This document shows, piece after piece, positions 1 to 64,000 of a stretch of DNA of 64,000 nucleotides; the stretch's first letter is position 1; each line of letters begins with the position of its first letter. The notes beneath the pieces were generated by a model that searched no databases, had not been told where the DNA came from, and saw nothing but the letters and a program-made list of their open reading frames with translations. Made by a program: the position numbers and the translations under genes. Origin of the DNA: Pezizomycotina sp. ARF18 (Eukaryota; Ascomycota); NCBI GenBank assembly GCA_002224055.1, contig AZLU01000177.1, positions 24,833 to 88,832 on the forward strand, written 5' to 3'.

Positions 1-980
1 ATGGGGTTTCCCGACGCTGACAGGACTTCGAGTAAGCAGCGACGGCCTAAAAAGCCTCGGCACAAAATCTCCCTTTGGAATCGGTTTAAAAATCGGCCAA
101 TTGAGAGCTGTCATGGGATCACGGTCTCCTTCATGGCATCAATCCTTTAGATCTATAGACCTACTCGCTACACATTCGCATGTCTGCATGCAAGCGACGC
201 GCGATGTTTAATAGAATGGACATTAATTGATTATACCTGATCGTAAAAGTCTAGAGCGTGATAAAGAATATTTTAAGAGCTTGGTAAGATTTAGAATTAG
301 AGGCTTAATACGCCCACCTTCCAGGACTCTACTTGCGCGTTTGCACCGAACTGTCGAAATACGATCCAATTATTAGAAAAAAAAAAAAAAAAAAAATCCC
401 TATCTCATCGAAGCTTAACTATATCTATAAAGATAAAATCTTATCTACAGGGGAAGCCTAGCTATCTATATAGAAATAGCTAGAAACAACGATTTAGCTT
501 ATTTCCTCGGCTATTATTATAATAATTTACGTAGTTTTGGAAAGGAATATTATATATGCTTAATATTACCATCGCGCCCATATAAGTTTTCTGAACATCT
601 TAAAACTCGCTGAACCTGGAGACGGGAGCGCGAGCGTCGCCTAAACGTCTTTTCATTACGGAAGCATTCCTAGCCCTATTGATAGGCACATCATGTTAAA
701 AACATACAAAATATATATATCGAAATGTTCTAAACCTCAATTGCTTCTTGAAACTTTTGAAAACAGTAGAAAGCACGAAGTGGCGCTGGAATCCTTCGGG
801 TTGCTGCGCGCTTAAGTTAAGCGTAGCGCCGCGGCCCCCAAGAAGCGTGCACTAACGAGACAAGGTTAAACCGCCGCACTTTAAATTCCTTTCCCCTTCT
901 TCTTTTCCCGCCTCTAGAATTAGGCTTCTTTCCTTTCCTTTCCTTTCCTCCACAACTCACCAGCACCAGCACCAGCAACC
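1..980. other. Intergenic, no gene seen
   Basis: No reading frame here resembles a protein family. The stretch holds a poly-A run at about 377-396 and AT-rich sequence. A pyrimidine-rich tract (about 890-970, repeated TTTCC) lies just upstream of the UBE3D-like start codon, as is common in leaders of filamentous fungal genes. Confidence 0.5.
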
Positions 981-2754
981 ATGGACGACCACCCTCCACC
1001 CCCGAGTTCAAATACTACTGCGAACTCCTAACAAACATCCAACAAGTCTCCATTTCCATCTCCTCCCCCTCCCAACATCATCAACCTTCCTGCACCCTCC
1101 AAACGCGTCCTCCTCCTCTCATACCCACCATCACATCCGATACCTCTATACCTCCCATCCCGCGTATCCCCCCAATCCCCTCCTTCCATCACTCTCATAC
1201 CGCCTCCCCGCAATCACACAGCAACATCCCGACCGCAGCGATAACGTCCCGTGGTCCGCGTCTTATTTCTCCCGCAATGACCCAGCGATAAATTGTAAAT
1301 CCTGCTTGAGCGCGATAATACCGTCGGGTAAGGTGACGACGTGGAAGGACTTACCCAGCGAGAACTGGGCGGATTTAATGGACTTTTGGCACTGCCATAA
1401 CCGCAGGAAGAAGGAAGCGAAGAAAAGGGAAAAGGGAAGAGGTACGGGAATGTACTCGCGAAGGAAGGGGAGGGGTTTGTGGAGATGATGTTCGTGTTGG
1501 TGGATGGAGGGATATAGTTGAGGGGAGCTTTGAGGTTTGTGATATTCCCTTTCTTCTTCGTTCTCTTCGTTTATTTTTTTTTTGTCGTGGGTGTCGGTCT
1601 AGAGTACATCCATCTCTGGAGTTATCTAGACCTACCGCTCCCAATCTCTTGCCTTTTTTCCGATGTATATACACAAACGGACAAAAACTCCGTCATACTG
1701 CCCTCACACGGTTTTAGGTTTTATGCTTGATATCACAACCCTCGTGAGAAGAAAAACAACGGGCACATAAGAAAGTGATGGAATCCTTCTCCCTCGGAGT
1801 AAACCTCTTCAAACCCCCAGATTCTATGACTGATACAAATGCCCAATATCAACCACGAGCTACAAATCACATCCTCTCATGCTTTAATGTAGAGGACTAG
1901 AGCACGGTTCCTTCCCCTCAAGGGAAGTTATCAGGGCTCGAGGATGTCCACTACATTGCATGAGAGTTAGCGATTTTCTGCTTAATGTTCCGGAAAAACA
2001 ATTCACGCCTCCGGAAATAAGTACTTGAGTATTTTCATGGGGGTATAGGTAAGCTGGATACAGATAAAATTACTTAAATATATTTACTGCGAGGATTATT
2101 ATCTTCAAGTTAGAGTTTGCTTTGTACATAGAATATTCCTATTAATGATAAATATCACACAAAATATGAGAACACCAGCTGACACATCAGCCCTCCAAAA
2201 CCATAGAAATCTTCAAACGATAATGACAACCCCACCGACCTCACACCAATCCACTGTACCTCCTGCGCCTCCCCCTCGGCCTCTCCGACGCCAAAGCAAA
2301 CGGTTACCGCCTAACGAAATACTCCCTATCCCTCTCGACATCTCCAACATATACCACATCCCAGTGGATAACAGCACACCTCCTCTTCTCATCGACACGC
2401 AAGCGCAGCGTAAATTCATCGTACAATCCGAACCTTCCTCCTCCTCCTCCTCCCCTACTACTACGAAAAAATTCCAAATATGGTATTCAATCCACACACA
2501 ATAATAACGACGCACGCGCACCGTAAGCCCGTCGAGGCTGTTAAAGTCTACTACAAGGACGAAGGAAAAAGTAGTGGTGGTGTGGTGCGGGTAGTTCATT
2601 ACAGGATCCGGAGGTTGTGTATTTACCGGAAAAGGTATACGACGAAGTGTGGAAGGAGCTGGAGAGCGGGAATAGGGAGTTACCGGATGATGTTAAGCTT
2701 ATGGGGGAGTGGAGGGGCAGTTGGTTGAGGAGGTTTGGGAGGGGTGATGTATAA
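981..2754 (+). CDS. UBE3D/Ipa1-like E2-binding protein (HECT_2 family), frames broken
   Basis: Likely the fungal relative of UBE3D (yeast Ipa1), a family that binds ubiquitin-conjugating enzymes; the yeast member also affects mRNA cleavage and polyadenylation. The diagnostic stretch, near 1290-1420, is a CKSC cysteine pair followed by WKDLPSENWADLMDFWHCHN, the family hallmark. The C-terminal part also matches the family: a WVFNP-type segment and VEAVKVYY (about 2470-2560), then an acidic/tryptophan-rich end VYDEVWKELESGNRELP...GEWRGSWL before the TAA at 2752-2754. The ATG at 981 is followed by an open proline-rich start that shifts frame near 1003. The AT-rich stretch 1520-2140 has many stops and may be an intron, a diverged middle or sequence error. 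Convergent with NTAQ1 downstream. The product is well supported by the two conserved ends; the exon structure is not resolved. Confidence 0.78.
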
Positions 2755-2851
2755 TATATAAAAGAAAGATTAAATAGGGTATATTTTGTATGCATAGCTA
2801 GGCGTATCCTCATATCGTCATTTGATATCCATTACTTCATCGCGAACCATC

Positions 2852-3541
2852 TTAACAATCATGATAATGCTTCACCCTTCCTCTCAATCTCAACTTCCAG
2901 ATCCTCCTTCGGCATCTCCCTCTCCCCATAAACTCCCTCCAAAACGTCCCTTCATCCACAATCCTCCCGTACCCATCATCACCACCTTCCCCCGCCTTAC
3001 TAAAATCCAAAACCTCGGAAGCGTATGTTCCCCTTCCGCCTCTTCACCGCTTATAACATCCAAACCGGCGGTTCCGCAAACCAGTCCCTTCTTTCCTTCG
3101 CGGAGCATGTGCACCCTACTGCTCGCGAACTTCTTGAGGAATACATCACCGGGAACTAAACGCATGTACCTCCTAAACATCGGATCCTTTACGCGAAACT
3201 TGACGTACTCGTCCGTACTAGTCGCGGGACGCAAAGTCGTCGTAAAGTACTCCGGGAACGGCGTAGGGAAAGATGGTATAGTAGTATCTAAATCGTACAC
3301 CACCGCTTCCTCTTTTCCTTCTTCGCTAATAGCTTCGCGTCTAGCTTCGACCAGTATAACATGGTAATCCCAAACATCGGTACCGACGGATCCGACGCCG
3401 CGCGCTGCGCGAAGACGGGGACGTATCCCGAGGATTGGACAGGAATACCACGGTAAAGTATCGCAGGCAATTCGGGTCGCGTTGGGACCGGGAGTGGAGG
3501 ATCATGTAGATGTTTTCTTCGCAGTAGCTTTGAAGAAGTAT
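2852..3541 (-). CDS. NTAQ1: Protein N-terminal glutamine amidohydrolase (NTAQ1), frames broken
   Basis: NTAQ1 deamidates N-terminal glutamine to glutamate, a tertiary-destabilising step of the Arg/N-degron pathway. All three members of the Cys-His-Asp catalytic triad can be read on the minus strand: Cys in YCEENIYM (codon 3521-3523), His in VWDYHVIL (codon 3361-3363) and Asp in VVYDLDTT (codon 3292-3294). The later family segment FRRYMRLVPGDVFLKKFASS with HML follows. At least three frame changes separate these blocks. The C-terminal YGRIVDEGTFWREFMG block lies in a different frame from the one that stops at 2890, so the end may be 2852 or 2890. No ATG in the Cys frame is visible just upstream; the true start has probably been lost to a frame error or lies in an upstream exon. 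Convergent with the UBE3D-like gene. Confidence 0.83.
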
Positions 3542-5866
3542 ACGTAGTCAGCTTCAGGAATCAAAATGAGAGAGCTCCGCGGGACGAAAATGTGCAAATG
3601 CAAGGGAAAACGAAAAGCTGGGAAAAAGTGGAAATTAAACGAATAGCTAAAGGAAATGAGCCGTATTAAAAAAACACACCAAGCTGTATATTGCTGGTCT
3701 TCCGCGCAGATGAGATTTCACCTTCACGACATGGCTGACTTTTAGCTTCGATCGCGATCGCTATAGTTTGTTTCTTTTAAGATTATATCGTAATTTGGCG
3801 GTTAAATACAAATTCCCATCCAGCAAGGGTTTTCTCGAAGGATGGGTTGAGCTAGTGGAAGCTAGCGAGGATGTTTCTTCGTTCTTTCTTTCTTTCTTTC
3901 TTTTCTGCAAGGCTTAAGGCTTGCCGTCTGCTTATTGGCGGTGTTTAATTTTAGACCGTGGCTTGAATTTTAATCTTGTTGGGATCAAAGCTAGTAAGGG
4001 TAAAATAATGAGGCTATTCATCTTAAAAAGAAAGAACCCTAAGGATGAGGAATAACAGCTATTTCGCTAGTTAAAACTAGACATGGGCTCTCTCATCTTA
4101 CCATGGAATGGATTCCATCTTGATCGTAAGATTATTATTCTTCGCCTAGGAATTGGATCGCGAAGGTTTTGCAATTTCGATACTGAAGGGGAATATAGAA
4201 TTACCGCTCGGCTTTCCGAGTTTGCTGAAATTAGCAGCCGATTTATCTCATTTAGAGTACCTCGCGAATTTTTCAAGGTCCCTATTCCGCTCAGCAAGTG
4301 TCGGAAACACAACGACCGATTACTCCCATGACTAGAGATGATATCTTTTTTCCCCCGCCCCCTTCAACCCCAGCTAGCTGCTAGGCACCCCCCAATCCTC
4401 CAGCGATATAATAACTGAGTACATTGTTTTCGCTCTTCCAGTTACTAGAAAGAGTTGGCAGCTCGTTTACCAGAAAAATTCTCCCTCAATCATTTGCGTT
4501 ATCGTTATCATCGTGGAGATTTTTCTTTTTCAATTAAAAATCTTCCCATGTGAATACAGCCAAGACGAGAAGACGAGAAGGGTGAAAAAATCGGTTCCTG
4601 ACGATCATTGTCCGATTTCGAATAAAACGTGGAGAGACAAAACACGCTTTCCCTCGTGAAGTTCAAAGAGTGAAGAGTCAAGACCCTTACTCGAGACTTC
4701 AAGAGAGGTGCCTCATTCCAAAGCGAAATTAAACTGAAGTTTAAAAAGGTAAATCGACCGAAAGCAAGGTGGAGGCTGGGGAGGAGAGATTAGAATGGAT
4801 AGGAGGTTTTTTTTCGGTGTTATTGTCGAAACACTCTTCCTCGAACATCCCCACGTAGCGGAACGGATTGGATGAATTAATCATTTAGTACACCCTTTGA
4901 ACGTATTGCTTCTTGACCGTGGGAAAACCTAGCAATGAGACGAAGCAAAGGGGATATACTAGAGACTGCTGTCTTCCTCTTGCTTACCTCCATTCAAAAG
5001 GGCGGAGAAAAGAAAAGCATCTCAAGTCGTTTCAAGAAAATGGGCGGCAGAAATAATTCTGTTGCGCTGTCAAGAATTTGATGTGGGCCATCAGGGAAAA
5101 GGCGAAACTGTTGTTTTCACTGGTGAGACTGTCAAAGTGGGGACTTTTTTTACCCTCCGCGTCTCACCATTGCGCCTTGCATATGTAAGGTACTGAACAT
5201 CCGCACCTCCCTTATGAAAAAAAAAATATTTCTAACTCCGTGGCACAAAAAAGGATTCAACTTTATACCCCGTGAACTTGCAGCAAGCAAGGGAAAGGAT
5301 TTTAGCGTGACTAACGTCCTTTTAACCCGGATGCAGATTGGTAGGGTGTAAGAATTTACATCTGCTGGGAAAAAACGTGCTGCCATAGTCTTCAAGGACT
5401 TTCGCAGTTTGCAGTTTGCATGATGCGGGGGAATTCTGTCAAAAAGGTTTAGGTTAATGTTGCTGAAAAGCACATCGCCTAATGGATAAAAACGGTTGCG
5501 GGATTGAAAGAGTGAGGCTGCTGTTGTGCTGCCGCAGGCAATCCGCAGCAGGATTTTATATCGCAGCAATATAAACATCTCCTTTTCTAGGCATATATTA
5601 GCCAAAGAGCTTCGGTGCTAGTCTAAGACTCGTCTTCCCGGACTATCGAGTGTAAGACCGTGTTCCTTGCCAGGAGCAGTTTTCTCCTGGCGCTTTTGTT
5701 GCGGAGATAGAAGACAGAGAGGCTCCTACTCATTCAGGAGAATGTCAGAAAAAGCAAAGGGGAAAGCGTAAGGAATACGGCAGTAGGAAAGGATTTGTTA
5801 TGAATTGATAAGTTTTAGTGATTGTTAAAAAAAATTGCGCAAACCCCCAAAAAGAAAATCGATTCG

Positions 5867-5897
<31 letters not shown>

Positions 5898-8417
5898 ACG
5901 TCTCTTGACCACTGGTGCAACCCACACGTTAAAAGTATATCTCTATTTCAATTGTAAACAATGATAGGAACAAGTAAAAGATCTGTCATGTTCTCAATTC
6001 ATTGACCTTATTTATATGAGAATGATAGGCGACTAGACGTCCGACATTTTGTAGCCTGTTAACGATTATATCTGATCAATTATAGCCGGCTAAAAAACGG
6101 ATGGCGAAAATGGAGCAGTCTCCATAGCAGCTGCAGCGTTCTGACTGGACAGACCGGTTAAATCCACTTTTCGATCCGGGATGTACTGGTGCGGAGCTGG
6201 AACGGTTTGGCACCAGAATGACGCCTTGATCCACCGAAGGTCCAAAAACATTTTTTCGCAGTGTATAAGCAAAACGGTACACCCCACAGAGGATTAAATT
6301 TCGGTCGCTTCTTGGGAGGCTCTTTCTGCCTGCTCTTTGTCGCCTTTGTCAGTATATTCGGCGCGATCACAAGATCTTTCTTATTATAGTTTTTTTGGAG
6401 ATCACTCTCGTCCCGCTTACTCCTCGTAAGACCTTCCTTAAATGGTGGTTTTTTTTTTTTTTTCGTATGTGCGCAGTGATGCCTCTTTCTCCGCTCTGCA
6501 GATTCTGTTGTGTGAGGATCTGTATGTCTTTTGTTTACCCCTGCCGCTCTTGGTGGGATGACGAACAAAGGGGAGGAGAAAACGGGGGGAAGGAAAAAAA
6601 GAAAAAAAAAGGGAAAAAAAAAAAAAAGAAAGAACAACAACAAAAAAAAAAAAAAAAAGTTGTGGTACTGTAGCAAAGGTAGTGAGTGGAACGACAAAAA
6701 CGGTGAAGCTCACAGCAATCAAAAATTATTACTTTTAAAATAATGTAGTATCAGTCCTCCCCGTGAACAGTGCGACGATAGGGTCTTGAGCTTCTCAACT
6801 CCGGCGAGCCTTTCCCAATGACCTGCTATCAATTCTTATCGTCTTGTTGTTTGCCTGTTTTTTTTTTTTCTTTCTCTTTTACTTACCAAAAGGAAGCAAT
6901 TCAATCTTATTCGCAAAGATTGTCCTTCGTTAACAGGGATATTTTCTTTGGTCTGGGCATCTTCCTGGAGGCAAGCAAACGAAAAACGAATTAAACTCGC
7001 TCATGCAATGCAAAACCACGTATTTACTTAAACACCTGCCAACAATGCTAGTATGAGTCAGTGAAAAAATGGAGAAAGACGGTGGTCGAGGGTAAATGGG
7101 CTGACTAGGGCTCTTTTTTCTGTTATAGAGGGCTGAAGCTTTGGAACGTTGCTGCCCATGCTTTCCTCTCCTGCAAGCAAGCTGCACATTAGCTCATGAT
7201 GATTGACGGTAGTCAAAGGAAACGAGAGGGTTTGAAAAGAAAAAAAAATGTAAATAAATATGAGGATTTCTACATGAATATAAACACGCACAACATAGCA
7301 ACAAAGGAAATAGCAGTTCAACGTTTGGATTTTTTTTTTTTTTCCCTACAACGAACACGAACCTTCTCATTTCCATCCTTTGTCTTCCTTCCTTTGGTAG
7401 CAGTAACATTAGCTGTAATTTCACCAGCTGGATCAATTCTGCGCTGGCCCCCTTCGTCCATTTTCGCCTTTTTTTTTTCTTTCTTTTTTTTTTTTCGCTG
7501 GGCAGACCTTCTTAATCTTCATCCTTAAGGGCCGTTCGAGCCGAGAAAAGTAATATTAACAGCTCTTTTTTGTCTGATATTCTTCCGCATTGATTTTGTG
7601 CCATTTTAGCTTTTATTATTGGGAAGCAGAACCCCCGAGGGACCGTTCCGTACTCGGCAATGTAAGAGAAGAAGAGGGAAGGAACAATAATAATATAATA
7701 TATAAGAAGAATTGTACGGCAATAATGAGGAAGAGGAAGCAAAGAGGAAAGAGGAAGAAGGGTATTTTAGCTAAACAATAAAAGCAAAATAGAACTAATA
7801 AGACGAAGTAATATGTAACTGCGCCTGGCGGTGTTAGAGAGAATTGGTGGTGAGGAGAAAAAAAAAAAAGAAAGAAAATAATTAAAAGAGAGGAAAAAGA
7901 AAATAAATTCGACTTTAGCAGGGAAAAAAAGAAAAGAAAAAAAAAAAAAAGGAAGGAAATATTTAGAAATAAAATATCCCCAGCAGCAAGACGAAATAAA
8001 ATAAAATAAATATATACCTCTTACTTGTACATTCCTCTTTCTTACTGCTTACTTCTCTCCTTCTTCTTCTTTTCTTTCTTTTATTCTGATATATAATAAT
8101 CTCCCAGATTTCTCGATAAACAGGAACCTACTCGACTATATAATTCGGTGTCGTGGATTCTTGAAGGGTTACATATCTTAGCGAATACCTTATAGTTCGA
8201 CCGTTTAACCTCAAGCTTCCGACAAGCGCTGGCATTTTTTACAGAGTTCGAGACAACCGTCAACAAATACGTCACTTTCAAATTTATTGGGAACGACCTG
8301 GAGGATAGTTCAAAGAATTCTACAAGTAGACTGCGAAATATACATACATCTTTCGAGCGAAAATCCAACAAATTCATCGGCCTCTTTTCATTATCTGAAC
8401 ACACTATACCGTCAAAG
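3542..8417. other. Long intergenic, AT-rich with homopolymer tracts
   Basis: About 4.9 kb in which I cannot support a gene. Many short open frames exist on both strands, but they overlap one another and contain homopolymer-derived Phe/Lys runs. It holds a poly-T run at about 5867-5895, mixed A/T/C tracts at 6440-6660, 7330-7500 and 7858-7965, a short TTTC repeat at about 3885-3902, and a perfect 8-bp hairpin at 5669-5691. Confidence 0.45.
5669..5691. repeat. Perfect inverted repeat (8-bp stem, 7-nt loop)
   Basis: Arms GCCAGGAG (5669-5676) and CTCCTGGC (5684-5691) flank a short T-rich loop and are followed by further T-rich sequence. A stable hairpin could form, but no adjacent gene explains it. 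It may be chance or part of an unrecognised small RNA. Confidence 0.5.
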
Positions 8418-9057
8418 ATGTCAATCGCTCTTTCTCGAGAGATTGAAAACCTCAAGTCCCTCTACGGAAAGGGCCTCTACAAGCAGTGCGCAGCGCAGTC
8501 GCAAAAGCTGCTTGCTGACGACCATTTCCTTGCTGTAAGTAGGCTCTCTTTATGGAAAGAGATCGTCTAGGTCGCTTGTTATTAGAATTTTGTTGCGTCA
8601 ATTGTTTTACCCATTGACAGCGCCATTCATTTGGACCAGTTTTCAAAACTTGGAGAAGGTGCTAATGTTACATTCTTTCTGCAGGCAAACCCAATGAACC
8701 CAGCATACGCACACTTCCTCCGCGCCTGCGCCTCGAACACAGCGTGGTCAACTCCCGCGACCCCGTCCGCCAGCGTGATAGTCTCACCAGGGCCCTGATC
8801 GCGTACGCCGACGCCGCCAACAGCCTGCGAACTGGAGAAAGTCGACGGTCTCCGCACCAGATGCTGCAGCACGTCACCGAAGTCGAGGAGGAACTGGCGA
8901 GGGATGAAGAAGCCGCGAGGACGAAGAGGTTTCAGCAGGATCAGCTCCTACGCTACGACCCAGCAGCAGGAGCAGTTCCAGCTGCGCGAGCAGGAGCGGA
9001 AGTGGAAGCGGAGAGGATAGTCCGAAGGGTGGACCGAAGAATTGGAGGTTCAGGTGA
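8418..9057 (+). CDS. Uncharacterised helical, coiled-coil protein
   Basis: I do not recognise the family. The ATG at 8418 opens 39 codons (MSIALSREIENLKSLYGKGL...) ending exactly at a GTAAGT donor (8535). The acceptor TTCTGCAG ends at 8684, giving a 150-nt intron, and the frame resumes at ANPMNPAYAHFLRAC. Frame then changes near 8731 and 8857. In both places one added C in a short C run would keep a sensible protein: ...EHSVVNSRDPVRQRDSLTRA..., then MLQHVTEVEEELARDEEAA, then a Gln/Glu/Arg-rich helix (QLREQERKWKRR). The N-terminal YGKGLYKQCAAQSQKLL looks like a TPR/MIT-type helical hairpin; the rest should form a coiled coil. The frame ends at TGA 9055-9057, but CAG|GTGAGC at the same spot is a strong donor, so more exons may follow. 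Confidence 0.55.
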
Positions 9058-10709
9058 GCTCCTTTCCTTTTTTTGGAATTTCAGCCCTAAAATGTACTGC
9101 GGATATGAAATCTACTGGCCCGCTTCGACGGGCGACTTTCGGTCAAATGTCCGGAAGAAATTTACCATCCGTTATTTCTTTTCTTAAATTTTTTATATCT
9201 CATGTGAGCTCTCCGGATGCTAACGCTTTTATATCCAGTCGCCGAACTTATGGCTCCGAGTATAGCACGCGCGGCACGAGCAGTAAATTTCCAGCACATT
9301 CTCACGATATTTGGAATGACGACCTAATCTTCGACTATTTGCGTTTTTTCTTTCCCATCTTTCATTTCTTTGAACATACTGGAGATGTCTCTTTTTTTCA
9401 ACTGCAATTTTTCCCTTCATTTTTCCGTTGGATTAAAATTTCAATTTACAGAGTTGTTTAAAAGGAGGCTTGGCTTCATCGTGGCTTTCCATGTGCAGAG
9501 TTTTCTTTACAGAAAAATGTTTCCTATACTTGACATTATTTTCCCCCGTTTTTTCTCGTATCACAACTGCGATCGTATCTCGCTCTCGTTATTCTTCTAA
9601 AAGAAACATTATCCTTTCATCCTAATATTTTACTCCAAATCTCCCCCTCTCTTCTCCAAACAACATCTTCCAATTCTTTTTCTATCCTTGTTTTCTATTT
9701 TTTGTTCACGCTCTTGAAACGATTCCTTTGTTCATTTAAAAATACTGTTCTTCTGCGGGGCTTCTAAAATTTAGCACTGGCGTCTACTTGGTGGTTGTAT
9801 TCTTTTCTTCATCCTTTAGTTGGTCCTTCTCTTCATTTCCTTTGTATTTTTAAAATTATCGTTATCATTAATATCATTACTATTATTATTCGCAATTTTA
9901 TTTACTATAATTCTTTCTCTTTCGTGAATTCGAAACAGTTCTTCTACTCTGAAATGGAATCCCGTGCGGTTCCATATATATCTTATTAGCGCGAAAGAAA
10001 AACAACAAAAGTAGCCGTTTTGCGCATGCTTTCAACGCATTGCAGAATCTAAAAATTACAGCCCCAGGTTTCGCATTACGATGTTTATTTTATTTTATTT
10101 CTTGTCATAAGCCTGCCAAATCTCACCAGCCTCTATGTTCGCAATTTTTCGTTTATAAGTCATGTTCATGCAATATCGTCAACCTGGCAAAAATATCAAG
10201 CCATGATATATCGATGCCGAAGTCTCCTGAGACCAGTTTATCGTGATTATATCTATCTTTAAGAGACATCTGGCCCACATTAAGTTTAATTTTTTAAAAA
10301 AAAAAAATTTAAAAAAGATGATATTGGTAAGAGTCAGGAAACTCGAGCATGGAGGAAGAAACTCATAGTTCGTAACGACCCAAACCGGTTTTTGGATTAT
10401 AATGTCTCTGACTGGAATAGACGACGATAGATTTAGATATTTTGGTCTCGATACAACACCATGCGCTTTTCTGTCCGCTATGAGTTTGGAAAGAGTCTCT
10501 TCCACCTATGCCCGAAAGAAAAAAAGGATTGTAAGAAGACTTCAAATTCGCCTTGCGTATAACTAACTAGGTTAGATATCATATTGTACAGGGAAAAATT
10601 GAGACTGCCGATAACTTTTTGAATCCTGAAAAGTCAGGCGATAATTAAAGTGAATATGCATATCTATATTGAACGAAACGAGAGATATCTATCTAATCAC
10701 CAAAGGTGT
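9058..10709. other. Intergenic, T-rich
   Basis: No supportable gene. T-rich on the plus strand with short overlapping frames only. If the preceding gene continues past its possible donor at 9054, a further exon could lie here. An A/T tract at about 10290-10317 consists of alternating poly-T and poly-A runs. Confidence 0.4.
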
Positions 10710-12631
10710 TTACTCTTCGTCCATGCTCTCCCACCCGTCTTTATTTTCCTCTTCGCTGCCTTCACCGTCGACGCCGTCCCAGCAGCAGCAGATCCTTCCG
10801 CACCTTCTTCCTCATCGTCATCTTCGCTCTCACTGTCATCATGGAGACCGATGACCTTTTCCTCCTTGTCGCCCTCCTCGCCGTCTTTAGCAGATATAAA
10901 CTCGGCAGCCTTATCAGAGAACGCCTCCTGACCACAGCATTCGTGCTCGTATCCCAAACTCGAACGACACCTTTACTTCCCGCCACCGCAAGCCTGAAAC
11001 CTACAGCGGGATCGGGCGCGAAGCCGTCGAGAATATTTTCCCGACGTCAAAGTCCCTGCCGACGAGCATATCGGCTTTCCCTGGCTGACATCCCACAACT
11101 TCACTGTCTTGTCCTGCGAGCCCGTAGCGATCAACCCCGGCGCGACGCTGCAGACGTCGAAGCTGGTCAAGCTGGCCGAATGCGCCTGCAGCGTCCACAG
11201 CGGTTTCGTAGCGTGTAGCGTCGACGGCGGATTTCGGGAGTCGTGGCGGTGTAAACATCCGGACTCCGTAGAGACGTAAAAGTAGTTCGGATCGTGCGGG
11301 TCCAGCGGACATTTTCCACGTCAGACTCCACCCCCCAGCGACCCGTTGGCGCCGACGCGCGCATATCCGTAACGACGATCATGCGGTCCACGAACCCGAA
11401 AGGAGCACCGTCGTATCCTTAGGATGCCACGAGAGCGCACACACTTTATCAGTATGGTGCGCGTACTCTTCGCGCATGTCGCCGTCGTCAAATCCACAGC
11501 TTCACCGTCGTATCCGCCGACCCGAAGCCAGTAAGTTCCTATGCGAGCGGTTCGCCGCCAACGCCAGCACAGAAGATACGTGGTATTTATCGTTCGGCTT
11601 GACTTCGTCTTTCTTCTTCAATTTCTTTTCTTCTTCTTGCTCGGCTTTTCCTTTTCGGCGCCGCCGAGGATGGCGTCAGGGTATATCCCGTCGACGGTGT
11701 CCAGGTTCCATATCTCGATATCCGGATCCGTGGTACCCACAGCAATGAAGTTACCCGATGCGTCCTTCGATACCGGTTTGGATTCGGATCCGACGGGCAT
11801 GTCGAGCCATTCAATGCAGAGCGGGATAGCGGGTAGGTTGATATCGTGGTGGACGTATAAGTTGTCCGCTTCATCTTCGTAGACGTAGACTTCCAGGTGC
11901 GCCCATTCGTCTTCGAATTTGCCGGCGACCAGCATGTTATCGGTAGCTAGTACTTGTAGTTCTTCCGTTCGCTGTCGTCTTCGTTCTGTATTGCGCATTA
12001 TGACGCCAGTTAGCTAAAACTTCCAAGACCCTGGAGGATCTGGAGGCGACTTACATCAGGTATAGTAATGTAGGGATCTTCCGCGTTGTTGTCGTAGTAC
12101 GCCAGCTGTTTGACGTCGCCAAACATTCCCATTGCTTGAAACGGTTAGCATAATCTGCACTTAATTCATAGCTTCTTCTCAAGAAGCAATTGGAGACGTA
12201 CCACTTACTTCACCTTCGCCTTCATCAGCGGAATTGTCGTAGTTGTCTAAATCATATTCTTTCAGGTCATCGTCGATCCTATATCCTAGTTAGCGCACGA
12301 GCTCGTAGCTGGAACTAAATTTTGCAGCTCTCTATTCATACTCTTCTTTGCTTCTCGCATCCTTCGCCTTTGATTTCCCCTTCTTTTTCTTGTCCCCGTT
12401 AACTTCATCCTCATCGTCTTCGTTCATTTCTTCCTCTTCATCACCATCGGCCTTATCCTCATCCATTGCGACGTCTTCCTCTTCTTGCGCATCGTCGAGA
12501 TCTTGCTGCGCATCTTCGAGCTTTAACCTTGCCAGATTTGCGATCCGTTCGTACTCGGCATCGTCGAACTTGGCGCGCTCCGGGAATTGCGCCGCAAACC
12601 CACGAGGGACCCAAGTCGTCGCCGTGATCAT
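10710..12631 (-). CDS. PWP1: Periodic tryptophan protein 1 (WD40, ribosome biogenesis)
   Basis: PWP1 is a nucleolar WD-repeat protein needed for 60S subunit assembly. The start at 12631 gives the family N-terminus ATTWVPRGFAAQFPE, then an acidic/Lys linker. An intron (12279-12341, donor GTATGA) leads to DDDLKEYDLDNYDN. Later exons carry MGMFGDVKQLAYYDN...DPYITIPD, then HLEVYVYEDEADNLYVHHD and PLCIEWLDMPVG, and DPDIEIWNLDTVDGIYPDAI, all typical of PWP1. WD repeats follow (ATGSQDKTVKLWDVS near 11100; GSKGVVRVWDTS near 10960). The C-terminus is acidic and ends GWESMDEE at the stop complement 10710-10712. At least five frame changes break the reading, for example near 11965, where one missing G restores SERE ahead of ELQVLATDNMLV. 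Since this is a conserved growth gene, sequence error is more likely than decay. Confidence 0.92.
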
Positions 12632-13037
12632 TGTGGGCTGCTGATGAAGCTTTCTTGCTTTTTGCAATTCAATTCGAAGTGAAGCTTCCAAGTTTTGTCT
12701 TTTAGAGTGTGGATTCTTCGGATGAAAAAAAAAAGTTTCGCTTGCAAAAAATTTTGCTGCTTGCTTTTTTTTGGCCGAGGAGGCTCTTTTTTCCTTTTTT
12801 TTTTTTTTTTTTTTTGAAAAAAAAAAAAAAAAAAATTTTGCTTGCCGGAGGTGACTGCCAAGTTCTGCCTATAAAAAAACTTTTCGCCGCCCTCTTTCAA
12901 ATTCTTTTCTTCCTTTCTTTATCTTCTCTCACGCTTCGATTCTCGAATTATTCGACCAGCGAGCAGAAATCTTCTATACAATTCTATCTACCTTTAAGAA
13001 GCTTCATTAAGTAGCCTTGCTTCTCCTCCTCCAACCA
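12632..13037. other. PWP1 upstream region with T21-G-A19 palindrome
   Basis: Divergent spacer between PWP1 and the coding-like patch at 13.0 kb. Its main feature is a T run (12795-12815), one G, then an A run (12817-12835), a near-perfect A/T palindrome about 165 bp upstream of the PWP1 start. CTTGCAAAAAATTTTGCT-type sequence recurs on both sides. No coding sequence is seen. Confidence 0.5.
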
Positions 13038-13709
13038 ATGGAGGTGATCATCACGAAGAGAAACTCCTTGAGTAAGTGGGGGCTCCTGTGTGTCCCGCTT
13101 AGGCCTTTCAAACACCAAGAGAGAGAATGGAGAGCTAGTGCTCTAGCGATTGATTAGCAGCCTTCGGGTTCTATCTTACGACCCTCGAGTAGCCGAACAG
13201 ATTTAGACACTGTGACTCGGGGCCTTTTGAAGGACTGCTAGGAGTCATGGCTACAACGCGCTTCCTCTGCCCGCATTCCCGAGCTACCGGAAGACTCTTC
13301 CTACCGCTCATTCGGACCTGGTAGCGAATGTGGCCGCGGCTTCCATGAAACCGGTTATGATATGCCGGGCCAATTGCTCCCCGTCCAGCGATCGTTGGCT
13401 TGACTCGTCCCTACAACATGGCACTCCTCCTGAGGTTAGAGACGGCCTTCCAGCTTATGGAAAGGTCGGCAATGACGGCAATGATGAGGGTGAGAGCAGC
13501 ATGAGCTAAACGGGCCGATGAGGCGAGTGTAGGCGACTTCTGTCCGCCACCGTATGGGAAACCCCTCTTCCCGGTTGGGTGTCCACATCATCCGGGAACG
13601 ACACACTCCCCCGAGCACATAGCCTCGAGCTTGATGCGCCCGGCCCGGAGTCCTGCCGGCTTCCATGAAGCCAGTTACGGTACCTGGACCATCTCCCACC
13701 CCTCGAACC
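13038..13709 (+). CDS. Unidentified coding-like region, possible first exon
   Basis: This patch is richer in G+C than its surroundings and reads as protein-like in successive frames: MEVIITKRNSLSKWGLL from the ATG at 13038, then ELPEDSSYRSFGPGSECGRG with HETGYDMPGQLL, then EVRDGLPAYGKVGNDGNDEG, then PPYGKPLFPVGCPHHPG. It ends at a good donor, CC|GTAAGT (13710). A 23-bp direct repeat with three mismatches (about 13337 and 13657) encodes the motif GFHE-x-x-Y twice. I recognise no family. It may be a real gene with frame errors and unidentified later exons, or a decayed one. Confidence 0.35.
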
Positions 13710-14727
13710 GTAAGTTACTCATCTCCACGCTCTTCCTTTCAACTATTTTGTCGTCTCTATATACGGACCAAACCCTCCACTCTCCAAATGATGATAGCAT
13801 ACCTGGTTTTAGGAAGAGCCGGATGAATCGCCGTCAGATCCTCTTCTTTACAGCGCGCAGTATTCTTAAACGAATGCAGCCCTTGGGAGGGATTATTCCT
13901 TTGTACGGTTATGGACATGTTTACTTTTGTTTTTTTTAATACTTGGTATTTTAAAGAACATTCTTCTAGATTCTGATCAAATTCTCACATTGTTCATCTC
14001 TAAGCCGTCACTCATTCACTTCGCTTTTTGTTGAATTATTGGTGCTAATTTCTTTGCTTTGTCTCTCTTTCTAAAGAAGCGGCTTTCCGTTCCCATGTCG
14101 CGATAGAACTAAGTCGACAAGATATCCCGTGGGGGCCGGCGGCGCAAGTGTCGCTTGCGTTTGCTCTTCACTGAGAAGTTCCCACTTGTACCACCACCGG
14201 TAAGCAATAAATCCTTCTCTCTTTATATTCCACCAGAAAGAAATACATTACACCTACCTCACCTTATATGATGAAGTTTCCATATTACATTCGCTGTTTC
14301 CATGGTACGCACGTTACCCGGGCCTCAGAACCATCTCAGTGCTTTGGGTGTGCGATTTGTGACCATTAATATCTTCCTTGGATGTCTGATTCTTAAAAAA
14401 GAAAAAAAAATCCGTTCAAAAGTTGTAACGACAATAATAATGGGTTCCAATGGGCACTCATATATGAGCATCCTCGTCGAAAGAACGCGTGCTAACAGTT
14501 GGCCTGTTTCGCGTTTCGGCAAAAAAAGCCATCGGGTTTTAGATTCATAGGTTTCGACTTTACCGGATCACGGGCATTAAGTGAAGTACCCGGTATATCT
14601 GTTGAAGGTTTTCGGAACTGTAGCTCGGGGGATAGGTTCACAATCGACGATATGTTCTTTTTGGAGAACCTTAGTTTAGATTTGCTTTTCCAGTAACCTG
14701 CGATAGAGGTTGGATTGTACTGCTATA
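13710..14727. other. Flank of the LTR element, no clear gene
   Basis: Mixed-composition sequence. Short frames exist (for instance MVRTLPGPQNHLSALG at 14302) but none resembles a family. It could contain later exons of the unidentified upstream patch. Confidence 0.35.
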
Positions 14728-14732
14728 ATATT

Positions 14733-14832
14733 TGTTGGGACACCCACCTCCGGTGTGTATATAAGGGAGCTCATTCCCCCTCAAGCACCTCAAATAGACA
14801 TCAATCTACATCCACCTCAATGGTGTTCCACA
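14733..14832 (+). repeat. 5' LTR
   Basis: 100 bp, TG...CA termini, with a TATATAAGGGAGCTC promoter-like block in the middle. Identical to the 3' LTR except GG versus G and CC versus CCC near its end, both homopolymer length differences. Confidence 0.92.
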
Positions 14833-14850
14833 GGTTATGAGCCCGGGGAC
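14833..14850 (+). promoter_or_regulatory. Primer-binding site for a tRNA-Met anticodon-arm fragment
   Basis: Directly after the 5' LTR lies GGTTATGAGCCC. Its complement, GGGCTCATAACC, is the anticodon stem-loop of eukaryotic initiator tRNA-Met (CAT anticodon). Drosophila copia primes from an internally cleaved initiator tRNA-Met, so this element probably uses the same half-tRNA mechanism. The match beyond the first 12 bases depends on this species' own tRNA. Confidence 0.75.
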
Positions 14851-15050
14851 CTTTCCAGCCAGAATTTTATAAAATTTTTCGATTTTCATCCGATAATTTT
14901 ATCCGATATCTGTTGTCGATGACTCGATGCTGCATGTCTGCCTGCATATCGGCGCTCCTCCTCGCATATCGCATAAAGCTTGGCACGAACCTCAACTTCG
15001 GAATTTTACCCAATACCGCGGCGACGGAGCACCGTTAAGAATACAATACC

Positions 15051-15120
15051 CGTCGTCAGCCGTCGTTAGCTGTCGTTCGCTATAGTTCGCGCCGTCGTTA
15101 GCTATCGTTCGCTGTCGCCG
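15051..15120 (+). repeat. 10-bp degenerate tandem repeat in retroelement leader
   Basis: About seven units of the type CGTCGTTAGC / TGTCGTTCGC follow one another in the untranslated leader between primer site and gag. One unit carries a 2-bp insertion. Such repeats could fold or bind Gag for packaging, but that is inference. Confidence 0.65.
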
Positions 15121-15214
15121 ATTGAATTTTAACATAAAAGAGGACGTACCTACCCCCTGCCTATTATAATAAAAATTTAATCACTAACCAACAGCCAATA
15201 CCCCCCCTTACACT

Positions 15215-16405
15215 ATGTCACAAAATAATTATAACGACGCATATTACACCTGCGAATGGGGTCAAGGCCCCCGCCTTACCGAAGACAACTACCACCAATG
15301 GCATCAAGAGGCCCGAAATGTCCTTACCTTTGCCAGGTGCTGGGACATCGTCACCGGCACTGAAGCCATCACCGGCTACAGGCACCGGTGGGAGCAGAGG
15401 CACCGGTGGGAGCCGCCGCCGCGGAGGCCGTGCCACGCCGCCGCCGCCGCCGCCGCCGCGCCAGAACCAACGCCCGAACCCGCGCCGGATACCGCGCCGC
15501 TACCCGCCACCGACGCCACCGCGGACAGCTACGCCAACCGACGCCTCCGCGCGGCCATGCTAATCAACCTCTCTCTGTCGGCCGCCATCAAGCCACTACT
15601 AGCCGGTACAGACAACGACCCGCAAGTGCAGTGGGATCTGCTAGTAGCTACCTACGGCACCACCTCCGCGGCCACCGTCCTAGCTACTAAGGCGCGGTTT
15701 ATGGCCGACACCATGACCTCCACCGACACCGTCCTTCAGTGGGCACTGCGCCTGAAAGGCTACTACGATGCCCTGGCCTCCGCGCCTACACCGATTACTG
15801 ACGACGATCTTAAGGTTAAATTTTTAATGGCCTACCCACTAACCTCCGCGCCGGCCTTATGCAGGGTGACGGTATAGCCAAATACACCTACACGGCCCTA
15901 GTTAATGAGGCCAATGCCCGCCACCGCGCGCGGGAAGGCACCGACGTAGGTACCCGCAACGAATTGGCGGTCGGTTACCTCTCGATACCGGTCACCTAGT
16001 GTCGAGGTTAATTATAGCTCGGTAAAATACCCAGGCCTACACCCAACCCGCAAACGGCCATGGCTACGCGCTAGTGACGTGCCCGTTCCCCGCGGCCACC
16101 CCGCGCCGCGGGCCTTTCAAGAGCGCGCCTTCCGTTATGGTATCCGCGATAGCCTGCGCTCGCGGCTAGTATCGCCACCGCCAGTCGATGACAATGATTT
16201 ATGTACGTTTTGCTACCGAACTAATCATGTCGAAGCCGAGTGCCTTGATAAAATGCGAATTGAACGTCGTAGACGGCGCCGCCGAGCCCGTAAAGCTGAG
16301 CACCGACGTGAAAAGCACCCCGAAGTAAATACAATAACAACGTCAGCACAGACGACAAGAATGGGACGCAGAGTCAGAACTAGAGATGTTATAAGTATTA
16401 CTTAG
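15215..16405 (+). pseudogene. Copia-type Gag (UBN2-like) with CCHC zinc knuckle, disrupted
   Basis: Gag packages the retroelement RNA. The ATG at 15215 opens 220 codons. An early RLTEDNYHQWHQEARNVL and WDIVTGTEA match the N-terminal Gag domain of copia elements; an Ala/Pro/Arg-rich insert from a (GCC)n tract follows; then the UBN2-like core QWDLLVATYGTTSAATVLAT and DLKVKFLMAYPL. The frame breaks near 15860 (MQGDGIAKYTYTALVNEANA continues in another frame), and several stops occur between about 16000 and 16078. A final open stretch (16079-16405) holds the zinc knuckle CTFCYRTNHVEAEC, an exact C-x2-C-x4-H-x4-C, followed by an arginine-rich tail. No protease or polymerase motif follows. At least some breaks may be sequence error; the multiple stops near 16000-16070 look real. 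Confidence 0.85.
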
Positions 16406-16487
16406 ATCGGTGGGAGCGCAGACATGCATTTTGTATATAATTTATTATTATTTTATTTGTAGAGTCCCGGCATCACCTATGCCGGGC

Positions 16488-16498
16488 CTCGGTGGGAG
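16488..16498 (+). promoter_or_regulatory. Purine-rich tract before 3' LTR
   Basis: CTCGGTGGGAG abuts the 3' LTR; GGTGGGAG is the likely polypurine tract that primes plus-strand synthesis. It is short, as in many small LTR elements. Confidence 0.6.
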
Positions 16499-16598
16499 TG
16501 TTGGGACACCCACCTCCGGTGTGTATATAAGGGAGCTCATTCCCCCTCAAGCACCTCAAATAGACATCAATCTACATCCACCTCAATGTGTTCCCACA
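16499..16598 (+). repeat. 3' LTR
   Basis: 100 bp, beginning TGTTGGGACACC and ending CCCACA, followed at once by the ATATT target duplication. Same central TATATAAG block as the 5' copy. Confidence 0.92.
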
Positions 16599-16603
16599 AT
16601 ATT

Positions 16604-19600
16604 CATTTCATTAAAATCTAGAGTTGCTTTCGAATTCTAGCCGTATAATGTCAAATCGTCATTTCCGTCTAGCGCGCCTGACATGCATAGCCTCTCTGGA
16701 ATACTTACGAGCCTGCTTATTTGTTCTTGTCCAGTCTAAATATATATATGAACACGCTATCCTGAGTGCTCCCGTCAAGGGGTTTTAGAACCGCTAGCCG
16801 ATGATAGCATCGTGGTTGTTACCCAATTAGAAATATTTGCAAGCTTGTACAGATAGAAAATATCTCTACCAATTCTAACCTTCTCCGTAGTATATCAATC
16901 AATACTTGTATATCGACATTGTATCCCCTCGTGAGCAATACATATCTCAATCTGTATCGAACACAAGGAGAAAGAAAAAATTCTATGCCGATTTCTTCCT
17001 ATTTTAAATTTCCCTATAGGATAGCCATCGCGTTCACCAATTTAAAGTTAACTCCACGGACGTGTAATCCAGCACGTCAAACGGCATAGTCGGAGCGCCG
17101 CTACTACCATCCGTCTTCCTAATTGCCCTGACGATCACAGTTAGCAGGTTCCTAACAAATCTGTATAATACCTAAAGACAATACGTCACATCTCGAACTC
17201 GCGATTAAAAACGTATCAACCTTATTTGTGTTCTATACGCCAAGTAGACGTTAATAGGGACCCGTCAAGCGCCCTGTGAATTCCAATATATCATATCACG
17301 TCTTCAATCTAGACCAAAAACAAACAGAAAAGAAAATAAAGGAAACAGAAGCGGGGGGTTATTCAAAGAGTCGATCACGTTTCGTTGTACAATTACAAGG
17401 TACTCCAGAAAGTCCCATGTCGCAAGATCGCTGGTTATTCTTTTATAACTACTACTAGTAGTCCTATAACAAGGATATCTTTTATTTTTCGTTTATCGTC
17501 TTTGTTCACTTGATAAGCTACCTAGATAGGGAAGTAATGAGAGCTCACCTCTTTTGTTTTTCCTTGAAAGGCTATATATCATTAGATATTTTCTTTGCCT
17601 CCTTGTACGTCTAGTATCTTTTGCAGGGACATTTACTGTTGAGAGTGATATAAAGTTACATGGTAGAGTTTTCTCTTTCTCTAATACACTCTGCCACAGA
17701 AGATCACTGATCAGCGACAACAACGGTGATATACAGTTGTCAAATCACTGGGGGGTTAGCCGTCTAGAATGGATCATTCTTCTAGAAGAAAAGACGTTCC
17801 ATCGCAATAGGAAGAATAATCTACAAATCGAGGACAGCACATCGCTGCTAACTGTCGCGATCGCAACACAAAAAAAAAAATTACCCGTGAGCCATAGGTG
17901 AATATGCCTGGGAGCAAGTACCCCAGACAAGGTTTTAAAAAAGTTTATATCGGGACGGGATCGGTCCAGGTTATTTTGTCCACCATGGTAGGGAAATTGA
18001 TTGTGGGAGAGTAAGGATCATCCCGTGAAGAAAAGCAGCAATGGTAGATGTGGATTCTGCTTTAGCATGTGGGCGCGCTCACGACAAAGACTTGTTTCTC
18101 TATACAGAAATGGATCTGAACTTCCCACTTCCCTCCCTAAAACACTTGAGGTCCCTAAAAAAAAAAAAGAGAAGAGATAAAGGCGCCAGGTAGTATTTTC
18201 AATGGGTGTTGGCCGGTATGTTATAAGGAAGAGGAAACTGGGGGCTAGGTATATCTCAAATCACGAGCCTATATATCTTGCAGATTAAAGTGCTGCAGAA
18301 AGGGCAAGGAACTTTTGAGCACTTTGGACCTTCTCTCTTTAGCAGGAGCGGATTGGTTGAATGTTTAAAATGAAACTTTTTTAGGCTTTCGTGTGATCCG
18401 TGCATTTCCTTTAGTCCAGATTGAAATTTCACCTCCCAAAGCGCTTCGAAGTTTTGTTTCTCGTCCAATAGAAAAGGTTTGCCTAAGAAAAACACCAAGA
18501 ATACTATCGTCACCGAAATCTGGAAGAGTTCCCCCTCGAAAAGCAGACGATGATGATCGGATGACGGGCTACCTTTTTCTAGCTCTCAATCGTTAAAAAC
18601 TTCTCTGCTGTCGAGAATTATCTAAACGCCTTTGGCAAGATGGTTAATTGTCAGCCAACAGTTCGTGTCGCCAAAATATCACTCTTTTTTCTTTTGTCAA
18701 AAATATTCAAGCACCAGGGCGGTTGCGAACGGCAAAAAAAGGTCTCAGATGAGGTTTGCAGGGTTCAGCTACAACCCCAGCTGACACCAAGGAAAGAATT
18801 TAAAAAAACGGGTTCGATTTTCGTAGGGAAAAATAAAACAAAACCCATTTGGTGTCGATCTAGAAGGAATGGAAGGAAGGATCGAAGGACTTTGATCTGC
18901 TCTTCGTTTTCTTTCTTTTTTTTTTTTTTTTCCTCTTTTTCCCATTCGGTCCAGGCATCCCTAAGCGTTTCCCTCCCTCATGGCTGAATTCATAGATTGA
19001 GTAAGGAGGGCTGGAATGTTGCAAAATAACGTGAATTCAGGCTGAAATAGTGAATGGTTAAATTCGAAAAAGTAGAAATTAATGACTTCATGTCCGAAAA
19101 AAAAATTTTCTTTTTTGTGCAGTTTCGATAAAAAGAAGGACGAGGCGAAAGAGAAATCAGGAATTCGAAATTAAACTCGCTTGTAGGCTGGTGGTTAAGC
19201 TTGCTGAAAGCAATGCGCCATTTTATCGAAACGACTTTCATGGGACGGATAACCCGAACGAATGAAACCAAACTGTCGCAGAAAAAAATCTCCAAATGAA
19301 AGCGCCGCAAAGCCATAATAGTAATCAAAAATGCACGTATCATGGAAGAGACGTCGAATATTCATTGCCGTCGTGCTTGCGAAATTTTCTATTGGCCAAG
19401 TGGGGGATGCGTCGAGGAATGTCCCACCCCTCTCGTGAAAGTCCTCACCAAGAAACTACCCCTTCAAAAGACTGGCTCTTATCTCTTCTGACAGGCAGGT
19501 AACGCTCTCAGCATGACGATCAACTTTTATTGCGAGCGCAAAAGAGCTGGTGGTTGATACCGATGATGTTATCCAAGTTCGAAAGAGAAAAACAAGCCGT

Positions 19601-21234
19601 TCGAATGCAACCGATCTTTTTTGATGAAGACGGATCAGAAAAATTTTCGGCTCTCTAGCTGACTAGTTATTTTTGTTTTTACCTGGGCGTTAGGGTTCCT
19701 AGCTTGTATCTGAATATTATCTTTCCCGCAAAGTAAAATATCCACGGCCGGTGACGAAACGTCGCTCACTTAATAGACTGAAAACGCAATAACAAAAAAG
19801 ATTTCGAGATCCATGAACGGGCCAATTCCCACACGGACGGAAGAGGCACGAACATGGGTTAGTGTAATGGGAGAAGGTAAAGAGGAAGGGTTGTATAAAT
19901 CATCTGGCGGGGTTTCCCTTCTTTCTTTTTTGGAGGTGTGTGTGCGTGTGAGAGCCCTTTCGCGATAGTAAAAAGTAATATTAACCATCCTGGGCAGCTG
20001 CCAGTAAGAGTCGAATTTTTCTGCCCACCTCCAATTTTGAATAAGAAGGAAATAAGGAATATTATTAAATGGTAAGAATAAAAAAAAAGGAAAAAAAGGA
20101 ATAGGTGATGATATTATTTTAAATTTGTTAAATATACTTATTAGATCCCGGAATTTCGGTCTCTTATTGTCTCTATTTTTCTCCCGTTCTGCTTGTTTAT
20201 TCTTCATTTCTTGTTACCTTAACGACCGACGATATCTCTTTTTATTTCTTCGAATTTCAATACCAATCGCAAGGTATTTCCTCGAACCATTCTTCCCCAC
20301 GAGCGACGACAAACGAGAACGAGAACGAAGACGAGGTATCTAAATTCACTGCTTGCTGCTCGCGAAAGAGGAGAACGAGACCAGACGAGACGAATGAACA
20401 AAGGAAATTGGAGAGTAAAACGATAATGCAGCACTGCTATCTCGTTTTGCAACTACCCGAACCACATTGCACAGCGTCGGATAGACGATCCAAAGGAGAA
20501 TAGACTCGGCTCTCTCAAATCTTTCCTGCAGACAAAAAGAAGACATTTCCTGTCAAACCAAACCGTCAGCAAGCGCCTTTGCATATTCAAGAGGGAAAAA
20601 AAAATTGAAAGGGTTACAGCCCACCTTTTTAAACAGGATTAAACGGAGGGGGGGGAAGGCGACACAAAGAAATTGTCGTATTTCACATCCTGCTTCGAAC
20701 TTCGAAAAAAAGGGCGAAGCAGCCGCAGAAAGGAAGGGAACAGCAAGAACAGGCGAAACAGGTAGAGATACTTTACTCGTGGCATCGATCCTTTTATTCT
20801 GGTGCTTCTGGAAGTTCTCCTTGGCTATTTGTTGGTTCCAAAGCTACGACGGCTACGAAAAAGAAAAAAAAGAACTGTTCGTGGTGGGGGTGAAAAGGAA
20901 ACTTGAAAGGGAACCAACCGACTACGGATTAAAGTATCCACGCAGTAAATATCAAGCAAGTATTGCATAACGAGGAAGGGAAATTTTGAACAAATCGAAG
21001 TCTTTGGATTATTCGAATTATTTTTATTTGCTATTATTACAATTGTTTAGAGAAGAAGGTATCTCAAATACATTACAGCTTCACTTTTTTTTTTTTTTTT
21101 TTTTTTTTTTTTCAAGTTGAAGATACCCCCAGATAGATCCAGCTTTGTTGTTGTCCTTGCTTCCAGCCCAATTGTTTCGTTTTATTTTATTATTATTTTT
21201 GTTATTTTTTTTTTTTTTTAATTCCATCGCGTTT

Positions 21235-21267
<33 letters not shown>

Positions 21268-21405
21268 TTAATTTTTTTTTTCGCGGCCCACTATATCACA
21301 AAATCTCCAAGTGCTTTCAACCCACCACAATTCCCACCATCAATTAAAATCTACCCAAAAATTAAAATAATAAATAAATAAAAAAATCATATTCTGCTAC
21401 TTCCT

Positions 21406-21406
<1 letters not shown>
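16604..21406. other. Intergenic, no supportable gene
   Basis: About 4.8 kb of mixed to AT-rich sequence. Open frames up to about 145 codons occur (for example minus strand 19770-20207), but they show no conserved motif, start context or splice logic. One plus-strand frame (20605-20970, 121 codons) contains a hydrophobic stretch LLVASILLFWCFWKFSLAIC; I do not trust it as a gene. Poly-T of 28 bases at 21085-21112 and further T-rich tracts at 21206-21282. Confidence 0.4.
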
Positions 21407-21440
<34 letters not shown>

Positions 21441-21451
21441 TACTACTACTA
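21407..21451. repeat. (CTA)n microsatellite
   Basis: About 14 units of CTA, interrupted once, in the presumed leader region about 320 bp upstream of the next ATG. Confidence 0.9.
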
Positions 21452-21768
21452 ATACTTTTCTTCTTCTACTTCTTCTTTCACCTATCAACCTACTAACATC
21501 TAAAGAAAAATCCCTCTAGCCCTATTTTTCTCATTTACTGCATCAATCATATACTTCAAACAACTACTACTCCACCCTCATTTACAGACAAAGAAGTTGA
21601 AGAAGAATCATCACATCTTACATAGAGAAAGCCACTGTTACTGTAATACTTTCTTTCTCTTGAAGAAGTATTTCTTGTTTCTAATTTTATTAACTTTTCT
21701 CTTCCCCCCCCCCCCACTTTCCCATATTCGTTCGTCCTTCTTTTCTTTTTCTTTATTCCTAGAAAGAA

Positions 21769-24700
21769 ATGGCGTTATACCGCCAGAACAGGCCAGCAGA
21801 GCTGGACCTAGAGTTAATGCGCAAGTACGGAGCTTCAATTCCTCGCCCTTCATCTTCTGTGTACTCGAATGAAGATGAGCTTTGAGGTTACGCCCGTTTG
21901 TAGATGGTCTTTTGCGCAACTCGATTCGGCATCCGAAGGACTATCGAGAAATATCAACTCGTCCATGTTTCCGCAGCCGCCACAGCACCAACAGCAAGGA
22001 CAAGAACATGGGCATCAGCTACAGCAGCGATCAAGGGCCGCTTACAATCATCATGTTGTGGTCAATGCTCGGTCAACGGCGGTACCCCAGTCCCGGAGCG
22101 AGTCTCGAGTAGTAACGAGACGGACGTTTCTTCGTTAAGGAGCTCTCGTGGTACAAAAAAGCGGCACTAGCATCGCTTCGTCGCGGGGTGCGCCAGTAAA
22201 TAGGCCGAAGCCCGTCTACAAAGATCTCGAAAGGAAGATCGAAGCTTTACTGCTACTCGACCCGGAAATGAATATGCACGCCAACGCCTATTACGATAAT
22301 TGGAACGAGGTATGGTCTTAAAATATCCACTTTATTTTATTTAATTTTTTTTTTATTTTCTCAATTGTACACTTCCTTCCTGCCCTACCATATTATTTTT
22401 CCTACCTCTTTTTCCTTGTGTAGCGGTGGCACAATGCAAAGTACCTAAGTATACGCATCATCAAAAAAAATATTCTAAAAATATTCACAAATTTTTTTTT
22501 TTTTGCCCTAAAATTTTATCATTATCATTATCATTATCGTTATTATTTATTATTTTATTTATTTTATTATTTTTTTCCCCTCTCTTTTTGTGTGTACGAT
22601 TGGTGGGGAATGTACTGGTACTCGAGACTGAACAAAGAAAATATTGATAAAGAGAAAATACGCTAACGATTTTAACCATTTATATCCACTACTACAGACG
22701 GCAGAAACTGGATTGGGCCCCCGCCAATTTCTCGACACCTGACCGGTATGACCAAAGCGATCAGGTCGCGGGTGTAGTCGGTGCACCGTTTCACAACCTG
22801 CCAGGAAGCGTCCGGGTGGTACATGTTCCCCATGTTCCGGCTGAAATTCTCAGGCGTCGCAAGTACCTGAGACTTTGCAAGAGCCCAAGTCGGAGTACCT
22901 GGACAAGTTTGAGAACCTGAACCTGGATTTGCTCTCCGAAATGAAGAAGAAGAGGATGAGGACGAGACGAAAGAGGTTGCTCTGCCAGTTCAAAAGAACT
23001 CGAATACTAAAATCCAAGCCCTGCTCGGAATTGGGATTGATTATCCAGTCCAAGTTAAAAGCCAAAGAATCAGCTTCAAAGAGCAGTCCGAGGGATGCGA
23101 TTAAAATAAAGACTCCAACCGCCAATACTATCGAAGATCATCACCGCCCTTGGCCTTCCTCAGCGTTCGTGGTAAGAACATTAAGCTTCGGTTGCTCCTC
23201 CGAGGCCGCCGAGATCTCCACCACTGGTTGCTTCGAACCTATTATGGTCCCCAGCTCTCAGCCTCTTTCGTTCAGGGCCCATCGATTCCTATCCTCCATC
23301 TATCGAGGTTAAGCAGCAGCAGCAACATCAACATCAGCACGTTCAAGTTCAAAGCGCGGTCCACTATTTTACCCCGCAATTTCAAATTCAGGACAGCCAT
23401 CTCCAGCATGAGCAGCGATACCGGAAGCACGATTCCCGATACTAACTTTCTCAGCCCATCTACCCCCACGACTCCAAGCACCAGTCCCGGAGCTCGCATT
23501 TCTCATCTGGAGAGGAAAGCATTCACGACGATTTTAATCGACTGCTATTACATTTCGGGCCATTCTCGTGAAGGAGATATTGAGTCGATGGATTCGGAAT
23601 ACTACGTCGATGACATTGACGGTAACTCAATTCACTACAGCCAGCCTTTGCCTTATCGTCAAGCTCAGAGCACGTCACCGAATTCCTCAATAAGAAAGCT
23701 GGTTCTGGCCTAGTTAACATTGAGAGGAGGTTGCTGGTCAGCCGGTCCACATCTTTGACATCAACGAAGACGAGCTTGTCATGCCTGAGCGTGACCATTT
23801 CAAGCCTATAAGATCACGACTCCTTGGTTTGCTTTTCCCGATGAATATACTCACCTTGTTGCGATGGACAGCATTCGCCACAAGGAGCTCGATCGCCTCG
23901 CTCGCCTTCCGGAAAACTACGAATGATCGCCAAAGCTCAACAGCCTGCCTCAACGCTTGCTAATCCCTTCCGCCAATTGCGCTGCCGCCTTGCATGCGCC
24001 TTTGACCCAAGCTCCCTTGAACACTGATGACCTGCCTCCCGGAAAGTCCTTGTAAAGTTAGCGACGACGTCCAGCTGTCTTCCCGCTGGTCCGATTATTC
24101 CTCAGACGAGGATGAGAAGCCCGCCAGTAGGTGGCGCCGTTCGATGAAGACCCACAACAGAACGCTAGCAGCTCTTCTGGCTCCGGCGTCAAGTCGATTT
24201 CAACCTCAAGAAGAACGTCACCAAGGCTTCAAGATGAAGCGTCGCGGCCAGGTTCCGTCCTCGGCCACCTTTGGATCCAACAACTCTCCCAGCAACAAGC
24301 GCTCTTCTATTGTTCCTCCACGCCATACATTGATCTTCGCGATCTCAGGGTCTCAGGTGACAGCGATAATGAGTCTCAGACAACCCGTGCTCCCGACTCT
24401 TGGGGCCCCACGACTCACCTTGCGCCCACTCCCCCACCCCTCCGTTTCCTCCCGGAAGCCAGGATCAGGCCGCCAACTTCGGTCCCTACTTCTGAAGCCA
24501 CCAAACCGTCCGGGTCCATGCCAAAGACCAGCTCGAACGGCAAAGCTGACGAGAAGAATAGCAAGAAGCCCTCAAGGCTAGCAAATCTTTTGGTGCCGTC
24601 CTCGAAAGCGGAAGGTCTACCCAACCACATCGCTAGATCTAGCAAATCTACTTTCGACGGATGGGCATGGCTGGTTCCAGGAACTCTGGTAAAAGTGGGC

Positions 24701-24781
24701 AAGTCAAAGGGCCAAAGGTCCAGTATGGGATGTGGATTAAGGACAGAGAGATGGATTTTTAACAATCAAAAGTACTCATAA
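21769..24781 (+). CDS. Uncharacterised gene, with a 17-nt microexon, frames broken
   Basis: I do not recognise the product. The ATG at 21769 (MALYRQNRPAELDLELMRKY) is followed by a Gln/His-rich region, then PVYKDLERKIEALLLLDPEM ending in DNWNE at donor GTATGG (22310). A 17-nt exon (22424-22440) encodes RWHNA plus two bases and joins to 22698 onward (KRQKLDWAPANFSTPDRYDQ), keeping the frame across both introns. Downstream are a Glu/Asp-rich patch (near 22950), serine/proline-rich disordered stretches, a block FAFPDEYTHLVAMDSIRHKE (about 23835-23895) and a final open frame of 216 codons that ends SSKAEGLPNHIARSS... at 24781. At least six frame changes occur. It could be two adjacent genes. Mostly disordered with a few ordered islands; nuclear or scaffold roles would be guesswork. 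Confidence 0.5.
22424..22440 (+). other. 17-nt microexon
   Basis: Lies between introns 22310-22423 (GTATGG...TAG) and 22441-22697 (GTACCT...CAG, branch-like GCTAAC near 22661). Splicing it in joins DNWNE to RWHNAK and QKLDWAPANF without a stop. Confidence 0.6.
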
Positions 24782-26220
24782 GTGGTACTTTAATTACAAT
24801 ATATTAAGCAAAAACATAATAATCATGGTGTCTTTTGGTAAGGAATATTTGGAAGATACCGGCAAGGTATCAAAAAAGATAAGTGGATTTATCACATGGA
24901 TTCATTAATTTAGTCAAAAAAGAAAGATAGATAGGCGAATCCCACATTTAACAGATTTCTAGGACATAAAACACTTTTTTTTCATGTATCAACGAAGTCC
25001 TTGATTTTTTACTTTCATGTAATCTTCATATTTTCCCCTCATGTTGTCGATCTACGCGAAGCTTGTTCATCAATATTTTTTTTTCCGCCCTAACTCATGT
25101 ATCTTTCCCTCTCGATTATCGCCGGCTCAATACAAAACTTCTCTTCTCTTCTAAATTCTTCCCTTTTTCTAGTTTTCTTTCTTATTTTCTCCTTTCATGT
25201 CCTTTTTCCCTTCGGTAATTGCAGTATCTTAGCCTACAGCATTCCTTAATCTTTCGTATTCCGGGTAGTTTTATGGCGTTTTCCCCTTTTTTTTCCGATC
25301 ATGACATCAACATCACTGATATACTACTTTCTTTTTCATTTCTTTGTATACATCTTCAACACCCTTTCCTTCTCTATTGTCAGTCGTGCGGCGTAAGAAA
25401 AAGGAGTTCTTCATGTATAAACAAACGCTTTCTTTTTCCCCTTTCAAATCTGGACTTTTTTGGATTGTACTGTACTTACATTTTTCACAAAACTTGTTAC
25501 GGCCATACTTTCCTGTTAAAGCGGTCATATTGACAACACGACTTAGTTAGATCGCTCTTTTTGGGGTATAGAAGTTTTTTTATCAATATTCTTAGATAGA
25601 TTCTACGAAAAATGTATAAAAAAAATCCTATGATCTTATAAATTACTTGAAGGTAATGGGGTGTTGAGTTTGTGCTAAATGTCACGTACTGACAGATCGC
25701 GAGATCTATTTGGTGGCTTGAATCTTGTGTAACGATCCAAAAAAAAAAAAAAAAACGAAAAAGCAATGTTTAAGAGCCGCAGAGAATAACTTGCGTGCTG
25801 TTAGACCTCATAGGAATTGATGCTTTTATTCAAGCAGGATGATTGTAATATGAACGGCCTCGTGATGTAGATTTATATTTATTGTCATCAGTATATCGTA
25901 GTAACTTTGTTTCGTATCAGAGTGGATGTGCTTTTCTCCAATATTTGTTTTTAGTGGTGTGAGTATTGGGTGCGGTGTCGTCCGCTTACCTCCTAACCTC
26001 CACAACTCACGAACCTTCACGATATTACTGCATACCACTCATAAGAAAAAGCATTTCGTGAAAATCAGAAGATAATTTTTAGCTCCATCATATATCAAGT
26101 GATATAGTACATATAAATTCAACATCTATTCTATATCTCTTATTTTCATTCCATATACGCCTTTATTTCCATTTTACTCACATACCACACACTTTTACAT
26201 CACGCTACCCACTTATCAAA
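24782..26220. other. Intergenic, T-rich then leader of next gene
   Basis: No gene supported. T-rich sequence to about 25550, a poly-A run at 25740-25755, then an AT-rich stretch that ends in a leader containing repeated CATACCACACAC-type sequence and ATCAAA before the ATG at 26221. Confidence 0.45.
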
Positions 26221-28579
26221 ATGACGAGCGAGGACTTCAATCTCAACGCCAAACCTACCGCTCCTGCGGCAGACCTCTCGATCCCGGCACGGCGCCGAGC
26301 CTAACAGTCTACGCCCGCTCCAGCCTGCAAACCGCCGACATCCGCCAGCTCCTAACCTCCATCACAGACTCCACCTCCAAATTCCGGTCCGAAATCTTAA
26401 AATCTATCAAAGATCTAAAAGCAACCCACGAATCCACATCATCCACCTGCTCCTCCTTCCAAACCACCCTAACCTGTGATAGCGAAAAGATCACGTCTGC
26501 AACGAATACACTGTCTGAGTGTTCGAGACGCTAAACGCAGCGATAGACTCGTTATATGCTAAGATTACGGCTATAAGCCAGCTCAGTGAGATCCCGGGAC
26601 TTGTTAAATCGCAGAGGATGATATTGGAAAGATTATTAAGACGTTGGAGGGGCACGGGGAGAAGATTGAGAGGTTGTTTGGATGTTTGGAAAAGATGGAG
26701 CCGGGTTGGCGCATATTGCTACGCAGATGCGCAGCAGGAACAGCAGCAGAACAGCAGCAGAGTGCGCACATTGGTTTGGATCCGTGCAGAGAGGCTGGGA
26801 GGAATCTCAGGGTTACGGAGATTCGCAGAGGAGGGTGGGGGAACTTACGGTTGATGAGCTGCGTGCTTTACTTAGTGCGGGTGAAGGAGGAGGATCTGGG
26901 GAGAAGCATGGCTTGCAGAATCACGCGAATCGTGTGGGTAATAATAACCTAACACACCCAAAACACCGTCTCTCCGCTATTCTCGTTCGAGGCCTATGAA
27001 GATGTTTCCCAGCAGCAGCAACACCAACGGGCAGCTACCGCCCTCGTCAGGCAACCGTCGCCTTATTTCCCACGCATACGGACGTCAGGCAAAGCCATAA
27101 CCCCGGCCTGATAACACCCAGCAACAGGAAAACTCTGCACGAACCAACTTGGGCAATAACGCCACTACTACCACTACTAGCTACGTCCAAGTTAGCGCAA
27201 GCTCGCAGCTAACGGGGAAGCTTCAGCTTCCTCGACGATGAGAAGACGACGACGAACGTTATCCGTCGTCGACAGCGAGTCTGATGCTCGAAGATAGCAG
27301 TATCGCTGTTGCTTCCGCCGAGTAAGCGTCGTAAACTGGTGGATCGATGGGGAGTGATAGCGTGGAGTGGGGGAGGACTTTTGACGGTGGTAGTACGGGT
27401 GCAGATGCGGACCTTGACCAACGTCACACGGCGTTTGCAGGATGATATGGAGCGGCTCCAGGAGGCGTTTGAAGTCAATTGTGCCCGTGAGAAACTCTTG
27501 AAGCAGCAGCAGCAGAGCAACAGCTGTTGGCAAAGCAGCAACAGCAGGTAAAGTACCAAACAGCTAGCAAAGGACCAACAGCTAGCAGCAAAGCAGCAGC
27601 AGCAGCAGGCAAAGCAAGCTGAAAAAGGGAAGCAACTTGCGAACCTACCACCAAACAACAGCAAGCTCGCGTCCAGGGCTCGTCAAATTAAGCTAAAGCT
27701 ACCGCAAAATCTCACTGGCCTGCAAACCAAGAATGTCAATGTCTGAAGAAAAGTCATACTACGTACGTATATTTTTTTTTCGACTCCCCTCCTTTAGACT
27801 TTTTCGTATTATCCGTAGCATAAGCTCCTCGCCCGAGGGTTATTACGATACGATATGATGCGAGAACGACAATACATTTCTGATCCTCTTTACTGACGAT
27901 ACTTTTCTCCTATACCTTCCTTCTCTTTCTTTCCCGCGGTAATATAGCATCAACAGCAAATCCATGCAGAAGGAGGTGGCCCATCGTCATCCGAAACGGT
28001 ACTCCGGCGAATACCACCGTGAAAGCAGTTAAACCGCCGCGCCCGTGTCGACAACGAAGTCGAAAGCACAGGCCAACCAAAGCTCGAAGACTAATACCGG
28101 GGTATCTGCAGCGTCGTTTTCGTCGAAACAGGTTAATAAGAGCACTAGTACCATAATGCAATATTGCTAAAAGCAAGAAGAAGCTCGATTTCGTCGACGT
28201 GCCGAAGAGGCCAAGGGTGAAGGCCGCGGCGGCACCGAGCGATAATATCAACCCGAAGGCGCTGCTGTCGAATAGAACGAATGCAGCTACGGCTACTTCT
28301 GCTGCAGCGAGTGACCGTATGGAGGTAAAAAGTGGAATACTACTCTTGTCGCCATGCAAGAGAGTGGGGCACGTCAGTGCAGCGAAGGTTGGGGCAACTT
28401 CAACTGCAGCTACTGCTGCAGCTTCGAAAACAGTCGACGGCTGGAAGGAAGCTCACGTTCACTCCGTGCTGTCGACAAGTACCGGCGGTAATAACGAGCA
28501 TTATTACGATGATCTCCTGAACAACGTCTCCTCCCGTCGCGTTTTGAGGAAACGAAAGGCCGTCCAGTACCGTTTTTAA
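26221..28579 (+). CDS. Uncharacterised Q-rich, coiled-coil protein, frames broken
   Basis: The family is not recognised. ATG 26221, in the good context ATCAAAATG, gives MTSEDFNLNAKPTAPAADLS, then shifts frame. A helical region follows in successive frames: SLTVYARSSLQTADIRQLL, STSKFRSEILKSIKDLKATH, TLNAAIDSLYAKITAISQLS, HGEKIERLFGCLEKM and VGELTVDELRALLSAG, which together predict a long coiled coil. The middle carries CAG-coded glutamine runs (about 27500-27610) and a basic patch KLKLPQNLTGL. A likely intron (27762-27947, GTACGT...ATAG) precedes the last part, which reads KSKKKLDFVDVPKRPRVKAA and ends at TAA 28577-28579 after VLRKRKAVQYRF. Basic clusters near the end resemble nuclear localisation signals. 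A chromatin, kinetochore or septum coiled-coil role is possible but not shown. Confidence 0.5.
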
Positions 28580-29271
28580 AGATTTCGACGAAATAAAATG
28601 GGGAAAAAATGACCGAGACGGCCGGAAATTCCGATAATATATTCTTCGTATCGTATCAGAAGGGGGGAAGGGTAAAAAAAAGAATAACAACGGGCGTTCG
28701 TATTTTGAATAATAGGATAATCCCTTATCGATCAATACTAATTATGCATACACGGACGTTTTAGAATATCATCCATCTTTCTTTTTTCCTTTCCTTTTTA
28801 TTCTTTTCTGTCTATGAATCGCTTGTTGCATGTTTTAGATCCCCTTTCCCTCTCCCTCTCTCTATCCAACTTCACTTTACGGTTGCTATTCTTTTTTTGG
28901 CTTGATGATTTCCTTACTCCTCCTAGCGATGCGCTCTTCCATGACGATACACGTTACGACCACAACAAAAAGGAATCCAACAATAACAAAAAGAATCCCC
29001 CTCATCTATTCTTTATTCCTCTTTATTACACTTATCACCCTATTATCTTGGCTCTTTCTTACATTTATTCACGTTTTTCAGGCTTGATAGATATGCGGGA
29101 ATTTGCAACCTTTTTTTTATCTACCATTTTCCCCCCTCGAATTCTGCACACTGATCTATTTATTTTCTATATCTTGCTTTTTTCTTCCTATCATTTTGAA
29201 TCCAAGGAATAATATACCGATATACCTACCTACATAACGTCTAGTCTATTCACTATCACAAGGATTTGTTA

Positions 29272-29315
<44 letters not shown>

Positions 29316-31291
29316 GCTGGTTACCGAGATAAAAAAAATTTTTTTATTTGTCCACATGGGACCTGGCCTCGTCGCCTCAACGAACCGCTCGCAATGCCGT
29401 ACTTAATGTTCCTAGAGCTCTTCGATTTCTTATTCAATAAGTGGGGTTTTTCAATATTTGTTTTCTTGGTTTTAGTATATTGCGCCTTCCTGTTCCTGGC
29501 AAAAAATATATCTTGATATTTTTTTTTCTAAAGAATATCCGTCCACACCTATTTATCAATCAATGCAATTGTTCACTCCACTCTTAAGTCTTGTCCTCCT
29601 AGTATCCTTCATGGATGCTATCTCTGGAAAAAATAAATACAATAGGTGTAGAAAAACGGCGCACGGGGATGTCGATAGATGGCTAATTAACCATAGTACA
29701 AGGACCAGGCAAGTTCGAATGATATTGTATTTGCCCTCTTGCTTTTTCTTCTTCTTCTTTTATATAAGTTAGTATTAATATATTGTTGAACGCAGTACGC
29801 CTTTTAAACGGAATATTCCAGATGCACCACTAGGATGTATAATTTTTTTTTCGAAATAGAAAGCTTCGTAGAACTTGGTGCATGTCACGCAGGTAGTCGA
29901 CAACTACCAATATTCGTTCGTAGTAGCCAGCCACACTATTTTATATGCGATGCCGATGTAAGAATCGCAAAAAGAAGTCATAAACAAATCGGGAGGTCTG
30001 TTCAGAAAGAAAAAATGTCCATTTTCTAAGCTAGCTATCTGTCTAGCCTATAGAATAAGCATCATATCCACTGCAAAAGCGGGGAAACGTAGACTATCTA
30101 GAAATCTTCTGTCCTCCTTTCGCGATACCGGCAGCCGAGCTTTTTGGAAAATCTGTCGCCTTTTTATTTTTATTTTTAACAGCTGGTACTATCTCAGATA
30201 GTTCACTCAGAAATCTCCTAGGAAGGATATTGATACAGTGGCAAAGAAAAAGAGGAAAAATTATGAAGGCTGGTATTTCTTCTCGTCCATAGCTTGAAAA
30301 TCCCATACGTCCGAAGCAACGCGGAATAAAACCCAGACCAAAAAAAAGGCGACTAGCCCAAGTAGACGTAGAAAATATGCTAGTCAGTTTCTTCGCTAGA
30401 GATCCCGTTCCAAGGGAGGGAATGAACATCAGAATTTATTCACAACGAAAAAAAAAAAAAAAAAAAAAAAACATCGGACGGAAAAAAGTCGGCTTCATGG
30501 GTGGAAATACTAATACCGGTAAGGATTCCAAGAGAGATTTATTGTAAAAGAGGAGCTTTTAAAAAGAAGAAAAGACATAGGCCGCATTACTACTAGTGCA
30601 AATGAAAAAGCTATTAAGAATGAGTGGGGAAAAAGTATTAGTTACGCAAAAGGCGTAGAAGAAGCAGCGAGAGATACATATCGTTAACTAGAACTTTAAG
30701 GAGAGTCATGAATGGAAAGAGAACTAAACTGGCGTTAGATGAATGTGCGAAAGAAAGATAGAAAAATATATTGTTATGAGTGATGTAAATGGAAAAAAGT
30801 AGCAAATGCGAACCTCTATGCAAGTGTTTTAGAAATACAAGAAACTTAAATGCGAGCGGAATAGGATATTGAAGGGAAACGGATGTGTTGTGCTTGGGAT
30901 TCTTGTGCAGAAAATAATGACAAAATGCCGCCTGTTATGCAAGACGAAAAGAGCAAAAATAGATAATAAAAAAGGAGTATTGCTATGAATTTGAAAGGTG
31001 AAAGGTGATAGAATGATGAGGATGTTTAGAGTCTATACCTTCTGCCGTTTTCGATGGGTGTTCCGGAATCGACTCCATGGGCGTTCGAGAGGAGGTGGTA
31101 GTAACAAAAATTCTTGTGAGAAGGCAAAGGGGTACCTAGCGGCAGCGGAGAGGCTATGACTAAAGCCCATTTCGTCCCATCTCTCCCGCCGCTACCGCTT
31201 TCGTGTAAATGTAAAATTTTTGTTTGCTCCTTTCGGGTGGTAGGAATTTTTATGCTGTCTTTCCGTATAGTTGCTTTTTTTTTTCACGGTG
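28580..31291. other. Intergenic, AT-rich with T/A palindromic tract
   Basis: No supportable gene. A poly-T run (29272-29283) passes directly into a 30-base poly-A run (29284-29313), and a poly-A of about 24 occurs at 30448-30471. A minus-strand frame of 111 codons (30094-30429) has no recognisable motif. Confidence 0.4.
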
Positions 31292-31860
31292 TCACCGTGT
31301 CACAAGATTCGCAAAAACCGTCGTACTCTCCCTGTTCTGCCGATATCTAACCTCGCGCGTGGCCATCGATCCGTAAAATCCGCTAAACTCGCCACCGCCA
31401 ACGTTGTCATAGATGCTGTTGGCGTTCTCGTTTCGTGGTTGTAATACAGGCCCTGTTTGCTGATGCTGCTCACCGTGTAATATCCATCTCCCCACCGCCG
31501 CTCCTGAACCTGAAGGTATTATAGTTCGGGGGCGTTGCACAAACGCACATACCGTAGCTATCCTCCGAATGCTAGACGTAACAGCGTAGGAACCTGGTGC
31601 CCGCAAGAAGCGTAGTACGCAGGTGGAGATGCGGCTTCGCGCCGTTGTTCAGGCTCCCCTCGTATTGTTATTGCAACCGCTGCGTTGTCTACCTCGCTGT
31701 CGTTGTGCTCTTGCCGCCGTCTACCAACCCTTAACGATCCCTTGTTCCTCCTTTGACTTCGGATGATAATGTTCGATGATGATAATGATCTTGATGAGAT
31801 GGTGGGCAATCGAGAGGATGTCGAAGAATAGTAGTCAACGTTAATTCTTGATAGTGCCAC
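31292..31860 (-). CDS. Possible small unidentified gene
   Basis: GC-richer than its flanks. The minus-strand start at 31860 reads MALSRINVDYYSSTSSRLPT with a serine/arginine-rich continuation and PPAYYASCGH, and ends near 31561. A second frame (31606 to 31292) continues with GSYAVTSSIRRIATVCAF, and a third frame across the same stretch is also open (GYYTVSSISKQGLYYNHETR). Overlapping open frames make the true one unclear. No family is recognised. Confidence 0.25.
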
Positions 31861-34800
31861 CTGTATCGTCTTATCCTTTATAATATCTTATATTGTTTGG
31901 CGAGGGAGAGGCCCTCTGCATGTCCTCTTCCTAGAGACTGACTTGTTTCCTTGACACTGCTTGAGATCCGGGATTTCGCGACCCTGTTTCTCTGGAGGGC
32001 CAGCGTCTGTCCTCGAAGGATATGAAGATTTCAGACAGCATTCTGTGGCTAGACTCAACCATTGCCAATACCTTTGCTATGTCAACTGTCATTTTTTTAT
32101 AATGGCCTTTGGGGTCAATAATGTAGGTAGGTGATATGTCGATAATAAGGCTAAAATGTTGTCGATATATTTCTTTGTCTGATAATGTTTCTTTGCTCTT
32201 CCGAGTAGATGATTGATTTCTCTTCAATAGATAGAAACGAAATTAGTAAATAATTAGAAACAATAACGAAATCTAGATCTTTATGTCAAATGGGGGTTTT
32301 TACGTTTGGAAGGAAGGGTGGTTTGATATAATATACTTCTAACTTCCCCGTGTACAAAAAGAAAAATTATTATAGAAAAATAATAATGATGATAAATAAA
32401 TTAGGGGAAAATAAAATTGAAGAAAAAGAAAAGAAAGGAAAGAATACACAATCTTAACAGTAGGAAAAAAGAAAATATATAAATGAATATTATAATAGAA
32501 TGAGAATATATGTAGTGTAGGTATACGAAGAAGGAAAAAAGGCGGGGGTGAGAAAGAAAGAAGAGCCAGTTTTTTTTTTTCTTTCTTTTTTTTCTTTTAA
32601 AAAAAAAAAAAAAAAATTTAAAAATGGAAAAAAGAATATGAAGTCAACGCTTAATTTTGCTACTTACCCTAATATGAAATCTATGTAGGGTGGTAGGATG
32701 GATGATGGCGAGGTCGTTGTAGACGGGGAGTAGCTGGTCGGAGATTCGTGCCTGACAAAGTGGTATCTTCCCTCGCTACCTATTCCTTCTTATTCTTCTT
32801 TCTCTCGAAAAAAGGCGAACTTAACAGGATAGATAAATAAACCAATAGAATGCATATATATTCAAATACACTGCTGTATTTTTTTGTTTATTTGTTTATT
32901 TATCTTTCTTCTTCCTGCTTTTTCTCCAACACCGGGATGGCGAGACGTCGTTTTTGTGTTATTTTTGGGCCGAGTTCCTCAGTTTGCAGGTCCCTTGACA
33001 ACCAGAGCTTCCAGAAATGTTTCCCTTGGAATATTCTTTTGTCGTAATTTAATATTTTTCTTTCTTCCTTATCGTTTGTTAAGAAATTATTGTTCGTTTT
33101 TCCTTTCTCTTTTGGTGTTTTAAGTCGGGTCCCTTTCTTCTTCTCTTTTCCCTTGTTCCCTTTATTTTTAGTTCCTGGTCGTAGTCTGTTCGCAAAATTT
33201 CGTTCGGCTTCTGTTCCTGTTGCTTTGTGAAGAGGAGCTTTGTTCCTTGTAATGAAACCGAAGTTTGGGATGCAAAGAAAAAAAATCAGTATAATAGCGA
33301 TAAAATGATTCAATAAGGAAAGAGCGTAAGGCAAGACAGCAATATATATTTTCTTCAACAATCAAAGCGAAGCAGTCAGAAGAAGGGAAGTAGTCAAAGA
33401 AAAAAAGGAAAGAAATTAAAAAAAGACGGATAGATAGAAGTGAAGGGTGCGGGTGTCAGATACTTTCGATATACATATATATATTTCAAAAATAGTTCTT
33501 GCTGGTTTGGTTTGGCTGGTTAAAGTGCTTTGCTAGTCGCATGCAGGATCCGAGAGCAGCTGCAGACGGCGCATGCGCAGTTTCTCGTAGCTGCACCTCA
33601 TCGAATCGTCGTCCCTGTTTGAGTACCTAGTGAGTTATGTATGTATGTCGGCAAGAAAATAAGACAATATGGAAGCTAGAACAAGGGAAAAGGAAAGTAC
33701 TTTTCTCTCTCTTTCTCTCTTTTATTTATTTATTTAATAAAATAGATTAATTTTGTTTCGAAGATTGCATGGCGCATGCGGGGAGCGAAACGTTTCTTCT
33801 TTCCTCTTGCCCTTCATATCGGCTTCAACTTTCCTTTTCACTTCAAGCTCGTCTTTTTATCACCTTTTGTCTATCAAATATTCCACCACCTTATAACCAA
33901 ACTCAAAAGGGAAAAGAAACCGTTTTTGTTTTCGTTTTGTATCTATTTTTCTTTTTATTTTTACTTCAGCCTTATCTCATTCCGCTTCTCCTTGAAAGTC
34001 CTAAAAAAATCAGTTGATCATCGTGGGACCTACCTGTGTACAGACCTCGAGTGCCAGAAAATATCAGCCAAATCGTAAAACGGGATGAAATCGGTGTTTG
34101 CGCAATGGCTGCTAAGCTGGGTTAGATAAGACTGGAACGCGAGGCGCATTCTTTTTCGACTCACATGAATAAAGGGGAAGAGAGCGGGCAGTTAATCAGA
34201 TCGTCCGTCAGGTACAAAGCACTGGTTCCTTTTTCCTGCCTCTGCCGACGTACCTATCTTTTTTTTTTTTTTTTTTTTAAGCACCTCTGCTTTGCCTCTC
34301 TTGCGAGTTATGTGCGGCGTATGCACGTTTCTTTAAAAAGGAGGAGCAAGACGGGCTCACAGGATCAAGACCCGCTGCAAAACCCACTTTGCGTCCTCAC
34401 TTTGTTCCTTCGACTTTTGGTCTACTCCTATATATCACGCGGTCAGTTTTGATTGCCAATAGGGCTGCTGAAAAATAAATAAATGTCTTCTTGCACGCCT
34501 CTTACCTTTATAAGGGAAACTTGAAACTTGAAGAGAGCGTAAGAGAAATGAGAGAATACCCAGGCTGCCTCAGGGTCAAAGAGTGAGAAGGTTTTGATTA
34601 ATACACAGGCTTCGGTGACTACTAGCCCTAAGAGAGGGGTAAAACTGGACCAGAAAAAAAAGAAAATAAACCCAGGGAGCGACAAAAGCTCGATGACGAG
34701 AAAATAAGGGCCGAAAAAAAAAAAAAAAAGGAAAAAGAAACGTGGATAAGGACGTACCTTTTTGAAGTAGAAAAAGAAAAGAAGACTAAAAAGTTATTAG

Positions 34801-37239
34801 AACAAAAAGAGGAGAAAAATCCTCCGAAACAAAATCATTTTAGACATCGCGTCGGCTTTTGCCCTGCCGCGACGCCAGAGATGTCTCTGAGTTTAAATTA
34901 CTCTGCCTCAGGTAATATGCAGCGCAGCTCCCCTTCCTTCAGGCTTCTTTGAATAGACTTCTTAAATGCCGGGGAAGAATGAACACCGATGACAACAGAT
35001 GTTGTACTTTCGTACGATAGCATTCGTGAAATGTTTTCATGGGGTAGATCGATAATTTTGGTAATTTAAATCGTATCGCGGCCGCCTTGGAGGAAAAATG
35101 TCAGCGGAAGAAAGATGATACTCGAAGGAGAATGCGCAAAAGCACGGAGTACTGCACAAAAAAAAATTTTTTTTTTGTTTTTTTTTAGAGGCAGGGGAAT
35201 TGAGATGCTTCTTCCCAGCGCATGCAGACGCAACCTGCGCATGCAATTTTTAGACAAGCATGAAGTTGCAGAAACCCTTAACAAATTTCAAGCAATTTTT
35301 CAACAAACTCAGTTCTGCCCGAAAAATAATGATGGGATTGCAAGCGCCGGAGCTAACGCAAACAGCCCATCCTATCAATCAATTCGAAAACGAAATATTA
35401 AGGCGAGCTAAACCCGAGAGCAACAAGAAACAAAATGGTTCGCTGTGTAGCGCGAGTGCCCTCACCTTGCTTTAAAGTTTGTAAGACCTAAATGTCATAA
35501 ATCCGGAGTTGGCCACCGGGAATAAATATAGCACTGTCTTGACGATAAAAGCGGTCCTGTCCTTTATTGGCCCTTTGGTGTGGACCTTGCGCTGTGATAC
35601 TGGCAGTGCCATTGCCCTACCAAGAGAGAGCGTTGCGGCCATCGAGGAGCATATTGGCGAACATATTGCCCTTTTTTTTTTTTCTCCTTTAGCGCAATTT
35701 TCACCACAAATATCCATGAATCTATCATGTAGGTCAGGTTTCAGTGTGCACCATTGATTTCCTATCGTCTGGACCCCGACGTTCGCACTTTTTTGAATTA
35801 CCCCAGCAGAGCGTTTCCGGATTTTCAGGCAGAAGCGAGAACAAATGGTTAGATAAAGTCCCCTTCAAGTGAGTATACGTGATTTTCAAACGACGCTCCC
35901 TCGTATCCAGTCGTATACATATAGTTTTGGGACTCACTTTATATTTTTGCTGCAATCTTTTCTGGCGCCTGTTTGAAGTCCGCACTTCGGAGTGGTTCTT
36001 GTGTAAAGCTCAAACTTTGCCGACAAAAGTTTCAATGGGAACATCGGTCGCCGCAGAGCCTTCGTGCCGGCCAAGCCTCTTCGTGGAACACGTCACCATC
36101 CCATGTGATCGGGTTTCTCCAAGGGGAGGGAGGAATTCGTCTTTTGGTCTCGTGTCTCCTCAAAAATCCTGTCTGACGTCAGAGCTCACGGAAACCCCTT
36201 CATCGTGACATCTTTGAAGTGCAGGTTCTACATATTGAAGAAAGTATAGAAGGATACTTTAAGTATTTATCATTTGCGAAGATTTTATTACAGTACGTAG
36301 TTAATATAAATTAAAAAAGAAAAAAAGAAAAAAAAAAATTTTTTTTATGCAAATAGCTGTCGTACACTTACAAATGAAACAAAATAAAATTAAACTAAAG
36401 AACCTATAGCAAAAAAAAAAAAGGTCAAGGAGGGTGCTTTTAGAGGCGGGGCGTCGCCAGTCACATCCCCGACGTTATATACTATACTCAAGTATTCCTT
36501 ATTGAATATAGTTCTCCACCTTGCAGAATGCATTTTTTTCTATACTCGGCTTTTCAGCTTAGGTAATCTAGACTCTGAAGAGGACTGGACAAGAATTTGC
36601 CTTTGGCCATCCTGAGAGTCTTCAGCGAAGACTATCAAGAGTGGCCTCAGCAAGTTGCAACTCGAGCCCGATGTTCCTGCTCCTACCCAAGCTATACTGT
36701 GTATGTAGCTAAACAGTTGCAGCTTGCGGAGTTGCAACAGGCGGCTATTTCCCCCCGAATGCTGCGGAGCCCCAAACCATTACCGAATATAAACTTCAAG
36801 GGAAACGAAGTTTTGTGGTTGCTTACATAATCTCAAATTTTGTAGAGCATGGGGCAAAAAAAGGACCCCTTCCTTATTTCCCCTCCTTTCTTAGGTATTC
36901 GGAGTATCACCCCAGAATTTGCAGCCTCCATCTAAAAGTTTCTTTCTCTTTCGTCAACACCCGCCAAGTTCGACGAGCAATTCCTCCTCTGAGTCTGCTA
37001 CGACCTTTACCCAGCGGATTACCTTCTACAGCTCCTTCGAAGAATAGACTATTATCCGCGGAGCCTTTTTTTTTTTTTTTTTCTACCCAAGATTGCATTT
37101 ACGAGTTGAAAATCGCCCACCGCTCTATTTTAAAGGACTACGAGAATGATTGGGGCCATTACGCGAGCAGAGCATCAACGTCCCAGCACCCTTAAATCTA
37201 CATCCCTCTTATCCCACCTTTCGCTACGTATCTGGCAAC
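31861..37239. other. Long intergenic, AT-rich
   Basis: About 5.4 kb without a supportable gene. It contains T/A palindromic runs at about 32571-32618, TTTA/ATTT repeats near 33720-33735, GCATGC-bearing GC-rich islands at 33538-33600 and 35210-35250, and A-then-T runs at about 35158-35188 and 36313-36348. The last 150 bp (CCCTCTTATCCCACC...) look like the leader of the nuclease-like gene. Confidence 0.4.
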
Positions 37240-38544
37240 ATGACTTCATATACGGAGATCCCCAAATCTATGTTAAAACCAAGGCGGGTATTACAGCTTG
37301 TCGAAGAAGCTAGTTCAAGTTCTGATCCTAATAAGTGGTTAGACGCTTTAAAAGAATTTGGAAATGCCGCGGAAGCCGTTCAAGCCAAAAGAAAAGTATT
37401 TCTTTCTCGTCTGCGTCTTTGCATAAAGAAAGGAGAAAGAAGCAAAAGAAGCTAACTGATGTTTGATACACCTCGCGATCGGACAGACCATCCCTGCCTC
37501 CTCGATTGGCCCAGCATCTACGGCTTGTACGTATACTGGCGTTACTTACGACGAAGGAGCACCTCCTCACGTATGGGGTCTTGCAGATCCAGCCATGGAA
37601 GAGCCGCTGAATTTCGGAACAACTTGGTTGGGTGAGTTAATATTAGTCATGCTAGTATTCTCCGCCAGAGCAAATTTGAGAACAGATAACCGATACGGCA
37701 CTATGCATACACCTCAGAATCAGCGCTTGAGGACCCGCATGGAGATGCGCTCTGGCCTATCGATTCTTGCGAAGCGTTGGTCCGAACTTCATTGGATATC
37801 ATATTATGCGACAGACTGCGTCTCTTAGATTCCCAGGGCAATAAAGGTATCCGGAAGATGAGGCTGCAAGGTGAATTTTCTATTGAAACTCAAATCACAG
37901 TTCGGCGAAAGGAGACGTCGTCAACGGCTGCGTCAATTACGCCATCGGCCACGGCGTCGGAGGTATACTTGATTCGGCCGTCATTGCGATCGAGGTTAAG
38001 ATGAGATCAACATTTCAAAAGGCCCTTACACAACTAATATTCTATCTCGGTATGCTCTCTCTCTCTCTCTCTCTCTCTCTCCTTCCGGTACTGGCCGTTT
38101 TACGTTCTTCATTATCTCAGGTTATTTCCCTTCTATAAGGTGTTTTTCTGACGAAATTAACCCTTTCTAGCGGGACTTCAACAACGGAAGGACGAAAAAA
38201 AGATCATCTGCACAGTATATGGCATTGCCACGGACGGTGTCGGATTCGAATTTTTTTTCGCCTAGACGAGGATAAGATTTTGCAGAGTTCCGGCAGACTT
38301 CGGTTCAAAAACCCTTTCGACCGCAAAAAGATATTCAAATATATTGATAAACATTTTGGAGGCGGGGCTTAGGGCGTTCCCCCACACAACGCCCGATGCG
38401 TCTTTTCCGTCTTCCTCTACAATCTGGACACGAAGGGTTGAGCGACCCCGTTTTGTAACGGATACTAGACAAGACATTACTGCAACAGAATGGGGTGTAG
38501 AAACAACCGACGATGAAGACGAGTACAGCGTTATATCCGATTGA
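37240..38544 (+). CDS. PD-(D/E)XK nuclease-like fungal protein, frames broken
   Basis: Resembles the large fungal family of uncharacterised proteins with a PD-(D/E)XK-type domain. ATG 37240 (MTSYTEIPKSMLKPRRVLQL) begins a helical N-terminus; RDRTDHPCLLDWPSIYGL and DPHGDALWPIDSCEALVRTS follow in other frames. The core is GEFSIETQITV, NGCVNYAIGHG and IAIEVKM with TFQKALTQLIFYLG, the beta-hairpin and E-x-K pattern of the fold. An intron (38050-38170, containing (CT)13) leads to KKIICTVYGIATDGVGFEFF and LRFKNPFDRKKIFKYIDKHF, the usual tail of the family. It ends TEWGVETTDDEDEYSVISD at 38544. The expected catalytic Asp is read as Asn (codon 37935-37937); Glu and Lys are kept. A run of eight T at 38251-38258 breaks the frame where nine would restore it. 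Role unknown; relatives are often in accessory genome. Confidence 0.62.
38055..38081. repeat. (CT)n microsatellite in intron
   Basis: About 13 CT units just after the 5' splice site of the nuclease-like gene's intron. Confidence 0.85.
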
Positions 38545-38611
38545 ACTCCATTAAAGCGTGCTGTTTTTATTTCTAAAAAAGCTCAAAGATTCCTTTTTTT
38601 TTTTTCTTTTT

Positions 38612-38715
38612 CCCCTTTCCCCTTTTCCCCCTTTCCCTTTTCCCCTTTTCCCCTTTTCCCCTTTTCCCCTTTTCCCTTTTCCCTTTTTCCCTTTTTCCCT
38701 TTTCCCCTTTTCCCT
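38612..38715. repeat. (CCCCTTTT)n minisatellite, G4-capable on minus strand
   Basis: About 13 units of C3-5 T3-5 in tandem, starting roughly 70 bp after the stop of the nuclease-like gene. The minus strand reads (GGGGAAAA)n and contains well over four G runs with short spacers. Confidence 0.9.
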
Positions 38716-41700
38716 TTGTCTATGCAGTTTCTCCTTTGTCGTTGGTGGCGGAAACTGAGTAAGAACCCCCAGTCTCCCTTGCTATATAAATTGTCAAATC
38801 AGTCTGACGATATTTAGGTCCTAATAAAAATCGTATACGCCCTCTATACTCCACCCTCGCGGCATATATCAGCTACGACGTCCATAGCTTCGATCATAAA
38901 GAGACGGAAAATTACTTCGTCGGTAACTTTTGCGATCTCGCTGCTGTCGCAGGTGGCGTCGGACGGTTGGGAAGTTTACAAGAGGAGGTATATATCCTGG
39001 ATGAGGCCGCTGGGGATTGGTTGAAGGGTAGGGATATGGTGTTTCTAAGCTATCTTTTCGCCTCATCACTCAACGCACCTTTTTTCAGTTATTTATAACT
39101 ATATTCTATGATCTGTATATAATTCAACCTCCCGGTTCTTCGCTGTTTCGCCCATATATTGGTCAGGGGGCTTCTGGTTGCGAAGGATATAGTACCTCCA
39201 GTATAGAGTGCGCGCAATCCTATATACTTATAGTGGAATCTATCCCTACATAGACGTACTAGAGAATGGTATAGGTGGCTCATTTGTTTCTCTAGTTGGA
39301 AGGAATGAAAAATCACGAATCTCCAAAGTGTTCTGTTTCGATTGCAATGCGTTGCGCCCACAACAAGAAAAGTAATTACCAAGAAAAAAAATCTTGTATT
39401 GGATTCTTAGGTGTTTGGTGGCGGGCCGCTTAGCTTAGAGTTGCGAACATAAGCCCCACATCATCCCCCTGATCGCTCGCAGTTACTGCAAGGTAAAATT
39501 ATTTTATCTGCAAATTTTGATTCCCATTTGTCGATGCGAAATCCCTTGCTCAAATTTTGTAGGCCGCATGGGAAATTAACCCTCGTCTACTTCAAAAAAA
39601 AGTAGTCAATGTTTCGTTCAGCGTCAGAAACTAAAGGAATTTCAAATCAGACGGGGTCACTGGCTTAAGGAAGAAGTCGCAATAGATCGGTAGCCTCCGG
39701 TAAAGCCACGGTAATTTGCAAGGAGATCGGCTAGGTTCAATTCTCTGGGTACACGAGATTTATCGGCAAGCGCCTTGCAAAGCTTTTACGTGCGAAAAAG
39801 TCGGCGAAGGAAATTAGTTACACGGCGCGGAAAAGAAGAATAGAGAAGAAGAAAAAAGAAATAAATAAATAACAAGTACCTAGCATTTCTGCAGCTTATA
39901 TCGAAAAGGAAACTAAGGACCATGGGTACCTAGTCGAGGTGGCTTGTAGTGCAGAGTGCAGAACAAAAGACTTCACTCCAATGCCCGAAGGCAATAGATA
40001 GCACATGAGCCACTGTCGCATCTGAATGCAGTGCTTCATGTACTTATTTCTAATATTGGGACCCTTCTTCTTTTGTTGACGACGCCGATCGAAACGAAAC
40101 TTCGTGTTTGTAAAACCACGGCGCGAGATTGTGAATAAAGATGCGCACGATTAGCTTTTGCAATGACCTTAATCATATGATTGATTGATTGTTATCGAGA
40201 GCTTCCTTTGACCTACTTCTAGGAGGAGGGGGAGGAAGAAAAAAATGAAGAAAAAATTAGCGCCTTGTTCTTCTCAGTTGCAAAGAATTGACCATCGCCT
40301 TACGGCGCCATTTTTGGCATGTCATGGCGCAAGCTACCGTTCTACCTGTTCCTTGTAACCACGCTTGTTTCGACTCGGCGTCAGAACCTGTAGGTAATTT
40401 ATCCTCATGCCGAAAAAAGGATATCTCTCCTTTCTCTATGCGAGAAAAGCTGCGGAACGGTGCTCGAATAAGGTCACAAAGCCTTGTCGCCAATGCTTTT
40501 TCATTTCGTCGACAGTGTTGCATTATCCGCTTTTTAAATTTGTCAGTGGGTTGGAGAAGAAAAAAAAAATTTAATCCAAAAGAAGATGGGAAAACCCTCC
40601 ATCAGCCCAGAGAAGAGAGACAATCATGCCGTTTAATGTGTTTCTCATGAACAGGGTCTACCCTTCTCCGCGCAGTGGGTCCAAATCTCTAATCCACGTT
40701 TCGAGGAAGCTGCGAAGGGGTCTTTTTAAAAAATGCCCATGAAATCTTTCTGGAATGCCTTCCCCTTCGAGTCCTTACTTTTTCCCTTTCCTTTCCGCAC
40801 GAGGTTCCATTTCTCGGTTCTGTTGCCAATTGGATACGACGAGACCGACCGTTTATGTTAGACCTATAGTACCTCGCGGGATAGGAAAGAGAAGCCTGTT
40901 AGCTGCTGATAATGGAGATCCGAAGTTGCCAGTGAGGTGCATAAGTGATACAATTGTAAGCGGCAAGATATCCCGCGGAGTTGAGCAAGTATCACGCGAC
41001 GATATTAGAGAGGAAGAAGACAAAATTAAAAAGGTCAACTCCCTTGCTTGCTAATAGAGAGACTAGGCACGAGACGAATCAAATGAAGAAGCCAATAGAA
41101 TATGTAGTGGCTATCACTCTCTATGATGGAATAGAACTCTTCTCGCGGTGAGTCGGAGGAAGTAAAAAGAGGGTTGTGAGGTATAAAATGCGTAAATAAA
41201 TTATAAAATAAAACAGTATTCGATAGTCGACAATTGCTTTCAATTTTGCCCTGATTGTAAAAAGACAAGTGCAGGCTATACACTACCTCTTACCGCTTGT
41301 TTATTTTATTTTATTTTTATTTTTTGTTTAAAAAAAAAATAATAATAAAAAGTGAAATAGTACGCTATACCTTCGTGAAAACGCCGGTTAAAAACACCTC
41401 TAGATCGTCAAGTCCGACTAAAGGCAGCTTTCAGTTCAAGTCCTCAATTACATTGAGTAATATATTCTATTCAAGCCCGTATGAAGCATCTCAAGACACC
41501 TGGAAGGGATACTCCACCATTCCCTTTTGCATGAGATATCCGTTCAAGAACTACCAGACGACACTAGGTTCACTAGCAAACTAGATTCGGATACAGATAT
41601 ATATCGATATATCCAGTCATAATATAATGTCAATCGATAACTCATGCCCAACACGAGGAAATTCCGGGTAGAATGCGACGTGGAACCGCCTAGTTATAGT

Positions 41701-42097
41701 TATCCAGGCACATATTGATCAGTAACTTGGCTTCGCGATATACATACATACATATATATATATACCTGTATTGCAAGGAACGCTTATGTATTTCAGCGGC
41801 AGAAGTTGGATATATGTATTCAAGGAATCGAAAAGTTAAAGGGAGAATAGGCACAGGACGACGCTGAGTTTGCAAAAAGTGATATATAGGCAGAATATAT
41901 GATATACACAAAAGCCCCATTGAGAAGAAAAGTATGACAATGACAAGAATGAATAATAAAAAAAAGAAAGAAAGAAAGAAAAGACGCCGATGATATCGAG
42001 GCTGTTTCGCCTTGTCCTATGAATCCCTTTTAGTTATTGCCAAATCGACTACCAAGATCCCTTTTGAAGAACCGCCCAAACTTTTGTAAATTCTCAT
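38716..42097. other. Intergenic, no supportable gene
   Basis: Mixed AT-rich sequence. The best open frame is 40755-41054 (+, MPSPSSPYFFPFLSARGSIS..., 99 codons), with an acidic/basic end but no recognisable family. A (TA/CA)n stretch occurs near 41744-41765. I looked for a tRNA around 39720-39760 and did not find one. Confidence 0.4.
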
Positions 42098-45066
42098 TCA
42101 GTTTTCCCTCGCGGTTGCAGCAAGCTGCGATGCATCCGCATTCGATCCGGCGGAAAGCGGCGTCGAAACGCCCGGAGAAGACGACGCCGTCCCGCCCAGC
42201 GCACTACTACCAAGACCGCTCGCTAAGCTCTGAGAGCCCAACCTGTCGACGCCCTCCTTGACTTCCCTGACCCCAGACATAAACGCCGAACTCAACCCCG
42301 CCGCATCGAACCGGCCCGCCAGCGCTGACGTTTGCAAGTTCGCAAGACCCAACGGTCCCATACCGCTCTGCGAACCAATACCCAAGTTCGGTCCAATGTT
42401 CGTAGAACCCAAATTGAGCGCCTGCATGAGAGGCGACGACTCGGCGAGGTTATCGTGCGCGGACCGGTGGGCGTGGAATAGCTCGACGAGCGCGGCTTGC
42501 TCTCCCTTCCGTATTCCCTTGAGGTCTAGTATCTTGCGGAAGTTCGTGTCCGATTTGTCGGCGATGTGGATGAGGTACGCTTGCACGAGACCTTCGCGGG
42601 GGATGAGCGGACTTGTATTACTTTGAGGATGGTGTCGACTTTTGCGACGGATCTGCTGACGTGTTTTATATATCTGTTCGGGAAAAAAAGGTTTAGTGGT
42701 TAGCGTGAGTTCGTGGGAGAGCGAAGTAGTTAAGGGCTGCTTACCCTGCAGGTGCTGCAGTTCCCGCTTCAGCCTTCAATGTTAAGAGATCTTCGAGACC
42801 TTTCTTGATAACGTATAGATCAGCAGCATCTGCATTCGTCAAAATAGTGTTAGTAATCTACTTGATAGAGTATTCTGAGGAATGATATAGCTTACTTGCT
42901 CAGCTCCGATATCAGAGATGGGTTTACACGAGACCAGATTCCCCAGCAGGGAACTGGCAACATACTCCACCAACCGATCGCAGAAAAGCCCGCTTATACT
43001 GCTCCTTCACTATGATTTGCATTATTTCGCCGGACTTTTCTTTCAGCACCCTCATAAGCTCGCCCACGTACGTGCTCTGGTCCCCAACGTTCCAGCTTAC
43101 TCCAAGGCGTATTTTCATCTCTCGCCAGCTCGGTTCTACTTCCACCTCAACCTTCCTGACGAGGGCACGAATTGCGGCATTCGCCACTTTCATGAAGTTG
43201 TCCTGCTGGTTTCGAAGCTACATTTGTCCTTGTATTCCTGATCTACTTTTGTCGTGAATTTTTCTTCGATCTGTGCGCAGAGCGTGTAGCTGTAATCTGC
43301 CGTGTTCAGTACCGTTATAATATTCTCCGTCGGTGGGATAGGCGCACTCGGACGATCGGGAATAAAAGATAACAGCACCTGCTCAGCGTATTCATCGAGG
43401 TGCTTTGCGAATATCCGAGAAAGGTCGTATAATTTCGAACCGGTAGCCAGCATTGCGCATTGAGCAAAGCTGACCTTGTAGAATTGGAAGAGTTCAATTG
43501 ACGAGCCGACAACGGCTTGCGGCGAGAATTCCTCGTCGGCAGGCCTTATGGGCTGTGACTTGTAAGATGGTATCAAGGCTAAGAGAGCCTTGTCTTGAGA
43601 ATCCACCCAAAGGCTGAGGTATGGCTCGAAAGCCTCCGAGATAGCCTTGCCGAAATTAGGCGACCTCTCGACACTGGAGCTGTTGGTGTCAAGCGACATA
43701 CGGCTCTACATGTTTCGTTAGCCTCTGAAAAGTCATTAGTTTCAAAAGTAAGGCTATTTGTCGCTTACCGTGCTGCTGAACCTTTTGTCGAGCCAATGCT
43801 CGAGTTCTAAAGTTTCTTGGAGACATGTGAGAAGTAGGTTGACGTCAAGTGATTTGCCATTCTCCTTCCTCATTGACCGTGCCAGTATTCCCTTGAAATC
43901 ATCCTTCGTCCCGTCACAGAATGAACGAGCAAGCACCTCGTTCACCTTCCACACAGCCGGAAAGATAAAGGCGTGTTCCTCGTCGTAAGTTTTTAGTATC
44001 CGCTTCAACCATGCATACCGCCGTGATATGTTGTCCAGCGAACCAGCCTAATCAAGAAACGCCGTAAAATATTAGCCATTTCCCACCCCTAAATATTCAG
44101 CTCGTTTCAAACATTCAGAACGCACCCACCTCATCGTTACCACGGAACACTTGTCTGTACTCCCGCAATTGCGTATTGCAAAACCAGTTTATTATCCTTG
44201 TCCTCGCCGTATCGCCTAGCGCATCCATGACCTGACAAGCTTCCGCCAACATGCCTTTCTTCGCGGATACCTCCCCCTTGGCGAATACCACCTCAAAATC
44301 CTCGCATACTTGCTCGAGCAGCTGACTCTGAAGGTTCGCAACGTTCCGGCTGAGGGTAGCTATTTGGTCGATCGAACGGTACGATTTGAAATGGGCCATG
44401 AGCTGTATTACTGCCTCCAGGAGATGCGCGCATTCGCGGTATTGTCGGGACTTGCATTGGGCATTGAGCTGTTCGTACGCGGTAGCTGTTTTCCAACATG
44501 TTAGCTCAGTCTTGAAAATTCATGGTATACCACCATACGTAGATCTGAAAAATCCGGCAAGAAAAAAAGGAGAAGGGCGAAACGCACTCAGCATCTGCAA
44601 CCGTTTCAGAGCAGTCATGGAGAGCGTCAGGTTCCGTTTCGTGGCGTCCAAGCGTTTAATATCCGCGGTCATCGACGTGATCGCCTCTTCCGTTGCCATA
44701 GCCCTCCCGCGGACATTTTCGATCTTATCAAACAGCTCCTGAAGATCGGCCTTGGCCGTCGCCATCCGCTCGATATTCGTCTTATCCGTTACCGCTTGCG
44801 TGGCCACAAGGGCCTCGACTTCTTGTCGAGCGTCTTAACATGGCTATCGAGTGCGCTAGCTGTCGTAGAGACCGACGATAGTGTAGCGGGGTGGGAAAAT
44901 ATCTGGTTGAGGTGTATCACCGGGTCATAGTTGGCTAAATGGCCGTTAGCATCCCCTTTGCAAAAGATCCGTTTCAACCACGTTGCGAAAGAAGGGAGTG
45001 AGGGAAAAGAAAAGCCAGAAAAATCGCACCTGAATCCAATGGATCTTCAGAGGCGACTCCATTCAT
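42098..45066 (-). CDS. VPS53: Vacuolar protein sorting protein VPS53 (GARP/EARP subunit)
   Basis: VPS53 is a subunit of the GARP tether that captures endosome-derived vesicles at the trans-Golgi. Start chosen at 45066 (MNGVASEDPLDS) because orthologues begin this way; an upstream in-frame ATG at 45213 is less likely. Exon 1 ends at 45030; after a 95-nt intron (branch GCTAAC, acceptor TTTAG) the frame gives ANYDPVIHLNQIFSHPATL. Conserved blocks follow in order: LSMTALKRLQML, AYEQLNAQCKSRQYRECAHL, MAHFKSYRSIDQIATLSRN, NTQLREYRQVFRGNDE, SLDNISRRYAWLKRILKTYD, EAFEPYLSLWVDSQDK and YLIHIADKSDTNFRKILDLK. About six introns. The C-terminal tail is Ser/Gly/Ala-rich. Single-base losses break the frame near 44822 and 43208 and several times between 43200 and 42800. 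The protein can be followed end to end, so I regard it as intact. Confidence 0.94.
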
Positions 45067-45215
45067 TGCCACGGTCCTTGCGGCATGAGACGAATCGTGG
45101 AAGGAGTTGGAGCGGTAGTTGGTAAATCGGCGACCGTGAGTTGAGTGGTTGAAGCTGTAAGAGCTCGAGCGGCGTTTCGGCTTATTGAAAATCCCCTGAG
45201 CTGTAGAATTCATGG

Positions 45216-45223
45216 TCACGTGA
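45216..45223. promoter_or_regulatory. Palindromic TCACGTGA (E-box type)
   Basis: Eight-base palindrome with a CACGTG core about 150 bp upstream of the VPS53 start. bHLH factors bind this core in fungi; function here is inferred from position only. Confidence 0.35.
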
Positions 45224-45716
45224 TCGACGCGGAAACGCTAAGTTTGAAGCAAGGAGCAACTCTCAGCGATGATGAAGCCCATGAAAATCGCAAGATTGGA
45301 AGGATCACGATTCACGACTATTCAAATACACGCGTGGCTAAGCAAGGATTCTGGTGAGGATGATTCCAATTTCAACAATATTCCTTACTAGATTCTAGAC
45401 CTATCTAACAGGCTTTGCTAATGGACTATACTTTTGATGTTAGAGTTTTCTTTCTACAACGATAATATTAGGATGTTACAGTTGCTTGAGATATTGAGCA
45501 AATAAAATATATCATGAATACATTAGGGAATAACTTTTATGCAGAGCAGACGCCAGAAATAACAATCCCAGGGATATATCGTACAAAGAGTCCCAAAAAA
45601 GAAATCAAAGCTTCCAGTGCCGCGCCGTAGAAAAAAAGAAAGCTCAAGCAAAACAACTTGAAAATCTCAACGCAAATCGATCACGGTAGCATTACGATTG
45701 TTGCTGTTGCTGCCTT
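45224..45716. other. Spacer between YTH1 and VPS53
   Basis: About 490 bp, AT-rich in the middle, presumably the YTH1 3' end region plus the VPS53 promoter. If the YTH1 frame ends at 45667 instead of 45717, it starts slightly later. Confidence 0.5.
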
Positions 45717-46564
45717 TTATCCTCCAATTACGCCTTCCACCATCGCCTCCACCCCTCCTACCATGGAAAAACTCCCTGCGACACCACCACGCGGTGGCCC
45801 ACCCTCTCCTTTCATTCCCTCGCCGTCGCCCCAACGACGTTCCTCCCTTTCCGTCTTCACAGTCGGCGGTGCTAATGATGTTGGCCACTTTGGGTGCGCT
45901 CCTTCCTTGCATTCCTGCCGCCCTTCCGGACAAAACCCAGCAAGGTAAAATCTGCACATCGTCTTCCGCACGTGTTTCTTCGAGCATGTCGGTCCTAGAG
46001 GACAGAAGCCCTTTTCGTAATGCGGGCAAGGTGGTATCTTGATTCAGGTCGATGTGAAGGTACAAGCATTCCTCGCCGTTCGAGCAGTAACCATTTCGTA
46101 TGAAAAAGTTGCATTCAGGCATCTTGCGGAGATTGTACTCGTGGAGGAATTCACAAGCTTCCCCTTTCTTGCATAGCGATCTCAGCCAGTGTTTGCAGAC
46201 AAGACTATTATCAGAGATGGAAAAAATGATGTTAGCATGACTCTTTCAAAAAAATGGCGCGCGTCGCATAAATGCAACCATATCCTCTCACAGTGGAAGA
46301 TGAAGCATTGATGGTAGTAGAGAAAAAAAAATTATACCTACTTGCTGAAGCCAGAGTTTGTAGTGTGCTTGTCGGGACACTCATTGCCCATCGGACAGTG
46401 TCCCTGAAGGAAGAACCGGCATACTTCGCGATTTGGATCCAACCCGAACCTGTACTCCTTTTTTAGAAACGGCATGAAAGAGAAGTTGTTGTACTTATTG
46501 GCCGGCAGTGATTTCAAGACTGCGTCTGCGAAGGTGTCGGTTGGGCTGTTTGAGCGGACGCCAT
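45717..46564 (-). CDS. YTH1: mRNA 3'-end-processing protein YTH1 (CPSF30, five CCCH fingers)
   Basis: YTH1 is the zinc-finger subunit of the cleavage and polyadenylation factor that recognises the poly(A) signal. Start at 46564 ([15 protein letters not shown]), then a frame change into [20 protein letters not shown] and [12 protein letters not shown]. Five CCCH fingers are visible: [19 protein letters not shown]; then, after a 137-nt intron (46205-46341), [58 protein letters not shown] and [21 protein letters not shown]. Finger 5 has one more residue between Cys2 and Cys3 than the usual spacing. Frame changes near 46040, where a lost C from a CC run fits. The C-terminus is Gly-rich in more than one frame; the stop is at 45717 or 45667. 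Tandem with VPS53 on the same strand. Confidence 0.94.
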
Positions 46565-46884
46565 CTTCGATCGATAGATTCTGCGTTTGAAACGGAAGAG
46601 GTCGCGCGAGATTTGTGCCAACAAAGAATCCTTCAGTACTTTCAATACGTTTATCTGCCTTTCGGTCGGGATTGACTTGTTGTAGAAGACAAAGGTCAAC
46701 TGTTATCGTCTCGGCTCATTTATTATCGTTTCTATCGCGATGCGATCGTTACTAAAGGGATGATGTTTCGAGAAAGTAGTAACGAGGATGGACGATAGAA
46801 AGGAAAGATTAAAAGGGTCTGGTTGGATTAATAATATGTGGAGGGAGAACCGAGGCTTGGCATTTTTTATTTTTTTTATTTATT
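46565..46884. other. Spacer upstream of YTH1
   Basis: About 320 bp between the YTH1 start and the inverted-repeat element, likely its promoter. It is T-rich near 46864-46884. No gene. Confidence 0.5.
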
Positions 46885-47427
46885 ACTAATGTGGGGCGCC
46901 ACCCTGCGATACCAGCGAGCCAGTGACCAGTCTAATGCTAAGATCAATGTCAAGAAAAATTATACCAAAGAGCCGACGAGCCAGACACCACAACTTAAAC
47001 TTCAATTATATTTTCACCAAAATATAAACAAAACAATAACGACGAATAACTCAACAATCACTTATTTAAATATTACGAAACGAAAAACTACGAATAAATA
47101 AAACTATAATTACGACATATTCAAATTTTAAAAATTTTCGGGCAGATTTAGATTTTTAATAATTTTTAAAGTATCGTCTATATATAAAATTTCGTTTCAC
47201 ACATAAATTTTTATAATAATTATCGATTACGTAACAAAATTCGCTGGCACTACTTAATTTTATTTGATCTTCTTAATATTTAAGGATTATTTAGTTATAT
47301 AGTTACTTAATATAAAAAATTATTCTATCGTTGTCGAGTTAAAATTATAATATTTTATTAATTTTTAGTGTGTTTTTCGACTGGCTCGCTGGTAGGTGGT
47401 GGCTCGCAGGTGGTGCCCCACGTTAGT
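46885..47427. mobile_element. AT-rich inverted-repeat element (MITE-like), no ORF
   Basis: The left end, ACTAATGTGGGGCGCCACC (46885-46903), is mirrored at the right end (reverse complement ACTAACGTGGGGCACCACC, ending 47427), with 17 of 19 bases shared. Further in, both ends carry ACCAGCGAGCCAG, with an extra short insert on the right arm. The repeated CGAGCCAG occurs twice on the left. The interior (about 46990-47370) is very AT-rich and non-coding. No convincing target-site duplication was seen, so the exact ends and superfamily are uncertain. A short non-autonomous DNA transposon is the best reading. Confidence 0.7.
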
Positions 47428-48260
47428 GGCGTTGTCGCATTTTGCCGTGTTTGTGTCTTGGTGCGGAATTTCCGCAACGTTATATTAAAAAATATTCTAC
47501 GCTGCTAAATGCCGCGCATCTCTGACGACAGCAATGCTCTACTCTGTTTCTCTCTCAAGAAGTAACCTCATTAAGTCGAAACCAAACCCTGAACGTCACG
47601 ACAAAATAAAATTCCTTTTTATTACGCATTAGAAAAGAATCCAATCAGTTACATCTTCTCTAGCAGCTCCATCAAGTATCGTCCTATTGCTTCTGAGGAT
47701 GAAAATATGCTCAATGTTTACAGCTACTTTTTAGCTTATAGGTGATGTCGAGACCCTTTTCTTTCCCCTGTTACAAAAATTAATTTTAGTGGCTTGGTAC
47801 TGACATACGCGACGGCCTGTTGGGGGTTTCGGGAAGTTGACTGAAGGCAAAAGCTAAACATCATGCAAATCTGTCGCCAGGTTTAAAAAAAAGTTTCGCT
47901 TTGCAAATAAACAGAAGCTCGTTGGACCATACGAACACGGGAGACGGGCTCACACAGGACTCTTTCGTCCGAGTGCTCAGTTGTGTCCAACTTCCGGACG
48001 AAAGGCTCCACTGCCCAGTGCCTCTTTTCATATGAATGGCCCGCTCATGCAGCGTGAGAAAGAGAGTTTATCAGAAACTAATGCCGTTCGGATACTTCAG
48101 CCTTTCGGATAATCCTTAAAACAGTGCTCTTCGTTCGGTGAGAGGCGTTGGCGTTGGCGTTGGCGTCAATCTCAGGCCACCTAGTGAAGATCAGTTCTTT
48201 CCTTCTTTCTTTCTTTATTTCTTTTTCTTCTCCTTTTGTTTACAGTCCGTCCCTTCTCCC

Positions 48261-48295
<35 letters not shown>

Positions 48296-49494
48296 TCTCC
48301 GTGTACGTTGCGGTTTTTGTCATGCTTTTTCCTCATCCTTTCGTTCTTTTTCCACCCTCCTCATGTTCCTTTTCATTTTTCCTTTTTTGGCTTTCCAGAG
48401 GGTTCAATATTAATCCATCAGCACTATTATATTTAGATACTTATTACACACTCTCTCTCACATACATACACACCAAAAAACTTAAAATCAACACTGGTCA
48501 ATAATAATGTCCCGCAGCTGTTCCGTTTGCTTTTACTTTCTGCAGAAGTCTGCTTCTACCTCGAACCATTGGATGATGTGCGAAGATTTGATTAGCCTTG
48601 CTAGAGACCCACTAGGAAGCAAAGGCGGCCATCCAGAGCCTAAAAAACTTGCTCGACCGTCTTCATGAATTGTTAACCCGTAGCTGTTACAAATCGATCA
48701 CCACATGTTTCTTCGCTCGTTTTTTCTTTCCTCCCCGTCGCCGTTTCTGCTTAAGTATCTTTCTATAATATATGCGAAGCATTTGACGTGCACCTAGAGA
48801 GAAAAATTGCAGCAGCTTCGTCGGCTTGCATCAGTATTACCCGGCTGCTATTTGGTACGTCCCCCGCCCTATCGTTATGTCATGAGCAACTCTCATTCAA
48901 TCTCCGCCAGGTTCACTCGTTCCTTTCAAGCATTTTGCTCGCTCCACTAAACAACTCACTTAACGGACCTCCTCTTCTGTCAGTTTGCCGAAACACTTAC
49001 CACATACATGGTTTCATATCGGTATATGGAGGTAACAGTAGCAGAAAAATAAGTGGCAAGTTGTAATCATCTTTGCACGTGTTTTGACGCTATGGGCAGC
49101 CTTCGCGATTATCGCATCATATTTACGGTGCGTGTGTGATGCACTCACTTCCCAGCGTGGGTTTCCACGGGATGGTGCATGGGGTGAGCCAAAAGGCGTC
49201 GGTATATCCCTATTGAGAACAAATTGGAAGAGCCGGTCCGAAACCGCGACTCATATTCATACTTTAAACATCCGAACCCGGTCCTTCTTTTAATTTTCTT
49301 AATTGTGATTCGTGAATTTTAAAGTCCGGACATACTTACCATTGAGATCAATGCTCAAATTTTCTCTTCGAGGAATATGGGAAAAATAAATAAAGCCGCT
49401 GTGGTACTACTAAGTAGGAAAACAACGTGCGATTGCACTTTTTTTTTTTTCTTTTTTTCTTTCCGATTGAATCCTCAGTCACACTTTCACCTAG
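47428..49494. other. Intergenic with strong pyrimidine tract; possible small ORF at 48507
   Basis: No recognised gene. At 48195-48294 a TTTC-rich region ends in a run of 32 T, followed by an A-rich leader (CACACCAAAAAACTTAAAAT) and an ATG at 48507. This arrangement is typical of highly expressed fungal promoters. The frame from that ATG is short (MSRSCSVCFYFLQ..., 53 codons to TGA 48666-48668). TTCTGCAG inside it could be a splice acceptor. I cannot tell a small gene from the first exon of something larger. Confidence 0.35.
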
Positions 49495-50055
49495 TTGAAA
49501 CGAGGACACGAAAACATCGCTGAAGCCTCCTCAACAGCTATTCCTTTCCTCCGTCGTTTCTCGATCACAGCTGCCTTTTCTTGTAAGTTTGAAGATCCCC
49601 AAGCGAACGACGGAACGCACGGGACAGGGGTTCACACGGGAGGACTTCTCCCAGAGCCGTCTTCCTTACCTGGATTTTCGTCAATATTGCTCGAAATTGT
49701 CCGACCTTCTGTCTCGGAACGTTCCTCTAGTGCCTTGGTGCTCTGGACGGGTATCAGTAGCTCTTAGCAAGCAGTTTGAGCTGAACTGGGCAGAGGAAGC
49801 TATCATGTCTCCACAGATATCATTTTTAATTACTCGAAAAAGATCTTACCATTTATAGCTTGCAGGAAGTCCGGACAACACGACGCTCGCCTGACACGCA
49901 CTTTGGAATTAGAAACTGCTCTGCATAATGAAGTAGCAGCTTTACAAGGGTGTCGATTGCCAAATTTCGTATTCCTGAAATGCGTCTCGCATCATAATGA
50001 CCTTAGAAAGAAACCCGACGTTGACCACCTATTGCGCCCACTCGTTTCTTTCTAA
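49495..50055 (+). CDS. Possible uncharacterised gene, exons uncertain
   Basis: Protein-like sequence appears in linked frames. MKRGHENIAEASSTAIPFLR opens at 49495 and meets a donor-like GTAAGT near 49582. A frame from about 49620 reads REDFSQSRLPYLDFRQYCSK and VALSKQFELNWAEEAIMSP. A stretch with no ATG (49869-50055) stays open for over 60 codons (ARLTRTLELETALHNEVAAL...VDHLLRPLVSF) and ends in TAA. The pieces could form one gene with introns. No family is recognised. Confidence 0.35.
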
Positions 50056-50869
50056 TTAAGAAAAGATTTTCCTTTGACTCTGTGACCAGATTACTATCAA
50101 TGTACTTCTTAAGCAGTAGACTTCACACCACCAGTAAAGTGACTACTTAACTACTTACCTCTTTTAAATAGAAGCTATATTAGCTTCTAGATATTATTAT
50201 TATTATTATTATACTTATCATTAATACTACTACTTACTGATCTCAATAATATATGTAAAGGAAAAAAATAAAGCAGAGAATTAAATAAAGCAAAGAGTTT
50301 TAAAATAGCACTACCACTGCTACTGCTACCTTACGGCCCTTTTTTCCCTTCTTCTAGCTCTTCCGACTCGGGAACGTTGCTTCCCTACTTTGGTATCTAA
50401 CAGCCAAACAAAGCAATAAGCGCTATCACTGGTCTTTTTCACTTTATACTACTGTTTTTCCTCTGCAATTGAACTAAAATAGTAGAGCACTTGCCTACTA
50501 ACGCCAACGAAGCAAAATTATTAATATTATTATTACTAGCTTCTTCTTTCTTTCTCCTCCTACTCCCTCGAACTAGAAATAGAGAAAGAGAGGTAGATAA
50601 AAAGATGAACATCATGACGGGTACTCAATCCGAAAACTTTAATATCCTTAAAAGAATCTCTCCTTCAAGTCAAGCCTCGGTGGTACAAACTCTGCCATAG
50701 TCCTTTCCAGTCTTTGTCGCCTTCCCACGTACACACGCGCATACACACTCGTTTGACGTCTTGTTTTTTTCTCTTGGAAACAGATCGAAGATCGTTGCCT
50801 TTACGTTCTTTTCTACGGCTATAGGTGGTCTATATTTAGAAGCTTCTTCTTAGAAGTGTCCGCTTCACT
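50056..50869. other. Chitinase upstream region
   Basis: AT-rich with an (ATT)n run near 50192-50211, CT-rich segments and CACACGCGCATACACACT at about 50730. No gene is supported. Confidence 0.45.
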
Positions 50870-52228
50870 ATGAGCCCGCAAGAAGCGCCGAAAATGTTCT
50901 TCAATGCGGTTTACTACCCGAACTACCGCATCTACAGGAACCAACCGCCCTCATCCCTTCCGCTGAACTTATTACCCATGTGTTTTACGCTTTCGCAAAT
51001 ATTCAGGAGAACGGTGAAGTTGAGGTACGTCAGATATGCGAGATATGGAAGTTATAAGCTGCCAACCACCACAAAACTCCAAATTATATATATAAGTGCT
51101 ATTATGCGTTTAAGTCTGACACTACTTCCCTTTTTTCAAAAACATCAGCTCTCGGATACATGGCAGACACGCAGATGCAGGTTGACGGCTGCCAGGGCTG
51201 TCTCGGAAGCTTCGGCATGATGAAAGCGCAATGGCCTCACCTGAAGCTTCTTCTCAGCATTGGCGGTGGCGCTGCGACTCAACGCTTTATAGACGTTTCT
51301 GCACATCCCCAGAAAAGGGACAGGCTCGCTTTTACCTGCAGGGTTCTGGTTGAGAAGTACAGGTTGGACGGAATTGACGGTATTGCTATTTTGGCTGTCT
51401 TGCTTTCATTTTTTTTTTTCTTAGTTCCGGTAAACCGAAAATATAATATACTGGACATTCTACTTACTTGAAAATGCCGTTAATAATTCTATAATATCTT
51501 TTTTCTTCTCTTTCCTTTTCTTTTTTCTTATATCTTCTTTTTCTACAGTTGATTGGGAGGGCCCGTCCAATGACGAGCAAAAGGCCAACTTCACGGCCCT
51601 CATCGCCCAGCTCCGACAGCACCTGCCGATGAACGAATTCCTCCTATCCGCAGCTTTTGCCGCCGGCGAGTGGGCCCTCCGTTGGATTGACCTGCCTAGG
51701 GTGCAGCAGCTTCTGGACATCGTTAATCTCATGGCCTACGACTTCTGCGGACCCTGGAATAACCAGGCGGGCTACCACTCGCAGCTCTACTCGCCGAAGG
51801 ACCGCCCGACGACGCGGCCAAGCTCTCCGGGGATGCTGCGGTGCAGTACTGCCTGAGCAAGGGCGTCCCTCCCGGCAAGATCCTCCTCGGTATACCAGCT
51901 TACGGGAGGTCCTTCCTCGGCGCTTACGGACCCGGTCAAACCTCGCACGGCGGCGCTGGGGAAGACGGCACTTTCGAGTACAAGGATCTACCGAGGCCGG
52001 AAACCAAGAGTTCGTGGACACGGAGTGCGTCTCCGCGTTCTCGACGGGTGAAGAGGTCGGGTTCATCTCGTACGATAACCCTACTACTGTGGCGAAGAAG
52101 GGAGAGTACGCGAGGAACAATAAGCTCGGTGGTGTATTCTTCTGGAGCGGCACCGGCGATGTTCCTCCGGAGATAGAAGCCTTGTTTTGGCTAGCTACAG
52201 GGCCATGCATCCTGACTATCTCAATTAA
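50870..52228 (+). CDS. Glycoside hydrolase family 18 chitinase, no signal peptide
   Basis: GH18 chitinases cleave beta-1,4-N-acetylglucosamine polymers by substrate-assisted catalysis. ATG 50870 gives MSPQEAPKMFFNAVYYPNYR, with no hydrophobic leader, then LITHVFYAFANIQENGEVE up to donor GTACGT (51025). Exon 2 starts at 51149 with LSDTW and carries the substrate-binding LKLLLSIGGG. The second intron (51380-51548) splits the catalytic motif: joined, it reads DGIDVDWE, the Glu being the acid. Exon 3 has NLMAYDFCGPWNNQAGYHS, GIPAYGRSF, GFISYDNP and GGVFFWSGTGD, and ends RSLVLASYRAMHPDYLN at TAA 52226-52228. About 350 residues, catalytic domain only, no chitin-binding module. This resembles the fungal subgroup A type used in autolysis and wall turnover, often exported without a classical signal. 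Frame breaks near 50975, 51161, 51810, 52010 and 52165. Confidence 0.93.
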
Positions 52229-52981
52229 GAGGAGGAACATAGGCTTTGCCGTTAGTTGAAGAACTGCATTCTGTTTTACGGTGTTAGTCTCAGTAGAAAC
52301 TGCCTCAGTTCATTGTTACGGCTTGTTATAGATCCTTAGATGGTATAGGGAAAAGTGCTTTCTTTGATTCTTCCTTTGTCTTGCGTTTTTATTATTCTCC
52401 TCTAATAACTAATAAACAGCAATAAATTCTTTAATCCCTGAAACTCAATGAAAACGATAAATATTCACGAAAAAAGGAAGAGATTTATATCCTTCTTGAC
52501 GAGCAGTAGTAGTGAGGTTGTCGTGATACAAAGATCCAAGGAGGGTTGATCCCAGTTTGAAACTCTGATATATAAACTTCGGCTATTGTGCAGCGATTAT
52601 TGGCTGGGTGATGCTTTCCACGTTCCGCGTTGTTTTTATGCTGATCGATTCGCTTTTATTATGTCATACCACGAGCTTATAAGACCATAAATTTTTTCAC
52701 GAGCCGATGCTAAGAAGCACCCCCCCCCACCTTTTTCCTTTTTCTTTCATACCTTCTCATCGCCGAAGAGGGGAGAAGACACGGGAAACTACCTATCTAC
52801 GAATCACTGTGCACAATAGAAGCATCTAGATGAGATGATATAACCTGGTCTTCTCTTGGTTTTAGTTATTCACTTCGCTACAATCTAGAAGGAACATCAG
52901 CCATCGCTACGAGACCAAGAATATCGCGTACGCGCGTTCCATTCTTAAAGCCACGTTCGCCACCCGGAACGAGCCGCAGGC
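52229..52981. other. Spacer between chitinase and DUF1776 gene
   Basis: AT-rich 3' region with a C9 run at about 52720, then a possible leader. No gene. Confidence 0.5.
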
Positions 52982-54431
52982 ATGTCCAACGAACAGTTCT
53001 ACAACATATTCCGGAACCTGAAGGACCAAGCCTTCAAGGCCGCGGATAAGGTAGACGAGCACTTCGATTCGCTCGCGGCACCATACGGGACCAATGGACG
53101 AATTCGAGCTGGGTTCCGGCGTCCGTCAAACCTTCACCGCCACCACCCCGCCTTCGACCTCGCTCTCTAGGGCCGCCGGTAATGATGGCTTGGTTGATTG
53201 GTTCGTAAGCCATAGGTGATTACTGCAGGTTTGGCCGCCGTCGGAGCTGGCAGTGTGTTTGGCTCGTGAAGGGAAGGAGGATCGGTGAGCGGAGGAGAAA
53301 GAAAGCTGCGAGGTCGCTGAATGGGCGAGGAAGGAGGTTGTCGGTGGGTGTCTACCTTTCCCCTATACTCCTATTTGGTATAATCTTACTCAAAGGTTTC
53401 TCGAGTAGTTGTCCACGGATCTGGGCACGAAGCCCTCGTACGTTCTGTCGTCCACGACCTCGACAAGCGTGGTTTCATAGTCTACGTCGTCGTCTCCACC
53501 CCGAAGACGAAGCGGCAGTAATTTCCGACGCCGACGCCAGCCACACTAAAATGGAAAAGAGCGGTATAACCCCGCTCAACCTCGACATCCTTGATCGGCC
53601 TCGGCTCAATCCGCCGTCGATAAATTCTCCCAATCGCTGCGGGCTCCGCAGACGGCTTTTCCCGGGGCATTGCCGCACCACCTCCGCTTGACTTCCGTCA
53701 TTATCATCCCCGACGCGCATTACCCCACGGTCCATCGAGAGTATACGATAGAGCACTGGAGCTATACGTTCAACCTGAAGCTCGTGCAGACGCTCGCCAT
53801 CGCGCAGCTGTTCCTTCCTTTACTAGCGGACTACAAAGCGCGGCTACTATTATAACACCCTCGATCCCGCACTCACTAAACCTCCCCTTCCACGCACCCG
53901 AAGTCGCGGCGATCAGCGCCCTCGGCGTCATAAAATCTCTACGCCGCGAAGTCCGCCCCTCGGGCGTTAAAGTCATCTGGATCAGGACCGGTAACTTCGA
54001 GTTTAACAGCGGCGCGGATAAAGAGAAAGTCAGCAAGGATAAGCAATTGGTCGCTAGCACGGCGCGAGCGGATGTATTGTCGTGCCGGCGAACGTGAGGG
54101 CTGCGTACGGACGGAACTACGTGAGCTCGTCGCAGTCGAATCCGGTGACGAAGCCGAACGTGAGGGGGACGAGTCCTAAGAGCCTCCACTGGGCTGTTTT
54201 TGATTCTATTACGCGCAGGCATATTAAGGAGGTGCACAGGGTGGGTAATGGGAGCGTCTGTTATGACGTCATTGGCGGTATGCCCCGGAGGGTTTGGTTT
54301 GCTGGATGATGGGTATTAGTCGGGCACCGCTGGAATCTGGGCGAACGGCTTCGGGGCCTGGCAAAGGATCTCCCGGAGGAAGCAGTTCAAGCCTGGAAGG
54401 GAGCGCGGAGTGGGAGAAGGTCGACAAATAG
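52982..54431 (+). CDS. DUF1776 family protein, short-chain-dehydrogenase-like, frames broken
   Basis: A fungus-specific family of unknown function with a membrane-anchored N-terminus and an SDR-like Rossmann domain. ATG 52982 reads MSNEQFYNIFRNLKDQAFK and DKVDEHFDSLAAPYG. A hydrophobic segment VITAGLAAVGAGSVFG is followed by a basic patch (GRRIGERRRKKAARSLNGRG). After a short intron-like stretch comes VVHGSGHEALVRSVVHDLDK with RGFIVYVVVSTPEDEAAVI, then LRLTSVIIIPDAHYP, FNLKLVQTLAIAQLFLPLL, PANVRAAYGRNYVSSSQ and GSVCYDVIGG, in family order. The true end is likely EGSAEWEKVDK at TAG 54429-54431, since the frame ending at 54309 is truncated relative to the family. At least six frame changes. The catalytic YxxxK of active SDRs is not evident, so enzymatic activity is doubtful. 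Confidence 0.9.
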
Positions 54432-57022
54432 ATGCCACTTTTGACTTATTAAGCGCCTGCGAAGTCGTGGTTGCAGGATATCATCCTCAAGGACTCATCA
54501 ATGAAGTCGAAAATACAAAACATTTGATTATAATAATGCACTGTCCTTACACAAAGCGGTTCGTTTTGGTTCCTTTATTTTTTTTTTTTTTCTTCTATCC
54601 TCTCATCAAGGATCCCACAATCCCCCTATTATCTTTTAATGAACTATCTTCTCACGACCTATCATCACCAAGCTATCACGCTTTTTTTTTTATTATATAT
54701 CATTACCAATGGAGTTTTAATGCCCTTTTACCCCAAAGTTGTAAGTTATGGATATCACCACTCATGGAAGAGGAGGAAGGTTCTAGTATATAGATAACCA
54801 ACTTATTATCTCTTCTCTCAATCTATTCTCCACTCACTTTATACTGCGCTGGCTTTCTTTTTTCTTTTTTTTTTTCTCTGTTCATAGCTCTGGTTAGCAC
54901 CCATCATAGAATGAAGCGACGCGGTATAACATAGAAAAACAATATACGTTAAAATTCATAGAGATTAATGCTGACAGGATGTGTCCCGAGGCAGATGCTC
55001 TTTTTTTAAATTTCGCGCTGCAAGCAAAGGCATTTGCTCCGCAGCGCACTTTTTCAGTGATGAAAACGAAGAGCGTCCCTTCGAAACCAGCAAGATGAGT
55101 ATTTGTTATGAATTCTTTCTCGTGCTAAAGCGGCAGTGGTGGTGCTGGCTTTCTTTATACACGAATAATCGGTGCATGTTTTTATATTTGATTTAATATT
55201 TGTGTTGGTTGAATAAATACTTAAGTAATTACTTAGAAGAGTAGTATTTAATTTTTATTTTTATTCGATTGATCTGATTTTAATCCTGTTGACGACAACC
55301 GCAATCCAAGATCGTCAATTCTTCAATAATTCAAGTAAAACCCTACTAAGTAACCAAATACCTCATTCCCGTCCCGCCAAACTCCGATCCTCTCAACATC
55401 CTCATTCAGCATCGCAGAAACCCGAAGAAATCAGTTCGGCGATTACAGCCCTTCTGCCAGCCTGTTCAGCGACGGCCCACCTTCTAATCCTCTACTCCGT
55501 TCTTCCTTTTGACTTTTTCGTATTTGAAAGCGGCTGTTATAATCCTGGCCTTGATATTTTTCTAGCAAGCTAACCCCGGCGTCTCTCTATGTAGGCGACT
55601 ACATTGAGCCTTGGTGGCAGATTGGAACGCATCTCCCCTTGTCTATTAATCCCAAACATATACAGGCAGGTATAGAACCCCCTCAGGCTTTCTCTTTTCT
55701 TTTCACAGGGACATTGACAGGACTAGCATGCATTAAAGAATTTCTCACGATTTCTCTTTTGAATATTCAGCCTTGCATTAAGTAACTAAAATCTCGCGTA
55801 ATTTATCACAGATGTAGCAGCTGACAGTTTTTCTTTTCGTTCTTTCTGATGTTTCTAGAAGCCTTTTGATCTGTTTTGACACTCTCGCAATTTCATTGGT
55901 TATACATTTCCGCCGTTCGGGGTATGTCCGAGGAGGACTTGCCATCTTTGGAGCTCTGTGAAAGTTTAACAGACGAATATTAAAGTTCGTTTTTGATGAA
56001 CTTCGCGCCTTCCGTTGAGTGCTAAACGGCGCAATTCGGGGCTTCTCGGGAGGTGGCTTTTACGTTTCAATTATGGGTAAAGGAGAAATGGAACATCTCC
56101 AATTGTTTCAAGTGGTATTCGTTTAGTCGGTCCTTTTTATTTCCACCTTCGAACTCTCGCTTGGAGACAAAGATCGCTAACAGGATACGAAGCTTCGCAA
56201 GGCTTTTTGGCTCATGCATTTCGTTTCGTTTCCGTGAAACAAATTTTCGTTTACCAAACGAGATCTTCGAGCCCTACTACCTTTTTGGTTGTACGGAAGG
56301 GCCCTCTTCCGTCTAATTTCCAAATATTTGGATTGAACGAGAGGTTATAAGTATTTGTCAAAAGCAGAGAATGATAGAGCAAGAGCAAGGAACTAGCCGT
56401 ATCATTGGGGATCCTCATTCCGCATTTCCTAATTCCGGGTGACAGAAAGAGGATCTGGATCAGGATTTCAAATCCGTCTGGAATCAAGCATCTTTGTTTT
56501 CTCGAACGCCATCGAGAGCCGCCATGCGGTCGCATAACTATACCAAAAATAACGAAGCGAAGCGCGATCGCAGAGATTTTGCTTCAAAGAGGAAAAGCAA
56601 GACATTCGGTGGGGTAGGGCAGAAAAAAAAAAGCAATGAAATTGATTGGAATATTTTGTGTACTACTCTGCGACCAGTTAGTAGACTGTAGCACCTTCGT
56701 CACGGAATGCGCGTTGCCCTCAGTCCTGTTTTTTATAACTGTGGAATTTCCCGTTTCAGCTCTCGAGGCTTTGATGAATTCCAAATCATTTTTTGACCCG
56801 CCGGGGCTCTCTGCTTAACAGTTCTTGGCTTCTAATCAAAGAAGGAAGATCCGCGTCCCTTTTGTATACGCGTTCACGCAAAAATATACATCTGGAATGG
56901 AAATAAGCCGTGGAAATAAGGTAGGGTGGGAAGTTGTTGGACAATATAGCGTTGGTAATGCCAAATCCTCAAACCCCACATTGGTTCACCAACCACCGCC
57001 GGCTAGTCAAATCGAAAAAATT

Positions 57023-57055
<33 letters not shown>

Positions 57056-57540
57056 ACTTATCCACCAGAACGCACGTCGTCGTCTCCTGTATTCTCTCAT
57101 CACGAGCAAGCCTCTTTAATTTATACAGCGGATACCTGAACGTCTATCGCCTTCGAGTACAGAAGAGAAGCAAGAGCTGCATTCTATTCACGCTTTTGAT
57201 TTGCCCCCTACCCTGAGTTTCTATTTGTGGGACTCTCCTACAGCAAGATCCGGCGCAAAAAAGAAGGACGAAGCAAGAAGGAAAAAAAAGAAAAAAAGCG
57301 AGGGAGTTTAAATCCTCAAAAAGTAAAAAAAATTTCACACCAATTTTGCCTGTATACATCCGTGTCCGGCCGATTATCCAGATATACCCTCCACTCCTGA
57401 TACCGTGGAATTCCAAAACCTAATTATACAGGCACCTCGCTAGTTAGCTGTGCGTGTGTGCGTGTGTGCGTCTCCCTTCTCTTCTTAATTTCTAAACTGC
57501 TGCAGACAGTCTTGCAAGGAATATTTCTTTTTAAGTCAAT
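54432..57540. other. Intergenic; possible membrane-protein fragment near 55.3-55.8 kb
   Basis: About 3.1 kb. Between 55289 and 55800 coding-like pieces appear in three frames: SASQKPEEISSAITALLPAC, then RRNQFGDYSPSASLFSDGPP, then a hydrophobic YLKAAVIILALIFF, then SLYVGDYIEPWWQIGTHLPL. A broken membrane-protein gene is possible, but I could not join the pieces or name a family. The rest has no supportable gene. It contains poly-T near 54578-54591 and a (CA)n repeat. Confidence 0.35.
57025..57053. repeat. (CA)n microsatellite
   Basis: About 14 CA units, roughly 490 bp upstream of the bZIP start codon. Confidence 0.9.
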
Positions 57541-59788
57541 ATGTCGTTTTCGTCGCCGCCAACAACCAATATTCATCCCCTCCGAGCTTGAATACAAATC
57601 CTCAAGGACAAGGACAAGGTCAAACTCCGGAGAACGTGTTTGACCAGTATGGTACGCGATAATCTCTTCCCTCTTGCATTAACTTTCCTTTCTTTCTTTT
57701 TTTCTTGAATATCTACCTTGTTCCCATGCATTAGAGATATGCATGTTGTCTCTTTTACTTTTTTTTTTTTTTTTAATAATCAAATATATCGGAGAACCCC
57801 CCTCATATCGTTTCCGATGTCATTGAATATATATAACAGCTGTCAACCGTGCTTCTGTACAAGTATATTTAAGAACCATATCATCATCACCATCTTCCTT
57901 CGCTAACCCTGGGGCTTCTATTATGGTTCATGGTGGTGAATTAAAAGACAACTACAATACCATCGATACTAGTTCGCCGGTCACTTCTGGAAAGCACTCG
58001 GGCTTGAACTTCTTCAAGAATTTCTCATCCTCAAAGACTACTAAAGGTAAGTGATTACTACATGTCTTGCTTTTTAGGCCCACCTGATCGATTAAAATGA
58101 TATAATCAAAAATTATCATTTTAAAAACGACTCAAAACGGCCACAGCGGGGATTAAATAAAACAATATGTGCAAGAGCTCTTTACGTTCTTGTCGTTAAG
58201 AGGGGGCCATATGGAAAGAGCACTTCAAATATATAAAGCAGGCGACATGGCGCAAGTAGGATTAAAGAAAAAAGAATTTTCGAGGGCAAATCATAGTCAC
58301 AAAAAAGATTTTAAATAATACGTAGTATCCTCTGTTCGCTAACCAATTCCGAATGATATTATTCTTAGACGGACAACCCGCGAAGCGCAGAGGGCCTAAG
58401 CCAGACGCAAGCCGGCACAGACACGAAGACAGGTATTTTAAATATTTTCTTCCATTCCCGAAATTTTCCCTAGCATCAGTTACCAATTCGCTTAAACCTT
58501 TCCTTAATCAAATTATTGTCCCATGTTTTCTTTTTTTTATTCTTTATTCTTTGTTTTACCCCAATCCCACGTCCACAGCCTATATTTGGACCCCGTCATC
58601 CGCGGAGCCTCTTTTAGACATCCATTTAAGGCTGAACAACACGCTAATACTTACCATAGGAACTTAACAGGTAGAGCTTTAACCTTTCTTTAAATACCTT
58701 CGCATTAAACCCTCACTTCTTACTCCACATTCTTCACATCGTCCTCGTCTTGTACTCCTTGTACAACTTCATCGTATCCTCGGCGTCGACCTTCGCCGTA
58801 CACCTTCGCTTCCAAACCCCTACTACTCACGTACCCATCAAACCGCCCACGATTCCTAAGCTAACATTAGATCTCCTTCGTTTCTATTAGACAAGCTCAG
58901 GACCCATCGCGAAAGGAAGGAAGCATACCTCAGAACCCTTGAAACCGAAGTCATGCGTCTCCGGAAGCTTTCACCATCGTTACTAGGGAGAAGTCCAACC
59001 TCGCGGACGAGAATAGAGCTATGAAGGAACACATGCGCCTGCACGGCCTATCATGGCCTCCCATCCCGGGCCAAGAAGTTTCTGCTCTGCCACTCGCACC
59101 AGTGCCTCCTCCACCCACTAAGGACGAAGACATGAACAAGCTACTGCATGGCGACTTTGATAGTCTGGGTGTCGATTTTGTCCTGGCGTAAGTAGTCTCT
59201 AAAAATCAGGCTTACAAGACGCTATACACCATATACGATGCATTAAGCTAACTTCCGATATTTAATTAGACTTGAACGGCCATGCATGGACCATATTCAA
59301 GATCTCGTCATCACAGCCAGCAACGACCCCAACGGAACGACGATAAACGGCCACGCCTTGATGGCGTCGTGTCCTCCTGAATCGCACGTCTTAGCGAACC
59401 CTAACGAACCTTGGGGTCTTAAAACACACCATTACAACCCGCGGACCTCAACACGATGCTTAACATGTCCCAGAGCCTGAACATAGGCGGGGAATTAACT
59501 CCTATTGCGTACGTCTAAATAGCCCCTTTCGTATTGCAGAAGGAAGAATTATTAGAAAAGAACGGATACTCACAGTTTTATAATTTGATATAGTGCTTGG
59601 GGAATGATCCAAAACCACCCGCGGTTCTTCGACCTTACCCGGGACGACTTTGCGGTGCTGAAGGCTGAGCTGGTGCTAAGATTAGGTGCTACGGCTTCGG
59701 CGCCGTGATCGAAGAGTACATGGTCAAGGACGCGCTGTCCGCCGTCTTCGCCGCCAAGTTCGCACGGCAACACCAGGCGTATTACTAA
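57541..59788 (+). CDS. bZIP transcription factor with split basic region
   Basis: A fungal bZIP regulator. ATG 57541 (MSFSSPPTTNIHP) leads a Gln-rich N-terminus to donor GTACGC near 57651. A later exon ends SGLNFFKNFSSSKTTK at 58046; the next (58369-58432) carries the basic GQPAKRRGPKPD. An 11-nt exon (58660-58670) adds ELNR, and the exon from 58891 continues QAQRTHRERKEAYLRTLE, so the N-x7-R signature of the DNA-contact helix is assembled only by splicing. A short leucine zipper follows (TLETEVMRLR...NLADENRAMKEHM). The C-terminal domain is conserved among fungal homologues: FVLALERPCMDHIQDLV, GHALMASCPPESHV, ANPNEPWG, AAWGMIQNHPRFFDLTRDDF, CYGFGAVIEEYMVKDALSAV. The stop is TAA 59786-59788. 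Frame breaks near 57590, 58403, 58902, 58965, 59440 and 59680. It resembles AP-1-annotated bZIPs; its targets cannot be told from sequence. Confidence 0.9.
58660..58670 (+). other. 11-nt microexon in bZIP basic region
   Basis: Flanked by introns 58433-58659 (GTATTT...branch GCTAATAC...CATAG) and 58671-58890 (GTAGAG...TTTCTATTAG). It encodes Glu, Leu, Asn and two bases of Arg. The Asn is the invariant residue of the bZIP N-x7-R motif. Skipping it would both remove this Asn and shift the frame. Confidence 0.75.
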
Positions 59789-62700
59789 ATAATATTTTTC
59801 CCCTCATAAAAAGTTTGCATATACACTATTTTCTTGTCATTTTGTTTTTGTTTTGTTTTTTTCCTTTCTTAAGCCACGATCCATATAATTCTTGTTTAGA
59901 GCGTTCATTTTCATGAAAACTTTTCATTTGTCACAACTTTTTTTGTACTATATCTTCTCTTTTCCTTTCCTTTGGGCGTTTCTTTTGTTGTCACTTCTTA
60001 CAAATCTTGTTTTTTTCTGCGTCATTTGCCTTTTTACTCATTTGGTTCAGCTCCCCGTTGCGACATTTTGACCCGAAAGGATTTTCTTTCGAGCTCAGCG
60101 CTAGCGCTGATTTTTGAACACCTTTTGTTCAGCCTTTTATTTCAATTTTCCATACACTTTCTACTTGTAAATTTTTGTTCATATTATATATTTCAAATAC
60201 GCTACTGCTGCTGCTACTACTATTATCTATAATATAGAGTTGGTGGTAATAAGAGACATTTTACCCAGGGTTGATAATCCTTACCGGTGCATGTACCGGC
60301 CGAGTAACCACAAAAAATGTTTACAGTCTTCGGTTAATTAAGCTGGCTGTGCCGAAGAATTGTTCATGGATGATCAGACGTCGTTTGGACCCTCGTTATT
60401 TTTTTCTTGTTTTCTGTATGGCTCCTTGCGGGCGAATTCGGAGCACAACAAGCGCGAAACATGTAGATCATTCCCAGTTAGATATATGAAGGCGATCTTT
60501 GATCGCGACAAGCTGTATACATTCTTTATTGACTTGAGCGGCAGTGTCAGTGTTGTGTATATAATCTCCAAGTCACCCTCGATACTTTTACTACCAGATT
60601 AGGAGGCATATCATGAAGGCTTGGACTGGGTGAGCTCTGAAATTTATACGGCTGTCTCTGAAGCTCACATTCAGTAAACCACATTTTATCATGGCTCTCT
60701 TCGCCTTCACCATTAGTTTCGCTGTCAAAATCTTCAACTAGACTATGCGGCAGCGCCCTATGTATCTAGCAATAGCTATTAATAGTCGCTATGTTATTCG
60801 GTGCTTCTCCCTGCCAAATATAAGTTGTATCCCGCTTTGACGTATAAACTACCTATAGGAAATGTCAAAGGAAGTCTGGAATGACAAATAGTATCCATTA
60901 AATATGTTGGTTGCCATCTGTGAATATTACCAAATGGGGTATGTGGGAAGGTGGTCGAGGACATTTTGACAAATTGTTTACTTTCTTTGTTGAACTGCAG
61001 CTATGAATGCTCGGATTCGTTTCAAGCTATGTCACGAACCGAAATTACGCCGTTGAATCGAACCACTTGTGCACTTATGCCTATCCTTCTTCTCCTGATT
61101 CGTTTGCTTGTTAGGCTCCTATTTACTTTGATTGAGAATACTATCGTCATCGCGGTCTACATGTCTAAATGATTGGATTGTCTTAAGGTTATCGAACGGG
61201 CGAGGCGACAAAGCTAGTTGGTTCTCTTTGCTTGGACGATACCATACTGTCAGCTAAAATTGTGGCGTAAAGTATCTCAGATGTCGAAACGCAGACGTCG
61301 TTGTAATTACAAATAAAGTATGAAGAGGGTTTCAAGCGTGTTAGTTTATCCCTGGTGAGGACAAAGTTGTATATAGGCAGGTGAAGTTGCTAAACCGCGG
61401 CTTTGCTCAACTATCAGCCATGGGTACTTTTCTATTAAGCTCTTCTCGGAGACAATTAGTAGCAGGTCAGGCTTGATGTTATTTTATCTCACAACATTTA
61501 TGGCAGGTTGTTTTGTCATGCCTCGAGTTCGGGCTATTGGCTTTACTAGTGTTAGTACTCGGTTTTCTACCTAGTTAACGTGCTAGGTGAGTTATCTAAT
61601 GTGGTTTGTGACTTGTTTTATCGGATGTGGTCGGACACCCATCGAGTGGAACTTTCTTTGCCTATATAAGCGCTCGGTTGTGCTCGTGAGCTTTGGCAGT
61701 TGCAGAAAGAAGTTAGAAAAGTATAAAACGTCTGGTTGAACGCATTTTTTAACTGTTAACAATAGCTTTTTGCCGTTGTGGACGATACGTCTAACTCCAG
61801 AGCGAAAAAACGGAAGCTAAGATAGCTATTATGCACCCACCAGTTTTTATTCCAAATTATTAGCGTGTGTGAATATGTGAAATGCAGGAGCTTCCCCGAG
61901 CTCCGGGCGGTATAAGCCAAAATGGCTTCCTCAAAACGCGTATTCGCGGTTGCGATATCGCACGTGCTGGTCAAAGGGAGCTGACAGACTTGTCATCCGC
62001 GACGCAAGCAGTCTTTTTTAGTTAATATAGCTTTATGGCTAAGTGATGATTTTTCTTCTAACTTATACCCTCAGGGTTCTGTGAGTTACTTGTAAGCCTG
62101 AGGGTATGACTGGCAGCAGTATTGACTATATGAGATAGATAGCATGTCAAAATTCTGAGATAGAAAATTATAAGACAGCCCAATCTTCAATGCATTGTGA
62201 TATAGAGTAGTTTGCGTAAGTTTTGGCATATAGTAATAGCCTTGTTTCTTTTTGCGGCGACGTTTTTATACTTTATCTTGGGTTTCGTGTGACTAAAAGC
62301 TACATGCTAAGTCCTATATTATGCTCAGGCCTGAGGATTGTTGTGCGCAAGGTAGTCCTGTATACGAAGCTTCTGAAGCCATCTTAAAAGATCCGATTAA
62401 TCTAGAAAAAGCTAAATTTCGTTTCGCATGAGTGAGTATGATGAGTACTTCGGGTCTTTTATAAGCCGTTCGGGGTTAAGAGCTGTATATCGATCTGCGC
62501 AACCTTTCTTGTAGGAAAGTGAAGGAAGTGGATCCCATAAGCCACTCATTAACTTTATAAGCTGACATGTAGTGTTCTAAAATTTCTACATGAGACTTAG
62601 CTTGGTTTGATGACCGGCCTAGCCGAACCACTTATCCAGGAATAGTATGTTCTGACTTCCGCGATGTTTGCTTCTCAAATCGGCTTCAAGCTTCCCAATG

Positions 62701-64000
62701 GGTTTGAAACTACGATGCTGTTACATGAGGGCCCCGAAGGCCTTATGTGTATCCTTGCTTTCGCGTTAAGGCTTGAACTTATCGATATCCAACTCCGTGA
62801 TTCGCCTCGGGTCAGATTTCGATATAGACATCACACTGTTAATTATGTGACTTTCATCTACAGTCCTCACTGCATATCGGTCAGCAACGTGTGGGTTAGT
62901 TGCGATATTGAGGCTATACGTTGCCGGTGGATCGTGCCGTAGAATTGATACCATTGATGGCGGTTGCCGATATCTATAATTGACCTATTGGCGTTGACAG
63001 ATCCGAGTACTTAGTTTATAAAACCAGTCACCTGAACCCCAGGTCCTACGATCTCTATACAATGCTCGAGCAAGCGCTCATATAAGACATCTCATATCAT
63101 CAAGGCAAGTCACAGCTACACATTCTATATAAGAAAGAGGTAATACCGGCTCGCGTACGTGTTTCCAGCGTACATACTAGACTATAATATTGGCCTCAAG
63201 TGGAAAGAGTGAGTTCAGGTATGTGTGATTTCGTGTCATGGCAGTTGAAGTGAGATTATATGCCGTATGAAGCGCAATTGAAGTAAGTTATCACTGGAAG
63301 ACTCTATTTCGCGTTTACCGATCATCATCCTTACAGTCTGGGATGTTAGGCAAATACGCACTTATAGGCAGGTACAGAATGATAGATAAGAATATGGCTG
63401 TGATTTTTTCGCGAAGTCTGACCACTAATGCAAGAGCCAATATCTAGTAGCCATGCCTCCCATTGTGTCTATCCTGCCTGCCTCGCCGACGCGTATAGAA
63501 AACCCCTTGCCTGCGAGAACAAACCACGCTAAGGTTAGTAATGCTCCATCGCAGAGGGCCACTACATACCCCTCAATAGTTATCTTGCGTTAGTCTCTTA
63601 AGTGTTAGACGGTTGCAAGAAAGAAAATTATGTTAGAGGTGTTTAACAGCTTCAAGGTTTTTGGAATCTTGAACTTATCCATCTTTACCATGCTAGACTT
63701 TGAATCGTTACCTACGCTCAGAGAGTCGACTCGGCGTTTTCTATCTCTTCGGCGACTCCAGGCATCTAAAAATATCCCACGATTTTCAATAACGTGTCGT
63801 CTTTAAGAACCGGAAGCCCTACATGATCCTTCCAGCGGATGCTCTAAGCTTTCAAGCGAACTATCGGATGGCGATAATCCACTGGGAAGCGGTTCAGTAT
63901 CGGGGGGCGCTAGCCGGTAGGGAATGAGAGTGTCATTTCAATTAGTTACATCTTATTTGGTGAATGCGACTACAAGGTATCAGTGTCTCGTAATTCAAGG
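59789..64000. other. 3' region and gene-free tail of the window
   Basis: 59789-60250 is T-rich and probably the bZIP 3' flank, with short CTGCTG/CTACTA repeats near 60203-60220. From 60250 to the end I find no protein family; frames are short and interrupted. Several TATATAAG-type boxes occur (near 61663, 63079 and 63126) without open frames downstream. At 61632-61760 a GGACACCCA...TATATAAG arrangement loosely recalls the LTRs at 14.7 and 16.5 kb but is not alignable beyond that. It may be old transposon debris. Confidence 0.4.
62065..62107. repeat. Perfect 11-bp inverted repeat
   Basis: ATACCCTCAGG (62065-62075) and CCTGAGGGTAT (62097-62107) enclose a 21-nt loop. A further CTCAGGCCTGAG palindrome lies near 62325-62336. 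No gene is adjacent. Confidence 0.6.

Follow-up and report, generated by a model that had tools for sequence, protein, structure and literature searches.

A predicted 11-nt microexon in the basic region of a bZIP-like gene of Pezizomycotina sp. ARF18

Short exons and basic-region introns in fungal transcription factor genes

The closest described system is Xlr2 of Trichoderma virens, in which a 20-nt microexon regulated by glucose lies within the zinc-cluster DNA-binding domain (PMC11121469, accessible text). The locus reported here, found in a 64-kb stretch of Pezizomycotina sp. ARF18 DNA that was analysed whole (the window), resembles Xlr2 in that a transcription factor of a filamentous fungus has, within its DNA-binding domain and between canonical introns, an exon that is very short and whose length is not divisible by three. 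The two systems differ in family, size and support: Xlr2 is a Zn2Cys6 factor whose 20-nt exon is conserved in Trichoderma and whose glucose regulation has RNA-seq support (PMC11121469), whereas the present exon is 11 nt long, bZIP-like and known from sequence alone. In a search of the literature on microexons, Xlr2 was the sole close case among the matches listed, judged by their titles. A parallel search for 11-bp or 11-nt exons returned only papers in human genetics, as far as titles and the beginnings of abstracts indicate.

Introns that interrupt the basic region are well represented in the available portions of two fungal surveys. In Coniothyrium minitans the domain is interrupted in 15 of the 28 bZIP genes that contain introns, and in one of these 15 it is interrupted twice (PMC7409085), and in Cytospora chrysosperma the bZIP domain is interrupted in 13 of 26 bZIP genes (PMC8778692). 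These introns lie within the N-x7-R motif, often at Arg codons (PMC7409085, PMC8778692). The gene described here shares introns in the basic region with these genes, but theirs number one per gene, except for the single C. minitans gene with two, and the accessible text of these surveys names no microexon. Because introns in N-x7-R are known from several fungal bZIP genes, the place of the microexon is less striking than it first appears. A further comparison is offered by spliceosomal twin introns, in which two fungal introns likewise lie very close together (PMC5639578, accessible text); in that arrangement a splicing motif of one intron is broken by the other, whereas here 11 coding bases separate two complete introns. 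For the rsmA gene of Aspergillus flavus, the consulted parts of the RsmA/Fcr3 papers give two introns, 47 and 102 bp long, and we claim no orthology between it and the window gene. Within the portion available to us, a survey of Aspergillus nidulans transcription factors names no microexon.

A candidate microexon between two complete introns

The bZIP gene is read on the forward strand from a start ATG to a stop TAA (57541..59788), with seven predicted exons and six introns. Its exons occupy 57541-57651, 57840-58046, 58369-58432, 58660-58670, 58891-59187, 59270-59508 and 59594-59788, the start, stop and outer exons having been placed by eye. The fourth of these, GAACTTAACAG (58660..58670, +), is the candidate microexon; in the bZIP-like phase it encodes ELN plus two bases of an Arg codon (GAA CTT AAC AG). 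It is bordered by AG at 58658-58659, within CATAG, and by GT at 58671-58672, within GTAGAG. The preceding intron (58433..58659, +) is 227 nt long, runs from GTATTT to CATAG and has a branch-like GCTAAT at 58643; the following one (58671..58890, +) is 220 nt long, runs from GTAGAG to ATTAG and has a branch-like GCTAAC at 58860. The distance from the branch-like A to the intron end is 12 nt in the first and 26 nt in the second. GCTAAC recurs in two other introns of the gene (58338 and 59247), and the last two introns have only a weaker CTCAY. A microexon can be defined as an exon of about 30 nt or less with a spliceosomal intron on either side, and at the level of sequence this one agrees, with 11 nt and with GT-AG ends and branch-like sites in both introns. 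The positions, sizes and consensus intron ends given in the original prediction were all reproduced; its clear branch site in the first intron is present, but it credited that intron alone, although the second also has GCTAAC.

We used shuffled sequence to ask how readily such an exon would appear by chance in the 458-nt interval separating the neighbouring exons. When at least 40 nt of intron was required on each side, the interval held three internal exon candidates of the form AG|5-25 nt|GT, with lengths of 5, 11 and 16 nt, and the single 11-nt candidate is the microexon. Across 20,000 dinucleotide shuffles of the interval, an AG|11 nt|GT exon of the form ELNR never arose, xLNR arose once and xxNR 35 times. 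The ELNR target derives from a putative family motif, whereas xxNR reflects the Asn-Arg pair present in six of the nine readable basic regions of the organism's own genome (L001, L002, L004, L005, L006 and L008); of the other three, two have Asn-Thr and one has Asp. An exon of the ELNR form occurs once in the 64-kb window when both strands are scanned, with none on the minus strand.

The product is predicted to be a fungal bZIP transcription factor. Pfam was searched with seven separate pieces rather than a whole protein, the gene being broken. One piece (58860-59021), containing THRERKEAYLRTLE, matched bZIP_1 weakly (E 0.037; 14.6 bits, under the 27.6-bit cut-off), and the six others, one of only 31 aa and two representing splice products, had no Pfam match. 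A PDB search with two pieces gave no match. By eye, AYLRTLETEVMRLR contains a pair of leucines seven apart, in a series broken by the next frame change. The product fits a putative bZIP factor of the RRQELNRQAQRTHRERKE type, and a text search of the literature for pieces of this motif returned no paper. Searches of the organism's own genome yielded no second copy or allele of the gene. The pattern KDGQPxKR had no match in that genome either, because an intron splits this stretch in the bZIP gene. Pattern scans of viral, bacterial and archaeal collections recovered no relatives; further scans of these collections matched 63 and 8 stretches, none of them confirmed as a relative.

Reading frames at the locus and across the assembly

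Three-frame translation places DGQPAKRRGPKPD in one frame and KPAQTRRQ in another within the exon before the microexon (58369..58432, +; 64% GC). The exon after it (58891..59187, +) encodes QAQ, THRERKEAYLRTLETEVMRLR and AFTIVTREKSNLADENRAMKEHMRLHG in successive frames. The order KPAQTRRQ, ELNR, QAQ is continuous in one frame over both splices, with the 220-nt intron falling in phase 2 within the codon for the Arg that follows the key Asn, and THRERKE comes directly in the next frame. Taken as sequenced, the spliced open frame instead reads DGQPAKRRGPKPDASRHRHEDR-NLT-DKLRTHRERKEAYLRTLETEVMRLRKL, that is, HEDR-NLT-DKLRTHRERK, with eight residues rather than seven between the Asn of NLT and the Arg of THR. 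The bZIP-like Asn is encoded by a different AAC from that of NLT, read in the other phase. No single frame of the spliced letters contains N-x7-R/K; ELNR-QAQ and then THR are ordered over two successive frames, and the Asn-Arg spacing fits N-x7-R but is unmeasurable across the frame change. An acceptor at 58900 in place of 58890 would keep a single frame, but it drops QAQ and destroys the Asn-Arg spacing, and we rejected it by eye.

Three frame changes affect this part of the gene: one between the DGQP part and KPAQ in the upstream exon, one just past QAQ in the downstream exon, and one past MRLR, after which AFTIVTREK appears in another frame. Three more were noted only by eye, in the first exon, near 59,440 and near 59,690, giving about six in about 1.1 kb of exon. 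The claim that the microexon completes an N-x7-R DNA-contact motif is not confirmed by the letters as sequenced, in which the open frame lacks the motif and the bZIP-like reading needs a frame change on each side. A microexon that carries the key Asn is well supported by splice and branch-like sites, by the chance tests and by the intron position in a paralogue.

Comparable breaks are common elsewhere in the assembly. We examined HSP70 and TCP-1 genes, defining a gene place as a contig-and-strand group and a join as two pieces that are neighbours in the profile and separated by less than 45 nt. The 38 HSP70 pieces fell into seven groups, five of which contained 18 joins, and the 33 TCP-1 pieces into eight groups, six of which contained ten joins. 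All 28 of the 28 close joins change frame, spread over 11 of the 15 gene places, a figure that conveys how common breaks are and not what proportion of exons is affected, since the search mostly merged same-frame neighbours. Four of the 15 places have no close join, so errors are uneven. The HSP70 gene on contig C49 has six changes in 1.78 kb, and several HSP70 and TCP-1 genes switch frame at intervals of a few hundred bases (for example C49:53036-54818 and C70:64569-65993). Fungi need HSP70 and TCP-1. As both are nonetheless broken, assembly error is the simplest cause, and small insertion or deletion errors are probably numerous in this assembly. With frame changes throughout the assembly, the reading frame is no argument for or against the microexon, and the point that the frame is lost when the microexon is left out carries little weight.

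Other genes in the window were also recovered in pieces. A GH18 chitinase-like gene (51058-52173, +; Pfam Glyco_hydro_18) is split into three pieces and changes frame near 51,800. A CCCH zinc-finger gene (45670-46245, -; Pfam zf-CCCH) has several fingers in two frames, with the change near 46,040, and resembles the mRNA 3'-end processing factor Yth1. Neither change leaves room for an intron. A Vps53 gene (43193-44834, -) was matched by Pfam Vps53_N in four pieces, one below the cut-off; ordinary introns could explain these, and the gene was left out of the tally of frame breaks. The longest stop-to-stop frame in the window is 229 codons, and the genome also has some longer ones, reaching 640 codons among those listed. 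No tRNA gene was found in the 64-kb window. In an unpolished assembly such as this, arguments about exons that proceed from the reading frame are unsafe, and other frame-based findings from the window need equal caution.

Intron positions and competing readings of the locus

A paralogue in the same genome shares the position of one of the two introns. Among 13 loci inspected, the basic region was readable in nine (L001-L006, L008, L025 and L030) and unreadable in four (L007, L026, L027 and L028). Seven of the nine have no intron inside the motif. In L002 (contig C222, match 1501-1641, minus strand), an Atf1-like bZIP gene, a 73-nt intron splits the Arg that follows the key Asn in phase 2, matching the 220-nt intron of the window gene in both codon and phase. 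In L008 (contig C10), a Yap-like bZIP gene, a 122-nt intron upstream of the match falls three residues past the key Asn with a frame change beside it; a microexon suspected there resolved into this one intron plus the frame change. The L002 match, together with the domain introns of C. minitans and C. chrysosperma, marks the position of the 220-nt intron as recurrent and leaves the 227-nt intron as the unusual part. Most simply, the microexon would have arisen when a second intron was gained 11 nt ahead of an old intron position, an order of events that we infer. Copying of one intron into the other was considered and set aside, the best match between them being an unconvincing 18 nt at 89% (E 0.005), pyrimidine-rich and accompanied by other short matches.

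The reading that we hold to be likely is of an 11-nt exon between ordinary introns of a bZIP gene, constitutively used, cut off by an extra intron and surrounded by breaks that are assembly errors. The breaks could instead be real, the gene being a decayed pseudogene that no longer uses its microexon. Its frame changes are somewhat denser than those of the HSP70 genes, and the HSP70 and TCP-1 places that have no close join lend this some colour; that these genes are broken too, the one on C49 with six changes in 1.78 kb, lowers it, and we consider it improbable. The splice sites, start and stop also look intact, and decay would mean losing the only copy found in the genome. We take assembly error rather than gene decay to be the most likely source of the breaks around the microexon. 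The exon might also be illusory, whether as a chance AG|11|GT in one 458-nt intron, as retention of the first intron or as a twin-intron arrangement, with the Asn coming from elsewhere. Pezizomycotina are known to have twin introns (PMC5639578, accessible text), and one of the three frames of the 227-nt intron is free of stops, that of DGQPAKRRGPKP (open frame 58326-58667). In the KPAQTRRQ phase, retention meets a stop at the third codon, and we take the stop-free frame for chance. The intron is AT-rich, at 37% GC against 64% and 54% in the exons; the shuffles seldom or never reproduced the exon; and when 58432 is joined to 58891, none of the frames of the joined letters has an Asn ahead of THRERKE. 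These results leave the absence of a microexon with very little probability. No inner intron interrupting a splicing motif of an outer one, as in a spliceosomal twin intron, was seen: 11 bases reading ELNR, which none of the 20,000 shuffles gave, separate two introns that are each complete.

The original prediction further proposed that the exon could act as a splicing switch, which would amount to inclusion or skipping under different conditions that toggles DNA binding, as in Xlr2. The glucose-regulated exon of that gene is a precedent (PMC11121469, accessible text), and the two introns beside the exon exceed in length most introns of bZIP genes in Fusarium graminearum and C. minitans, according to the consulted parts of the reports on those species. 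Against this, both flanks have good splice sites and branch-like sites, which points to constitutive use, and skipping 11 nt, which is not a multiple of three, shifts the frame: when the exon is left out of the letters as sequenced, neither KPAQTRRQ nor DGQPAKRRGPKP continues into THRERKE in any of the three frames, so that no intact bZIP is joined. We therefore find the switch unsupported and regard regulated inclusion as highly doubtful. Still less credible is the broader scenario of a microexon with the DNA-contacting Asn that is conserved in related fungi, missed by annotation and gates DNA binding through regulated inclusion.

We return to the constitutive 11-nt exon. As sequenced, the full motif is impossible and the 227-nt intron is open in the as-sequenced frame, both of which count against it. 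Under this model, the microexon would supply Glu-Leu-Asn and part of the next Arg to the DNA-contacting basic region. The 220-nt intron would occupy the recurrent bZIP position, phase 2 in the Arg past the key Asn, and an extra intron arising 11 nt upstream would have severed the short piece. Inclusion would then most likely be constitutive by intron definition, with each intron providing its own donor, branch site and acceptor. We predict that this is probably a constitutively spliced fungal microexon. It is probably a new, 11-nt bZIP instance of a rare and already known kind. Gene finders would easily miss an exon of 11 nt in a bZIP basic region, leaving a protein with no apparent DNA-binding motif.
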